Positions 1-64,000 of a stretch of DNA of 64,000 nt are shown here, one piece after another. This DNA comes from Actinomycetota bacterium (lineage in GTDB: Bacteria > Actinomycetota > Actinomycetes > JACCUZ01): positions 1 to 64,000 of the forward strand of contig JAVEDI010000093.1 of the NCBI GenBank assembly GCA_030841035.1, read 5' to 3'. The position numbers and the translations under genes were made by a program. Within the stretch, counting starts at the first letter, position 1; every line of letters starts with the position of its first letter. The notes below the pieces were generated by a model. It had not been told where the DNA came from. It did no database searches and saw only the letters and a list, made by a program, of their open reading frames with translations.

Positions 1-1696
1 CAAGCCGGAGATCCTGGCTCGCTACGACGATCAGCTGGCCACGATCGAGAGCCAGTACGGCGACGGCGAGATGGATGAGGAAGAGCGCCACGACGCGGTC
101 ACCAAGCTGTGGGACCGCGCCACCAACGAGGTCGGCGAAGCGCTGTACGAGCACCTCGACGAGTTGAACCCGATCTTCATGATGGCCAACTCCGGAGCTC
201 GTGGCTCGTTCTCGCAGATCCGCCAGCTCGCCGGCATGCGCGGTCTGATGGCGAATCCGAAGGGCGAGATCATCGAGCGTCCGATCAAGGCCAACTTCAT
301 GGAAGGCCTGACCGTGCTCGAGTACTTCATCTCGACCCACGGTGCCCGTAAGGGTCTCGCCGACACGGCGCTGCGTACGGCCGACTCCGGGTATCTGACC
401 CGGCGCCTGGTCGACGTCTCGCAGGACGTGATCATCCGTTCGCCCGACTGCAAGACCAAGGACTACGTCGAGTCGCCCCTTCGCAACGACGAGGGCGAGC
501 TCAACCAGAACCTGGTCGGCCGCGTCACGGCAAAGAAGTTCGCAACCAAGCGCGGTCGCGAGCTGCTCAAGAAGGGCGCGTCGATTGAGCTGGTCGACCT
601 CGAGGAGATCGCGGAGGCGTTCGGCGACGAGGTCGTCACGGTCCCGGTCCGCTCGGTGCTCAAGTGCGAGCTCGAGTCGGGCGTGTGCCAGGCCTGTTAC
701 GGCCGCGCGCTGGCGACCGGGTCGCTGGTCGAGATCGGCGACGCGGTCGGGATCATCGCCGCTCAGTCGATCGGTGAGCCGGGCACGCAGCTGACGATGC
801 GTACCTTCCACACCGGCGGCGTGGCGGGTGACGACATCACCCACGGTCTGCCCCGCGTGGTCGAGCTCTTCGAGGCGCGCCAGCCCAAGGGCGTCGCGCC
901 GATCTCGGAGGTCTCCGGTCGGGTGCGCATCGAGGAGACCGACAAGAAGCGCGAGATCATCATCGTCCCGGACGACGGGGCGGAGGAGGTCTCCTACCCG
1001 ATCTCCAAGCGGTCCCGGCTACGGGTGCAGGACGGCCAGCACGTCGAGGTGGGCGACCAGCTCGTCGTCGGTGCCATCGACCCCAAGCAGGTCCTGCGCA
1101 TCCTCGGCCCCCGCGCCGTGCAGCAGCACCTGGTCAGCGAGGTGCAGGAGGTCTACCGCTCGCAGGGCGTGTCGATCCACGACAAGCACATCGAGGTCAT
1201 CGTCCGTCAGATGCTCAAGCGGGTCACCATCATCGAGTCCGGTGACGCCGAGCTGCTGCCGGGTGAGCTCGCGGAGCGCACCCGCTTCGAGGAGGAGAAC
1301 CGGCGCGTGGTGGCGGAGGGCGGCACGCCTGCCTCCGGCCGCCCCGAGCTCATGGGCATCACCAAGGCCTCGCTCGCGACCGAGTCCTGGCTGTCGGCGG
1401 CCTCCTTCCAGGAGACCACGCGGGTGCTCACGGACGCGGCGATCCACGCCAAGTCCGACCCGCTGCTCGGCCTCAAGGAGAACGTCATCATCGGCAAGCT
1501 GATCCCGGCCGGTACGGGCCTGCCCCGCTACCGCAACATCCGGGTGGAGCCCACCGAGGCGGCGAAGGCCGCGATGTACACGATGGTCGGCTACGAGGGC
1601 GACGGCGGCGCGTTCGACTACGCCCCGTTCGGCTCGGCCGGGTCCGGACAGGCCGTGCCGCTGGAGGACTTCGACTACGGGCCCTACCGGGGCTGA
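1..1696 (+). CDS. rpoC: DNA-directed RNA polymerase beta' subunit, C-terminal part (5' end outside window)
   Basis: Open from the left edge (frame of base 2), so only the last ~560 residues are present. The bridge-helix segment ([16 protein letters not shown]) and the trigger-loop segment ([19 protein letters not shown]) are intact. The beta' zinc site is also visible: the Cys of the PDCKT stretch plus the [14 protein letters not shown] cluster. This is the catalytic half of the clamp and active centre of RNA polymerase. A strong hairpin follows the stop, so rpoBC transcription probably ends here and rpsL starts from its own promoter. Identification is certain. Confidence 0.99.
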
Positions 1697-1699
1697 CCG

Positions 1700-1760
1700 C
1701 ACGGCAGGCCAGAGGGTGCGGGACCGGGTCATCGCCCGGTGCCGCACCCTCTCTGCCGTG
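1700..1760 (+). terminator. Long nested hairpin terminator after rpoC
   Basis: The outer arm CACGGCAG (1700-1707) pairs with CTGCCGTG (1753-1760). After a 3-nt bulge, AGAGGGTGCGG (1711-1721) pairs with CCGCACCCTCT (1742-1752). An inner ACCGGG/CCCGGT stem closes a 6-nt loop. There is no clear U-tract, which is common for terminators in GC-rich actinobacteria. Confidence 0.85.
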
Positions 1761-1820
1761 CCGGCCGGATAGCGCGTCGACCTGCGGCGACGTCGGGAGA
1801 GCGGTCGCGCGGGGGCGCTT

Positions 1821-1849
1821 TTGACCTGTGCCGGAACGCTGGGTAATCT
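1821..1849 (+). promoter_or_regulatory. Promoter of the str operon
   Basis: TTGACC (1821-1826) and TAATCT (1844-1849) are separated by exactly 17 bp, a near-consensus housekeeping sigma promoter. The predicted start near 1856 gives a ~250-nt leader before rpsL. Confidence 0.8.
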
Positions 1850-1904
1850 TGCACCCCGTGCCCGGGCTCCCTGGGCCCTCGCGCGCGCCGCAAGACCGAT
1901 GTCC

Positions 1905-1944
1905 GCCAGCACCACCGGCCAGCAGGACCGGCCAGCACCACCGG
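1905..1944 (+). repeat. Direct repeat in the rpsL leader
   Basis: GCCAGCACCACCGG occurs at 1905-1918 and again at 1931-1944 (26-bp period), inside the predicted 5' leader of the str operon. Function unknown. Confidence 0.6.
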
Positions 1945-2020
1945 TGCGGACACCGAGGCGCGATCAACACAGCGCGACCCTCCCGCAGTGCCGACCCCGG
2001 TGCGCGGGCTGGCCCGGGTG

Positions 2021-2046
2021 ACACGCCCGACCGCGGGGGTCGGGCG
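2021..2046 (+). promoter_or_regulatory. Leader hairpin shared with the S10 operon
   Basis: CGCCCGACC (2024-2032) pairs with GGTCGGGCG (2038-2046) around a GCGGG loop. The 23 nt at 2021-2043 match 6694-6716 in the S10 leader at 21 positions. The element sits 63 nt before the rpsL start. Role inferred only: possible autoregulation by a ribosomal protein, or transcript stability. Confidence 0.55.
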
Positions 2047-2106
2047 ACCGGCAGCACCAGACCACGGCACGACACACCAGCACGAGACGGAGACTGAAGG
2101 CGGCTC

Positions 2107-2481
2107 ATGCCCACCATCCAGCAGCTGGTCCGCAAGGGCCGCCAGGACAAGGTCGAGAAGACCAAGACGCCGGCTCTCAAGGGTTCGCCCCAGCGCCGCG
2201 GCGTGTGCACGCGCGTCTACACCACCACCCCCAAGAAGCCGAACTCGGCGCTGCGCAAGGTCGCCCGCGTGCGCCTCACCTCGGGCATCGAGGTCACGGC
2301 CTACATCCCCGGTGTCGGCCACAACCTGCAGGAGCACTCGATCGTGCTCGTGCGCGGTGGTCGGGTGAAGGACCTGCCGGGCGTCCGTTACAAGATCATC
2401 CGCGGGTCGCTCGACACCCAGGGCGTGAAGAACCGCAAGCAGGCTCGCAGCCGCTACGGCGCGAAGAAGGAGAAGAGCTGA
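2107..2481 (+). CDS. rpsL: 30S ribosomal protein S12
   Basis: A full-length 124-residue S12 of the decoding centre. The conserved [13 protein letters not shown] segment carries Lys43, and Lys88 is present next to Asp89. Both are the wild-type (streptomycin-sensitive) residues at the classical resistance positions. It is the first gene of the str operon, behind a near-consensus promoter and a long structured leader. Its stop overlaps the rpsG start by one base (TGATG), implying translational coupling. Confidence 0.99.
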
Positions 2482-2951
2482 TGCCGCGCAAGGGCCCCGC
2501 CCCCAAGCGACCGGTCATCATTGACCCGGTCTACAACTCCCCGCTGGTCACCGCCCTGGTGAACAAGGTGCTCGGTGCCGGAAAGCGCTCGGTCGCCGAG
2601 CGCATCGTCTACGGCGCCCTCGAGGGCTGCCGTGACAAGAGCGGCAACGACCCGGTCATCACGCTCAAGCGCGCGCTCGACAACGTCAAGCCCGCTCTCG
2701 AGGTCCGCAGCCGCCGGGTCGGCGGCGCGACCTACCAGGTCCCCGTCGAGGTCCGCCCGAGCCGCTCGACCACGCTGGCCCTGCGCTGGCTGGTCGGCTA
2801 CTCCAAGGCGCGCCGCGAGAAGACCATGACCGAGCGGCTGATGAACGAGCTGCTGGACGCCAGCAACGGCCTGGGCGCCAGCGTCAAGCGCCGTGAGGAC
2901 ACCCACAAGATGGCCGAGTCGAACAAGGCCTTCGCGCACTACCGCTGGTAG
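2481..2951 (+). CDS. rpsG: 30S ribosomal protein S7
   Basis: 156 residues, starting [11 protein letters not shown], the expected length for bacterial S7. S7 nucleates assembly of the 30S head by binding the 3' domain of 16S rRNA, and contacts mRNA at the E site. The ATG shares a base with the rpsL stop; a longer upstream reading frame exists but is the shifted rpsL region. A 92-bp gap precedes fusA. In enterobacteria S7 represses its own operon. The sequence does not show whether that holds here. Confidence 0.99.
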
Positions 2952-3043
2952 GACCGCCGTCGCCGCCCTGCCGGGCGACCTCCGCACAGAGACGACAGCC
3001 GCAACACCGTCGCGACAGCGACAAGAAGGGGACAGAGCACACC

Positions 3044-5146
3044 GTGGCACTCGACACCGCCGTCATCGACCTGGCCAGGGTCCGCAACATCGGGATCATG
3101 GCCCATATCGACGCGGGCAAGACCACCACGACTGAGCGGATCCTGTTCTACACCGGCATCAACTACAAGATCGGTGAGGTCCACGAGGGCGCCGCCACGA
3201 TGGACTGGATGGAGCAGGAGCAGGAGCGGGGGATCACCATCACCTCGGCCGCCACCACCTGTGAGTGGGACGGCCACACCATCAACATCATCGACACGCC
3301 TGGCCACGTCGACTTCACCGTCGAGGTGGAGCGCTCGCTGCGGGTGCTCGACGGGGCGGTCGCCGTCTTCGACGGCGTCGCGGGTGTCGAGCCGCAGTCC
3401 GAGACCGTCTGGCGCCAGGCCGACCGCTACAACGTGCCGCGCATCTGCTTCGTCAACAAGCTGGACCGCACCGGGGCGGAGTTCCACCGCTGCGTCGAGA
3501 TGATCGTGACCCGCCTGAACGCGATCCCGCTCGTCCTGCAGATCCCGGTGGGCACCGAGGCCGACTTCAGGGGCGTCATCGACCTGGTCGGCATGAAGGC
3601 CCTGCTCTGGCCCGACGACGCGGAGAAGGGCGTCAGCTTCGACACCGTCGAGATCCCCGCGTCGCACGCCGAGGCCGCCCGTGAGTGGCGCGACCGGCTG
3701 GTCGAGACGGCCGCCGAGAACGACGACTCGCTGATGGAGCTCTACCTGGAGGGCATCGAGCCCACCGAGGCGCAGCTCATCGCCGGCATCCGCCGGGCGA
3801 CCCTGGCCAGCAAGGTGACGCCCGTGGTCACCGGCTCGGCGTTCAAGAACAAGGGCGTTCAGCCCATGCTCGACGCCGTCACGCGTTACCTCCCCTCGCC
3901 GCTGGACGTCGGTGCCATCGAGGGGCACGCGGTGGGCAAGGAGGACGAGGCCCTCCTGCGCGAGCCCGACAAGGACGCACCGCTGGCGACGCTGGCCTTC
4001 AAGATCGCTAGCGACCCGCACCTCGGCAAGCTGACCTACATCCGCATCTACTCCGGGACGCTGCTCACCAGCTCGCAGGTGCTCAACAGCACCAAGGGCC
4101 ACAAGGAGCGCATCGGCAAGATCTACCGGATGCACGCGAACAAGCGCGAGGAGATCGAGAGGGCCACGGCCGGCCAGATCGTCGCGGTGATGGGCCTGAA
4201 GAACACGACGACCGGCGACACCCTGTGCGGCTCCGAGGCGCCGGTGATCCTCGAGTCGATGAACTTCCCGGCACCGGTCATCTCGGTCGCGATCGAGCCC
4301 AAGTCCAAGGGCGACCAGGAGCGCCTCGGCACCGCCATCCAGCGCCTCGCCGAGGAGGACCCGACCTTCCAGGTGCGCACCGACGAGGAGACCGGCCAGA
4401 CCATCATCGCCGGCATGGGTGAGCTGCACCTGGAGGTGCTGGTCGACCGGATGAAGCGCGAGTTCCGCGTCGAGGCCAACATCGGCAAGCCGCAGGTGGC
4501 CTACCGCGAGACGATCCGCCGCAAGGTCGACCGCCTCGACTACACCCACAAGAAGCAGACCGGCGGTTCGGGCCAGTACGCCAAGGTCCAGATCTCGATC
4601 GAGCCCACGGGCGCGGGTGACGGCGGCTACGAGTTCGAGAACAAGGTCACCGGTGGCCGCATCCCGCGGGAGTACATCCCCTCGGTCGACGCCGGCGCCC
4701 AGGAGGCCATGGAGTTCGGCATCCTGGCCGGCTACCCGCTGGTCGACATCAAGGTCACCCTGCTCGACGGTGGCTACCACGACGTCGACTCCTCGGAGCT
4801 GGCCTTCAAGATCGCCGGTTCGATGGCGTTCAAGGAGGCGGCCCGCAAGGCGGACCCGGTTCTTCTCGAGCCGATGATGTCGGTCGAGGTGACGACGCCC
4901 GAGGACTACATGGGAGAGGTCATCGGCGACCTCAACTCTCGCCGTGGCCATATCCAGGCCATGGAGGAGCGTTCGGGAGCCCGGATCGTCAACGCACTGG
5001 TTCCGCTGTCGGAGATGTTCGGCTACGTCGGCGATCTGCGCAGCAAGACGCAGGGCCGGGCGAGCTACAGCATGCAGTTCGACTCCTACGCCGAGGTTCC
5101 TCGCAACGTGGCGGAAGAGATCATCAAGAAGGCGCGCGGGGAATGA
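3044..5146 (+). CDS. fusA: Translation elongation factor G
   Basis: 700 residues with a GTG start. The GTPase domain carries the P-loop AHIDAGKT (residues 20-27), the switch II motif DTPGH and NKLD. Domains II-V follow, including the YRETIRR segment that begins domain IV. It catalyses ribosome translocation and, with RRF, recycling. Third gene of the str operon, 86 bp upstream of tuf. Length and motifs fit the housekeeping EF-G rather than a tetracycline-protection paralogue. Confidence 0.99.
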
Positions 5147-5232
5147 CCGGGGACTAGCTCCCAGCTGAGCCCCACCCGCGCTAGCAAGCACGTCGTACGG
5201 CGTACAACTCTCAAGTCCTGAGGAGGACCCCA

Positions 5233-6429
<1,197 letters not shown>

Positions 6430-6435
6430 GACGGT

Positions 6436-6498
6436 CCCCGCCGCGTCGCCCGCCTGGCGGGTGACGGCGGGCGGGGCCGGGTCCGCCGCCCTGGCGGA
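6436..6498 (+). terminator. Tandem hairpins after tuf
   Basis: A C-rich arm from 6436 (CCCCGCC...CGCCCGCC) pairs, with a small bulge, with GGCGGGTGACGGCGGGCGGGG ending at 6476. A second small stem TCCGCC/GGCGGA (6482-6487/6493-6498) follows. Likely Rho-independent end of the str operon. No U-tract. Confidence 0.65.
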
Positions 6499-6523
6499 TT
6501 CGCCAAAGCCGCACGCGCTGCGG

Positions 6524-6529
6524 CATACT
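6524..6529 (+). promoter_or_regulatory. Candidate -10 element of the S10 operon promoter
   Basis: CATACT (6524-6529) resembles TATACT. No good -35 lies at 17 bp; TTCGCC lies 19 bp upstream. A start near 6536 would place the strong 6551-6599 hairpin at the 5' end of the S10 transcript. Confidence 0.4.
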
Positions 6530-6550
6530 GCAAGCGACGTTGCTCGGCCG

Positions 6551-6599
6551 GGCGGTCGGGTCACCACGCCCCACGGGCGTGGTGGTGATCGGCCGCCCG
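6551..6599 (+). promoter_or_regulatory. Strong hairpin at the 5' end of the S10 leader
   Basis: The core CACCACGCCC (6563-6572) pairs with GGGCGTGGTG (6576-6585) around a 3-nt loop. An outer GGGCGG/CCGCCC stem (6551-6556/6594-6599) encloses an internal loop. The predicted promoter lies just upstream, so this would be transcribed as leader RNA. Confidence 0.5.
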
Positions 6600-6693
6600 T
6601 GCCGTGCGCCTGGAGCCCCGAGGGCCCCGGGCACGCCCCCATCGACCCCCCGGCCTCCGCTCGCGCGGAGCCCGGTCCCACGCCGGGGGCGCG

Positions 6694-6716
6694 ACACACC
6701 CGACCTCGGGGGTCGG
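6694..6716 (+). promoter_or_regulatory. Leader hairpin shared with the str operon
   Basis: CCGACC (6700-6705) pairs with GGTCGG (6711-6716) around a TCGGG loop. The 23 nt differ from 2021-2043 at two positions only (A for G at the 5th, T for G at the 13th). It lies 73 nt before rpsJ. Confidence 0.55.
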
Positions 6717-6789
6717 AGCCCACGGGGCGACCGCGGGAAACCGCAGCCGCCCACCGCAGCGCCACGAACAGAAGGAACGAGCAGAAGCC

Positions 6790-7098
6790 ATGGCGGGACA
6801 GAAGATCCGCATCCGGCTCAAGGCCTACGACCACGAGGTCATCGACTCATCGGCACGCAAGATCGTCGACACGGTGACCCGGACCGGTGCGCAGGTCGCG
6901 GGGCCGGTGCCGCTGCCGACCGAGAAGAACGTCTACTGCGTCATCCGCTCGCCGCACAAGTACAAGGACTCACGCGAGCACTTCGAGATGCGCACGCACA
7001 AGCGGCTCATCGACATCATCGACCCGACACCGAAGACCGTGGACTCGCTGATGCGCCTCGATCTGCCGGCAGGCGTCGACATCGAGATCAAGCTCTAA
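6790..7098 (+). CDS. rpsJ: 30S ribosomal protein S10
   Basis: 102 residues from ATG 6790 ([15 protein letters not shown]), the normal start and length for S10. A longer in-frame extension upstream runs through the GC-rich leader and is not S10-like. S10 is part of the 30S head and also the NusE subunit of antitermination complexes. First gene of the S10 cluster, behind a ~250-nt leader with two notable hairpins. rplC follows after 74 bp. Confidence 0.98.
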
Positions 7099-7172
7099 GG
7101 GCCGGCTGCGAAGAAGCAACAGCCGGCTGCGAACAGAAACAGCCGCGAGAGACAGCAGAGGACTCGCTAGTC

Positions 7173-7841
7173 ATGGGTAAGCAGATGAAGGGCCTGCTGG
7201 GCGAAAAGCTCGGCATGACCCAGGTCTTCGACGAGAACAACCGCATGGTCCCGGTCACCGTCGTGCAGGCCGGCCCGTGCGTGGTCACGCAGGTGCGCTC
7301 CGTCGACGTCGACGGGTACGCCGCCGTGCAGCTGGGCTTCGGTGCCGTCGACCCCCGCCGGGTGAACAAGCCCGACGGTGGCCACTTCGCCAAGGCCGGC
7401 GTCACTCCCCGGCGCGTCCTGGTCGAGCTGCGCACCGATGACGCGACCGAGTACACGCTGGGCCAGGAGCTGACCGCCGAGGTGTTCGAGGCCGGCCAGC
7501 GCATCGACGTGAGCGCCGCCAGCAAGGGCAAGGGCACCGCCGGCGTCATGAAGCGCCACGGGTTCCACGGCGTGTCCGCCTCGCACGGCTCGCACCGCAA
7601 CCACCGCAAGCCTGGCTCCATCGGCGGCGCATCTACTCCCGGCCGGGTGTTCCGTGGCATGAAGATGGCCGGGCGCATGGGCAACGAGCGGGTCACCACC
7701 CAGGGCCTCACCGTCCACGCGGTCGACGCCGAGCGCGGGCTGCTGCTGATCAAGGGCGCCGTCCCCGGGCCCAAGGGCGGGGTGGTGCTGATCCGCACCG
7801 CCGCCAAGGGCAGCGCGGTCGCGAAGGGAGCCGAGCAGTGA
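7173..7841 (+). CDS. rplC: 50S ribosomal protein L3
   Basis: 222 residues starting [21 protein letters not shown]3 binds 23S rRNA near the peptidyl transferase centre. The [15 protein letters not shown] segment of the central extension, carrying the conserved Gln/His-rich loop region, is visible. The reading frame extends far upstream, but the upstream part is the shifted leader and rpsJ region. The stop overlaps the rplD start as GTGA. Confidence 0.98.
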
Positions 7842-8632
7842 CCGACACCATCGTGACCGCACGCCAGACCCGCGAGGTCGACGTGATCGGCGCGGACGGA
7901 GCCAAGGCCGGCACCGTCGAGCTGCCGGGCGACGTCTTCGACGTACAGGTCAACGTCCCGCTGATCCACCAGGTCGTGGTGGCCCAGCTGGCCGCCGCCC
8001 GCCAGGGCACCCACTCCACCAAGAACCGCGGCGGGGTCCGCGGCGGTGGCCGCAAGCCCTACCGGCAGAAGGGCACCGGCCGGGCGCGTCAGGGCTCGAC
8101 GCGGGCACCGCAGTTCGCCGGCGGTGGCGTCGTGCACGGGCCCAGCCCGCGCAGCTACGTCCAGCGCACCCCCAAGAAGATGAAGGCTGCCGCCCTGCGT
8201 GGCGCCCTCTCCGACCGGGCGCGCAATGGCCGGGTGCACGTCGTCACCGGTCTGGTCGACGGTGACGCCCCCTCGACGAAGGCGGCCGTCACCGCGTTGC
8301 GAGGTCTCTCCGAGCGCAAGCACGTGCTCGTGGTGCTGGCGCGCAGCGACGAGCTGACCTGGAAGAGCCTGCGCAACTCGGTGCAGGTGCACCTGCTCGC
8401 TCCGGACCAGCTCAACACCTACGACGTGCTCGTCTCCGACGACGTCGTGTTCACCCGCGACGCGCTCGAGGAGTTCCTGGCCGGGCCCGCGCAGGGTCGC
8501 TCCGCCAGCGCCACGGCCACCGAGAGCGAAGCGGCCGCGCAGTCCGCCGTCGAGACGCCTGCGACCGACGAGTCCGCGACCGACGAGTCCGTCACCGACG
8601 AGTCCGTCACCGACGAGGGGAGCGAGAAGTGA
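7838..8632 (+). CDS. rplD: 50S ribosomal protein L4 with a repetitive acidic tail
   Basis: 264 residues, GTG start overlapping the rplC stop by 4 bases. The L4 core carries the basic loop [20 protein letters not shown]. The core ends at about residue 215 and is followed by a ~50-residue low-complexity acidic tail. The tail ends in four near-identical [10 protein letters not shown] units, encoded by a 15-bp tandem repeat. Typical L4 is ~205-220 residues, so the tail is an addition. L4 lines the exit tunnel and in E. coli represses the S10 operon. Confidence 0.98.
8561..8620 (+). repeat. Four 15-bp tandem repeats at the 3' end of rplD
   Basis: GCGACCGACGAGTCC twice (8561-8590), then GTCACCGACGAGTCC and GTCACCGACGAGGGG (8591-8620). 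The unit is in frame and encodes the (A/V)TDE(S/G) tail of L4. Such a repeat could vary in copy number between strains. Confidence 0.9.
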
Positions 8633-8933
8633 GCTCGATCCACAAGGACCCCCGGGACGTGCTGCTCGCCCCGGTCGTCTCGGAGAAGAGCTACGGGCTC
8701 CTCGACGAGAACAAGTACACGTTCCTGGTGCACCGCGAGGCCAACAAGACCGAGATCAAGATCGCGGTCGAGAAGGTCTTCGGCGTGAAGGTCTCCAGCG
8801 TCAACACGCTCAATCGGGAGGGCAAGCGCAAGCGCACCCGCACCGGCTGGGGCCGGCGCGGCGCCAGCAAGCGCGCCATCGTCACCGTCGCCGAGGGCGA
8901 CCGCATCGACATCTTCGGAGGGCCGGTCAGCTA

Positions 8934-8934
<1 letters not shown>
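8629..8934 (+). CDS. rplW: 50S ribosomal protein L23
   Basis: 101 residues, GTG start overlapping the rplD stop (GTGA). L23 sits at the tunnel exit and is the docking site for trigger factor and SRP. The conserved N-terminal [17 protein letters not shown] and the VEKVFGVKV segment are present. The stop overlaps rplB by one base (TAATG). Length is typical. Confidence 0.98.
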
Positions 8935-9770
<836 letters not shown>

Positions 9771-9798
9771 CCGGAATCGACGAAGGAAGACAGCCACA

Positions 9799-10080
9799 AT
9801 GCCGCGTTCCCTCAAGAAGGGTCCCTTCGTGGACGACCACCTGCTGAAGAAGGTGGACGTCCAGAACGACAAGGGCACCAAGAACGTCATCAAGACGTGG
9901 TCCCGTCGCTCGATGATCGTGCCGGCCATGCTCGGTCACACCATCGCGGTGCACGACGGCCGCAAACACGTCCCGGTCTTCGTGACCGAGGCCATGGTGG
10001 GGCACAAGCTGGGCGAGTTCGCCCCGACGCGCACCTTCCGCGGCCACATCCGCGACGACCGGAGGTCGCGCCGTGGCTGA
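9799..10080 (+). CDS. rpsS: 30S ribosomal protein S19
   Basis: 93 residues from ATG 9799 ([19 protein letters not shown]). S19 is on the 30S head and contacts the A-site finger of the 50S. The [12 protein letters not shown] signature near the C-terminus is complete. A longer reading frame begins inside rplB but is not S19-like. The 3' end overlaps rplV by 8 bases. Confidence 0.98.
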
Positions 10081-10516
10081 CCTCACCGTCGAGGGCGCCG
10101 AGCGGGCGCCCGCGCGCGCTCAGGCCCGGTTCGTCCACGTGACCCCGATGAAGGCCCGCCGCATCGTCGACCTCATCCGCGGGATGCAGGCCGACGAGGC
10201 CCTGGCCGCGCTGCGCTTCGCGCCGCAGGCCGCGAGCGAGCCGGTCTACAAGGTGCTCGCCAGCGCCGTCGCGAACGCCCGGTACACCGCCGAGCGGGAG
10301 AGCCGCCGCATCGAGGCCGGTGACCTGCTCGTGCAGGAGGCCTACGTCGACGAGGGCCCGACCGCCAAGCGGTTCCGCCCACGCGCCCAGGGCCGTGCCT
10401 ACCGCGTGCGCAAGCGCACGAGCCACATCACCGTGGTGGTCGCGCCTCGTCCCGAGGACACCCGGGCGAGCGGCCCGAACCACAAGACGTCCAGCCAGAA
10501 GAGGAGGACCCGCTAG
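10073..10516 (+). CDS. rplV: 50S ribosomal protein L22
   Basis: 147 residues, GTG start 8 bases inside rpsS. L22 lines the exit tunnel; the beta-hairpin region around [18 protein letters not shown] reaches the constriction and is where macrolide-resistance mutations arise. It is ~30 residues longer than E. coli L22, through a short N-terminal extension and a basic C-terminal tail. Its TAG stop shares a base with the rpsC start. Confidence 0.98.
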
Positions 10517-11352
10517 TGGGCCAGAAGGTCAACCCCCACGGGTTCCGCCTAGGCATCTCCACCGACCACAAGAGCCGGTGGTTTGCCGACAGCACCAAGT
10601 CGGGACAGCGCTACAGCGACTACGTCAAGGAAGACGTGGCGATCCGCCGCCTCATGTCCAAGGGCATGGAGCGCGCCGGCATCTCCCGCGTCGAGATCGA
10701 GCGCACCCGTGACCGGGTCCGCGTCGACATCCACACCGCGCGCCCGGGCATCGTGATCGGCCGCCGGGGCGCCGAGGCGGACCGCATCCGCGGTGACCTG
10801 GAGAAGCTCACCGGCAAGCAGGTGCAGCTGAACATCCTCGAGGTCAAGAACCCCGAGGTCGACGCGCAGCTCGTCGCGCAGGGCGTGGCCGAGCAGCTCT
10901 CCAGCCGCGTCTCCTTCCGCCGTGCGATGCGCAAGTCGATGCAGACCACGATGAAGGCCGGCGCCAAGGGCATCCGCGTGCAGTGCGCCGGTCGTCTCGG
11001 CGGTGCCGAGATGTCGCGTTCCGAGTTCTACCGCGAGGGTCGCGTCCCGCTGCACACCCTGCGCGCCAACATCGACTACGGCTTCTACGAGGCCCGTACG
11101 ACGTTCGGGCGCATCGGTGTGAAGGTGTGGATCTACAAGGGCGACGCGCAGGCCAACCGTGCCGAGCGCGAGGCTGCCCAGGCGGCGGCCCGACTGGCCC
11201 AGCGCCAGCGTCCGGCCCGGTCCACCCGGCCGCGCCGTGACGAAGGGCCGGGCGAGGGCGCCCCCCGCGAGGCGAGCGAGGCTCCCGCAGCAGAGGCCGC
11301 CGCGGCGGGGCCGGCATCGGCCGAGCCGCAGAGCAGCGGAACGGAGGCCTGA
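10516..11352 (+). CDS. rpsC: 30S ribosomal protein S3 with Ala/Glu-rich C-terminal extension
   Basis: 278 residues, GTG start within the rplV stop. The KH domain (around [14 protein letters not shown]) and the C-terminal S3 domain are complete. S3 forms part of the mRNA entry channel and its helicase activity. After about residue 215 there is a ~60-residue low-complexity extension rich in Arg and Pro, then Ala and Glu, ending SSGTEA. Comparable tails occur on L4, L17 and S9 in this window. Confidence 0.98.
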
Positions 11353-11354
11353 CC

Positions 11355-11768
11355 ATGCTGATCCCACGCCGGGTCAAGCACCGCAAGCAGCACCACCCCA
11401 GCCGCACCGGCATGGCCAAGGGTGGCACCAAGATCGCTTTCGGTGACTTCGGCATCCAGGCCCTGGAGCCCGCCTACGTCACCAACCGGCAGATCGAGTC
11501 CGCCCGTATCGCCATGACACGCCACATCAAGCGTGGCGGCAAGGTGTGGATCAACATCTACCCCGACCGGCCACTGACCAAGAAGCCGGCCGAGACCCGG
11601 ATGGGATCCGGTAAGGGCTCGCCCGAGTGGTGGATCGCCAACGTCAAGCCCGGACGAGTGATGTTCGAGCTCTCCGGCGTGCCCGAGCCCATCGCCAAAG
11701 AGGCGATGCGCCGCGCCATGCACAAGCTCCCGATGAAATGCCGTTTCATCCGGCGCGAGGAGGTCTGA
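11355..11768 (+). CDS. rplP: 50S ribosomal protein L16
   Basis: 137 residues, starting [19 protein letters not shown] two bases after the rpsC stop. L16 organises the A-site region of 23S rRNA and is a late assembly protein. The conserved [19 protein letters not shown] segment is present, including the Arg that is a hydroxylation target in E. coli. Length is typical. rpmC follows 3 bp after the stop. Confidence 0.99.
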
Positions 11769-11771
11769 GCC

Positions 11772-12017
11772 ATGAGCAGTCTGCAGAACAAGCTCTCGGC
11801 ACCCCTTCGGAGCCTGGAGGACGACGAGCTCGAGACCAAGCTGCGCGAGGCCAAGGAAGAGCTGTTCAACCTGCGCTTCCAGGCCGCCACCGGCCAGCTC
11901 GAGAGTCACGGTCGCCTCAACGCCGTCCGCAAGGACATCGCCCGCATCTACACGGTGATGCGCGAGCGCGAGCTCGGCATCAGCGCGGTCGAGGCTGACA
12001 GCGAGGCGTCGGCATGA
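11772..12017 (+). CDS. rpmC: 50S ribosomal protein L29
   Basis: 81 residues. The helical hairpin core ([20 protein letters not shown], then [20 protein letters not shown]) is typical L29. L29 lies next to L23 at the tunnel exit. It is slightly longer than the ~65-residue family norm, through short acidic ends. The stop overlaps the next start (ATGA), so rpsQ is probably translationally coupled. Confidence 0.97.
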
Positions 12018-12316
12018 ACACCGCAACGACCGAGAAGACGAAGGACGAGATGAGCCAGACCGACAACCGTGGCTTCCGCAAGACCCGCGAGGGTCTCGTG
12101 GTCAGCGACAAGATGGACAAGACCGTGGTCGTCGTCGTCGAGGATCGCGTCAAGCACGCCCTCTACGGCAAGGTCATCCGTCGTACCAGCAACCTGAAGG
12201 CGCACGACGAGTCCAACGCCTGCGGCGTCGGTGACCGGGTCCTGATCATGGAGACCCGGCCGCTGTCGGCGACCAAGCGCTGGAGGGTCGTCGAGGTCCT
12301 CGAGAAGGCCAAGTAA
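12014..12316 (+). CDS. rpsQ: 30S ribosomal protein S17
   Basis: 100 residues if read from the ATG that overlaps the rpmC stop. An internal Met at residue 13 (MSQTDNRGF) is an alternative start. The S17 OB fold is clear: [21 protein letters not shown], then [23 protein letters not shown]17 binds 16S rRNA early in assembly. A 107-bp gap to rplN follows, larger than other gaps in the cluster. It shows no clear promoter. Confidence 0.97.
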
Positions 12317-12423
12317 GGCAGGTAGTGCCGTATGGCCTCTGCAGCAGCCGCTGCCGGCCGAACCAGTCCCATCCGTTCCGTCAGGCTCGATGAGAGAACC
12401 GACGCGACGATCAGGAGAATGAA

Positions 12424-12792
12424 GTGATCCAGCAGGAGTCGCGACTGCGTGTCGCCGACAACACGGGTGCCAAGGAACTCTTGTGCATCCGGGTGCTCGG
12501 CGGCTCCGGGCGGCGCTACGCCGGCATCGGCGACGTGATCGTGGCGACCGTCAAGGACGCCATCCCGGGCGGCGCGGTGAAGAAGGGCGAGGTCGTGAAG
12601 GCCGTCGTCGTCCGCACCGCGAAGGAGCGGCGGCGTGCCGACGGCTCCTACATCCGCTTCGACGAGAACGCAGCCGTGCTGATCCGTGACGGCGGTGACC
12701 CCCGCGGTACCCGCATCTTCGGGCCGGTCGGGCGCGAGCTGCGCGAGAAGCGGTTCATGCGCATCATCTCGCTGGCCCCGGAGGTGCTCTGA
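12424..12792 (+). CDS. rplN: 50S ribosomal protein L14
   Basis: 122 residues, GTG start with AGGAG just upstream. The start [26 protein letters not shown] is diagnostic of L14. L14 forms inter-subunit bridges with 16S rRNA and is the binding site of the silencing factor RsfS. It is the first gene of the spc-type segment, in the standard order L14-L24-L5-S14-S8-L6-L18-S5-L30-L15-SecY. Confidence 0.99.
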
Positions 12793-12793
12793 C

Positions 12794-13144
12794 ATGGGGA
12801 TGAAGATCAAGAAGGGCGACCGGGTCCTCGTCATCAGCGGCAAGGACAAGGGTGTCTCGGGCAAGGTCATCGAGGCCTACCCCGACACGCAGCGAGTGCT
12901 GGTCGAGGGTGTCAACCGCATCAAGAAGCACACCAAGATCGGCCAGAGCACCCGTGGCGCGAAGACCGGCGGGATCGTGACGCAGGAGGCGCCTATCCAC
13001 GTGAGCAACGTGATGGTGCTCGTCGAGGTCGACGGGAAGAAGGTCGGCAGCCGTGTCGGTTACCGCACCGAGACGGTCGAGCGCGACGGCCGCGAGAAGA
13101 CCGTTCGGGTCCGCTACGCGAAGCGGACCGGTGAGGACATCTGA
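12794..13144 (+). CDS. rplX: 50S ribosomal protein L24
   Basis: 116 residues from ATG 12794; a second ATG two codons later ([18 protein letters not shown]) is equally plausible. The N-terminal KOW motif ([18 protein letters not shown]) is intact. L24 initiates 50S assembly. It starts one base after the rplN stop, and its stop overlaps rplE by one base. Confidence 0.98.
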
Positions 13145-13728
13145 TGACCACCACCGCCTCTGAGTCGACGACCGCACAGCCTCAGGTGCCTCGTCTCAAG
13201 CAGCGCTACCGCGAGGAGATCGTCGCGAGGCTGCGCGAGGAGTTCGACTACGGCAACGTCATGCAGGTGCCGGGGCTGACCAAGATCGTGGTCAACATGG
13301 GTGTGGGTGACGCCGCCAAGGACTCCAAGCTCATGGAGGGCGCCGTCCGCGACCTGGCCACGATCACCGGCCAGAAGCCGCAGGTGACGCGGGCCCGCAA
13401 GTCGATCGCCCAGTTCAAGCTGCGCGAGGGCATGCCCATCGGCTGCCACGTCACCCTGCGCGGCGACCGGATGTGGGAGTTCCTCGACCGGCTGCTGTCC
13501 CTGGCGCTGCCCCGTATCCGCGACTTCCGGGGCCTCTCGCCGCGGCAGTTCGACGGTCACGGCAACTACACCTTCGGTCTCAACGAGCAGTCGATGTTCC
13601 ACGAGATCGACCAGGACCGCATCGACCGGGTCCGAGGCATGGACATCACGGTCGTGACCACCGCTAAGACCGACGACGAGGGTCGCGCGCTGCTGCGGCA
13701 GCTCGGTTTCCCTTTCAAGGAGTCCTGA
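13144..13728 (+). CDS. rplE: 50S ribosomal protein L5
   Basis: 194 residues; ATG shared with the rplX stop. L5 belongs to the 5S rRNP and bridges to S13. The core motifs [19 protein letters not shown] and the [12 protein letters not shown] segment are complete. The first ~15 residues (Ser/Thr-rich) precede the usual L5 start and may be a short lineage-specific extension. rpsN follows one base after the stop. Confidence 0.99.
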
Positions 13729-13729
13729 C

Positions 13730-13915
13730 GTGGCCAAGAAGGCGCTGATCAACAAGGCGGCGCGCAAGCCCAAGTTCACGGTGCGCGGGTACACGCGGTG
13801 CCAGCGGTGCGGGCGTCCGCACGCCGTCTACCGCAAGTTCGGGCTCTGCCGCATCTGCTTCCGCGAGATGGCCCACGCCGGCGAACTGCCGGGCATCACC
13901 AAGAGCAGCTGGTAA
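13730..13915 (+). CDS. rpsN: 30S ribosomal protein S14, zinc-binding type
   Basis: 61 residues, GTG start. It is the short C+ form with two CxxC knuckles, CQRC (24-27) and CRIC (40-43), that bind one zinc. S14 is on the 30S head. Position between L5 and S8 is the ancestral spc location. Many actinobacteria keep a second, zinc-free S14 elsewhere for zinc starvation. None is in this window. Confidence 0.98.
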
Positions 13916-14002
13916 GCATCCAACCCGACCCGAACCGGCGCGCCGAAAGGTCCGCGAGCGAGACCGCTCGTGGAAACCGCGGCGAGAAAGCGGCCTGAAC
14001 AC

Positions 14003-14410
14003 ATGACGATGACAGATCCGATCGCAGACATGCTGACCCGTCTGCGCAACGCCAACACGGCGTACCACGACAGCACCTCGATGCCCCACTCCAAGCTCAA
14101 GACGCACGTCGCGGAGATCCTCCAGCAGGAGGGCTACATCTCCGGCTGGCACGTCGACGAGCCGGCGGAGGGCGAGGTCGGTCGCAGCCTGGTGCTCGAC
14201 CTGAAGTACGGGCCGAACCGCGAGCGGTCGATCGCCGGCATCAAGCGCATCTCCAAGCCGGGGCTGCGCGTCTACGCCAAGTCGACCAACCTGCCCCGCG
14301 TGCTCGGCGGGCTGGGCGTCGCCATCATCTCGACGTCATCCGGCCTGCTGACCGACCGGCAGGCCGCCAAGAAGGGCGTGGGCGGGGAAGTCCTCGCCTA
14401 CGTCTGGTAG
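14003..14410 (+). CDS. rpsH: 30S ribosomal protein S8
   Basis: 135 residues from ATG 14003 ([18 protein letters not shown]), the usual S8 start. An in-frame GTG at 13970 would add 11 non-conserved residues and is rejected. S8 is a primary 16S rRNA binder; in E. coli it represses the spc operon by binding the L5 mRNA. The C-terminal [20 protein letters not shown] signature is intact. An 87-bp gap separates it from rpsN. Confidence 0.98.
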
Positions 14411-14428
14411 GGGAAGGGAGAGCAGAGC

Positions 14429-14968
14429 ATGTCACGCATCGGACGGCTCCCGATCCCGGTCCCGGCCGGGGTCGACGTCACCATCGCGGGTCAGGACGTG
14501 ACGGTGAAGGGACCCAAGGGCACCCTGTCGCACACCGTCGCTGTCCCCATCGTGGTCGACAAGGACGACGACGGCACCTTGAACGTGACCCGCCCCGACG
14601 ACGAGCGCCAGAACCGTGCCCTGCACGGCCTGTCGCGCACGCTGGTGGCGAACATGGTCATCGGGGTGACCGACGGCTACAGCAAGAGGCTCGAGATCGT
14701 CGGCACGGGCTATCGCGTCACGGCCAAGGGCAGCGACCTCGAGTTCGCGCTCGGGTTCAGCCACCCGGTCGTCGTCAAGGCGCCCGAGGGCATCACCTTC
14801 AACGTGGAGGCCCCCACCCGCTTCACGGTGTCGGGTGTCGACAAGCAGAAGGTCGGCGAGGTCGCCGCCACGATCCGCAAGCTGCGCAAGCCGGACCCGT
14901 ACAAGGGCAAGGGCGTGCGGTACCAGGGTGAGCAGATCCGCCGCAAGGCTGGAAAGGCTGGTAAGTAG
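14429..14968 (+). CDS. rplF: 50S ribosomal protein L6
   Basis: 179 residues, ATG preceded by GGGAAGGGAGAG. Two L6 repeats are visible. The C-terminal signature of the second ([19 protein letters not shown]) is complete. L6 sits at the base of the L7/L12 stalk near the sarcin-ricin loop. 18 bp separate it from rpsH and 2 bp from rplR. Confidence 0.99.
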
Positions 14969-14970
14969 TC

Positions 14971-15354
14971 ATGGCAGTCGGCGTCAAGATCCGACGTGGT
15001 TCCGGCGCGAAGAGCGTCGCCCGTGCACGTCGGCACCTGCGTGTGCGCAAGAAGGTGAGTGGTACGACGGCGCGTCCGCGCCTCGTCGTCACTCGCTCCT
15101 CGCGGCACATCTTCGTCCAGGTCGTCGACGACGTCGCCGGCCACACGCTGGCATCGGCCTCCACGATGGAGGCGGAGCTGCGGTCCTTCGAGGGCGACAA
15201 GACCGCGAAGGCCCGCAAGGTCGGCGAGCTGCTGGCGGCCCGTGCCAAGGAGGCGGGCGTCGGGTCCGTGGTCTTCGACAGGGGCGGCAACCGCTACGCC
15301 GGCCGGGTCGCGGCCATCGCCGACGGCGCCCGTGAATCGGGGCTGGTCCTGTGA
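14971..15354 (+). CDS. rplR: 50S ribosomal protein L18
   Basis: 127 residues. L18 binds 5S rRNA together with L5. The conserved [20 protein letters not shown] and [20 protein letters not shown] segments are present. The basic N-terminus ([12 protein letters not shown]) is the rRNA-binding part. Length is typical. rpsE follows after 46 bp. Confidence 0.99.
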
Positions 15355-15400
15355 GCACCTACGTCTGCACGATCGTCCGTAACGAGAAGAGGGACTCCTG

Positions 15401-16009
15401 ATGCCTGGACCCCAGCGCCGAGGCGGCGCTGCCGGCGGCGACAACACCGGACGACGTGACCGCCGTGACCGCCGCGACGGCGGCGCACCCGAGAAGACCG
15501 CGTTCGTCGAGCGGGTCGTAGCCATCAACCGGGTGGCCAAGGTCGTCAAGGGCGGTCGCCGGTTCAGCTTCACCGCGCTGGTCGTGGTCGGCGACGGCGA
15601 CGGCACCGTGGGTGTCGGGTACGGCAAGGCCAAGGAGGTGCCCGCGGCGATCGCCAAGGGCGTCGAGGAGGCCAAGAAGCACTTCTTCAAGGTCCCGCGC
15701 ATCCAGGGCACCATCCCCCACCCGGTGCAGGGCGAGAAGGCGGCCGGCGTCGTACTGCTCAAGCCTGCCTCGCCCGGTACCGGTGTCATCGCTGGCGGCC
15801 CGGTGCGCGCGGTGCTGGAGTGTGCCGGCGTCCACGACGTGCTCTCGAAGTCCCTCGGCTCGTCCAACGCGATCAACATCGTGCACGCCACGGTCGCGGC
15901 GCTGAAGGGGCTCGAGCGTCCCGAGGAGGTAGCCGCCCGTCGTGGCCTGCCGCTGGAGGACGTTGCACCCGCCGCGCTGCTGCGCGCCCGCGCCGGGGTG
16001 AGCACCTGA
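15401..16009 (+). CDS. rpsE: 30S ribosomal protein S5
   Basis: 202 residues with an N-terminal Gly/Arg/Asp-rich stretch of ~30 residues before the double-stranded-RNA-binding domain ([19 protein letters not shown]). The C-terminal S5 domain is complete. S5 helps shape the mRNA entry site and decoding fidelity. The Arg/Asp-rich N-terminus is common in actinobacterial S5. The stop overlaps rpmD by one base. Confidence 0.98.
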
Positions 16010-16191
16010 TGCCTCGGCTGAAGGTCACCCAGGTGAGGTCCGGCATCGGCGGCAAGCGCAACCAGCGCGAGACGCTGCGCACTCTCGGTCTCAAGCGCCT
16101 CCATGACGTGGTCGTCAAGGAGGACCGTCCCGAGATCCGCGGAATGGTCAACACGGTGTCGCATCTGGTCACCGTCGAGGAGGTCGACTAG
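16009..16191 (+). CDS. rpmD: 50S ribosomal protein L30
   Basis: 60 residues, [19 protein letters not shown], the full length of the short bacterial L30. The ATG shares a base with the rpsE stop. L30 binds domains II and V of 23S rRNA. The reading frame continues upstream inside rpsE, but only this part is L30. Confidence 0.98.
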
Positions 16192-16193
16192 CA

Positions 16194-16649
16194 GTGGCTG
16201 AGAACCCACGGACCCTGAAGGTCCACCACCTGCGCCCCGCACCGGGTGCGCGGACCGCGAAGACACGGGTCGGTCGCGGTGAGGGCTCGAAGGGCAAGAC
16301 CGCCGGGCGCGGCACCAAGGGCACGAAGGCCCGCTACCAGGTGCCGGCCCGCTTCGAGGGCGGCCAGATGCCGCTGCACATGCGGCTGCCCAAGCTGCGC
16401 GGGTTCAAGAACCCGTTCCGCACCGAGTACCAGGTGGTGAACCTGGACAAGCTCAGCGCCTTGTATCCCGCGGGCGGCGTCGTGACCGTCGAGGACCTGG
16501 TCGCCAAGGGCGCCGTGCGCAAGGGCCGGCCCGTCAAGATCCTCGGCACCGGCGAGGCCGACGCAAAGCTGCAGGTCACGGTGCATGCCTTCTCGGGGAG
16601 CGCCAAGGACAAGATCGCCGCAGCAGGGGGCTCGACCGCCGAGCTCTAG
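16194..16649 (+). CDS. rplO: 50S ribosomal protein L15
   Basis: 151 residues, GTG start 2 bp after rpmD. The Gly/Lys/Arg-rich N-terminus ([21 protein letters not shown]) binds rRNA, and the globular C-terminal domain ends with [17 protein letters not shown]15 is a late-assembling 50S protein. It closes the ribosomal run before secY. The following 260-bp gap holds a short GCCCC/GGGGC hairpin (16715-16727) and a candidate secY promoter. Confidence 0.98.
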
Positions 16650-16797
16650 CGGCTCTGCGCCCGGTCCCGGTCCGCGTCGGACGGGCCCGCCGCACGGCCG
16701 GACCGGCTGCCGGAGCCCCGTCGGGGCGCCCGGCGCGCGCTCGCGGCGGGGGCGGGAGGGTTCTCCGGCGAGGGGGCCAAGGCCCGGCTCGGGCTGT

Positions 16798-16803
16798 TAG
16801 AGT
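16798..16803 (+). promoter_or_regulatory. Candidate -10 element upstream of secY
   Basis: TAGAGT at 16798-16803 fits the TANNNT pattern. No convincing -35 is seen. A start near 16810 would give a ~100-nt leader for secY-adk-map. Confidence 0.35.
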
Positions 16804-16909
16804 CCGGAGAGCGCCCGTCGCCCCTGACGCGGGCGTCCGTGGTCCCGGCAGTCCACCCACCCCGACGGTCCCGCCCCTGCGCGGGTGCAGGCAAGTCACG
16901 GAGGATCTC

Positions 16910-18213
<1,304 letters not shown>

Positions 18214-18214
<1 letters not shown>

Positions 18215-18867
18215 TGCGGCTCGTACTCGTCGGGCCGCCCGGGGCAGGGAAGGGCACGCAGGCGCAGTTCATCGCCTCCCACTTCTCGGTGCCCAAGATC
18301 TCGACCGGTGACATCTTCCGGGCCAACGTGAGCGAGGGCTCCGACCTCGGCCTCGAGGCGAGGAAGTACATGGACGCCGGCGACCTGGTGCCCGACGAGG
18401 TCACCATCGCCATGGTCACGGACCGGCTGTCCTACGACGACACGGGCGAGGGCTTCCTGCTCGACGGCTTCCCCCGCACCGTGCACCAGGCCGAGGTCCT
18501 CGACGGGATGCTGGCCGACGGCGGCCACGTCCTCGACGTCGTGCTCGAGCTGGTCGTCGACGACGACGAGGTGGTACGGCGCCTGTCGGGCCGGCGCACC
18601 TGCCGCCGCTGTGGGCACGTGTGGCACCAGGACTTCGATCCGCCCGCCCGCGACCGGATCTGTGACCGCTGCGGCGGCGAGCTGTTCCAGCGCGACGACG
18701 ACAGCGAGAAGACGATCCGTCACCGGCTGGAGGTCTACGCCGACCAGACCTCGCCGCTCATCGGCTACTACGGCGACCGCGGGCTGCTGCGCGGCGTCGA
18801 CGCCACCGGGCCGGTCGAGGACGTCACCGAGCGGGCCATCAACGCGCTGCGTCGATTCGAGAGCTGA
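18214..18867 (+). CDS. adk: Adenylate kinase with a four-Cys LID
   Basis: 217 residues, GTG overlapping the secY stop. The P-loop is GPPGAGKGT (7-15); DGFPRT and the AMP-binding STGDIFR are present. It interconverts 2 ADP and ATP + AMP. The LID domain carries CxxC pairs at 130/133 and 150/153, a structural zinc site typical of the long Gram-positive form. The start was chosen from the P-loop position; the frame is open far upstream only as a shadow of secY. Confidence 0.98.
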
Positions 18868-18903
18868 GCGAGCGCCGGTGGCATGTTCAGGAGACGCGAC
18901 CGC

Positions 18904-19704
18904 ATGATCCAGATCAAGAGCGAGGCCGAGATCGCGCTGATGCGCCGGGCCGGGGTGCTCGTGGGCGAGACCCTCGAGCTGCTGCGGGCCGCGGTGACAC
19001 CGGGTGTCTCGACCGCTGAGCTCGATGCCATCGCCGAGGCCAACATCCGGGCCGCGGGCGGCGTCCCGTCGTTCCTCGGCTACCACGGCTTCCCGGCGAC
19101 GATCTGCGCCTCGGTCGACGACGAGATCGTGCACGGCATCCCGGGCCCCCGGGTGCTGCAGGAGGGCGACGTCGTGTCCCTGGACTGCGGCGCGATCCTC
19201 GAGGGCTACCACGGGGACGCCGCCATCACCGTCGCCGTCGGTGCGGTGTCCCAGCAGGTCAAGGAGCTCATGCGGGTCACCGAGGAGTCCATGTGGCGCG
19301 GCTTCGCCGCCGCTCGCCTCGGCGGGCGGGTCTCGGACATCAGCCACGCCGTCGAGGCCTACATCCGGTCGCAGGGGGACTGGGGCATCGTCGAGGAGTA
19401 CGGCGGTCACGGCATCGGCACCGAGATGCACCAGGACCCGCACGTGCTCAACTACGGCCGGCCGGGGCGCGGCCCGAAGCTGCAGAAGGGCCTGGCCCTC
19501 GCCATCGAGCCGATGGTGACGCTCGGCAGCCCGCGTACCCGGCTGCTCCCCGACAACTGGACGGTGGTGACCGCCGAGGGCGGCTGGGCCGCGCACTTCG
19601 AGCACACCTTCACGATCACCGAGCGGGGCCCCTGGGTGCTGACCGCCCTGGACGGGGGAGCGGCCAAGCTGGCCGAGCTCGGCGTGACGGCCGGCACGGG
19701 CTGA
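18904..19704 (+). CDS. map: Methionine aminopeptidase, type I
   Basis: 266 residues from ATG 18904 (MIQIKSEAEIALMRRAG), which has AGGAGA ten bases upstream. The in-frame ATG at 18883 is less likely. The metal ligands lie in DCGAILEGYHGDAA, GHGIGTEMHQDP and the late Glu residues (AIEPMV, FEHTFTITE). It removes N-terminal Met from nascent proteins. It is downstream of adk by 36 bp, the classical secY-adk-map order. Confidence 0.98.
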   Translation: MIQIKSEAEIALMRRAGVLVGETLELLRAAVTPGVSTAELDAIAEANIRAAGGVPSFLGYHGFPATICASVDDEIVHGIPGPRVLQEGDVVSLDCGAILEGYHGDAAITVAVGAVSQQVKELMRVTEESMWRGFAAARLGGRVSDISHAVEAYIRSQGDWGIVEEYGGHGIGTEMHQDPHVLNYGRPGRGPKLQKGLALAIEPMVTLGSPRTRLLPDNWTVVTAEGGWAAHFEHTFTITERGPWVLTALDGGAAKLAELGVTAGTG

Positions 19705-19752
19705 GCCCGGCCGCCGCCCAGCGCCGCTCCGGGGGACGGCTGAGGGCGCCGT

Positions 19753-19783
19753 TTGGCGTTTGGGGAGGGCTCTGACGTAGACT
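19753..19783 (+). promoter_or_regulatory. Candidate promoter of infA
   Basis: TAGACT (19778-19783) is a good -10. TTGGCG (19753-19758) is a possible -35 at a long 19-bp spacing. A start near 19790 gives a ~170-nt leader before infA. Confidence 0.5.
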
Positions 19784-19961
19784 TCCCTGCTGGCTCACCA
19801 GCCACTCGTCACGCATGCCCCGCGGCTGGGACAGGTACGCGTGACCGCCGTCATGAGTGAGCCGTCGCCGAGGTGCACGGGTTGCCCGCCCGCGCTCACC
19901 GGCAGCGCACCAGCACGACCGCTCGACCGTAGACGAATGCCACCGGCGGATTGTGGAGGAC

Positions 19962-20183
19962 ATGGCCAAGAAGGACGGGGTCATCGAGATCGAGGGCACC
20001 GTGGTGGAGGCGTTACCCAACGCCTTCTTCCGCGTCGAACTGACCAACGGCCACAAGGTCCTGGCACACATCAGCGGCAAGATGCGTCAGCACTACATCC
20101 GGATCCTGCCCGAGGACCGGGTGGTGGTGGAGCTCAGCCCGTACGACCTCAACCGCGGACGCATCGTCTACCGCTACAAGTAA
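19962..20183 (+). CDS. infA: Translation initiation factor IF-1
   Basis: 73 residues, ATG behind GTGGAGGA. The OB-fold S1 domain is complete ([20 protein letters not shown] ... [11 protein letters not shown]). IF-1 occupies the 30S A site during initiation. It sits 257 bp after map with its own likely promoter and begins the infA-rpmJ-rpsM-rpsK-rpsD-rpoA-rplQ run. Confidence 0.99.
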
Positions 20184-20201
20184 CGACCCCGGAGAGAACC
20201 G

Positions 20202-20315
20202 ATGAAGGTCCAACCCAGCGTCAAGAAGATCTGTGACAAGTGCAAGGTGATCCGTCGCCACGGGCGTGTCATGGTCATCTGCGAGAACGCCCGCCACAAG
20301 CAGCGACAGGGCTAG
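20202..20315 (+). CDS. rpmJ: 50S ribosomal protein L36
   Basis: 37 residues, ATG with GGAGAG upstream, 18 bp after inf[21 protein letters not shown] is diagnostic. The zinc ribbon uses Cys11, Cys14, Cys27 and His32, so this is the zinc-binding form. L36 is the smallest 50S protein and sits near the peptidyl transferase centre and L7/L12 base. A 163-bp gap with GC-rich partial hairpins precedes rpsM. Confidence 0.98.
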
Positions 20316-20478
20316 CAAGCAACAACAGGACAGCGCGCCGCATCCGCCGTAGGGCCCCTCGGGGCTCCCCGGCGGTCCACCCCCGGCCACCGGGCCGGGG
20401 CTCCGAGCCGCCAGACCGGCGGCACACGGGGACAGCGGCGGGCGCAGACCCGGTGACGAAAGAAGGAGAACCGCCCCG

Positions 20479-20859
20479 ATGGCACGCCTCGTCGGCGTCG
20501 ACATCCCGCGTGAGAAGCGCGTGGAGGTCGCCCTGACCTACATCTACGGCGTCGGGCGCTCACGCGCGATCGACACACTCGAGAACACCGGCGTCAACCC
20601 TGACACCCGCGTCCGGGACCTCAGCGAGGACGACCTGGTCAAGCTGCGCGACTGGATCGAGGCTCACTACCGGATCGAGGGTGACCTGCGCCGCGAGGTG
20701 CAGGCCGACATCCGGCGCAAGGTCGAGATCGGCTGCTACGAGGGCATCCGCCACCGTCGCGGCCTGCCCGTCCGCGGCCAGCGCACGCACACCAACGCGC
20801 GCACCCGCAAGGGCCCGCGCAAGACGGTCGCCGGCAAGAAGAAGGTCGGCAAGAAGTAG
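20479..20859 (+). CDS. rpsM: 30S ribosomal protein S13
   Basis: 126 residues, ATG preceded by AAGAAGGAG. The helix-two-turns-helix ([18 protein letters not shown]) and the C-terminal [19 protein letters not shown] are intact. S13 contacts L5 and the P-site tRNA across the subunit interface. The C-terminal basic tail is typical. First gene of the alpha-type segment here. Confidence 0.99.
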
Positions 20860-20920
20860 CTCCCCTGCCTCGGCCTGACCCGGCAGACCTCGTTCCCAGC
20901 CACAGGAGAAATCACAGCTC

Positions 20921-21328
20921 ATGCCTCCGAAGAGCCGTCAAGGCGCGGGCACCAAGAAGGTGCGCCGCAAGGAGAAGAAGAACGTGGCTCACGGCCACGC
21001 CCACATCAAGAGCACGTTCAACAACACGATCGTCTCGATCACCGACCCCACGGGCAACGTGATCGCCTGGGCCTCGGCCGGCCACGTCGGCTTCAAGGGC
21101 TCGCGCAAGTCCACACCGTTCGCCGCGCAGATGGCGGCCGAGAGCGCCGCCCGCCGTGCGCAGGAGCACGGCATGCGCAAGGTCGACGTGTTCGTCAAGG
21201 GCCCCGGCTCGGGGCGCGAGACCGCGATCCGGTCACTGCAGGCGGCCGGCCTCGAGGTCGGGACCATCCAGGACGTCACCCCCGTCCCCCACAACGGCTG
21301 CCGCCCTCCCAAGCGGCGCCGGGTCTGA
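20921..21328 (+). CDS. rpsK: 30S ribosomal protein S11
   Basis: 135 residues, starting [22 protein letters not shown]11 lies on the 30S platform near the E site and the anti-Shine-Dalgarno helix. The C-terminal signature ([18 protein letters not shown]) is complete. Separated from rpsM by 61 bp and from rpsD by 17 bp. Confidence 0.99.
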
Positions 21329-21345
21329 CGGGAGGAGAAGGAAGA

Positions 21346-21972
21346 ATGGCGCGATACACCGGAGCGGACTGCAAGCGCTGCCGCCGCGAGAAGATGAAGC
21401 TGTTCCTCAAGGGCTCGAAGTGCGAGTCCCCGAAGTGCCCGATCGAGATCCGTCCCTACCCTCCGGGTGAGCACGGTCGCGGTCGCACCAAGGACAGCGA
21501 GTACCTCCTGCAGATGCGGGAGAAGCAGAAGTGCGCACGCATCTACGGCGTGCTCGAGAAGCAGTTCCGGGGCTACTACGACGAGGCCAACCGCAAGCAG
21601 GGCAAGACCGGCGAGAACCTGCTGCGCATCCTCGAGACCCGTCTCGACAACGTCGTCTACCGGGCGGGCTTCGCCAAGAGCCGCGACATGGCCCGCCAGC
21701 TGGTGCGCCACGGCCACATCAAGGTCAACGGCCACAAGGTGGACATCCCGTCGTACCGCGTGAGCGAGAGCGACATCGTCGAGGTGCGCGAGAGCTCGCT
21801 CGAGCTGACCCCGTTCATCGTGGCGCGCGCCGAGGCCGGTGAGCGCTCGGTGCCGGCGTGGCTGGAGGTCATCCCGAACCGGATGCGCATCCTCGTGCAC
21901 TCCCTCCCGGCCCGGCAGGTCATCGACACGCCGGTCCAGGAACAGCTCATCGTCGAGCTCTACTCGAAGTAG
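21346..21972 (+). CDS. rpsD: 30S ribosomal protein S4
   Basis: 208 residues. It starts MARYTGADCKRCRREK; Cys9, Cys12, Cys26 and Cys31 form the zinc-finger-like N-terminus of the four-Cys S4 type. The S4 RNA-binding domain (RLDNVVYRAGFAKSRDMARQ) is intact. S4 is a primary 16S binder and proofreading determinant. In E. coli it represses the alpha operon. A perfect 12-bp hairpin lies immediately downstream, before rpoA. Confidence 0.99.
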   Translation: MARYTGADCKRCRREKMKLFLKGSKCESPKCPIEIRPYPPGEHGRGRTKDSEYLLQMREKQKCARIYGVLEKQFRGYYDEANRKQGKTGENLLRILETRLDNVVYRAGFAKSRDMARQLVRHGHIKVNGHKVDIPSYRVSESDIVEVRESSLELTPFIVARAEAGERSVPAWLEVIPNRMRILVHSLPARQVIDTPVQEQLIVELYSK

Positions 21973-21979
21973 GCACCAT

Positions 21980-22011
21980 CCCGGTAGCGGCAGACCGACG
22001 CCGCTACCGGG
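21980..22011 (+). terminator. Perfect 12-bp hairpin between rpsD and rpoA
   Basis: CCCGGTAGCGGC (21980-21991) pairs exactly with GCCGCTACCGGG (22000-22011) around the 8-nt loop AGACCGAC. No U-tract follows. It could be a partial terminator, a processing or stability element, or an autoregulatory site that sets RpoA output relative to S4. Confidence 0.55.
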
Positions 22012-22065
22012 CGCACCATTCGCGAGGCGTCATATGGCGGACGCCCGCGTGAAAGGAAGTTCATC

Positions 22066-23082
22066 GTGCTGATCGCACAGCGTCCCACCCTGGCCGAAGA
22101 GGTCGTCGACGACTACCGCTCGAGGTTCGTCATCGAGCCGCTCGAGCCGGGCTTCGGCTACACCCTGGGCAACTCCCTGCGGCGTACCCTGCTTTCCTCC
22201 ATACCGGGTGCCTCGGTCACGAGCATCCGCGTGGACGGCGTCCTGCACGAGTTCACCACCGTGCCGGGCGTCAAGGAGGACGTCACCGACATCATCCTGA
22301 ACATCAAGGGCCTGGTCGTGAGCTCGGAGGTCGACGAGCCCGTCGTCATGTACCTGCGCAAGCAGGGCCCCGGTGTCGTCACCGCTGCGGACATCGCGCC
22401 GCCGGCCGGTGTCGAGGTGCACAACCCCGACCTGCACATCGCGACCCTCAACGGCAAGGGCAAGCTCGACATGGAGCTCACCGTCGAGCGCGGCCGCGGC
22501 TACGTCTCGGCCGTGCAGAACAAGCAGGCCGGCCAGGAGATCGGCCGCGTGCCGGTCGACTCGATCTACTCGCCCGTGCTGAAGGTGACCTACAAGGTCG
22601 AGGCCACCCGTGTCGAGCAGCGCACCGACTTCGACAAGCTCATCGTCGACGTCGAGACCAAGCGCTCGATGCTGCCGCGCGACGCGATGGCCTCCGCGGG
22701 CAAGACGCTGGTCGAGCTCTTCGGCCTGGCCCGTGAGCTCAACGTCGAGGCCGAGGGCATCGACATGGGACCCTCGCCGACCGACGCGGCACTGGCCGCC
22801 GACCTCGCCCTGCCCGTCGAGGACCTCGAGCTGACCGTGCGGTCCTACAACTGCCTCAAGCGCGAGGGCATCCACACCGTGGGCGAGCTCGTCGCCCGCA
22901 GCGAGGCCGACCTGCTCGACATCCGCAACTTCGGCGCGAAGTCGATCGACGAGGTCAAGGCCAAGCTGCACTCGATGGGCCTCGCCCTCAAGGACAGCCC
23001 GCCCGGGTTCGACCCGAGCACCGCCGTCGACAACTACGGCGCCGACGACGACACGGCCTTCGTCGAGGACGAGCAGTACTGA
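22066..23082 (+). CDS. rpoA: DNA-directed RNA polymerase alpha subunit
   Basis: 338 residues, GTG start with GAAAGGAAG upstream. The N-terminal dimerisation domain begins [27 protein letters not shown] linker is followed by the C-terminal domain ([22 protein letters not shown] ... [15 protein letters not shown]) that binds UP elements and activators. The last ~20 residues are acidic. 93 bp separate it from rpsD. Confidence 0.99.
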
Positions 23083-23133
23083 TCCACCGCCGCCGGCCCA
23101 CGCACCGACGAAGACCTCTGGAGAGCAACGACC

Positions 23134-23841
23134 ATGCCAACGCCCACCAAGGGACCGCGCCTCGGCGGCGGCCCGGCCCACGAGCGGCTCATGCTGGCTA
23201 ACCTCGCCACCGCGCTGTTCGAGCACGGCCGGATCACGACGACCGAGGCCAAGGCCAAGCGGCTCCGACCGCTGGCCGAGCGGCTGATCACCTTCGCCAA
23301 GCGCGGCGACCTCTCCGCCCGCCGCCGGGTGTTGACGGTCGTCCGTGACAAGGGCGTGGTGCACGAGCTGTTCACCGAGATCGGCCCGCGCTACGAGAAC
23401 CGGCACGGCGGCTACACCCGCATCGTCAAGGTCGGGCCGCGCAAGGGCGACAACGCCCCGATGGCCGTCATCGAGCTCGTCGAGGCGCTGACCGCCACGA
23501 CCGAGAGGGTCCGCGAGACCGAGGGCGCGACCAGGCGCAGCGCCAAGAAGACCAGCGCGAAGCCGGCCGCGGCTGCGACGGGCACCGACGAGGCGGTTGC
23601 CGCGGCGAACGAGGCGGCAGAGACCGCGCAGGCGGCGGCAGAGCAGGCAGCCGACGACGCCGCCGAGGGCGACGTCGAGGGTGCCGAGGAAGCCGCGGCC
23701 GAGGCCCGCCAGGCTGCCCAGGAGGCCGGCGCGGTCGCCGAGGGCAGTGACGACTCCGCGCTCCAGGAGGCGGCGGGTGAGGCCGAGGCGTACGCCGAGA
23801 TCGCCGAGGACGCGGCCGAGGACGCGAAGAAGCAGTCCTGA
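23134..23841 (+). CDS. rplQ: 50S ribosomal protein L17 with a long Ala/Glu-rich tail
   Basis: 235 residues. The L17 core is the first ~120 residues ([20 protein letters not shown] ... [17 protein letters not shown]). The remaining ~115 residues are almost entirely Ala, Glu, Asp, Gln and Gly and probably helical or disordered. L17 sits at the tunnel exit. Actinobacterial L17 proteins often carry C-terminal tails; this one about doubles the protein. No frameshift is suspected, because GC3 and codon use stay constant. Confidence 0.97.
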
Positions 23842-23852
23842 GGCTCTCGCCG

Positions 23853-24731
23853 GTGCGACCACCGGACGAGCCCGCCCACCCCGCTGGGGAGGGCGGGCTC
23901 GTCCGCGTCCGGATCGACCTGTCCTACGAGGGGACCGAGTTCGCCGGGTGGGCCAGGCAGCCGGGCCAGCGCACCGTCCAGGGGGTGCTGGAGGACGTCG
24001 TACGCCGCCATCCGCCCGGGGCAGGCGAGCCGGGCTCGCTGGTCGTCGCCGGTCGCACCGACGCCGGCGTGCACGCGCGCGGCCAGGTGGCGCACCTCGA
24101 CGTACCGCCCGTGCCCGGCGCCGACCCTCCGGCGCTCGTCGACCTCGACCGGCTGCGCGGTCGGTGGAACCGGATGCTGGCGAGCGACGTGCGCGTGCAC
24201 CGGCTTTCGGCGGCACCGGACGGCTTCGACGCGCGCTTCTCGCCGCTGTGCCGCCGTTACACCTACCGGGTCGCGGACCCGCTGGCACTGGCCGACCCGA
24301 TGCGCCGCCGCGACACCCTCTGGTACCCGCGCGAGCTGGACGTCGAGGCCATGAACCGCGCCGCGGCCGCTCTGCTCGGCGAGCGCGACTTCGCCGCCTT
24401 CTGCCGGCGCCGGGAGGGTGCGACGACGGTCCGCGCGCTGCTGGCGCTGCACTGGGCGCGCGACGCCGACGGCGTGGCCGTCGCGACCGTCGAGGCCGAC
24501 GCGTTCTGCCACACCATGGTCCGGTCCCTGGTCGGGGCCCTGCTGGCCGTGGGCGACGGGCGTCGCGAGGAGGCCTGGCCGGGCCACGTGCAGGCGGGGC
24601 TGACCCGGGTGCCCGACGTGCACGTCGTGGCGCCGCACGGTCTGTGCCTCGACGAGGTGACCTACCCGGGCATCGACGGGCTGGCCGCGCGGGCCGCCGA
24701 GACGCGTCGCGTGCGCGGCGTGGCGACATGA
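23853..24731 (+). CDS. truA: tRNA pseudouridine(38-40) synthase TruA
   Basis: 292 residues, GTG start 11 bp after rplQ. The catalytic Asp70 lies in GRTDAGVHARGQ. The substrate motif RRYTYRV and the later AFCHTMVRSLVGALLAVG are present. It isomerises uridines 38-40 in the tRNA anticodon arm. The rplQ-truA adjacency is conserved in many bacteria. The stop overlaps the next gene by 4 bases (ATGA). Confidence 0.96.
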   Translation: MRPPDEPAHPAGEGGLVRVRIDLSYEGTEFAGWARQPGQRTVQGVLEDVVRRHPPGAGEPGSLVVAGRTDAGVHARGQVAHLDVPPVPGADPPALVDLDRLRGRWNRMLASDVRVHRLSAAPDGFDARFSPLCRRYTYRVADPLALADPMRRRDTLWYPRELDVEAMNRAAAALLGERDFAAFCRRREGATTVRALLALHWARDADGVAVATVEADAFCHTMVRSLVGALLAVGDGRREEAWPGHVQAGLTRVPDVHVVAPHGLCLDEVTYPGIDGLAARAAETRRVRGVAT

Positions 24732-25381
24732 CCCGCGAGGAGCTGCTGGTCGAGCTGGCCGGTCGGGTCCTGGCGCTGCCGTCCGACCGGACGCGAACGG
24801 TCGCAGTCGACGGGATGTCGTGCGTGGGCAAGACCACGCTGTCCGCCGAGCTGGCCGACATCGTGCGCGGCGCCGGACGCCCGGTCGTGCGCGTGGCCTA
24901 CGACGACTTCCACCAGCCGCGCGAGAAGCGCCACCGGGAGGACCGGCTCTCCGCGGAGGGGTACCTGCGCGACTCCTACGACGCCGGCTCGCTGCGGCGC
25001 CTCGTGCTCGACCCGGTGGCTGCCGCAGCGCGAGCCGTGGTGACGGCGAGCTTCGACCTGGCCCGTGACGAACCGGTCACCGCCGAGCCGGTGCCGCTCG
25101 AGGAGGGCGCCGTCGTCCTCCTGGACGGCGAGTTCCTGCTGAGCCCCGACTTCGAGCGCCGCTGGGACGTGGGTGTGCTGCTGGTGGCCGAGCCCGCGGC
25201 GCTGCTCGCGCGGGCCCTGGAGCGTGACGGCGACCTGGGCACCCCCGACCAGATCCGCGAGCTGTACCTGCGGCGCTACCTCGGCGCCTGGGCGCTGCAC
25301 GAGGAGCGCCACGACCCGTGGAGCCGCGCCGACCTGGTGGTCGACCTTACCGACCCGCAGGCGCCGCGCCGTCTCGGCTGA
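24728..25381 (+). CDS. P-loop kinase, uridine-kinase-like
   Basis: 217 residues, ATG overlapping the truA stop. Walker A is GMSCVGKT (29-36). A downstream AYDDFHQPREKR fits the phosphate-acceptor/DF motif region of the uridine kinase/phosphoribulokinase-like fold, and VVLLDGEFLL acts as the Walker B region. Substrate is unknown; uridine or another small nucleoside or sugar is an inference from fold. Coupling to truA suggests a constitutive role, but the link may only be positional. Confidence 0.75.
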   Translation: MTREELLVELAGRVLALPSDRTRTVAVDGMSCVGKTTLSAELADIVRGAGRPVVRVAYDDFHQPREKRHREDRLSAEGYLRDSYDAGSLRRLVLDPVAAAARAVVTASFDLARDEPVTAEPVPLEEGAVVLLDGEFLLSPDFERRWDVGVLLVAEPAALLARALERDGDLGTPDQIRELYLRRYLGAWALHEERHDPWSRADLVVDLTDPQAPRRLG

Positions 25382-25387
25382 GGCGGG

Positions 25388-26182
25388 TCAGCGCGGCGGC
25401 GGGCGCTCGGCCTGCAGCTGCCGCTCGGTGTCGGCGAAGCCCACCGACCGGTAGAGCCGGATGGCGAGGTAGTCGGGGTCGGCGACCATCACCAGGGTCC
25501 GGGCGCCCAGCTCCCCGAAGCCGTACTCGCTGGCGTGGTGGAGGAGGCTCCCCGCGAACCCGCGGCCACGGAAGTCCGGATGGGTCTCGACCGACTGGAA
25601 CCGCGCCAGCTGCGGGCCGGCCGCGACCAGCCCCATCTGCGAGACGAGCCGCCCGTCGACGAAGGCGCCGAACCAGCTGCCCCGACCGGTCTCGGTGAGG
25701 ACCCGGTTGCTCGCCGTCCGGCGCTGCACGAAGTCGACCTCCCGCGAGGGAGCGTCCCGGTCGTCGCAGTCCAGGCGCAGCGTGACGCTCTGCGCCCAGT
25801 CGGCGTCGGACACCAGGGGCCGGTACGTCGCACCGCTGCCGGGGTGGGCCGGTGGGTGCACGGCGGTCGCCGTCATGACGGTCTGTGCCTCGACGCCGAG
25901 GCCGCGCTCGGTGAAGACGGCCAGGTCGCCCACCCGCCCGTCCGTGCCATCGATCCCGAACGTGACGTGCCGGGCGTCGGGAAAGGCCGCCGCGAACCGG
26001 GCGAGCCACGCATCGGCCTCCTCCCGCTGCGGTACGCGGTCCAGCAGCAGGAAGTTGCCCCACCAGAAGGTGGGGTTGCGCGGCGTGCGGATGACCAGGT
26101 GGTCGCCGCGGTCCTCGATCCGGCTTCCGGCGAGCTGGAGCAGGGCGAGGTCGGTGCGGTAGCCGAGCGAGGCGACGTCCAC
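25388..26182 (-). CDS. GNAT family N-acetyltransferase
   Basis: 264 residues from GTG 26182; a second GTG at 26188 adds two residues. The inner start was chosen because a TAGGGT -10-like box lies exactly 7 nt upstream, giving a leaderless message. The acetyl-CoA motif is in the C-terminal half (FQSVETHPDFRGRGFAGSLL), followed by LYRSVGFADTERQ. The N-terminal ~120 residues resemble a second, degenerate half of the fold. Substrate unknown. Convergent with the upstream kinase (6-bp gap) and divergent from the ABC-F gene. Confidence 0.8.
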   Translation of the reverse strand: MDVASLGYRTDLALLQLAGSRIEDRGDHLVIRTPRNPTFWWGNFLLLDRVPQREEADAWLARFAAAFPDARHVTFGIDGTDGRVGDLAVFTERGLGVEAQTVMTATAVHPPAHPGSGATYRPLVSDADWAQSVTLRLDCDDRDAPSREVDFVQRRTASNRVLTETGRGSWFGAFVDGRLVSQMGLVAAGPQLARFQSVETHPDFRGRGFAGSLLHHASEYGFGELGARTLVMVADPDYLAIRLYRSVGFADTERQLQAERPPPR

Positions 26183-26189
26183 GGCCACG

Positions 26190-26195
26190 ACCCTA
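26190..26195 (-). promoter_or_regulatory. -10-like element of the GNAT gene (leaderless)
   Basis: On the minus strand TAGGGT is followed by 7 nt and then GTG (26182). The geometry is that of a leaderless actinobacterial transcript. Confidence 0.45.
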
Positions 26196-26239
26196 GGCCC
26201 GGACGGCGTAACCGGCTCGCGCGGCGACCGCCCAGGCCT

Positions 26240-26245
26240 CAGACT
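26240..26245 (+). promoter_or_regulatory. -10-like element of the ABC-F gene
   Basis: CAGACT (26240-26245) lies 8 nt before GTG 26254. No Shine-Dalgarno sequence is present, consistent with leaderless translation. Confidence 0.4.
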
Positions 26246-26253
26246 GCTGCCCT

Positions 26254-27936
26254 GTGGGACACGTGCACGTCAACGGGGTCGGCTTCTTCCTGCCCGACGG
26301 CCGGCAGCTGCTGCGCGACGTCGCGTTCCGCGTCGCCGACGGGGCCAAGGTGGCGCTCGTCGGCGCCAACGGAGCAGGCAAGACGACGCTGCTCAAGCTC
26401 GTGGCGGGCGACCTCGACCCCCACGAGGGCTCGGTCGTCCGCTCCGGCGGGCTCGGCGTGATGCGCCAGTTCGTCGGGTCGGTGCGGGACGGCTCGTCGG
26501 TGCGCGACCTGCTCGTCTCCGTCTCCCCGCCCCTCGTGCGAACGGCGGCGGGAGCGCTCGAGGCGGCCGAGCTGGCGATGATGGAGCACGACGACGAGCG
26601 GACCCAGCTGCGCTACGCCCAGGCGCTGGCGGACTGGGCCGACGCCGGCGGCTACGAGGCCGAGGTGCTCTGGGACACCTGCACCGTGGCGGCGTTCGGC
26701 ATCCCCTTCGAGAGGGCGCAGTGGCGCGAGGTGGGCACCCTCTCGGGTGGTGAGCAGAAGCGGCTGGTCCTCGAGGCGTTGCTGCGCGGGCCCGACGAGG
26801 TGCTGCTGCTCGACGAGCCCGACAACTACCTCGACGTTCCGGGCAAGCGGTGGCTCGAGCAGGCGCTCACCCAGTCGCCCAAGACCGTGCTGTTCGTGTC
26901 GCACGACCGCGAGCTGCTGGCCCACACGGCCGGCCGGGTCGTGACGGTCGAGCTGGGCGCCGCGGGCAACACTGTGTGGACGCACGGCGGCGGCTTCGCG
27001 ACGTACCACGACGCGCGCCGGGAGAGGTTCTCGCGGCTGGAGGAGCTGCGCCGACGGTGGGACGAGGAGCGCGCCAAGCTCAAGGCGCTCGTGCTGATGT
27101 ACAAGCAGAAGGCCGCCTACAACGACGGCCTGGCCTCGCGCTACCAGGCCGCGCAGACCCGGCTGCGGATGTTCGAGGACGCCGGACCCCCCGAGGCGGT
27201 CCCGCAGCAGCAGAACGTGACGATGCGCCTGCGCGGGGCCCGCACCGGCAGGCGCGCCATCGTCTGCACGGACCTGGAGCTCACCGGGCTGATGAAGCCC
27301 TTCGACCTCGAGGTCTGGTACGGCGACCGGGTGGCGGTGCTCGGGTCGAACGGCTCGGGCAAGTCGCACTTCCTGCGGCTGCTGGCGATCGGCGGCAGCG
27401 ACCCCGACAACGAGCACCGCCCGGTGGGGGAGACCGTCCTGTCACCGGTGGCGCACACGGGCGTCGCACGGCTGGGTGCCCGGGTGCGGCCGGGCTGGTT
27501 CGCCCAGACGCACGAGCACCCCGAGCTGCTGGGCCGCACGCTGCTCGACATCCTCTGGCGCGGGGACGAGCACCGCGCCGGCCTGGCTCGGGAGGAGGCC
27601 TCCCGGGCCCTGGACCGCTACGAGCTCGCCCATGCCGGCGAGCAGTTCTTCGAGTCGCTCTCGGGGGGCCAGCAGGCGCGCCTGCAGATCCTGCTCCTCG
27701 AGCTGTCGGGGGCCACGATGCTGCTGCTCGACGAGCCGACCGACAACCTGGACCTGGTGTCGGCCGAGGCGCTCGAGGAGGGCCTGGCGTCCTTCGCGGG
27801 CACCGTCGTCGCCGTCACCCATGACCGCTGGTTCGCGCGCGGCTTCGACCGGTTCCTCGTCTTCGGTGCCGACGGGGTCGTCTACGAGTCCGAGGAGCCG
27901 GTCTGGGACGAGGCACGCGTCGAACGGGCCCGCTGA
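26254..27936 (+). CDS. ABC-F family ATPase
   Basis: 560 residues with two tandem nucleotide-binding domains and no membrane segment, so a soluble ABC-F protein. Domain 1: Walker A GANGAGKT (38-45), signature LSGGE (163-167), Walker B VLLLDE (183-188). Domain 2: GSNGSGKS (364-371), LSGGQ (469-473), MLLLDE (489-494). The charged interdomain linker (about residues 255-320) would reach toward the ribosomal E/P site in this family. ABC-F members act as translation factors or confer resistance to ribosome-targeting drugs. Its place just before rplM-rpsI fits a ribosome-linked role. It cannot be assigned to a subfamily from this sequence alone. Confidence 0.9.
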
Positions 27937-27995
27937 GGCAGGCACCCGCGCGAGCGCCCGGCGACGCTCGCACGGCGTCCTGGCCGGTCGCCGTT

Positions 27996-28024
27996 TTGAC
28001 CCCCGTTGCGGCCCCCGGTATTCT
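27996..28024 (+). promoter_or_regulatory. Promoter of rplM-rpsI
   Basis: TTGACC (27996-28001) and TATTCT (28019-28024) with a 17-bp spacer, a near-consensus promoter of the same type as that of rpsL. The predicted leader is ~90 nt. Confidence 0.8.
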
Positions 28025-28120
28025 GCGAGGTCGTTGTGCCCGTCGCCTGGCCCTCCCGGCCCGAGAGGCGCGCAGGCAGTTCCTGATCGCCCCCGCCCGA
28101 CCAAGACACGAAGGCTCACC

Positions 28121-28564
28121 GTGCGCACGTACAGCCCCAAGCCCGGCGACGTCACCCGCCAGTGGCACGTCATCGACGCGACCGACGTGGTTCTCGGCCG
28201 GCTCGCCACCCAGGCGGCCACGCTGCTGCGCGGCAAGCACAAGCCGATCTACGCGCCGCACCTGGACACCGGTGACTTCGTCATCGTCATCAATGCCGCC
28301 AAGGTGGCCCTGACCGGCAACAAGCGCGAGACCAAGCTGGCCTACCGGCACTCCGGCTACCCCGGTGGCCTGCGCGCGACGCCGTACTCCCAGCTGCTGG
28401 AGAAGCACCCGGAGCAGGCCGTCGAGAAGGCCATCAAGGGCATGCTGCCCCACAACACCCTCGGCCGGAACATGGTCAAGAAGCTCAAGGTCTACGCCGG
28501 CCCGGAGCACCCCCACCAGGCGCAGTCCCCGGCGCCGTTCGAGATCGGCCAGGTCGCGCAGTAG
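28121..28564 (+). CDS. rplM: 50S ribosomal protein L13
   Basis: 147 residues, GTG start ([20 protein letters not shown]). The start is the first codon consistent with L13; the frame is open upstream only within the ABC-F shadow. L13 is an early 50S assembly protein. Signature [21 protein letters not shown] is present. Co-transcribed with rpsI 53 bp downstream, from a strong promoter. Confidence 0.98.
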
Positions 28565-28617
28565 CGCCCCGCCCGACCCACACGCCCGAGCACTGACGAG
28601 AGAGACCGAGACACACC

Positions 28618-29118
28618 GTGGTAGAGACCGCCATCGAGAACGCGGACGTCGAGACCGACGTCCCCGAGTCGTTCACGACCGAGTCGTCCAGCGAGCCGTT
28701 CACCTCCCAGACGCAGCGCGAGATCGTCGTCGTGCCCGGTGCCGCGACGGGTCGGCGCAAGCAGGCGATCGCCCGCGTGCGTCTGGTGCCCGGCACCGGC
28801 ACCTGGGTCATCAACGGCCGCACGATCGAGAACTACTTCCCGAACAAGGTCCACCAGCAGCTGGTCAACGATCCGTTCGTCACCCTCGACGCCACGGGTC
28901 GCTTCGACGTCATCGCCCGCATCCACGGCGGCGGCATCTCCGGTCAGGCCGGCGCCCTGCGCCTGGCCATCTCGCGTGCCCTCAACGGCATGGACGTCGA
29001 GGGCAACCGTCCGGCGCTCAAGCGTGCGGGCTTCCTCACTCGTGACCCGCGGGCCAAGGAGCGCAAGAAGTACGGTCTCAAGAAGGCTCGTAAGGCGCCC
29101 CAGTACAGCAAGCGCTGA
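28618..29118 (+). CDS. rpsI: 30S ribosomal protein S9 with acidic N-terminal extension
   Basis: 166 residues, GTG start. The S9 core begins near residue 43 ([17 protein letters not shown]) and ends in the invariant KAPQYSKR tail that contacts P-site tRNA. The first ~35 residues are Glu/Asp/Ser/Thr-rich and extra relative to E. coli S9 (130 residues). The other extended ribosomal proteins of this window (L4, S3, L17) carry theirs at the C-terminus. Confidence 0.98.
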
Positions 29119-29143
29119 CCCCGGCCCCGGACGGCTGCCCGGC

Positions 29144-30490
29144 ATGGGACGGTACTTCGGCACGGACGGCGTACGCGGGCTGGCCAACGAGTTCGTCACG
29201 GCGGAGCTGGCCCTCGGCCTGTCCGTGGCCGCTGCCCACGTCCTAGGTGACGTGGGGGCCTTCGAAGGTCACCGCCCCGTCGCCGTGGTCGGTCGCGATC
29301 CGCGAGCCTCCGGCGAGTTCCTCTCCGCCGCGGTCATCGCCGGGCTGGCCAGCGCCGGCGTCGACGTACTCGACGTCGGTGTGATCCCGACGCCGGGCGT
29401 CGCGTTCCTCACCGACCGGACCGGCGCCGACCTCGGGGTGGTGCTCTCCGCGAGCCACAACGCCATGCCCGACAACGGCATCAAGTTCTTCGCGCGTGGC
29501 GGGCACAAGCTGCCCGACGAGATCGAGGACGCGATCGAGGCGCGGATGCGCGAGCGGTGGGAACGTCCCGTCGGGGCGGCGGTGGGCCGCGTACGACGTC
29601 GTGACGACCTGCACGAGTCCTACGTCCAGCACCTGATGGCGGCCCTGCCGCACCGCCTCGAGGGGCTCACCGTCGTGGTCGACGCTGCCAACGGTGCCGC
29701 GTCCGAGGTGGCTCCTGAGGTGCTGCGCCGCGCCGGGGCCGAGGTCGTGGCGATCGCCTGCGCGCCCGACGGCCTGAACATCAACGACGGCGTCGGCTCC
29801 ACGCACCTCGAGCACCTGCGGGCCGCGGTGCTCGCGCACGACGCGGACGTCGGCATCGCCCACGACGGCGACGCCGACCGCTGCCTCGCCGTCGACGCGC
29901 TGGGCAACCTCGTCGACGGCGACCAGATCCTTGCCGTGCTGGCCCTGGCGATGCGTGAAGCCGGAGCCCTGCACGACGACACGGTCGTCGCCACGGTGAT
30001 GTCCAACCTGGGGTTCAAGCTCGCCATGCAGCGCGAGGGCGTGACGGTCATCGAGACCGCTGTGGGCGACCGCTACGTGCTCGACGCCATGCGGGCCGGC
30101 GGCTACTCCCTCGGCGGCGAGCAGTCCGGACATGTCGTCATGCTCGACCATGCGACGACCGGTGACGGGTTGCTGACGGCACTGCACCTGCTCGCCCGCG
30201 TGGCCGCCGTCGGCAAGCCGCTGGGCGAGCTGGTGGCCGTCATGGACCGGCTGCCGCAGGCGATGGTGAACGTGCGTGGCGTCGACAAGGAGCGGGTCGC
30301 GACCGACGGTGCGGTGCTCGCTGCCGTGGCCGACGCCGAGACGGAGCTCGGGGAGACCGGCCGTGTCCTGCTGCGCCCGAGCGGTACCGAGCCGCTGGTG
30401 CGCGTGATGGCCGAGGCCGAGAGCCAGGAGCTGGCGCAGTCCGTGGTCGACCGGCTCGCCGCGGTCGTGTCCGAACGGCTGAGCGGGTAG
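29144..30490 (+). CDS. glmM: Phosphoglucosamine mutase
   Basis: 448 residues from ATG 29144 ([12 protein letters not shown]). The phosphoserine loop is LSASHN with the active Ser at 104. The metal loop is DGDADRC, and the C-terminal phosphate-binding segment is [13 protein letters not shown]. It converts glucosamine-6-phosphate to glucosamine-1-phosphate for UDP-GlcNAc and hence peptidoglycan. It lies 25 bp after rpsI, and glmS, the preceding enzyme of the pathway, follows. Confidence 0.98.
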
Positions 30491-30508
30491 GTCCGCCCGA
30501 GCGGCCGA

Positions 30509-30514
30509 TACCCT
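30509..30514 (+). promoter_or_regulatory. -10-like element of glmS (leaderless)
   Basis: TACCCT (30509-30514) lies exactly 6 nt before ATG 30521, and no Shine-Dalgarno sequence is present. This points to a leaderless glmS message. No glmS ribozyme can fit in the 30-bp gap. Confidence 0.5.
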
Positions 30515-30520
30515 CGACGC

Positions 30521-32377
30521 ATGTGCGGAATCGTGGGGTACGTCGGTGAGGGCTCGGCCCTCAACATGGTCATCGAGGGCCTGCGCCGGCTGGAGTACCG
30601 CGGTTACGACTCCGCCGGTGTGGCGGTGCTGGTCGACGGCAAGCTCGAGACCGACAAGCGCGCCGGCAAGCTGGCCAACCTCGAGGCCTCGCTGCAGGAG
30701 CAGCCGCTGCCGCACTCGACCACGGGCATCGGGCACACGCGGTGGGCCACGCACGGCGCGCCCAACGACCGCAACGCCCACCCGCACCTCGACTGCACCC
30801 GGTCGGTCGCCGTCATCCACAACGGCATCATCGAGAACTTCGCCGAGCTGCGCGCCGACCTGGAGGAGCGCGGTCACCAGCTCAGCTCCGAGACGGACAC
30901 CGAGGCCGTGGCCCATCTCCTCGAGGAGGAGGTGGCGTCGCTGGGCGACGGTCTGGACCTCGCCGAGGCGATGCGCCGGGTGTGCCGCCAGCTGGAGGGC
31001 GCCTTCACCCTCGTCGCGGTGCACGTCGACGCGCCCGACGTTGTCGTCGGCGCGCGTCGCAACTCCCCGCTCGTCGTCGGGCGCGGTGACGGCGAGAACT
31101 TCCTCGCCTCCGACGTTGCTGCGTTCATCGCCCACACCCGGGAGGCTGTCGAGCTCGGGCAGGACCAGGTCGTCGAGCTGCGCCGCGACGGTGTCACGGT
31201 CACGACATTCGACGGGGCACCCGCAGCGACCCACGGGTACCACGTCGACTGGGACGCCTCCGCTGCCGAGAAGGGCGGCTACGACTACTTCATGCTCAAG
31301 GAGATCGCCGAGCAGCCGCAGGCGGTGGCCGACACCATGCTCGGCCGGGTCGGCCGCGACGGTCGCCTGCACCTGGACGAGATGCGGCTGTCCGACGACG
31401 AGCTGCGCGAGGTCGACAAGATCATCATCGTGGCGTGCGGCACGGCGTTCCACGCCGGTCTGGTCGCCAAGTACGCGATCGAGCACTGGACCCGCATCCC
31501 CTGCGAGGTGGAGCTGTCGTCTGAGTTCCGCTATCGCGACCCGGTGCTCACGACCCGCACGCTGGTCGTCGCCATCTCCCAGTCGGGCGAGACGATGGAC
31601 ACGCTGATGGCGCTGCGGCACGCCCGCGAGCAGGGGTCGCGGGTGCTCGCCATCTGCAACACCAACGGGTCGACGATCCCCCGGGAGTCCGACGCGGTCC
31701 TCTACACGCACGCCGGGCCCGAGGTCGCGGTCGCGTCGACGAAGGGCTATCTCACCCAGATCGTCGCGTGCTTCCTGGTGGGCCTCTATCTCGCGCAGGT
31801 GCGCGGCAACAAGTACGGCGACGAGATCAAGTCGGTGGTCGACGACCTGCGAAAGATGCCCGACAAGGTGGCCGCCGTGCTCGAGCGGATGGAGCCGGTG
31901 CGGGCGTTGGCGCGCGAGCTGCGCGACTGCACGTCGGTGCTCTTCCTCGGCAGGCACGTCGGCTACCCGACGGCGCTGGAGGGCGCGCTCAAGCTCAAGG
32001 AGCTGGCCTACATGCACGCCGAGGGCTTCGCGGGCGGCGAGCTCAAGCACGGCCCGATCGCGCTCATCGAGGAAGGCGTGCCGGTCATCGCCGTGGTGCC
32101 GTCCTCCCTCGGGCGCGGCTCCTTGCACGACAAGGTCGTGTCCAACATCCAGGAGATCCGGGCGCGTGGTGCGCGCACCATCGTGATCGCCGAGGAGGGC
32201 GACGAGGGCGTCGTCCCCTACGCCGACCACCTGGTGCGGGTGCCCTCGTCGCCGACCCTCTTGCAGCCGCTGGTGACGACCATCCCGCTGCAGGTGTTCG
32301 CGGCCGAGATGGCGGCAGCCCGGGGTCACGACGTCGACCAGCCTCGCAACCTGGCCAAGAGCGTCACTGTCGAATAA
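30521..32377 (+). CDS. glmS: Glutamine-fructose-6-phosphate aminotransferase (isomerizing)
   Basis: 618 residues. The mature N-terminus is the nucleophile Cys2 (MCGIVGYVG), start of the class II glutamine amidotransferase domain (to ~residue 240, with GIGHTRWATHG). Two SIS sugar-isomerase domains follow (ISQSGETMDT, then KLKELAYMHAEGFAGGELKH). The C-terminus is the conserved PRNLAKSVTVE. It makes glucosamine-6-phosphate, the first committed amino sugar of the cell wall. It probably has its own leaderless promoter in the short glmM-glmS gap. Confidence 0.98.
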   Translation: MCGIVGYVGEGSALNMVIEGLRRLEYRGYDSAGVAVLVDGKLETDKRAGKLANLEASLQEQPLPHSTTGIGHTRWATHGAPNDRNAHPHLDCTRSVAVIHNGIIENFAELRADLEERGHQLSSETDTEAVAHLLEEEVASLGDGLDLAEAMRRVCRQLEGAFTLVAVHVDAPDVVVGARRNSPLVVGRGDGENFLASDVAAFIAHTREAVELGQDQVVELRRDGVTVTTFDGAPAATHGYHVDWDASAAEKGGYDYFMLKEIAEQPQAVADTMLGRVGRDGRLHLDEMRLSDDELREVDKIIIVACGTAFHAGLVAKYAIEHWTRIPCEVELSSEFRYRDPVLTTRTLVVAISQSGETMDTLMALRHAREQGSRVLAICNTNGSTIPRESDAVLYTHAGPEVAVASTKGYLTQIVACFLVGLYLAQVRGNKYGDEIKSVVDDLRKMPDKVAAVLERMEPVRALARELRDCTSVLFLGRHVGYPTALEGALKLKELAYMHAEGFAGGELKHGPIALIEEGVPVIAVVPSSLGRGSLHDKVVSNIQEIRARGARTIVIAEEGDEGVVPYADHLVRVPSSPTLLQPLVTTIPLQVFAAEMAAARGHDVDQPRNLAKSVTVE

Positions 32378-32415
32378 AGGACGGTTTGCCACTAGTCGGC
32401 GGACCGCCGGAGCCG

Positions 32416-32455
32416 TAACCTCCTGGGCGGCGCGGGCACCGTGCCTCCGCGCCGC
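32416..32455 (+). promoter_or_regulatory. Candidate promoter and 5' hairpin of the phosphoesterase gene
   Basis: TAACCT (32416-32421) would start transcription near 32428. Immediately there, GCGGCGCGG (32427-32435) pairs with CCGCGCCGC (32447-32455), with an inner GGCAC/GTGCC stem. The Shine-Dalgarno GAGGAGG begins at 32456, directly after the stem. No good -35. Confidence 0.45.
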
Positions 32456-32466
32456 GAGGAGGACAC

Positions 32467-34257
32467 GTGAAGCGTCACATCTCACTGGGGGTCGCCGCGG
32501 CGGTCTCCGCTCTGGCTCTCGTCGCGCTGTCGGTGGGCCCCACGGCGGCGGCGGACGCCAGCGCCAAGCGCAAGCCCGGAGCAGCGCTCGGCCAGGCGAA
32601 GCATCTCGTGGTCATCTACGAGGAGAACCACAGCTTCGACAACCTCTACGGCGGCTGGGGCAGCGTCAACGGCGACCACGTCGTGGGCCGTGCGGATGCG
32701 ACACCGTCGCACACGACCCAGGTGTCGCAGACCGGCTCGCCCTACAGCTGCGTGATGCAGAACGACGTCAACCTCACGTCGCCGCCGCTGGCCGCCCTGG
32801 CCGGTTGCAGCCCCGGCACGGTCGTGTTCCCGGACGGAACCTCGACGTCGTACTCCAGCCGTTTCACCAACGGCCCGTTCCGCATCGACAACTTCATCAA
32901 GCCGGCCGACCGGACGTGTCCGCCGTTGAACAACCTCTTCGCGTTCCCCAACGGCGTGGACAAGAACAACCCGCCGCCCGGTGCACGAGCGGGTGGTTGC
33001 ACCCGCGACCTGGTGCACAAGTTCTACCAGGAGATCTACCAGCTCAACGGCGGGCGCCAGAACCGCTACGTCACCGGCAGCGACGCCGTGGGCCTGAGCA
33101 TGGGCTTCTACGACACGCGGCAGCTGCCGATCTATCGCTACCTGCACGGCAGGAAGGCACCCAAGTACGTCATCGCCGACCACTTCTTCCAGGCGGCGTT
33201 CGGCGGCTCCTACCTCAACCACCAGTATCTCGTCGCGGCGCAGCCGCCGCTCTGGTCGGCCGCACCGGCTTCCGCCCACGCGGTGCTCGACAGCGCCGGC
33301 GGCGTACATGCCTACCCGCTCTACAAGCCGACCGGTGCCGTGGTCGACGGCAACGTCACGCAGGTGTGCGGCGCAGGGTCGGCAGCCAACCGGTTGGCGT
33401 GCGGCGACTGGACGGTCAACACGTCGCTGCCCGCGCTCCAGCCGACGTCCAACTACGCGCCGAAGATCCCCATGATCGATGACACGACGCGGGCGATGAA
33501 CATCGGCGACCGGATGTCCGACGCGGGAGTCAGCTGGGCGTGGTACTCCGGCGGCTGGGACAACGCGGCCGGCAAGGTGCGCGGCCGGGGTTACACCAAC
33601 GGGCCCGGCCCGACCTGCTCCGACCCCGACTCGACGCCCGCGCCGGCCGACGCGAACGGCACCAACGCCGGCTACCCGTTCTGCCCGCACCGCACCTTCC
33701 AGCAGCACCACCAGCCGCTGGCCTACTTCGCGCGCTACGGACCAGGGACCCCCGGCCGCGCCAAGCACCTCAAGGACGAGAAGGACTTCCTGTTCCAGGC
33801 CGCCCACGGTCGGCTGCCCAAGGTGAGCTTCATCAAGCCGCTGGGCGAGGAGAACGAGCACCCCGGCTACGCCAGCGAGCCCAACGGCAGCGACCACCTC
33901 GTGCAGCTCATCAAGGCGATCCAGAGGGGGCCGCAGGCCAAGAACACGCTGATCGTCGTCGCCTACGACGAGTTCGGCGGGACCTGGGACCACGTCTCGC
34001 CGCCCGGCATGGGACGGACCAAGGGTGCGCACGACCAGTTCGGTCCGGGCACCCGCATCCCCGCGCTGCTCATCGGCAAGCCGCTCACGCGCTCGGGCGT
34101 CGACCACACGGTCTACGACACGACGTCGATCATGGCCACGATCGAGCACGCGTTCGGTCTCAAGCCGGTCGCTCACCCGGCCGGGGTCGTGCCGCGCGAC
34201 AGCCGGGTCGCCGACCTGCGCAAGGCGATCTCGCTGAGACCACGCACCAAGCGCTAG
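32467..34257 (+). CDS. Secreted phosphoesterase (acid phosphatase / phospholipase C superfamily)
   Basis: 596 residues, GTG start with GAGGAGGA upstream. A signal peptide covers about residues 1-28 ([20 protein letters not shown] ... TAAA), so the protein is exported. The catalytic N-terminal motif of the PF04185 family, [13 protein letters not shown], carries the metal-binding Glu and Asn. The second half holds [14 protein letters not shown] and GTRIPALLI, also family hallmarks with metal-binding Asp and His. It likely hydrolyses phosphate esters outside the cell; the substrate is unknown. It lies alone between glmS and acpS, both cytosolic housekeeping genes, so it may be an insertion relative to related genomes. 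Confidence 0.85.
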
Positions 34258-34352
34258 GGCTGCACCGCGCGCCAGGGAGGCCGTCGGCAGCACGCCGGCG
34301 GCCTCCCGTCTCGGCGAGGCAGGCCGCGCTGTCCCGGGCCGGCGGGCCGTGC

Positions 34353-34358
34353 CAGGCT
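34353..34358 (+). promoter_or_regulatory. -10-like element of acpS
   Basis: CAGGCT lies 6 nt before GTG 34365, with no Shine-Dalgarno sequence. Weak match, but the spacing equals that of other leaderless candidates here. Confidence 0.3.
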
Positions 34359-34364
34359 GTTGCC

Positions 34365-34724
34365 GTGATCATCGGGGTCGGCATCGACGTCGTCGACGTG
34401 GCACGCTTCGGCGCCGCCCTCGAGCGCACGCCCGCGCTGCGCGAGCGGCTGTTCACCGAACGGGAGCGCGACCTGCCGCTGGCCTCCCTGGCCGCCCGGT
34501 TCGCCGCGAAGGAGGCCCTCGCCAAGGCGCTGGGCGCGCCCGTGGGTCTGCAGTGGCACGACGCGGAGGTGCACCGCGGCCGGGACGGCCGGCCCCGCCT
34601 GGAGCTGACCGGCACCGTGGCGCAGCGCGCGCAGGAGCTCGGCGCCGCACGCAGCCACCTGTCGCTCAGCCACGACGCCGGCATCGCCTCGGCGGTCGTC
34701 GTGCTGGAGGACGCGCGGCCGTGA
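34365..34724 (+). CDS. acpS: Holo-[acyl-carrier-protein] synthase
   Basis: 119 residues from GTG 34365 ([15 protein letters not shown]). The Mg-binding Asp8 of GVGID and the Glu of [14 protein letters not shown] are intact. [16 protein letters not shown] near the C-terminus is also conserved. It transfers 4'-phosphopantetheine to acyl carrier protein. The stop overlaps nnr (GTGA), starting a compact run nnr-alr-hydrolase-udg-tsaE. Confidence 0.96.
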
Positions 34725-36130
34725 GGCGGGCCTACGACGTCGCGACGGTGCGGGCCGCGGAGACCCGGGCGAGGGCCGCTCTGCCGGAGGGTGCGCTCAT
34801 GCAGCGGGCGGCCGCGGGCCTTGCCGGGTCCGTGGCCCGCCTGCTCCCCAGGGTCTACGGCGCCCGCATCCTGCTGCTGGTGGGGTCGGGCGACAACGGC
34901 GGTGACGCCCTCTACGCCGGCGCGCGCCTCGCCGCCCGCGGCGCCCGCGTCGACGCACTGCTGCTGGGCTCGCAGGCCCACGAGACCGGCCTGGGCGCGT
35001 TGCTGAGGGCCGGAGGCCGCGTCGTCGACGCGGAGTCCGTCCCGGTGGTGCCGGGACAGGTGGTGCTGGACGGGATCGTCGGCATCGGCGGCCGCGGCGG
35101 CCTGCGTGAGCCGGCCGCGACGATCGTGGCGGGACTGCCCGCCGACTGCCTCGTCGTGGCGGTCGACGTACCCAGCGGCGTGGACGCCGACACCGGTGAG
35201 GTGTCCGGCCGGGCGGTGCGCGCCGACGTCACGGTCACCTTCGGCGGCCTGAAGCCCGGGCTGCTGGTCGACCCGGGTGCCGAGCGCGCCGGGGTGGTCG
35301 AGCTGGTCGACATCGGGCTCGACCTGCCCGAGCAGGCGCCCGTCGAGTGCCTCGACGCGGCGGCCGTTCGCGCGCGGCTGCCGCACCCGTCGCGCGACAC
35401 CGACAAGTACCGCCGCGGGGTGCTCGGAGTGGCCGCCGGCTCCCAGCAGTACACCGGGGCGGCCGTCCTGTGCACCGGGGCCGCCGTGCGCTGCGGTGCG
35501 GGGATGGTGCGCTACGTCGGGGCCGAGGAGCCTGCCGCCCTGGTGCGCGCCCGGTGGCCGGAGGTGGTGGTGGGGCCGGGCCGGGTGCAGGCCTGGGCGG
35601 TCGGCTCCGGCGGCGGCGGCGACGCGGCGGACCGGCTGGCGCAGGCCCTGGAGGACGGCGTGCCGCTCGTCGTGGACGCCGACGCGCTGCCGGCCTTCGC
35701 CCGGGCGGGCGGCAGCCGCGGGGCCGCTCTGCTGACCCCGCACGCGGGGGAGCTGGCCCGGCTGCTCGGGGTCGAGCGCGCCGACGTCGAGGCGCGACGT
35801 CTGGAGCACGCCCGCCGGGCCGCCGCCGAGCTGGACGCCGTGGTGCTGCTGAAGGGCTCGACCACGGTCGTCGCCCGCCCCGACGGCCGGGTGCGGGTCA
35901 ACCCGACGGGTACGCCGGCGCTGGGCACCGCCGGGTCGGGCGACGTGCTCGCCGGCCTGTGCGGGGCCCTCCTGGCGGGCGGGCTGGACCCCTTCGACGC
36001 CGGCTCGGTAGGCGCCTGGCTGCACGGGCTCGCCGGTCGGCTCAGCGCGGACGGCGGGGCGCCCGTGTCGGCGTACAGCGTGCTGGAGGCGCTGCCCGCG
36101 GCCTTCCGTGCCGTCGCCGCGACCGGTTGA
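34721..36130 (+). CDS. nnr: Bifunctional NAD(P)H-hydrate epimerase / ADP-dependent dehydratase
   Basis: 469 residues, GTG overlapping the acpS stop. The N-terminal YjeF-N epimerase half has [17 protein letters not shown] and [14 protein letters not shown]. The C-terminal ribokinase-like dehydratase half has [13 protein letters not shown] and [19 protein letters not shown], with the catalytic Asp in GSGD. It repairs hydrated NADH and NADPH. The pairing acpS-nnr-alr is usual in actinobacteria. Both halves look functional. Confidence 0.95.
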
Positions 36131-36188
36131 GCCGGCCGACACGCCCTCGCTTGCGGGTCCGCCTGGCGGCGGCGGGGCGGCGGGTTGG

Positions 36189-36194
36189 CAGACT
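36189..36194 (+). promoter_or_regulatory. -10-like element of alr
   Basis: CAGACT lies exactly 6 nt before GTG 36201. No ribosome-binding site is seen, so leaderless initiation is plausible. Confidence 0.4.
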
Positions 36195-36200
36195 TGGCGG

Positions 36201-37343
36201 GTGACGCCGCGCCTGCACGCCCACGCCCGGGTCGACCTGTCGGCGATCCGGGACAACGTGGCCGCGCTGCGCAGCCGGACAGGGGCCGCCGAGGTGATGG
36301 CGGTCGTGAAGGCGGACGGCTACGGCCACGGACTGCTGCCCAGCGCCCGGGCGGCGCTGGCCGGTGGTGCCACCTGGCTCGGCACCGCCCTGCTCGAGGA
36401 GGCCCTGGCGCTGCGCGCGGCCGGGCTCACCGGCCCGCGCGTGCTGGCCTGGCTGATGGGGCCGGGTGAGCGCCTCGCCGACGCGCTGGCCGCCGACGTC
36501 GACCTGTCTGCCAACGCGTCGTGGCTGCTGGAGGAGATCGCCGACGCCGCGCGTCGCCACGGCCGGCCGGCGCGGGTGCACCTCAAGGTCGACACGGGTC
36601 TGGCGCGCGCCGGCGCCACCCCCGAGGACTGGCCCCAGGTGGTCGAGGACGCCGCGAAGCTGCAGGCCGAGGGGCTGCTGCGCGTCGTGGGCGTGTGGTC
36701 GCACCTCGCCTACGCGGACGCACCGGGGCACGCCACGATCGCGCGCCAGGCCCGGGTGTTCGCGCAGGCCCTCGAGGTCGCCGCGGCCGCGGGGCTGCGG
36801 CCCGAGGTACGCCACCTGGCCAACTCCGCCGCCACGCTGACCGCCCCGCAGCAGCACTTCGACCTGGTCCGTCCGGGCCTGGCCGTCTACGGCCTCTCGC
36901 CGGTGCCGGAGCTGGCTTCGCCGGCCGAGCTCGGGCTGCGGCCGGCCATGACGCTCGCCGCGTCGCTGGTGCTGGTCAAGCGCGTCCCGGCGGGCAGCGG
37001 CGTGTCCTACGGCCACGTCTACACGACCGAGGCGGAGACGACCCTGGGCCTGGTGCCGCTCGGCTACGCCGACGGTGTGCCGCGGGCCGCGGGCAACGTC
37101 GGGCCGGTGCTCGCCGCGGGCCGGCGGCGCACCGTGGCCGGTCGGGTCTGCATGGACCAGCTGGTCCTCGACCTGGGCGACGACGCCGCAGCGGTCGGCG
37201 ACGAGGTGCTGCTCTTCGGGCCCGGTGACCGCGGTGAGCCCACCGCGCAGGACTGGGCCGAGGCGACGGGGACCATCTCCTACGAGATCGTCACGCGGCT
37301 GGGGCCGCGTGTCCCGCGCGTCTACACGGGCGACGGCGCATGA
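36201..37343 (+). CDS. alr: Alanine racemase
   Basis: 380 residues from GTG 36201. PLP-binding Lys37 lies in VMAVVKADGYGHG. The second-domain catalytic Tyr region (SGVSYGHVYTTE) and RVCMDQLVLDLG are present. It supplies D-Ala for peptidoglycan. The frame is open upstream to 36108, but residues before GTG 36201 are not racemase-like and a -10-like box lies 6 nt before it. The stop overlaps the next gene (ATGA). Confidence 0.96.
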   Translation: MTPRLHAHARVDLSAIRDNVAALRSRTGAAEVMAVVKADGYGHGLLPSARAALAGGATWLGTALLEEALALRAAGLTGPRVLAWLMGPGERLADALAADVDLSANASWLLEEIADAARRHGRPARVHLKVDTGLARAGATPEDWPQVVEDAAKLQAEGLLRVVGVWSHLAYADAPGHATIARQARVFAQALEVAAAAGLRPEVRHLANSAATLTAPQQHFDLVRPGLAVYGLSPVPELASPAELGLRPAMTLAASLVLVKRVPAGSGVSYGHVYTTEAETTLGLVPLGYADGVPRAAGNVGPVLAAGRRRTVAGRVCMDQLVLDLGDDAAAVGDEVLLFGPGDRGEPTAQDWAEATGTISYEIVTRLGPRVPRVYTGDGA

Positions 37344-38419
37344 GCCGGCTCGCGCGGATGCCGACCTGGGGCAAGCGGGCCGCGCTCGTGGCGGGCGCTG
37401 CGGGGGTGGTGGCGGCGGGCGCGGCGGTCGGGCTCGCCGCCGAACGCTACGCGGTGGGCCGGTCGTTCCGCGGCGAGGATCCCGAGGCCGACGAGCCGCT
37501 GGGGGCGCTGCGCGGCCGCGTCGTGCCGGTCCGCGCCAGCGACGGCGTCGCGCTGCACGTGGAGGTCGACGAAGCGGGTGACCCCGCACCGGTCACGGTC
37601 ATCTTCAGCCACGGCCTGGCCCTCGACCAGGGCAGCTGGCACTACCAGCGGCGCGACCTCGGCGACGTCGGCCGGCTGGTGTTCTGGGACCAGCGCGGGC
37701 ACGGTCGCTCGGGGCGCGGGGACCCGGACCACGCCACGATCGACCAGCTGGGCCGCGACCTGCACGCGGTGCTGGAGGCGAGCGCGCCGACCGGGCCGGT
37801 CGTGCTGATCGGCCACTCGATGGGCGGCATGACGATCATGGCCCTCGCCGAGCAGCACCCCGAGCTGTTCGGTGGCCGGATCATCGGCGTGGCGCTGGTG
37901 GCGACGTCGCCGGGACGGCTGGCGGAGGTGGGGCTCGGGGTGCCCGCGGCCGCCGGTCGGGCGCTGCGCAAGGTCGCCCCCCGGGCGCTCGCGGTGCTCA
38001 ACCGCCGCCCGGACATCGTGGCCCGCGGCCGCAGTCTCGGTGGCGACCTGCAGTTCGTGCTGACCAAGCGCTACTCGTTCGCGACCGACGTGCCGCCGTC
38101 GCTGACGCGCTTCGTCGCCCGCATGCACGAGCAGACGCCGCTGGACGTGCTCGCCGAGCTGTTCCCCGCCTTCGACGCGCATGACAAGCTCGACGCGCTC
38201 GGCGTGCTCGACGGGGTCGAGACCCTCGTGCTGGGCGGGGAGCAGGACCTGATGACACCCGCCGACCACAGCCGCGACATCGCCGCTCGGCTGCCGGGCG
38301 CCGAGCTGGTGGTCATGCCCGACACCGGGCACATGCTGATGCTCGAGCACCACGACGTGGTGACCGAGCACCTGCGTGACTTCGTGGGGCGTGCCCTGCG
38401 CGGCGCGGAGCCAGGATGA
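37340..38419 (+). CDS. Alpha/beta hydrolase with N-terminal membrane anchor
   Basis: 359 residues, overlapping alr by 4 bases. An N-terminal hydrophobic segment (about 14-34, Ala/Val/Gly-rich) is probably a membrane anchor. The hydrolase fold has the nucleophile elbow GHSMGG, the acid in LGGEQDLMTP and the His in PDTGHMLMLEH, a complete triad. HGLALDQGSWHYQ is the oxyanion-side HG motif. Substrate unknown. Location in the alr-nnr run suggests cell-envelope or housekeeping use, by inference only. Confidence 0.85.
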   Translation: MSRLARMPTWGKRAALVAGAAGVVAAGAAVGLAAERYAVGRSFRGEDPEADEPLGALRGRVVPVRASDGVALHVEVDEAGDPAPVTVIFSHGLALDQGSWHYQRRDLGDVGRLVFWDQRGHGRSGRGDPDHATIDQLGRDLHAVLEASAPTGPVVLIGHSMGGMTIMALAEQHPELFGGRIIGVALVATSPGRLAEVGLGVPAAAGRALRKVAPRALAVLNRRPDIVARGRSLGGDLQFVLTKRYSFATDVPPSLTRFVARMHEQTPLDVLAELFPAFDAHDKLDALGVLDGVETLVLGGEQDLMTPADHSRDIAARLPGAELVVMPDTGHMLMLEHHDVVTEHLRDFVGRALRGAEPG

Positions 38420-39045
38420 TCCTCGACCCGGCGCAGGTGGCGCCCGCGGCGCGCACCTGGCAGGAGCTGACCGGCCTGGTCCGTGGCTGCACCGCATGCC
38501 CCGAGCTCGTGGCCAGCCGTACGACGGTGGTGGCCGGCGCGCTGCCCGACGGCGTCCCGGCAGCCGACGTGCTGCTCATCGGCGAGGCCCCCGGGGCGCA
38601 GGAGGACGAGGCAGGGGTGCCGTTCGTCGGGCGCTCGGGCCAACTGCTCGACTCGCTGCTGCACGAGATCGGCCTGCCTCGCCAGCGCGTCGCCGTGACC
38701 AACGTGCTCAAGTGCCGGCCCCCCGGCAACCGCAAGCCGCGCCGGGTCGAGGTCGGCCGCTGCCGGCCGTGGCTGGCCCGGCAGATCGAGCTGGCCGATC
38801 CGCGCGTGCTGGTCGCGCTCGGCGGCACGGCGACGGAGTGGTTCTTCGGCGCGGGCGCGCGGATCGCGGCGCTGCGCGTCACGGTCCACCACTGGCAGGG
38901 CCGGTCGCTCGTCGTGACCTACCACCCGTCGGCCGCGATCCGCTTCGGGCCTCGCGGCGCGCCCGTCGCGGCTTTGCGCGAGGACCTGCGCACCGTCGCG
39001 CGTCTCGTGCCCCCCGCGGCGGGCGGGCCGGCCGGCGATGAGTGA
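38416..39045 (+). CDS. Family 4-type uracil-DNA glycosylase (iron-sulfur)
   Basis: 209 residues, ATG overlapping the hydrolase stop. Four Cys that bind a [4Fe-4S] cluster fit the family spacing: Cys25, Cys28, Cys100 and Cys116. Motif 1 is GEAPGAQEDE, and the second motif is YHPSAAIRFG with the conserved His. It removes uracil from DNA. The 3' end overlaps the next gene by 8 bases. Confidence 0.9.
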   Translation: MILDPAQVAPAARTWQELTGLVRGCTACPELVASRTTVVAGALPDGVPAADVLLIGEAPGAQEDEAGVPFVGRSGQLLDSLLHEIGLPRQRVAVTNVLKCRPPGNRKPRRVEVGRCRPWLARQIELADPRVLVALGGTATEWFFGAGARIAALRVTVHHWQGRSLVVTYHPSAAIRFGPRGAPVAALREDLRTVARLVPPAAGGPAGDE

Positions 39046-39976
39046 CGGCGCGCTGCCGACGGGCTGGGTGCTGCGTGCCGCGGCGGTGTCCGACGCGCCC
39101 GCGGTGCTCGCCGTGACCCGCGCCGCCTTCGCCGGCCAGGAGACGCTCGACCCGCCGTCGGGTGCCACCCTCGAGACCCTCGAGGACGTCGCCGCCTCGT
39201 TGGCGCAGCACGGCGGGCACCTGGTGCTCGACGCCGCCGGCGAGGTCGCGGCCGCCGCCCGCTTCGAGGAACGCGACGGAGGTCTGTGGCTGCGCCGGGT
39301 CGCGGTGCGCCCGCAGCTGCGCGGCCTGGGGCTCGTCGGCGTGCTGCTCGAGGCCACCGAGGCCGAGGCCGCCCGGCGGGGCTACCGGGTGCTGCACGCC
39401 GGTGTCCGCAAGCCGCTCGTCGCGAACGTCGCCTACTGGCGGCGGCGCGGCTTCCACGTCGTCGAGGACCACGGCTTCTGGTTGGGCCTGACCCGCGCGC
39501 TCCCGGTCGCCGTGACCCTGGCGACGGCCGAGGACACGCGGACCCTCGGCAGCCGCCTGGCCACGGTCGTGCAGGCCGGTGACCTCCTGCTGCTCACCGG
39601 CGACCTCGGGGCGGGCAAGACGACCTTGACCCAGGGCCTCGGCGAGGGGCTCGGTGTCCGTGGTCCCGTGACCTCGCCGACCTTCGTCATCAGCCGGGTG
39701 CACCCCTCGCTCACGGGCGGCCCGGCGCTGGTGCACGTCGACGCCTACCGGTTGGGCGACCTGAACGAGGTGGACGACCTGGACCTGGACGCCTCGCTCG
39801 AGGACTCGGTCACGGTCGTGGAATGGGGCGGGGGCAAGGTCGAGGGCCTCACCGACGACCGGCTGGAGGTCGTCGTACGGCGTCCGGTTGCCGACCAGGA
39901 CGACGAGACCCGCACCGTCCTGCTGCGCGGCATCGGCGCCCGCTGGGCGGCCGTCGACCTCTCGGCCGTGGCCTGA
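39038..39976 (+). CDS. tsaE: GNAT acetyltransferase-TsaE fusion
   Basis: 312 residues. Residues 1-153 form a GNAT domain (motif A near VAVRPQLRGLGLVGVLL, 88-104; YWRRRGFHVVEDHGF at the end). Residues 158-312 are TsaE: Walker A GDLGAGKTT (188-196), SPTF (213-216), HVDAYRL (233-239). TsaE is the ATPase that resets the TsaBD complex in t6A37 tRNA modification. TsaE is normally a stand-alone ~150-residue protein, so the GNAT part is extra. tsaB, rimI and tsaD lie 1.4-4.5 kb downstream across a divergent MFS gene. The reading frame is continuous with no sign of error. Confidence 0.93.
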   Translation: MSDGALPTGWVLRAAAVSDAPAVLAVTRAAFAGQETLDPPSGATLETLEDVAASLAQHGGHLVLDAAGEVAAAARFEERDGGLWLRRVAVRPQLRGLGLVGVLLEATEAEAARRGYRVLHAGVRKPLVANVAYWRRRGFHVVEDHGFWLGLTRALPVAVTLATAEDTRTLGSRLATVVQAGDLLLLTGDLGAGKTTLTQGLGEGLGVRGPVTSPTFVISRVHPSLTGGPALVHVDAYRLGDLNEVDDLDLDASLEDSVTVVEWGGGKVEGLTDDRLEVVVRRPVADQDDETRTVLLRGIGARWAAVDLSAVA

Positions 39977-39985
39977 CGGCAGGTG

Positions 39986-41251
39986 TCAGGCCGCGCGGCT
40001 CGGTTCGCTGTGCCGGGGCTGCGCACGGCGGGCGCGGCGCTCGAGACCGTAGGACAGCGCCAGCACCACCAGTCCGCCGGCGGCCAGCCCCGCACCCACC
40101 ACGGCCGGCGCCGTGTAGCCCAGACCTGCGGCGATGACCAGCCCACCGAGCCAGGCACCCAGGGCGTTGCCGACGTTCAACGCGCTGTGGTTCAGGGCCG
40201 CCCCGATGGACTTGCCCTCCCGCGCGACGTCCATCAGCCGCGAGATCAGAGCCGGGATCATCGCGCCGGACGCGAGGGGCAGCAGGAACAACGTCACCAC
40301 CGCTGGGACCAACGCGTGCGCGGTCACCGTGAAGGACAGCAGGACGACGATGACCGCCACCAGGCCGCCGGCCAGGGTGCGACCCACCGACCAGTCGGCG
40401 AGCCGGCCGCCGATGACGTTGCCCAGGGTCATGCCCGAGCCGAAGACCGCGAGCACGAGGGGGACGGTCGCCGCACGGGCACCCGAGACCTCGGTGAGGG
40501 TCGGGGTGATGTAGCTGTAGACGGCGAACAGCCCGCCGAAGCCGATGGAGCCGAGCGCCAGGGTGAGCCAGACCTGCGGGCGGCGCAGCGCCGTGAGCTC
40601 CTGGCGGGGTCCGGCCCCGCGGCTGGCGGCGACCCGCGGCACCCCCAGCTCGAGCGCCACCAGCGTGACCACGCCGATCACGACGACCGTGGCGTAGGCG
40701 CTGCGCCAGCCGAAGGTCTGGCCGAGCAGGGTCGCGAGCGGCACGCCGACGATGTTGGCGATGGTGAGGCCCATGATCGTCATGGAGATGGCGCGGGCCC
40801 GGCGCTGCGGCGGCACCAGCGAGGCAGCGACCAGGGCGCAGGTGCCGAAGTACGCCCCATGGGGCAGGCCGCTCGCGAACCGGGCCGCGACGAACAGGCC
40901 GAACGTCGGCGCGGCGGCCGACGCCAGGTTGGCCAGCGTGATGGCGGCCATCAGCGCGAGCAGCAGCCGCTTGCGGGGCAGCCGCGAGCCCAGGATGGCG
41001 AAGACCGGGGCGCCCACCACGACACCGAGGGCGTACGCCGTGATGGCGTGGCCCGCCGTCGGGATCGAGACGCCCAGGCCGGTGGCGATGTCCGGCAGCA
41101 CGCCCATGCTCGCGAACTCGGTGGTGCCGATCGCGAAGCCGCCGAGCGCGAGGGCGAGCAGGCTGACCGAGACCCGCACGTGGCGGGCCCGGACCTGGTT
41201 GGTGGGACGAGTGCTCGGATGGGCAGCGGCGTCGAGCTGACCCGTGGTCAA
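39986..41251 (-). CDS. MFS transporter, DHA1-type drug or sugar efflux
   Basis: 421 residues from TTG 41251. This start has AGGAGG 8 nt upstream and is preferred over longer reading frames that run through the promoter. Twelve hydrophobic segments are expected; GFAIGTTEFASMGVLPDIA (TM1) and GLTIANIVGVPLATLLGQ (motif C of antiporters) place it near the AraJ/Bcr-like proton antiporters. It probably exports a small molecule. It is convergent with tsaE (9-bp gap) and divergent from tsaB, with a perfect palindrome in its promoter. Confidence 0.88.
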   Translation of the reverse strand: MTTGQLDAAAHPSTRPTNQVRARHVRVSVSLLALALGGFAIGTTEFASMGVLPDIATGLGVSIPTAGHAITAYALGVVVGAPVFAILGSRLPRKRLLLALMAAITLANLASAAAPTFGLFVAARFASGLPHGAYFGTCALVAASLVPPQRRARAISMTIMGLTIANIVGVPLATLLGQTFGWRSAYATVVVIGVVTLVALELGVPRVAASRGAGPRQELTALRRPQVWLTLALGSIGFGGLFAVYSYITPTLTEVSGARAATVPLVLAVFGSGMTLGNVIGGRLADWSVGRTLAGGLVAVIVVLLSFTVTAHALVPAVVTLFLLPLASGAMIPALISRLMDVAREGKSIGAALNHSALNVGNALGAWLGGLVIAAGLGYTAPAVVGAGLAAGGLVVLALSYGLERRARRAQPRHSEPSRAA

Positions 41252-41324
41252 GGAACGGTCCTCCTGTGAGCTGGCGGGGGTCGTCGTGCACGCCACCTCG
41301 TCGGGACGCACCCGGGTCCAGTGT

Positions 41325-41352
41325 CGACTACCGGTGTTACACCGGTGGCCAA
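41325..41352 (-). promoter_or_regulatory. Promoter of the MFS gene with embedded operator
   Basis: On the minus strand TTGGCC (41352-41347) and TAGTCG (41330-41325) are 16 bp apart. The spacer is almost exactly a perfect inverted repeat: ACCGGTGT, one central base, ACACCGGT (41330-41346). This is the geometry of a TetR- or MerR-type operator. The regulator is not in this window. Confidence 0.55.
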
Positions 41353-41394
41353 GCCGATTGCGGTCCCGTGAATTCCCGGCCACCGCTCGCGGGC

Positions 41395-41400
41395 TAGCCT
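41395..41400 (+). promoter_or_regulatory. -10-like element of tsaB (leaderless)
   Basis: TAGCCT lies exactly 6 nt before GTG 41407; TTCCCG 16 bp upstream is a weak -35. No Shine-Dalgarno sequence. Confidence 0.5.
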
Positions 41401-41406
41401 CGCGTC

Positions 41407-42051
41407 GTGCTGCTGGCCCTCGACACCGCAACTCCCGCGGTGACCGTCGCGGTCGCGGACGGCGACACCGTCCTGGCGCAGTCCGCCGAGGTCGACGCCC
41501 GTCGCCACGGGGAGCTGCTGGCCCCCGCCATCGTGCGGGTGCTGCGGCAGGCGGGCGTCGACCGTCGCGCCGTGAGTGCGGTGGCCGTCGGAGTCGGCCC
41601 GGGACCGTTCACCGGCCTGCGGGTCGGGCTGGTCACCGCCCGCACGCTGGGCGCCGTCCTCGGCGTACCCGTCCTCGGCGTCTGCACGCACGACCACCTG
41701 GCGCTGGCGGCGACGTACGCCGGTGTCGGCGGGCGCTTCCGGGCCGTGACCGACGCCCGGCGCAAGGAGGTTTACTGGGCGGAGTACGAGGGCACCGGAC
41801 CCGGGCGGCTGACGCGGGTCGACGGCCCGCAGGTCGACCGGCCGGCCGCCGTCGCCTTCGACGGCCCGGTCGTGGGGGGCGGTGCGCGGCTCTACGGTGA
41901 GGCGTTCCCCGACGCCCGGGAGCCGCAGCAGGTCTCGGCCGGCGCGCTGGCCCGGTGGGTCGCGGCCGGCCTGCCCACCTGCGACCCGCTGCCCCTGTAC
42001 CTGCGGCGTCCCGACGCCGTCCAGCCGCCCGCCCGCAAGCCGGTGCTGTGA
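41407..42051 (+). CDS. tsaB: tRNA threonylcarbamoyladenosine biosynthesis protein TsaB
   Basis: 214 residues, GTG start. It has the ASKHA start LLALDTATPAVTVAVADGD and GVGPGPFTGLRVGLVTARTLG. TsaB is the inactive dimerisation partner of TsaD in the t6A37 synthase. It is likely transcribed without a leader. The stop overlaps rimI (GTGA). Confidence 0.95.
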   Translation: MLLALDTATPAVTVAVADGDTVLAQSAEVDARRHGELLAPAIVRVLRQAGVDRRAVSAVAVGVGPGPFTGLRVGLVTARTLGAVLGVPVLGVCTHDHLALAATYAGVGGRFRAVTDARRKEVYWAEYEGTGPGRLTRVDGPQVDRPAAVAFDGPVVGGGARLYGEAFPDAREPQQVSAGALARWVAAGLPTCDPLPLYLRRPDAVQPPARKPVL

Positions 42052-42500
42052 CCGGGGTCGAGACGAGGCTGCGTCCGATGCGCTGGTGGGACGTGCCCGC
42101 GGCTCGCGCCGTGGAGCAGGCGCTGTTCCCCGACCCGTGGGCGGAGTCCACCTTCTGGTCGGAGCTGGCCGGCGTGCCGGACACCCGGTTCTACGTCGTC
42201 GCGCAGGCCGGTGGCCAGCTGGTCGGCTACGCCGGGCTGTTCGCGACCCGCCACCAGGCCGACGTGCAGACCCTCGCGGTCGCGCCCGAGCACCAGGGAC
42301 GCGGGCTCGGCGGTGCGCTGCTGCGCTCGCTGCTGGAGGAGGCCGCCCGCCGCGGCGTCGGGGAGGTGCTGCTCGAGGTGCGGGCCGAGAACGAGGCGGC
42401 GCAACGCCTCTACGCCCGGCACGGCTTCGAGCGCATCTCGATCCGGCGGGGCTACTACCCCGGCGGCGCGGACGCCGTGGTCATGCGCCGCCGCGGATGA
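42048..42500 (+). CDS. rimI: Ribosomal-protein-alanine N-acetyltransferase
   Basis: 150 residues from GTG 42048. A compact GNAT domain with VAPEHQGRGLGGALLRSLLE (acetyl-CoA site) and LYARHGFERISIRRGYYP, the RimI-type C-terminus. The family acetylates protein N-termini (S18 in E. coli). It lies between tsaB and tsaD as in many bacteria, and overlaps tsaB by 4 bases. The RimI order is interrupted before tsaD by an ATP-grasp gene. Confidence 0.9.
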   Translation: MTGVETRLRPMRWWDVPAARAVEQALFPDPWAESTFWSELAGVPDTRFYVVAQAGGQLVGYAGLFATRHQADVQTLAVAPEHQGRGLGGALLRSLLEEAARRGVGEVLLEVRAENEAAQRLYARHGFERISIRRGYYPGGADAVVMRRRG

Positions 42501-42518
42501 CCGTCGCAGCGGCACAGA

Positions 42519-42524
42519 TAGCCT
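42519..42524 (+). promoter_or_regulatory. -10-like element of the ATP-grasp gene (leaderless)
   Basis: TAGCCT lies 7 nt before ATG 42532, with no ribosome-binding site, so this gene may start an independent transcript inside the t6A cluster. Confidence 0.45.
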
Positions 42525-42531
42525 TGCCGGG

Positions 42532-43431
42532 ATGACTGCACGTATCGCCCTGGCCACCGCTGCCGCGTTCCCCGACCTGGACGAGGAGAGCCGCCTGCTG
42601 GTGGCCGCTCTCGGCGAGATCGGCCTGAGCGCCGAGCCGGCCATCTGGAGCGACCCGCGCATCGACTGGTCGGCGTACGACCTCGTCGTCGTGCGCTGCA
42701 CGTGGGACTACCAGCAGCGCCACGGCGAGTACCTCGCGTGGGCCGACCAGGTCGCCGCCAGCACCGCTCTTACCAACCCGGCCGCCGTGCTGCGATGGAA
42801 CACCGACAAGACCTACCTGCGCGACCTCGCCTCGGTCGGGCTGCCCGTCATCGAGACGGCGTGGCTGCAGCCCGGCGACACCGTCGTGCTGCCGCGGACG
42901 GGCGAGTACGTCGTCAAGCCGGCCGTGTCCGCGGGGTCGAGGGACACCAACCGCTACGTCGGGGGCCGGCACGACGACCGGGCCGTCGCCCACGCCGCGT
43001 CGCTGCTGGCCGCAGGTCGCACCGTGATGGTGCAGCCCTACCTCGCCCAGGTCGACACCTACGGCGAGAGCGCGCTGCTGTACCTGGACGGACGGCTCAG
43101 TCACGCGGTGCGGAAGGGGCCGCTGCTCGAGCCGGCGATGGCCTTCGTCGAGGGCGCCTACAAGCAGGAGACGATCGAGGCGCGGGAGCCGACCGCGGCG
43201 GAGCGGGCTGTGGCCGAGTCGGTGCTCGACGCCCTCGCCGACGTCGCGCCGGCGGGCCGCAGCGAGCTCACCTACGCGCGCGTCGACCTGGTGCCGGACG
43301 CGGGGGGCAGCCCCACGCTGCTCGAGCTGGAGCTCACCGAGCCCTCGATGTTCCTCGACTTCGACGGCTGCGGGGGCAGTGTCGCGGCGCCCCGCTTCGC
43401 CGCCGCCATCCGGGCGAGGCTCGGCGGGTGA
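42532..43431 (+). CDS. ATP-grasp family ligase, function unknown
   Basis: 299 residues. The ATP-grasp features are [33 protein letters not shown] (nucleotide-binding Lys), and [17 protein letters not shown] (metal-binding Glu and Asp). The closest kind I recognise is the DcsG/RimK-like group, where the D-cycloserine cyclo-ligase is one known member. Members are carboxylate-amine or cyclo-ligases; the substrate here is unknown. It lies between rimI and tsaD and overlaps tsaD by 4 bases, so it is co-expressed with TsaD, yet it is not a known t6A enzyme. Confidence 0.82.
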
Positions 43432-44486
43432 GCGACCTGCCGCTGGTGCTGGGCATCGAGACGTCGTGCGACGAGACCGGCGTCGGTGTGGTGCGGGGGC
43501 AGACCTTGCTGGCCGACGCCGTCGCCTCCAGCGTCGAGGAGCACGCTCGCTTCGGTGGCGTCGTGCCGGAGGTCGCCAGCCGCGCGCACCTCGAGGCGAT
43601 GGTGGCGACCATCGAGCGTGCCTGCGCCGAGGCCAGGGTCCGACTCGCCGACATCGACGCGGTCGCGGTGACCAGCGGGCCGGGCCTGGCCGGTGCGCTG
43701 CTGGTGGGTGTCGCGGCGGCCAAGGCGCTGGCCCTGGCGCTCGGGCGGCCCCTCTACGGCGTCAACCACCTGGCCGCCCACGTCGCGGTCGACCAGCTCG
43801 AGCACGGGCCGCTGCCACAGCCGTGCCTGGCGATGCTGGTGTCCGGCGGGCACTCGTCGCTGCTGCTGGTCAGCGACGTCACCGGTGCCGACGAAGGCGT
43901 ACGCCCGCTCGGCGCGACGATCGACGACGCCGCGGGTGAGGCCTTCGACAAGGTCGCCCGCGTGCTGGGCCTGCCGTTCCCCGGCGGCCCGCACATCGAT
44001 CGGGTGTCGCGCGAGGGCGACCCGGCGTACGTCGGGTTCCCGCGCGGGCTCACGGGGGCCCGCGACCTGCTCGAGCACCGCTACGACTTCTCCTTCTCCG
44101 GTCTCAAGACGGCGGTCGCCCGCTGGGTGGAGACCCGCGAGCGGGCCGGTGAGCCGGTGCCCGTCGCCCACGTCGCCGCGGCGTTCCAGGAGGCGGTCGT
44201 CGACGTCCTGACCCGCAAGGCCGTGCTGGCCTGCACCGAGAACGGCGTCGACCACCTGCTGATCGGCGGCGGCGTGGCGGCCAACTCGCGGCTGCGCGCG
44301 GTCGCCGCCGAGCGCTGCGCCGCCGCGGGCATCCGGCTGCGCGTACCGCGGCCCGGGCTGTGCACCGACAACGGCGCGATGGTCGCGGCGCTGGGTGCCG
44401 AGCTGGTGGCTCGCGGCGTCGCGCCCTCGCCCCTGGACCTGCCGGCCGACTCGTCCATGCCGGTGACCGACGTCGTGGCGCGGTGA
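43428..44486 (+). CDS. tsaD: tRNA N6-adenosine threonylcarbamoyltransferase TsaD
   Basis: 352 residues, GTG start overlapping the ATP-grasp gene. It starts [17 protein letters not shown]. Iron ligands His114 and His118 lie in [32 protein letters not shown] and [10 protein letters not shown] are all intact. It transfers the threonylcarbamoyl group to A37 of ANN-decoding tRNAs with TsaB and TsaE. A 34-bp gap with GGGAGGA leads to the nucleoside hydrolase. Confidence 0.97.
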
Positions 44487-44520
44487 CCGGCCTGCTGCCG
44501 AGCTGAGGGAGGATCGCGGC

Positions 44521-45498
44521 ATGTCCGTCCCGCAGCGTCCCGTCCCCGTGGTGCTCGACGTCGACACCGGTGTCGACGACGCCCTGGCCCTGCTGCTCGC
44601 GGTGCGCAGCCCGGCGCTCGACCTGCGGGCCGTGACGTGCGTGGCCGGCAACGCTCCGGTCGAGCAGGTCGTGCGCAACACGCTGGTGGTCCTCGACGCG
44701 GCGGGTGCGGGCGACGTACCCGTGGCGTGCGGCTCGCAGCGTCCGCTGCTGGAGCCCGCGCGCGACGCCCGCCACGTGCACGGCGAGGACGGCATGGGCG
44801 ATCTCGGCCTCCCGGGCTCCACGCGCCGGCCCCGCGCCGTGCACGCCGTCGAGCTGTTGCGCGCCACCCTCGAGGCCGCCGAGGAGCTGGTCACGGTGGT
44901 GCCGCTCGCACCGTTGACCAACATCGCGCTGCTGCTGCGGACCTATCCGCACCTGAGCGATCGCATCGCTCGCATCGTGTTCATGGGCGGCGCCGCCGCG
45001 GTGGGCAACGCGACCGCGGCCGCGGAGTTCAACGTCTGGCACGACCCGGAGGCCGCGGCGATCGTGCTCTCCAGCGGGGTGCCGACGACGATGTACGGGC
45101 TCGACGTGTTCTACGACGTGACCGTCGACGCGGCGACCGCCGAGGAGCTCGCCACCAGCGACGACGCCGGCGCCCGGCTCGCCGGTCTGCTCATCGGCCA
45201 CCAGCTCGCGCGGTTCGGCGGCACCGCCTCGACCATCGGCGACGCCGGCGCCGTGGCCGCCGTCATCGCACCGGACCTGCTCACGACGGTGCGTCACCCG
45301 GTGCGGGTCGAGCTGGCCGGCACGTGGACGCGCGGCCAGACGGTCGTCGACCGGCGCGGCCGCGCCGGTGACCTCGAGCACGACCCGCACCGCCTGCACG
45401 GTCTGCCCGCCGTGCCGATCGACGTAGCCCTGGCGATCGACGCACCCCGTGCCCGCCGGCTGTTCCTCGACACCGTCCGCCGGGGGTCCGCGCCCTGA
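44521..45498 (+). CDS. Nucleoside hydrolase (inosine-uridine preferring type)
   Basis: 325 residues, ATG with GGGAGGA upstream. The calcium-binding motif DVDTGVDD supplies Asp13, Asp15, Asp19 and Asp20. Later segments VPLAPLTNIALLL and NVWHDPEAAAIVL are also family hallmarks. It cleaves the N-glycosidic bond of ribonucleosides for salvage. Base preference cannot be read from sequence. Convergent with the next gene. Confidence 0.92.
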   Translation: MSVPQRPVPVVLDVDTGVDDALALLLAVRSPALDLRAVTCVAGNAPVEQVVRNTLVVLDAAGAGDVPVACGSQRPLLEPARDARHVHGEDGMGDLGLPGSTRRPRAVHAVELLRATLEAAEELVTVVPLAPLTNIALLLRTYPHLSDRIARIVFMGGAAAVGNATAAAEFNVWHDPEAAAIVLSSGVPTTMYGLDVFYDVTVDAATAEELATSDDAGARLAGLLIGHQLARFGGTASTIGDAGAVAAVIAPDLLTTVRHPVRVELAGTWTRGQTVVDRRGRAGDLEHDPHRLHGLPAVPIDVALAIDAPRARRLFLDTVRRGSAP

Positions 45499-45559
45499 TC
45501 GGGCTCTGCTGCCGTGGCCGAGGGCGAGGCCGAGACGGCCCCCCCGGCCAGCCGCACGC

Positions 45560-46762
45560 TCAGGCGAGCGGCGCGACCAGCAGGACCTTCTGGTGCCCGG
45601 CGACCCGGGTCAGCACGATGGTCGCCTCGTTCGGTCCCGACAGACGCAGCTGGCGGCGCAGGGTCTCCGGCTCGACCGCGGTGCCGCGCTTCTTGACCGT
45701 CAGCCGGCCGACGTGTCGCTCCCGCAGCAGGGTCCGCAGCCGCTTGAGGCCGAACGGCAGCACGTCCAGCACCTCGTAGCCCGTCGCGAACGGGGTAGCC
45801 GCGGCGCGGTCGGCGCTCACGTAGGCAATCGTCGCGTCGAGCAGCCGCCCGCCGATCCCGGCTGCCACATCGGCGACGAGGCCGGCCCGGATGACGGCGC
45901 CGTCCGGCTCGTAGAGGTAGCGGCCCACCGGACCGACCGGCACCGGTGTGCTGCCGTCACCGACCAGGGTGTCGCCGGTCGGCAGCAGCGTCGCACGTCG
46001 CTGCGCGGTCGCGAGCGGCCCGAACCACAGTGCGCACTCGAGCACGTCGCCGTCGACCGACATCCACTCGGCTTCGGCGCCCGGCGGCAGCAGCTCGTGG
46101 GGGATGCCCGGCGCGAGCTTGGCCGCGGTGGCGGGCACGCGGGCGGCGAGGTCGAGCACGAAGGAGTACGGCGGGGAGGAGGACTCCGGCCGGAACAGGC
46201 GACCGCGCGAGCTGCGGCGCGCCGGGTCGACGAACACCGCGTCCACGCCGTCGAGGCTGAGGTCCTCGACCTCGCCCCGACGCACCTGGACGCGGTCGGC
46301 CAGCCCGAGCACCGCCAGGTTCGCCTCGGCCACCGCGCAGGTGAGCGGGTCGCGGTCCACGCCGACGGCGTGCTCGGCTGCACCGGCGAGGTGTGCCAGG
46401 TCCCCCGCGATGCCGCAGCACAGATCCACCAGCCGACGTACGCCGAAGGGGGCGAACCGCTGAGCGCGGCGGGCCGCGACGACAGCTCGGGTCGCCTGCT
46501 CCAGCCCGTCGGGCGTGAAGTAGAGCCGGGCCGCCTGCTCGCCGAGCTTCGCGTGAGCCCGGGCGCGTAGCCGCGACTGGGTGAGCGCGGCCGAGACGAG
46601 TGCGCCGTCGTAGCCGCGACGGCGGGCCGCCTCGGCCGCCTGCAGGGCCTGCCCGGGCTCGTAGGGCGCCAGGCCCGCCAGCAGGGCCTGTCCGGCCGGT
46701 GTGAGCAGCCGGCGGAAGCTCGCCAGCTGTCCCCTCCCCGACTCGTCGGGCCCGCTGCTCAC
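45560..46762 (-). CDS. Class I SAM-dependent methyltransferase with THUMP-like C-terminus
   Basis: 400 residues from GTG 46762. A longer frame to 46894 exists but runs through a G-rich tandem repeat and is rejected. SAM motif I is VDLCCGIAGD (112-121), followed by VGVDRDPL. FVDPARRSSRGR is the post-motif region. The C-terminal ~70 residues (FGLKRLRTLLRERHVGRLTVKKRG) match the THUMP-like domain of this actinobacterial family. The target, probably RNA, is unknown. It is divergent from groES. Confidence 0.85.
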   Translation of the reverse strand: MSSGPDESGRGQLASFRRLLTPAGQALLAGLAPYEPGQALQAAEAARRRGYDGALVSAALTQSRLRARAHAKLGEQAARLYFTPDGLEQATRAVVAARRAQRFAPFGVRRLVDLCCGIAGDLAHLAGAAEHAVGVDRDPLTCAVAEANLAVLGLADRVQVRRGEVEDLSLDGVDAVFVDPARRSSRGRLFRPESSSPPYSFVLDLAARVPATAAKLAPGIPHELLPPGAEAEWMSVDGDVLECALWFGPLATAQRRATLLPTGDTLVGDGSTPVPVGPVGRYLYEPDGAVIRAGLVADVAAGIGGRLLDATIAYVSADRAAATPFATGYEVLDVLPFGLKRLRTLLRERHVGRLTVKKRGTAVEPETLRRQLRLSGPNEATIVLTRVAGHQKVLLVAPLA

Positions 46763-46799
46763 GTCCCGATCATCCCAACCTGGCGGGGACGCCGCCGCC

Positions 46800-46840
46800 G
46801 CGCCCACCCCCCCACCGCGCCCACCCCCCCACCCCCCACC
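46800..46840 (-). repeat. 17-bp tandem repeat with G-quadruplex potential
   Basis: A 17-bp unit (GCGCCCACC followed by CCCCCACC) is exactly duplicated at 46800-46816 and 46817-46833, then partly repeated to 46840. The minus strand has five G runs of 3-7 separated by short linkers, a strong quadruplex motif just upstream of the methyltransferase start. Confidence 0.75.
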
Positions 46841-46841
46841 G

Positions 46842-46894
46842 GTGATCGTGAGGGGGATCGGCACCGATCGCGTGCCGATCCCCCTCACGATCAC
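46842..46894. repeat. Perfect 23-bp inverted repeat
   Basis: The arms 46842-46864 and 46872-46894 are exact reverse complements, with a 7-bp centre CGATCGC. It lies between the 5' ends of two divergent genes, where a terminator is not expected. It may be a dispersed palindromic repeat or a protein-binding site. Confidence 0.85.
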
Positions 46895-46949
46895 GGAGAG
46901 GGGGCGTGCCTGGGAGGACGCTGGGCGGGGACCCGCTCACCGACGGGCC

Positions 46950-46978
46950 TGGCACTCAGACGGACCGAGTGCTAGATT
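46950..46978 (+). promoter_or_regulatory. groES promoter overlapped by CIRCE 1
   Basis: A CIRCE operator, TGGCACTC-N9-GAGTGCTA, occupies 46950-46974. The same bases give a -35 (TGGCAC, 46950-46955) and, 17 bp on, a -10 TAGATT (46973-46978). HrcA binding here would block RNA polymerase directly. Confidence 0.85.
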
Positions 46979-46983
46979 CACGG

Positions 46984-47010
46984 TTGGCACTCTCGACCTG
47001 AGAATGCCAG
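46984..47010 (+). promoter_or_regulatory. CIRCE 2, HrcA operator downstream of the groES -10
   Basis: TTGGCACTC-N9-GAATGCCAG. The left arm is consensus, the right arm has mismatches. It covers the predicted transcription start, so two HrcA sites flank the -10. Confidence 0.8.
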
Positions 47011-47159
47011 ACCTACCCCCAGCGGTCACGGCCTACGAGCCGCGGCCGGGCAGGGGCAGAGCACCGGCAAGGACTGGGCAGTCCGGCCCCCGCGACGGCG
47101 GACCGCCAGGTCACTTCGCCCCAGGCTCGTGAGATCTTTCTGCGAGAGGGAGTCAGAAC

Positions 47160-49170
<2,011 letters not shown>

Positions 49171-49206
49171 CAGCACACCCGAGGTGGTGTCGGGCGCCCG
49201 GCGGGG

Positions 49207-49212
49207 CACAAT
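49207..49212 (+). promoter_or_regulatory. -10-like element of the MerR-B12 gene (leaderless)
   Basis: CACAAT lies exactly 6 nt before GTG 49219. No ribosome-binding site is seen. Confidence 0.45.
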
Positions 49213-49218
49213 CGCCGG

Positions 49219-50271
49219 GTGCCCGACACGCCACCCTCCCTCCCCGCCGCTGTCGGGGACGGGCTCGACGTCGGTCTCGGCGTCGCCGCGGTGGCCCGCC
49301 GCATCGGCGTGGCCCCTGGCACCCTGCGGACCTGGGCGCGTCGTTACGGCATCGGCCCGACCGGCCACGTGGCCGGTACCCAGCGTCGCTACACCTCAGC
49401 TGACCTCGCCCGGCTGAGCTTGATGCGCCGGCTGATGCTCGAGGGCGTCACTCCCGCCGATGCCGCGCGGGCCGCTCTCGAGGGGCCGGTCAACCCCGCT
49501 CGGCGAGCGCTGCGCCGGGCCCGGGACCGGGCCCGGGACGTGACGTCGGCCTCGGCGGCCGCCGCGTCCGGCGCCGGCCGGCGCAGCCGGGCCGGCGGGG
49601 GCGGGCGGATCGTCGCCCTGCGCGACGCCTCCCCGGCGGCCCGCGGGCTCGCCAGGGCGGCGATGACCCTGGACCCGGCCGCCTGCTCGGGCCTGCTGGC
49701 GACCAGTCTGGCCCGGCGTGGTGTCATCGCGTCCTGGCAGGACATGGTGCTGCCGGTGCTCGTCGGCCTCGGCGAACGCTGGCGCGCGACGGGTCGGGGT
49801 GTCGAGGTGGAGCACCTGCTGACCGAGTGCGTGGAGGACGAGCTGCGGGCGACGACCCGCCGGCTGTCGGCGCCGCGCAACGTCTCGCCCGTGCTGCTGG
49901 CCGCGCCGGCGCCCGAGGAGCACTCGCTGGCCCTGCACGCGGTCGCGGCGGCCCTGGCCGAGCGCCGGGTCGGCGTACGCATGTTCGGCGCGGGTGTGCC
50001 GCTCACCGGGCTCGCCGAGGCGGTGACCCGCACCGGGGCTGCCGTCGTGTTCCTCTGGGCGCAAGGCGCCGGCCGCTGGCACGACCCGGCGATGCTCGAC
50101 GTGCTGCCGGGGATCCGGCCCCACCCGCTGGTCGTGCTGGGTGGTCCCGGCTGGCTCCCGCCCGACGGGCTGCAGGCCGGCGCGCTCGCGGTGCGCCGGG
50201 TGGACGACCTGTCCTCGGCCGTGGAGGTGGTGCTCGTCGGGCTGGGGCTCACGACGCCCCAGGCGCGGTAG
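49219..50271 (+). CDS. MerR-type regulator with cobalamin-binding domain (CarH/LitR-like)
   Basis: 350 residues, GTG start. Residues ~20-85 are a MerR winged HTH (VAAVARRIGVAPGTLRTWAR, then TQRRYTSADLARL). A variable Ala/Arg/Gly-rich linker spans ~90-135. Residues ~136-210 match the four-helix cobalamin-cap bundle and contain W188-x9-E198-H199, the Wx9EH signature of B12 photoreceptors of the CarH type. Residues ~222-345 are the Rossmann B12 domain with E233-x-H235, matching ExHxxG except that the last Gly is Ala. The family represses genes in the dark with adenosylcobalamin. Its targets here are unknown; the gene sits between groEL and bldM. Confidence 0.82.
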   Translation: MPDTPPSLPAAVGDGLDVGLGVAAVARRIGVAPGTLRTWARRYGIGPTGHVAGTQRRYTSADLARLSLMRRLMLEGVTPADAARAALEGPVNPARRALRRARDRARDVTSASAAAASGAGRRSRAGGGGRIVALRDASPAARGLARAAMTLDPAACSGLLATSLARRGVIASWQDMVLPVLVGLGERWRATGRGVEVEHLLTECVEDELRATTRRLSAPRNVSPVLLAAPAPEEHSLALHAVAAALAERRVGVRMFGAGVPLTGLAEAVTRTGAAVVFLWAQGAGRWHDPAMLDVLPGIRPHPLVVLGGPGWLPPDGLQAGALAVRRVDDLSSAVEVVLVGLGLTTPQAR

Positions 50272-50379
50272 CCTCGGGCGGCGCCGGCGCCTGCCGCCCG
50301 GGCCGGTTCGATCGCGCAGGGCTGGTCGCGTCGCCCCGATCGCTCAGTCCCATCGCCTCAGTCCCATCACGTCAGGGGG

Positions 50380-51297
50380 GTGTTGCGGGTGTCCGCCGAG
50401 CTGGGGTCCCTGCTGGCGGCGGGGGAGCGGGCCGCGTTCCACGGCCGCCCCGCCGCGGGCATGGAGGTGCTCGGGCGTGCCGTCGCGCTCGCTGCCGAGC
50501 GCGGTCTGGCCGCCGAGGCGGCGGCGGCGCGCTGGCTGCTGGCGGTCTGCGCCTCCGCGGCCGGGCAGTTCGGCCGCGCGCTGAGCACCTTGGACCCGCT
50601 CGTCGCCCTCGACCCGGCTGACCCGCCGGAGCGCCGGGTGCTCGCCGCCCTCGGTGAGGCCACCTTCGCCAGCGTGCTGCGGCAGATCGGTCGTCACGCG
50701 CAGGCCCGCACCCACGACGAGCTGGCCCTGGCGCTCAGCGACGCGCAGGGCGAGGCGGGCTTCGACGCCCTGCTCGGGCTGGCCGCCGACGCCGTGGGCC
50801 TCGGCGAGGCCGCCGTCGCGACCGAGAGCCTCGCCGCCGCGCAGTCCCTCGCGCTCGGCCGGTCGGACCGGTGGCGGCAGAGGGTCCGCCTCGGCTGGGT
50901 GCGTGCCGAGATCGCCCTGCTGGAGGGCCGGCCCAGGGAGGCGGTCGAGCTGGCGGGGGCGGCGGTGGACCTGGCCGAGCAGTCCGGCGCGCCGCGGCAC
51001 GTCGCCAAGGGCCTGCTCTTCCAGGGGGTGGCCCAGGTCGAGTCCGGTCGGCTGGACGCCGCCGCGGGCACGCTGCGGCGCGGGGCGCTGCTGGCCGAGA
51101 GCCTCGGCACGCTGCCGCTCGTGTGGCCGTCGCGGGCGATGCTGGGGGCCTTGCTCGGGGGTCGCGCGGACGGGCGGGGTGCCACCTCCCTGGACGTGGC
51201 GCGCCGCGCCGTCTCGCTCATCGCCGAGGACCTGCCGCCCGGGCTGCGCGAGGGCTGGCTCGCCCGCCCCGACGTGGCCGCCCTGCTGGAGACCTGA
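50380..51297 (+). CDS. TPR-like helical repeat protein, function unknown
   Basis: 305 residues; GTG 50380 is used, with another GTG three codons later. The protein is Ala/Leu-rich with repeating ~40-residue helical pairs (AAARWLLAVCASAAGQFGRA, VRLGWVRAEIALLEGRPREA, KGLLFQGVAQVESGRLDAA), like tetratricopeptide units. No catalytic motif, signal peptide or membrane segment is visible. It probably mediates protein-protein contact. It lies between a B12-type regulator and bldM, so a regulatory role is possible but unproven. Upstream, CTCAGTCCCATC is repeated at 50343-50354 and 50357-50368. Confidence 0.65.
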   Translation: MLRVSAELGSLLAAGERAAFHGRPAAGMEVLGRAVALAAERGLAAEAAAARWLLAVCASAAGQFGRALSTLDPLVALDPADPPERRVLAALGEATFASVLRQIGRHAQARTHDELALALSDAQGEAGFDALLGLAADAVGLGEAAVATESLAAAQSLALGRSDRWRQRVRLGWVRAEIALLEGRPREAVELAGAAVDLAEQSGAPRHVAKGLLFQGVAQVESGRLDAAAGTLRRGALLAESLGTLPLVWPSRAMLGALLGGRADGRGATSLDVARRAVSLIAEDLPPGLREGWLARPDVAALLET

Positions 51298-51330
51298 GCC
51301 CGGCGGCCCTCCGGCGGGTCGCCACGCGGG

Positions 51331-51389
51331 GACCCTTTGTTGCGTGCGAGGACTTACGTAACGGCCCGCACGTGCCGATGACCCTTTGT
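51331..51389 (+). promoter_or_regulatory. Repeat and palindrome elements upstream of bldM
   Basis: GACCCTTTGT occurs at 51331-51340 and 51380-51389. Between them lies TTACGTAA (51354-51361), a perfect palindrome. The gap is otherwise GC-rich, so these T-rich words stand out as possible binding sites. No clear promoter hexamers were recognised. Confidence 0.45.
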
Positions 51390-51454
51390 GACGTCGGGAC
51401 GGACCCGTCGGACGCGGAATGAGGTGTGGTGCGCGTGAGCGCTGGGAGACTGTC

Positions 51455-52063
51455 GTGACGACGGTGCTCGTCTGTGACGACTCGCCGCTGGCCCGCGAGG
51501 CGTTGCGCCGTGCGGTGGCCACGGTCCCGGGCGTCGAGCGCGTCCACGTCGCCTCCTCCGGTGAGGAGAGCCTGGCCCGGTTCGCGGTCGACCGTCCCGA
51601 CCTGGTGCTGCTGGACGTCCGCATGCCCGGCATCGGTGGCGTCGAGGCCGCCCGCCGGATGCTGGCCGTCTCGCCGCAGACCGGCGTGATCATGATGACC
51701 ATGGCGGAGGACGTCGAGGGGGTCGCGCGGGCGGTCAACGCCGGCGCCCGGGGCTACCTGGTCAAGGACGCCTCGCGCGAGGAGCTGGTCGCCATCGTCA
51801 CCCAGGCGCTCGCCGACGCGGCGTCGCGCGCCGTCCCGGTGCAGGGCGCCGTACCGGAGGCCGGGCTCCCGGCACTCACCGAGCGCGAGCTGCAGGTGCT
51901 GCGCGGCATGAGCCGGGGCCGCAGCAACGCCGAGATCGGCAAGGAGCTCTACCTGTCCGAGGACACCGTCAAGACCCACGCCCGCCGGCTGTTCCGCAAG
52001 ATCGGCGCCGCGGACCGTGCCCAGGCAGCCGCCAAGGGTTTCCGGTTCGGGCTGGTCCGCTAG
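51455..52063 (+). CDS. bldM: BldM-type response regulator
   Basis: 202 residues from GTG 51455 (MTTVLVCDDSPLAREALRRA), chosen because GGGAGA lies just upstream and the receiver starts there; an ATG at 51419 is in frame. The receiver keeps the acidic pair Asp8/Asp9, the phosphoacceptor-position Asp54 and the Lys of GYLVKDAS. The LuxR-type HTH (LTERELQVLRGMSRGRSNAE ... SEDTVKTHARRLF) ends FRFGLVR. From memory, start, end and HTH closely match Streptomyces BldM, as does the position before guaB. In Streptomyces BldM controls aerial growth without needing phosphorylation. Role here is inferred. Confidence 0.85.
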   Translation: MTTVLVCDDSPLAREALRRAVATVPGVERVHVASSGEESLARFAVDRPDLVLLDVRMPGIGGVEAARRMLAVSPQTGVIMMTMAEDVEGVARAVNAGARGYLVKDASREELVAIVTQALADAASRAVPVQGAVPEAGLPALTERELQVLRGMSRGRSNAEIGKELYLSEDTVKTHARRLFRKIGAADRAQAAAKGFRFGLVR

Positions 52064-52087
52064 GACCTCGCGGGCGCCTCCGGTACG

Positions 52088-52116
52088 CCGCCCCGCAGCG
52101 GCCCGCCGTGGGGCGG
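52088..52116 (+). terminator. Hairpin between bldM and guaB
   Basis: CCGCCCCGC (52088-52096) pairs with GTGGGGCGG (52108-52116), 9 bp with one wobble, around an 11-nt loop. No U-tract. Confidence 0.5.
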
Positions 52117-52135
52117 GACCGTCGCCCGGCGCCGC

Positions 52136-53689
<1,554 letters not shown>

Positions 53690-53704
53690 GAGCCGGCCCC
53701 CTTC

Positions 53705-54814
53705 ATGAGCGAAGTCGAGATCGGCCGCGGCAAGCGCGGTCGCACGGCCTACTCCTTCGAGGACATCGCGATCGTCCCCTCACGTCGCACGCGCGACCCC
53801 GAGGAGGTGTCGGTCGCGTGGCAGATCGACGCGTACCGCTTCGAGATCCCCGTGCTCGCCGCTCCGATGGACTCGGTCGTGTCGCCGGCCACCGCGATCG
53901 CCCTCGGTCGACTCGGCGGTGTGGGCGTGCTCGACCTCGAGGGCCTGTGGACCCGTTACGAGGACCCGGAGCCCCTGCTCGCGGAGATCGTCGCGCTCGA
54001 TGACACGAAGGTGACGCGGCGCATGCAGGAGATCTACGAGGCCCCGGTGCGTCCGGACCTGGTCGCACAGCGCATCGCCGAGGTCCGCGCAGCAGGGGTG
54101 ACGGCGGCCGCCGCCCTCTCGCCACAGCGCACCGCGCAGCTGTGGAAGACGGTCGTCGACGCCGGTGTCGACCTGTTCGTCATCAGGGGTACGACGGTGT
54201 CCGCCGAGCACGTCTCGAGCCGCACGGAGCCGTTGAACCTCAAGCAGTTCATCTACGAGCTGGACGTGCCCGTCATCGTCGGCGGCTGCGCGACCTACCA
54301 GGCGGCGCTGCACCTGATGCGCACCGGCGCGGCGGGCGTGCTCGTCGGCTTCGGCGGTGGCTCCTCGCACACGACGCGCTCGGTGCTGGGCGTATCCGTG
54401 CCGATGGCCTCGGCGGTCGCCGACGTCCACGCAGCCCGCCGCGACTATCTCGACGAGTCCGGCGGTCGCTACGTGCACGTGATCGCCGACGGTGGCGTGG
54501 GGCGCTCCGGTGACGTGTCCAAGGCGATCGCGTGCGGTGCCGACGCGGTGATGATGGGCTCACCGCTGGCCCGGGCGACCGAGTCGCCGGGCCGGGGCTT
54601 CCACTGGGGCTCCGAGGCCCACCACGGCGAGCTGCCCCGCGGACAGCGGGTGGCCGTGGGCACCATCGGCTCGCTCCAGGAGATCCTCTGCGGACCGTCG
54701 CGGCTCTCCGACGGCTCGATGAACTTCGTCGGTGCCCTGCGCCGGGCGATGGCGACGACCGGCTACTCCGACCTCAAGGAGTTCCAGCGCGTAGAGGTGA
54801 CGGTCCTGCGCTGA
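53705..54814 (+). CDS. guaB3: GuaB3 family IMP dehydrogenase-related protein, catalytic Cys replaced
   Basis: 369 residues, no CBS domains. The barrel aligns with GuaB (VLAAPMDSVVSPATAIALGR; VHVIADGGVGRSGDVSKAIA; GADAVMMGSPLARA). At the catalytic loop GuaB has GPGSICTTR but this protein has GGGSSHTTR, so the Cys is His. Without that Cys, normal IMPDH or GMP reductase chemistry is not expected. Cyanobacterial GuaB3 proteins have been described as GMP reductases; whether the Cys-less actinobacterial form has any such activity is unclear. It may be a regulator of GuaB. Conserved guaB-guaB3 pairing. Confidence 0.9.
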   Translation: MSEVEIGRGKRGRTAYSFEDIAIVPSRRTRDPEEVSVAWQIDAYRFEIPVLAAPMDSVVSPATAIALGRLGGVGVLDLEGLWTRYEDPEPLLAEIVALDDTKVTRRMQEIYEAPVRPDLVAQRIAEVRAAGVTAAAALSPQRTAQLWKTVVDAGVDLFVIRGTTVSAEHVSSRTEPLNLKQFIYELDVPVIVGGCATYQAALHLMRTGAAGVLVGFGGGSSHTTRSVLGVSVPMASAVADVHAARRDYLDESGGRYVHVIADGGVGRSGDVSKAIACGADAVMMGSPLARATESPGRGFHWGSEAHHGELPRGQRVAVGTIGSLQEILCGPSRLSDGSMNFVGALRRAMATTGYSDLKEFQRVEVTVLR

Positions 54815-55062
54815 GGGCAGCCGGCCGCGCGCGAGACCCACCGGGGGACACCAGGGGTACGGCGGCGATGCCCGCGATTGCGGCGGGATGTCTGGGTTCC
54901 GCCGATCTGGTCATGTTTTGGTAATAAATCGGCATAGTGAGCGTCAGGCTATTGACGGTGTGGCCTGCCTCACAGTTGGGTCACGCTCGGCCCTAACAGG
55001 GGCCGGACCACACCCCCTCCGAGCGTCGGCCGAGCCGGCGCTCTCGCTTCACGAGGAGCTCG

Positions 55063-57141
55063 ATGAAGAGCAACCGACGTGCAGGAGCGGCGACACTCGC
55101 CGGAGCGGCCACCGCCGCACTCCTTGTCACCGGCCTGGCTGCGCCGACCGCGCAGGCAGCCGGGCAAGCCCCCCAGAGCTTTGCCGCCCGTCAGGCGCTG
55201 GCTCGCGACCACGCCTTCTCGGCGCTCACCGCGCACGGCAAGGCGTTCCGGGTGGCCGCCCAGGACGCGTTCTCCCCGCGCGGCCGGGCCGTGCTGGACC
55301 CGACCGGAGCCGCGCACGTGCGCTACGACCGCACCTACCGCGGGCTGCCGGTCCTCGGTGGCGATGTGGTCGTGCACCTCAACCCCGACGGCACGTACGC
55401 CGGCGGTGACCAGACCCTGGCGCGCCCGCTGTCGTTGGGCACGACGCCCACGGTGACGGAGGCTCAGGCGATCCGCGTCGCGACCTCACGTCTGCACGGC
55501 ACCGTCGGGTCCGCCGCGGCGACGCGCGTGGTCGACGCCACCGTGTCCTCGCCGCAGCTGGCCTACGACGTCGTCGTCGACGGCGTACGCGCAGACCAGA
55601 CACCCTCCCGGCTGCACGTCGTCGTCGACGCGACCAGCGGCAAGGTGCTGCGCTCGGCCGACGAGATCGAGACGGGCACCGGCAACAGCATCTACTCGGG
55701 CAGCGTGGCGATCGGCACGTCGGGCACGGCCGGCAACTTCTCCATGAGCGACCCGACCCGCGGGAACGGCAACACCACCGACCTGGGTGGCGCCACCACC
55801 GGCACCGGCACGCTCTTCACCGACGCAGACGACGTGTGGGGCAACGGGGCCACCAGCGACCGGGCCTCCGCCGCCGTCGATGCGCACTACGGCGCGCAGA
55901 TGACCTACGACTTCTACAAGAACGTCCTCGCCCGCAACGGCATCTTCGGTGACGGCCGCGGCGTGCGCTCCCGCGTGCACTACGGCAACGCCTACGTCAA
56001 CGCGTTCTGGGACGGCACCCAGATGACCTACGGCGACGGCGCCGGCAACACGCACCCGCTGACCGAGCTCGACGTCGCCGGGCACGAGATGAGCCACGGC
56101 GTCACGGAGAACACCGCCAACCTGACCTACTCGGGCGAGTCCGGCGGCCTCAACGAGGCCACCAGCGACATCTTCGGCACCGCGGTCGAGTTCTACGCCG
56201 CCAACGCGAGCGACGTCGGCGACTACCTGATCGGCGAGAAGATCGACATCAACGGCAACGGGACCCCGTTGCGCTACCAGGACAAGCCCAGCCGTGACGG
56301 CACCTCGCCTGACTGCTGGTCATCTGGTGTCGGGGGCCTCGACGTCCACTACTCCTCGGGCCCGGCCAACCACGTCTTCTACCTGATGTCCGAGGGCAGC
56401 GGCCCGAAGACCATCAACGGCGTGAGCTACAACTCGCCCACCTGCAACGCGTCGACCGTGACCGGCATCGGCCGCGACGCCGCGACGAAGATCTGGTACC
56501 GCGCGCTGTCGGTGTACATGACCTCGAGCACCAACTACGCCGGGGCCCGCACCGCGGCCATCAACGCCGCCACCGACCTCTACGGCGCCAGCAGCACCCA
56601 GTGCGCCGGCGTCGCGAGCGCGTTCTCGGCGATCAACGTGGCGGGCACCCTGTGCGGTGGTACGACGCCCCCGCCGCCGCCCCCGGGTGGCAACCTCGTC
56701 GTCAACCCCGGCTTCGAGTCGGGCGCGGCCTCGTGGACCCAGTCGACCGGTGTCATCACCAACGACGCCACCAAGGCGCACGCCGGTGCGTGGCTGGGCT
56801 GGCTGGACGGCTACGGCGCCACGCACACCGACACGCTCTCGCAGTCGATCACCATCCCGGCGGGGACGAGCGCGACACTCTCGTTCTGGCTGAAGGTGAC
56901 CAGCAGCGAGACCAGCACCACGTCGGCGTTCGACACGCTCAAGGTGCAGGTGGTGAGCGGCACGACCACGACGACGCTCGCGACCTACTCCAACCTGAAC
57001 AAGTCCGCGGCGTTCGCGCAGAAGACGCTGAGCATGACGCCGTACCTGGGCAAGACGGTGACCCTCAAGCTGGTGGGCGCTGAGGACGCGTCGCTGGCGA
57101 CGAGCTTCTTCACCGACGACTTCTCGGTGACGAAGGCCTAG
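55063..57141 (+). CDS. Secreted M4 family metallopeptidase (thermolysin type)
   Basis: 692 residues, ATG with GAGGAG upstream. The signal peptide is about residues 1-32 (MKSNRRAGAATLAGAATAAL ... AQA). A propeptide of FTP and PepSY type spans ~35-205. The peptidase has HEMSH (341-345) and the third zinc ligand Glu365 in GGLNEATSD. After a PPPPPP linker (~536), a C-terminal beta-sandwich module (VVNPGFESGAASW to the end) resembles carbohydrate-binding or secretion-associated domains. It degrades extracellular protein. The 248-bp upstream gap is AT-rich around 54913-54930 but no confident promoter was found. Confidence 0.94.
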   Translation: MKSNRRAGAATLAGAATAALLVTGLAAPTAQAAGQAPQSFAARQALARDHAFSALTAHGKAFRVAAQDAFSPRGRAVLDPTGAAHVRYDRTYRGLPVLGGDVVVHLNPDGTYAGGDQTLARPLSLGTTPTVTEAQAIRVATSRLHGTVGSAAATRVVDATVSSPQLAYDVVVDGVRADQTPSRLHVVVDATSGKVLRSADEIETGTGNSIYSGSVAIGTSGTAGNFSMSDPTRGNGNTTDLGGATTGTGTLFTDADDVWGNGATSDRASAAVDAHYGAQMTYDFYKNVLARNGIFGDGRGVRSRVHYGNAYVNAFWDGTQMTYGDGAGNTHPLTELDVAGHEMSHGVTENTANLTYSGESGGLNEATSDIFGTAVEFYAANASDVGDYLIGEKIDINGNGTPLRYQDKPSRDGTSPDCWSSGVGGLDVHYSSGPANHVFYLMSEGSGPKTINGVSYNSPTCNASTVTGIGRDAATKIWYRALSVYMTSSTNYAGARTAAINAATDLYGASSTQCAGVASAFSAINVAGTLCGGTTPPPPPPGGNLVVNPGFESGAASWTQSTGVITNDATKAHAGAWLGWLDGYGATHTDTLSQSITIPAGTSATLSFWLKVTSSETSTTSAFDTLKVQVVSGTTTTTLATYSNLNKSAAFAQKTLSMTPYLGKTVTLKLVGAEDASLATSFFTDDFSVTKA

Positions 57142-57653
57142 AGGTTGCCCCCGCCGCCGGCTGGCTGACCCGCCAGGCAGGCGGCGACGACAGCGGCCGC
57201 CGCGTCGAGCAGATCGGCGCGGCGGCCGTTGCTCTCTCCTTCGCCGACCACCGCGGCACCGCCCGACGAGCGCACCCTGAACACGAACCCGTCGGGCACC
57301 GGCGCGGAGCTGGGCAGCGCGTCCAGCGCCGAGAGGTCCATCTGTCGTAGCCGGGCGAGGTCCGCCGCGGCCGGCCGGCAGCTGCGGCGGCGGCCGTCGC
57401 GGCTGGACACCGCCGCGGTGCCGTCCGCGGCGACGCGTACGACGTCGCGGACGCCGGCGATCCCGCCGCTGCGGGTCACCTCGAGGACCGCCCCACCGGA
57501 GCCGTCGCCTGACGGCGCCGCGGTGCTGCTGGGCGCGGTGTCGCTGCCGTCGGCGCCGGAGGTCGTGCTCGTGGCGGACCCGTTGCCGCACGCGCCGAGC
57601 ACCAGCGCGAGCAGCAGCGGCAGGGCGAGCGTGGTGGCGGGGCGGCGAGGCAT
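57138..57653 (-). CDS. Small Ser/Thr-rich lipoprotein, function unknown
   Basis: 171 residues from ATG 57653. This start was preferred over ATG 57683 because a TACTGT box lies exactly 6 nt upstream. The signal peptide is MPRRPATTLALPLLLALVLGAC, with lipobox LGAC and lipidated Cys near residue 22. A Ser/Thr/Gly-rich stretch follows, then a ~100-residue globular part with two Cys (CRPAAADLARL; AACLAGQP). No known domain was recognised. The stop codons of this gene and the M4 peptidase interlock in CTAG. Confidence 0.75.
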   Translation of the reverse strand: MPRRPATTLALPLLLALVLGACGNGSATSTTSGADGSDTAPSSTAAPSGDGSGGAVLEVTRSGGIAGVRDVVRVAADGTAAVSSRDGRRRSCRPAAADLARLRQMDLSALDALPSSAPVPDGFVFRVRSSGGAAVVGEGESNGRRADLLDAAAAVVAACLAGQPAGGGGNL

Positions 57654-57659
57654 CCATCG

Positions 57660-57665
57660 ACAGTA
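57660..57665 (-). promoter_or_regulatory. -10-like element of the lipoprotein gene (leaderless)
   Basis: On the minus strand TACTGT lies 6 nt before ATG 57653. Confidence 0.45.
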
Positions 57666-57786
57666 GTGCGGCTGCTGGTGCACGGCGGACTCCCACAGCT
57701 GGACGAGCTGCTGACACCGCTTCGACGCAGCGGGGGCCGCCGCGGATCCCTCGCGCCTGTGGCACCGGCCGATGATCGCGCCCGCC

Positions 57787-57792
57787 TAGGAT
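57787..57792 (+). promoter_or_regulatory. -10-like element of glpD (leaderless)
   Basis: TAGGAT lies exactly 6 nt before GTG 57799, without a ribosome-binding site. Confidence 0.5.
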
Positions 57793-57798
57793 CAACGG

Positions 57799-59505
57799 GT
57801 GACCGGATCTCTGGGCCCGCAGCACCGGGAGGCCGCCCTCACCGCCGCGTCCGCCGAGGAGTTCGACGTCGTGGTCGTCGGAGGCGGCGTCGTGGGCGCC
57901 GGCGCGGCGCTCGATGCGGCCACCCGCGGCCTGAGCGTCGCGCTGTTCGAGGCGCGTGACTGGGCCAGCGGCACCTCCAGCCGGTCGAGCAAGCTGATCC
58001 ACGGCGGGCTGCGCTACCTGGAGATGCTCGACTTCGGGCTGGTCCGCGAGGCGCTGCGCGAGCGGGGTCTGCTCACGACCCGGCTCGCGCCGCACCTCGT
58101 GCGTCCCGTGCCGTTCCTCTATCCGCTCAAGCACCGCGGCTGGGAGCGCCTCTACGCCGGTGCGGGCGTCGCGCTGTACGACGCGATGGGCGGGCTGCAG
58201 GGGGCACAGCGCGGCTTGCCGCGGTCGCGGCACCTGACCCGCCGCGCCGCGCTGCGCGAGTGTCCGTCGCTGCGCAGGGACTCGCTGGTCGGCGCGCTGC
58301 AGTACTTCGACGCGCAGGTCGACGACGCCCGGCACACCGTCTCGGTGGTCCGCACCGCGGCGGCGTACGGCGCGCTGTGCGCCAACCGGGCACGGGTCGT
58401 CGGCTTCCTGCGAGAGGGCGAGCGGGTCACCGGCGTCACGGTGAACGACCTGGAGTCCGACCGGACCATCACCGTGCGCGCCAAGCAGGTGGTCAACGCG
58501 ACCGGTGTCTGGACCGACGACACACAGGCCATGATCGGCGAGCGTGGGCAGTTCCACGTCCGGGCCTCCAAGGGGATCCATCTCGTGGTACCGCGCGACC
58601 GGATCCAGTCCAGCACGGGCCTGATCCTGCGCACCGAGAAGAGCGTGCTGTTCGTCATCCCGTGGGGCCGTCACTGGATCATCGGCACCACCGACACCGA
58701 CTGGAACCTGGACAAGGCGCATCCGGCCGCGTCCCGCTCGGACATCGACTACCTGCTCGAGCGTGTCAACGAGGTGCTCGTGACACCCCTGTCGCACGAG
58801 GACGTCGAGGGCGTCTATGCGGGCCTGCGCCCGCTGCTGTCCGGCGAGTCGGAGTCGACCTCGCAGCTGTCGCGCGAGCACACCGTCGCGCACCCCGTGC
58901 CGGGCGTGGTGGTGGTGGCCGGCGGCAAATACACGACCTACCGCGTGATGGCCAAGGACGCGATCGACGCGGTGAGCCACGGCCTCGACGAGAAGGTGCC
59001 GCCGTGCTGCACCGACCGGGTTCCGCTCGTCGGGGCAGAGGGCTACGCCGCGCTGTGGAACGCGCGCCACCGCATCGCCGACCAGCACGGCATCCACGTG
59101 GCGCGCGTCGAGCACCTGTTGCACCGTTACGGCTCGCTGATCGACGAGGTGCTGGCGCTGGTCGACCGCGACCCGTCGCTGGGCCACCCCGTGCCGGGAG
59201 CCGAGGACTACCTGCTGGCCGAGCTGGTCTACGCGGCGAGCCACGAAGGCGCCCGCCACCTGGACGACGTGCTCACCCGCCGGACCCGCATCTCGATCGA
59301 GACCTTCGACCGCGGCGTCTCCGCGGCGCCCGTCGCCGCCGAGGTCATCGCGGCGGTGCTCGGCTGGAGCGAGGCACAGGTCGCCCGAGAGGTCGAGCAC
59401 TACCTCGCGCGCGTCGCGGCCGAGCGCCTCTCGCAGGAGCAGCCTGACGACGACACCGCGGACTCGGCACGGCTGGGAGCGCCGGACATCGTGCCGGTGG
59501 ACTAG
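57799..59505 (+). CDS. glpD: Aerobic glycerol-3-phosphate dehydrogenase
   Basis: 568 residues, GTG start. The FAD-binding motif is VVGGGVVGAGAALDAATRG (about 27-45). SSRSSKLIHGGLRYLE is the GlpD signature, and GGKYTTYRVMAKDAID closes the FAD domain. The C-terminal GlpO/GlpD helical domain is complete. It oxidises glycerol-3-phosphate to DHAP and feeds electrons to quinone at the membrane. No glpF or glpK is adjacent, so it is a stand-alone gene with its own leaderless promoter. Confidence 0.95.
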   Translation: MTGSLGPQHREAALTAASAEEFDVVVVGGGVVGAGAALDAATRGLSVALFEARDWASGTSSRSSKLIHGGLRYLEMLDFGLVREALRERGLLTTRLAPHLVRPVPFLYPLKHRGWERLYAGAGVALYDAMGGLQGAQRGLPRSRHLTRRAALRECPSLRRDSLVGALQYFDAQVDDARHTVSVVRTAAAYGALCANRARVVGFLREGERVTGVTVNDLESDRTITVRAKQVVNATGVWTDDTQAMIGERGQFHVRASKGIHLVVPRDRIQSSTGLILRTEKSVLFVIPWGRHWIIGTTDTDWNLDKAHPAASRSDIDYLLERVNEVLVTPLSHEDVEGVYAGLRPLLSGESESTSQLSREHTVAHPVPGVVVVAGGKYTTYRVMAKDAIDAVSHGLDEKVPPCCTDRVPLVGAEGYAALWNARHRIADQHGIHVARVEHLLHRYGSLIDEVLALVDRDPSLGHPVPGAEDYLLAELVYAASHEGARHLDDVLTRRTRISIETFDRGVSAAPVAAEVIAAVLGWSEAQVAREVEHYLARVAAERLSQEQPDDDTADSARLGAPDIVPVD

Positions 59506-59578
59506 CCGTCCCGGCCGGCCCCGCCGTGGCCCTGCTCGCGGGCTGAGACGCGCGTGTCGAGGACCGAGACGCGAGGCG

Positions 59579-59584
59579 TAGCGT
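59579..59584 (+). promoter_or_regulatory. -10-like element of the methyltransferase gene (leaderless)
   Basis: TAGCGT lies exactly 6 nt before ATG 59591, without a ribosome-binding site. Confidence 0.45.
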
Positions 59585-59590
59585 CACGGC

Positions 59591-60349
59591 ATGACGACCT
59601 GGGACGCGGTGACGTACGACTCGTCCTTCTCCTTCGTCGCCGCCCTCGGCAGCGCGGTGCTCGAGCTGCTGGACCCGCAGCCGGGGGAGCGGGTGATCGA
59701 CCTCGGTTGCGGCAGCGGCGAGCTGACCGCGGCCATCGCGCGACGCGGCGCCGACGTGGTCGGTGTCGACTCGTCGCCGGAGATGCTGGCCCAGGCCGCC
59801 GAGCGCTTCCCGCACCTGCGGCTGCTGCTCGCCGACGGCCACGAGCTGCACGTCGAGGAGCCGGTCGACGCGGTCTTCTCCAACGCGGCGCTGCACTGGA
59901 TGAGGGATCCCGACGCGGTCCTCGCCGCTGTGCGCGGCGCGCTGCGGCCCGGCGGCCGGTTCGTCGCCGAGATGGGCGGTGCCGGCAACGTCGGGCAGCT
60001 CGTCGCGGCCCTGCAGGCGGCGGCGTTCCGGCTCGACATCGAGGAGCATCTCGAGCTGCCGTGGTACTTCCCGACACCGGGCGAGCAGGCCAGCCGGCTG
60101 GAACAGGCCGGCTTCACCGTGCGGCTGATGCACTACGTCGAGCGCCCGACACCGCTGGTGGACTGCACCGACGGTGCGGCCGACTGGTGGCGGATGTTCG
60201 GAGCGTCGGTCTTGGAGTCCGTACCCGCGGACCGGCTCGACGAGCTGCTCACGACGGTCAACGAGGTGGCCCGACCGCATCTGGTCGACGAGGTCGGCAC
60301 CTGGGTAGCCGACTACGTGCGGCTGCGGTTCGTGGCCGAGGCGCGCTGA
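59591..60349 (+). CDS. Class I SAM-dependent methyltransferase, trans-aconitate methyltransferase-like
   Basis: 252 residues. SAM motif I is VIDLGCGSGELTAAIARRGA and motif II VVGVDSSPEMLAQA. AVFSNAALHWMRDPDAVLAA is the motif typical of trans-aconitate and related small-molecule methyltransferases. No membrane segment. Substrate is not determined. Convergent with the ABC exporter operon, with a two-tier hairpin between. Confidence 0.82.
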   Translation: MTTWDAVTYDSSFSFVAALGSAVLELLDPQPGERVIDLGCGSGELTAAIARRGADVVGVDSSPEMLAQAAERFPHLRLLLADGHELHVEEPVDAVFSNAALHWMRDPDAVLAAVRGALRPGGRFVAEMGGAGNVGQLVAALQAAAFRLDIEEHLELPWYFPTPGEQASRLEQAGFTVRLMHYVERPTPLVDCTDGAADWWRMFGASVLESVPADRLDELLTTVNEVARPHLVDEVGTWVADYVRLRFVAEAR

Positions 60350-60356
60350 GCGTGGC

Positions 60357-60402
60357 CGCGATCTGAGTCGCCGCACCCCTCACGACGGCGACGCGGATCG
60401 CG
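60357..60402. terminator. Two-tier hairpin between convergent genes
   Basis: CGCGATC (60357-60363) pairs with GATCGCG (60396-60402). Inside it GTCGCCG (60367-60373) pairs with CGGCGAC (60386-60392). Position between convergent stops suggests a bidirectional terminator. Confidence 0.6.
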
Positions 60403-60437
60403 CCCAGCACCCGTCCAACGAGGCGGGGTCGACGCGG

Positions 60438-62219
60438 TTACGGCTGCCCGATGCCGCTCGGCGTGGTCGGGTCGGCCCGCCAGGAGTGCCACAGCTGGGC
60501 GTAGGCCCCGCCCGAGGCCATCAGCTCGTCGTGCGAGCCGAGCTCGGTGACCAGGCCGCCGTCGACGACGGCCACCCGGTGGGCATCGTGCGCGGTGTGC
60601 AGCCGGTGCGCGATGGCGACGACGGTGCGGCCCTTGAGCACGGCGGCGAGCGACCGCTCCAGGTGGCGGGCCGCCCGCGGGTCGAGCAGCGACGTCGCCT
60701 CGTCGAGGACCAGCGTGTGCGGATCGGCCAGCACCAGCCGGGCCAGCGCGATCTGCTGCGCCTGCGCAGGCGTGAGGACGTAACCGCCGGAGCCGACCGC
60801 GGTCGCGAGGCCGTCAGGCAGCGCCTGCACCCAGTCGTAGGCATCGATCGAGCGCAGCACCGACCGCAGCTGATCGTCGTCCGCCGATGGTCGTGCCAGT
60901 CGCAGGTTGTCGGCGACCGAGCCGACGAACACGTGCTGCTCCTGAGTGACGAGCGCGACCTCGCGCCGTAACTGGTCGACCTCGAGTTCGACGAGCGGGA
61001 CGCCGCCGACAGTCACGCTGCCGGTGCGCGGGCCGTGGATGCCGGCGAGCAACCGGCCGAGCGTGCTCTTGCCCGCACCGCTCGGGCCGACCATCGCGAT
61101 GCGCTCGCCCGGCCGGACGACGAGGTTGATGCCATGCAGGACGTCGCGCCCTTCGCGGTAGGCGAAGTGCACGTCGTCCGCGCGAAGTTCCTCGCCCTGA
61201 GGTTGCGCGCCAGTTGTTGCACGGTCGGCGGGCACCCGGCCGACGCCGACGAGCCGGGCCAGCGACGATGCGCCGATCTGCAATTCATCGAGCCAGCCCA
61301 ACAGCCGGTCGACCGGGTCGACGAGTTGCTGGAAGTACAGCGTCACGGCCGTGACTTGCGCAAGCGTTGCGTGGCCGTGCAGCGCGAGCAGGCCGCCGAT
61401 CAGCAACGCGCCGACGACCGGCAGCACGTAGGCCGACTCGGTGCTCGGGAACCACACGGTCCGCAGTTGGAGGGTGTAGCGCTCGGCGACGAACGCGCGC
61501 CTGATGTCGTCGTCACCGCGCCGCACCCGTTTGGCCTGTAGCCCGAGCGCATCGATCGTGCGGCCGCCCTCGAGCGTCTCGGTGAGCCCGGCGAACAGGT
61601 GGGAGTAGACCCTGCGTTCGCGCAGGTAACCCTGTGGCGCCCGTTTCAGGTACCACCGGGTCGCGACGAACAGCAGCGGGAACACGACGAGACACGGCAA
61701 CGCGACCAGCGGGGCCGTGAGGAACGCTGCGACCAAGGTGAGAATCGCGGTCGCCATTGCGATCATCGTCTCGGGCATCGCGAACCGAACGCTGCGCGAC
61801 ATGGCGTCGACGTCACTCGTCATGCGAGTGAGCAGGTCGCCGGTACCTGCGCGCTCGACAGTCGACAGCGGCAGCGCCACCACCTTGCGCAGGAATTCCT
61901 CGCGCAGTTCGGCGAACACTCCTTCGGCGATGACCGAGGACGCGTAACGAGCGATGCGTACGAGCACGGCCTGCGCGACCACGAATCCGGCCAGCAGCAG
62001 ACCGATGTGATCGATGTGCGTGCGGGTCGTCGTGTGTTGCACGGCACCTACCAGTTCGCCGAGCAGCCGTGGTCCGGCCAGGCCGGCGAGCGCGGCAAGG
62101 GCGTACAACGCGAGCACCCCCAGCACCTTCGCCCGTTGGCGTTGGAGCAGGCCGAGCGCGTATTCCTTGACGTCGGCGCCGCTCGCGACCGGCAGCAGGC
62201 CGCTGTTGGGCGTGCTCAT
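60438..62219 (-). CDS. ABC exporter subunit B (TMD-NBD), degenerate signature motif
   Basis: 593 residues with an N-terminal six-helix membrane domain and a C-terminal NBD. Walker A GPSGAGKST (378-386), the Q-loop (VTQEQ), Walker B TLVLDE (502-507) and H-loop His538 are intact. The signature is LTPAQ (482-486) in place of LSGGQ. It pairs with the upstream subunit, which has the opposite defects, to give one working ATP site. The ATG overlaps the upstream stop by 4 bases. Codons in the membrane half use CAA, GAA and TTG more than neighbours. Substrate unknown. Confidence 0.9.
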   Translation of the reverse strand: MSTPNSGLLPVASGADVKEYALGLLQRQRAKVLGVLALYALAALAGLAGPRLLGELVGAVQHTTTRTHIDHIGLLLAGFVVAQAVLVRIARYASSVIAEGVFAELREEFLRKVVALPLSTVERAGTGDLLTRMTSDVDAMSRSVRFAMPETMIAMATAILTLVAAFLTAPLVALPCLVVFPLLFVATRWYLKRAPQGYLRERRVYSHLFAGLTETLEGGRTIDALGLQAKRVRRGDDDIRRAFVAERYTLQLRTVWFPSTESAYVLPVVGALLIGGLLALHGHATLAQVTAVTLYFQQLVDPVDRLLGWLDELQIGASSLARLVGVGRVPADRATTGAQPQGEELRADDVHFAYREGRDVLHGINLVVRPGERIAMVGPSGAGKSTLGRLLAGIHGPRTGSVTVGGVPLVELEVDQLRREVALVTQEQHVFVGSVADNLRLARPSADDDQLRSVLRSIDAYDWVQALPDGLATAVGSGGYVLTPAQAQQIALARLVLADPHTLVLDEATSLLDPRAARHLERSLAAVLKGRTVVAIAHRLHTAHDAHRVAVVDGGLVTELGSHDELMASGGAYAQLWHSWRADPTTPSGIGQP

Positions 62220-63934
62220 GCTGATTCCTCGTCGCGCGCGACGACCGAGCGATACGCGGCGTCAGTCGACAGCAATTCGCGGTGCAGTCCGTCGTTGACG
62301 ACGCGCCCGCCCTGTAGGAAGACGACCCGGTCGGCCCGATCCAGGACGAGCGGGCTCGTCGACATCACGACGGTGGTTCGACCGGCCCGGTGCCGACGCA
62401 GCGCGTCGGCAATGCGTGCCTCGGTGTAGGCGTCGACGGCGCTGGTCGGTTCGTCGAGCACCAGGATCTCGGGGTCGACCAGCAATGCGCGCGCGAGCAC
62501 CAGCCGCTGGCGCTGCCCGCCGGAAAGGCCCCGAGCCCGTTCGTCGAGCATGCCGTCGAGCCCGTCGGGAAGTGAGTCGACAGCGTCGTGTGCCATTGCG
62601 ACGTCGATTGCGGTCTGTACCGCCTCGTCGTCGGCGCGGGCCAACGGGTCGAGTTGGTCGCGCAGGCGGCCGGCGAACAGCCGCGGATCCTTGTCGCTGA
62701 CCAGAATGTGTCGCCGCACGTCGTCGACCGCGAGGGTGGTGAGCGACGCGTTTCCCCACAGCACCCGCTCGTCGCCCGTCGGGTCGCGGTAGCGACCGAG
62801 CCGGTCGGCGAGGTCGCTTGCATCGGGTGGCTCGCTGGCCGCGACCACGACGAATTCCCCGGGCGTGACGGTGAAACCCGTTGCGGTGTCGAACAGGCCG
62901 GCGTTGATTGGTACCGCGACCGGAACCGCAGGCGACGACAGCACGGGCTCGAGTGCGAGCACGCGCAGGAGCCGGCGGGCCGCGACGAAACCCCTGGTGA
63001 ACTTGTCGGCGACCTCGGTCGCGATCCGCATGGGCGCGAGCAGGAAGGCGGCGTACCCGTAGAACGAGACCAGCTCGCCCACGGTGAGCTTGTGTTGGAG
63101 TGCGAGACGCGCGCCCATCCACGTCACGACCACGACGAAGATGCCCGGTAGCAGCACCTCGGCGCCGTCCAGGATTGAGCCGACCGCCGCCACCTTGATG
63201 CCCTTGCGGCGTACGTCTTGCGATCGCGCCTGGTAGCGCGCGACGAACTCGGTCTCGCCGCCGACGCCCCTCAACACGCGCAGACCGGCAACCGTGTCGG
63301 CGCCGAAGTTCGTGAGCTTGCCGACCGACGCCCGCAGCTCGGTCTGGCGGTGATGCAGTGGTCGAAGCAGCGGTGCGATGAAGAGCATCAGAAGCGGGAC
63401 GCCGATCAGCACCACGAGCCCGAGTTGCACAGACGTCAGCAGCATGATGGCTGCGACCGCGGCGAAGGCCACGATCGAACCGACCGCGCGCGCCGTGATG
63501 TCCAGGCAGTTCCCGATGTAGCCGGCATCGGTCGTGCCGCTGCTCACGACCTCGCCGAGATCGATCCGCTCTGTCAACGACGCACCGAGCCGCGCGGCTT
63601 TGCGGGTGAGCAGCTGCTCGACCCTGAAGGTGCCGGTCATCCAGTTGGTGACGGCCCAGCGGTGGCGCAGGACGCCGGCTGTCGCCTGCACGATGCCGAC
63701 GCCGAGCAGGACTGCCGACCACATGACAAGGGCGCCGGTGTTGTGCGCGGCGATACCCCTGTCGATGCCACGGCCGACGACGAACGGGACCGCGGCCTGG
63801 CCGCACATCCAGATGACGCCGAACACCATGCCCCCGACCAGGGTGGCCTGTTGGCCTCTGGCGATCCAGATCAGGAAGCGCAGCGGGGAGCCGACTTCGG
63901 GATCACCGGGGTCGGCTAACGGGAAGGCACGCAC
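62216..63934 (-). CDS. ABC exporter subunit A (TMD-NBD), Walker A lost
   Basis: 572 residues, GTG start. Six membrane helices (about 30-310) precede an NBD. The Walker A region reads VVVAASEPPDASDLADRLG (362-380): no G-x4-GK(S/T), no Lys. The Q-loop region has Ser-Asp instead of Gln, and the H-loop reads VVMSTSP with no His. The signature LSGGQ (470-474) and Walker B ILVLDE (490-495) are intact. It cannot hydrolyse ATP at its own site but can complete the partner's site. First gene of a two-gene minus-strand operon. Confidence 0.9.
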   Translation of the reverse strand: MRAFPLADPGDPEVGSPLRFLIWIARGQQATLVGGMVFGVIWMCGQAAVPFVVGRGIDRGIAAHNTGALVMWSAVLLGVGIVQATAGVLRHRWAVTNWMTGTFRVEQLLTRKAARLGASLTERIDLGEVVSSGTTDAGYIGNCLDITARAVGSIVAFAAVAAIMLLTSVQLGLVVLIGVPLLMLFIAPLLRPLHHRQTELRASVGKLTNFGADTVAGLRVLRGVGGETEFVARYQARSQDVRRKGIKVAAVGSILDGAEVLLPGIFVVVVTWMGARLALQHKLTVGELVSFYGYAAFLLAPMRIATEVADKFTRGFVAARRLLRVLALEPVLSSPAVPVAVPINAGLFDTATGFTVTPGEFVVVAASEPPDASDLADRLGRYRDPTGDERVLWGNASLTTLAVDDVRRHILVSDKDPRLFAGRLRDQLDPLARADDEAVQTAIDVAMAHDAVDSLPDGLDGMLDERARGLSGGQRQRLVLARALLVDPEILVLDEPTSAVDAYTEARIADALRRHRAGRTTVVMSTSPLVLDRADRVVFLQGGRVVNDGLHRELLSTDAAYRSVVARDEESA

Positions 63935-63942
63935 GTGCGACC

Positions 63943-63948
63943 ACGTTA
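63943..63948 (-). promoter_or_regulatory. -10-like element of the ABC exporter operon
   Basis: On the minus strand TAACGT lies 8 nt before GTG 63934. The remaining bases to 64000 hold no recognisable gene. Confidence 0.35.
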
Positions 63949-64000
63949 ACCATCGGACGCCGAACGGGCATCCGGTTTCGGGAGCGCTGCCGGGTCGCTA

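Follow-up and report, generated by a model that had tools for sequence, protein, structure and literature searches.

Between groEL and a bldM-like gene, the actinobacterial window analyzed here (the whole 64,000-nucleotide stretch) carries a gene that resembles B12-dependent photoreceptors. Does light or B12 status enter a developmental or stress circuit through this gene, and if so, through which target? A preliminary description, made from the sequence by eye, had raised bldM as the candidate. We therefore asked about the protein itself, about its neighbors, and about the promoters that its relatives are likely to recognize.

A LitR/CarH-like regulator with the predicted fold of dark-state CarH

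The gene (positions 49219 to 50271, + strand) starts at GTG and, on orthologue comparison, encodes a LitR/CarH-like MerR regulator of 350 amino acids. The preliminary description had read it as a MerR helix-turn-helix (HTH), a helical cap, and a Rossmann domain, an architecture borne out by Pfam and by an AlphaFold model (mean pLDDT, 86.5). The winged HTH occupies residues 22 to 85 (49282 to 49473, +; Pfam MerR_1, 5.5e-13), with a near-invariant recognition helix TLRTWxRRYG that reads TLRTWARRYG here and so contains RxWxRRY. A four-helix-bundle cap follows at residues 139 to 214 (49633 to 49860, +), placed by Pfam, alignment, and the model, and then a Rossmann B12-binding domain at residues 225 to 341 (49891 to 50241, +), placed by Pfam, the model, and a structure match. 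Pfam B12-binding_2 was matched above cut-off (6.2e-5); Pfam B12-binding (2e-7), at 31.3 bits, fell short of its cut-off of 32.1. When the model was compared with solved structures, the top PDB matches were all Thermus thermophilus CarH (TtCarH), with a TM-score of up to 0.84 and a deviation of about 3.1 Å over the cobalamin domain (CBD), and the model corresponds to dark-state CarH. Superposition on Thermus CarH, the check proposed at the outset, thus recovered the CarH fold.

A search of the window's genome with the cap domain recovered a single regulator of this type; a second match, a frame of 1,267 amino acids, is probably MetH. A plasmid search with the window protein as the query returned no match. 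The window protein scored 65.3 bits with the NCBIfam TransRegCarH equivalog model (NF052513), whose cut-off is 400 bits. That score was reached by no genome of the class, and we set the model aside as too narrow to serve as a classifier for the class.

Conservation of the predicted B12 pocket

Are the residues that hold adenosylcobalamin (AdoCbl) in TtCarH retained? By alignment, W188 in the cap (codon 49780 to 49782, +) corresponds to TtCarH W131, E198-H199 (49810 to 49815, +) to E141 and H142, and E233-x-H235 (49915 to 49923, +) to the lower axial ligand motif E175-x-H177. The His and Trp thus stand at the CarH positions, as the Wx9EH and ExH motifs had been taken to do. Over 108 distinct orthologues, W188 is conserved in 100, E198 in 101, and H199 and H235 in 107 each, and residue 233 is acidic (E/D) in all 108. 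Because of this conservation, the presence of the cap and ligand residues cannot be attributed to chance.

Three positions depart from TtCarH (5C8D, 3WHP), which otherwise shares domain order, fold, and the equivalents of W131, E141, H142, and H177 with the window protein. The first is the upper ligand, His132, which is replaced by Arg189 (49783 to 49785, +) and is His in none of the 108 orthologues. The second is the G/P position of ExHx2G/P, where Ala238 (49930 to 49932, +) stands in place of Gly, as the preliminary description had it; Pro is found there in 75 orthologues and Ala in 30, and the motif as published admits Pro (PMC9304148). Both departures recur in CtMerR of Chloracidobacterium thermophilum (8JBS): its cap Trp is followed by Arg, and Ala occupies its G/P position. 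CtMerR has been crystallized and is a proven AdoCbl photoreceptor, a tetramer that light converts to monomers (PMC11796333). We therefore rejected the loss of His132 as a disproof of photoreception, and the G/P residue is evidently not strictly required. CtMerR differs from the window protein in its HTH and in having all four elements of the SignatureFinder set for light-responsive CBDs (GxxW, EH, GxxH, and GxxxP); the window protein has three of the four, with Pro232 in the GxxH element, as in most of its family.

The third departure is the SxT/V motif, which reads WAQ. Its Ser position is Trp280 (50056 to 50058, +) in 102 of the 108 orthologues and Ser in none. The GG motif is retained as GGPGW (residues 308 to 312; 50140 to 50154, +) and ends in Trp312, which is found in 107 of 108. 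In other B12 proteins these motifs line the pocket for the dimethylbenzimidazole tail, and Trp280 and Trp312 could impede cobalamin binding.

One alternative, which we consider rather unlikely, is that the CarH fold and DNA binding were kept while B12 was abandoned, with a partner protein or another ligand in control. The near-invariance of both Trp residues would fit such a protein, as would the few family members whose cap Trp position is F, Q, N, or H, and there are B12-independent precedents in class II LitR (PMC9758184) and CarA (PMC9304148). Myxococcus CarA is likewise a MerR-CBD protein that acts on CarH-type repeats, but it lost the cap Trp and kept the Rossmann motif, whereas in the window's family it is SxT/V that changed, with the cap motif preserved. 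The conservation of H235, of the acidic residue in ExH, and of E198 and H199 goes beyond what a cofactor-free protein would lead one to expect, and the same Trp residues are present in a Streptomyces LitR from a carotenoid locus, LitR having been reported to require B12 (PMC12705666). Among the members without the cap Trp is a clade with small genomes (L013, L014, L015, L053, and L064) that has Phe at position 188 and retains EH and ExH.

In an alignment and FastTree tree, the window protein groups with Streptomyces LitR, for which S. atratus LitR stands in for that of S. coelicolor in our sequence comparison, and the two have in common Trp280, Trp312, EH, ExH, and the missing His132. In the S. 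atratus locus, litR lies between a divergent ECF sigma gene and carotenoid genes (lycopene cyclase, crtB, and crtI). For S. coelicolor, LitR has been described as a coenzyme-B12 photosensor that acts on the litS promoter, and in S. avermitilis added B12 strengthens both dark repression and light induction (PMC12705666). Trp280 and Trp312 are therefore no argument against LitR function, since the carotenoid-locus LitR of S. atratus has both. Nor is SxT/V strictly required, given this Trp in Streptomyces LitR and V, A, or G at the same position in other actinobacterial CarH-type homologues of the class, which have neither Trp.

The window's genome encodes a PduO-type cobalamin adenosyltransferase together with MetH-like and mutase-like B12 proteins, so AdoCbl can be available in this organism, and freshwater acI genomes encode an adenosyltransferase and the AdoCbl-type ribonucleotide reductase NrdJ. 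These genes would permit the regulator to use B12 but are no proof that it does so. The objection that AdoCbl might be lacking was rejected, the adenosyltransferase being present nearly everywhere among the genomes and NrdJ in acI.

Taken from sequence and model, the identity of the window protein as a LitR-type regulator is well supported, and B12 and light sensing by it is likely, judging from its AdoCbl-holding residues and from its grouping with a published type of B12 photosensor. The light or B12 input that had been proposed for this gene is thus likely; its connection to bldM is not supported, as described below. The locus also differs from that of Streptomyces LitR, whose targets are ECF sigma and carotenoid genes: the window gene lies in a groEL-guaB locus and adjoins groEL, a TPR protein gene, and bldM, with no crt gene nearby, and crtB of this genome is on another contig. 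At one further locus, L120 (G037:C114:117500-122400), the Trp280 clade is represented by two divergent members, which lie within 4 kb of each other and about 3 kb from crtB.

The groEL-bldM neighborhood is an old syntenic block

Do the neighbors point to a target? Gene calls and Pfam placed them as previously listed: groES (47160 to 47465, +) and groEL (47530 to 49170, +) are conserved upstream neighbors, and downstream are a TPR protein gene (50380 to 51297, +) and a gene for a BldM-like response regulator with receiver and GerE domains (51419 to 52063, +), beyond which lie guaB and guaB3. Among 80 loci from named records, the regulator adjoins groEL and/or guaB in 78, the exceptions being two Actinomadura loci. 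The TPR and bldM genes accompany it in only part of the 80; they are absent from acI, in which groEL is followed by the regulator and then by guaB, and are also missing from the block in several other lineages that retain the regulator. The neighbors therefore form an old syntenic block and are not evidence for a circuit that joins the regulator to bldM or groEL.

It is highly improbable that the regulator acts on bldM (or groESL) and in that way makes a developmental circuit respond to light or B12 status. The genes are adjacent on the same strand, and the regulator has been retained in the window despite the loss of whiB3 described below. Against this stand the lineages, acI among them, that keep the regulator with neither bldM nor the TPR gene in the block. 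In addition, no CarH-type operator was found upstream of bldM, groES, the TPR gene, or the regulator, or elsewhere in the window, when it was searched with a position weight matrix (PWM) from the relatives and with a plain model of three TnnACA repeats; nothing scored above shuffled sequence. Control of bldM by the window protein is not supported. For groESL, a CIRCE element with 3 mismatches precedes groES, no such match being expected there, and HrcA control is probable; there are two such CIRCE-like inverted repeats (46949 to 46975 and about 46984 to 47010), conserved in the family. Upstream of bldM (51353 to 51381), the family conserves CTCA/CTTA and, after about 17 bp, GCCGATGA, an arrangement that resembles a sigma-28/WhiG-type promoter.

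A divergent whiB3 gene with CarH-like repeats in its promoter

If not bldM, what does the regulator control? In 68 of the loci, all from relatives, groEL and the regulator are separated by a whiB3/whiD gene, which is on the opposite strand and head-to-head with the regulator. Its best solved relative in a PDB search was WhiB3 (2e-36, versus 4e-15 for WhiB1). The arrangement is that of S. atratus, in which the MerR-B12 gene is likewise divergent from its presumed target; the presumed target in the window's relatives is whiB3, unlike in Streptomyces LitR.

Word counts in the 68 whiB3-regulator intergenic regions yielded one non-coding element, which on the whiB3 sense strand is CTTGAMCAACYTATGAMGCGGTTGTAnnGT. 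Read as a promoter, it is of the sigma-A type (TTGAMC, 17 bp, TAnnGT), and it has T at positions 6, 17, and 28, an 11-bp period, with TGAACA as the first repeat. In published CarH operators, 11-bp repeats of the form nnnnTnnACAn follow one another in tandem and overlap the −35 (PMC9304148), and such CarH-style repeats are present in the −35 and spacer of the whiB3 promoter in 67 of the 68 regions. These predicted sites fit the published pattern, so that a candidate operator like that of T. thermophilus CarH, across the −35, is found in the window's relatives. A second conserved word of the set (TGGGACTGGCAG) was discarded as an operator candidate because it is coding (WDWQ of WhiB3).

The PWM comes from the very loci that it describes, and only the cross-lineage tests are independent. 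Trained without Pseudonocardiaceae, it found the element in 12 of 12 Pseudonocardiaceae, always on the whiB3 strand; trained on Pseudonocardiaceae, it found the element in 48 of 56 regions (1% shuffle threshold). Further copies occur in 18 of the 68 regions, versus 0.1 expected, mostly at a spacing of 25 to 27 bp. Seven of the extra copies point toward the regulator, an orientation consistent with autoregulation. In one family (f5), G038 and G011 additionally have the whiB3-type operator, as an exact copy, upstream of an MFS exporter gene (L217, about 2020, −; L218, about 2023, −), which is a possible second target.

Does the element belong to the regulator or to another factor, for example, WhiB3 acting on its own gene, with the head-to-head order merely old synteny? 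WhiB proteins act near the −35, the element lies within the core promoter, and the window's family retains the regulator with no element, all of which would suit another factor. We nevertheless consider this quite unlikely. In six genomes with whiB3-like genes and no regulator (two of which, G012 and G052, have less certain whiB3 orthologues), there was no site near the gene, with best scores of −7 to −16; a single score of 6.6 in this set was unrelated and far from the whiB3-like gene. The element also has the CarH repeat pattern described above. Four regulator-positive genomes outside the training set scored 4 to 13, and regulator-positive G026, G035, G016, and G039 have weak sites only. Exact motif matches over 60 genomes were confined to genomes that have the regulator, and the whiB3 promoter is the sole exact match in each of the two complete acI genomes (G031, G049). 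Finally, the regulator of Actinomadura-like genomes has moved to a place with no whiB3 beside it, and similar tandem repeats immediately follow it and precede an ECF sigma gene (three sites, one clearly above the shuffle range and one at its edge), which ties the element to the regulator and not to whiB3. The three loci (L046, 10172; L088, 9965; L245, 7379) have the order regulator, CarH-like repeats, ECF sigma gene, a module like litR-litS, and that of L245 additionally carries a gene for a DUF523/DUF1722 protein.

Control of whiB3 by the regulator in the window's relatives is strongly suggested by these conserved, predicted operators. The developmental or stress connection first imagined for this gene therefore finds a place in another form, at the divergent whiB3/whiD promoter of relatives; by way of bldM it is not supported, and in the window's own family the whiB3/whiD partner has been lost. 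More tentatively, at somewhat short of an even chance, we propose that in many actinobacteria, including the abundant freshwater acI, a LitR-type B12 photosensor controls whiB3/whiD through one dedicated divergent promoter, such that light or AdoCbl would set the level of an iron-sulfur regulator of redox and development and not of carotenoid genes. Among the open-license literature searched, we found no paper linking LitR or CarH to WhiB3.

A candidate mechanism and its reach

How might such a regulator work? AdoCbl would be held between the cap and the Rossmann domain with H235 as the lower ligand. In the dark, the holo-protein would oligomerize and cover the −35 and spacer of its target promoter. 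Light would break the Co-C bond and alter the complex; presumably no bis-His state would form, given that the window protein, like CtMerR, has another residue in place of His132. Release or activation of the target promoter would follow. In most relatives that target would be whiB3; the Actinomadura-like lineages have similar repeats before an ECF sigma gene.

Control of WhiB3/WhiD is of wide relevance, from redox sensing in mycobacteria to late sporulation in Streptomyces. If the proposal is correct, a B12/light-type regulator with one dedicated whiB3 operator would be a testable input to WhiB3/WhiD, its reach would extend from soil Pseudonocardiaceae to sunlit freshwater acI, and LitR, so far a regulator of pigment genes, would gain a role in the control of a redox regulator. 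How the cofactor would bind, given Trp residues in the tail-pocket motifs, is worth solving.

Loss of whiB3 in the window's own family

In the window, the gap between groEL and the regulator is 48 bp (49171 to 49218, +) and, unlike in the 68 relatives, holds neither whiB3 nor a CarH-type operator. No whiB3 gene was found in any of the eight genomes of the family at E 1e-20 (several are incomplete, and the absence is uniform), nor was the whiB3-type element found at the window locus and its seven sister loci. One-mismatch motif matches elsewhere were taken as chance or coding: one in G007 lies antisense inside yidC, that in G002 is near-identical to it in sequence, matches in G003 and G006 resemble it, and one in the window's genome, on C44, falls within a reading frame for a membrane protein.

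The reading that we favor, and consider probable, is that the window protein is a LitR-type regulator of the actinobacterial LitR branch whose ancestral target was whiB3 and which has been retargeted or orphaned here. The family is thus a natural experiment in which the sensor stays while partner and site are gone; with whiB3 and its operator lost, the protein would have been kept for some other target. Could it instead be a target-less relic heading for loss? The uniform lack of whiB3 and operator in all eight genomes would agree with that, yet we regard it as very unlikely. The regulator gene is present in all eight and intact in the window, the sisters are 56 to 65% identical to it, and pocket and HTH residues are kept in nearly all of them. 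That of G006 is degraded, with His235 replaced by Tyr and His199 by Arg.
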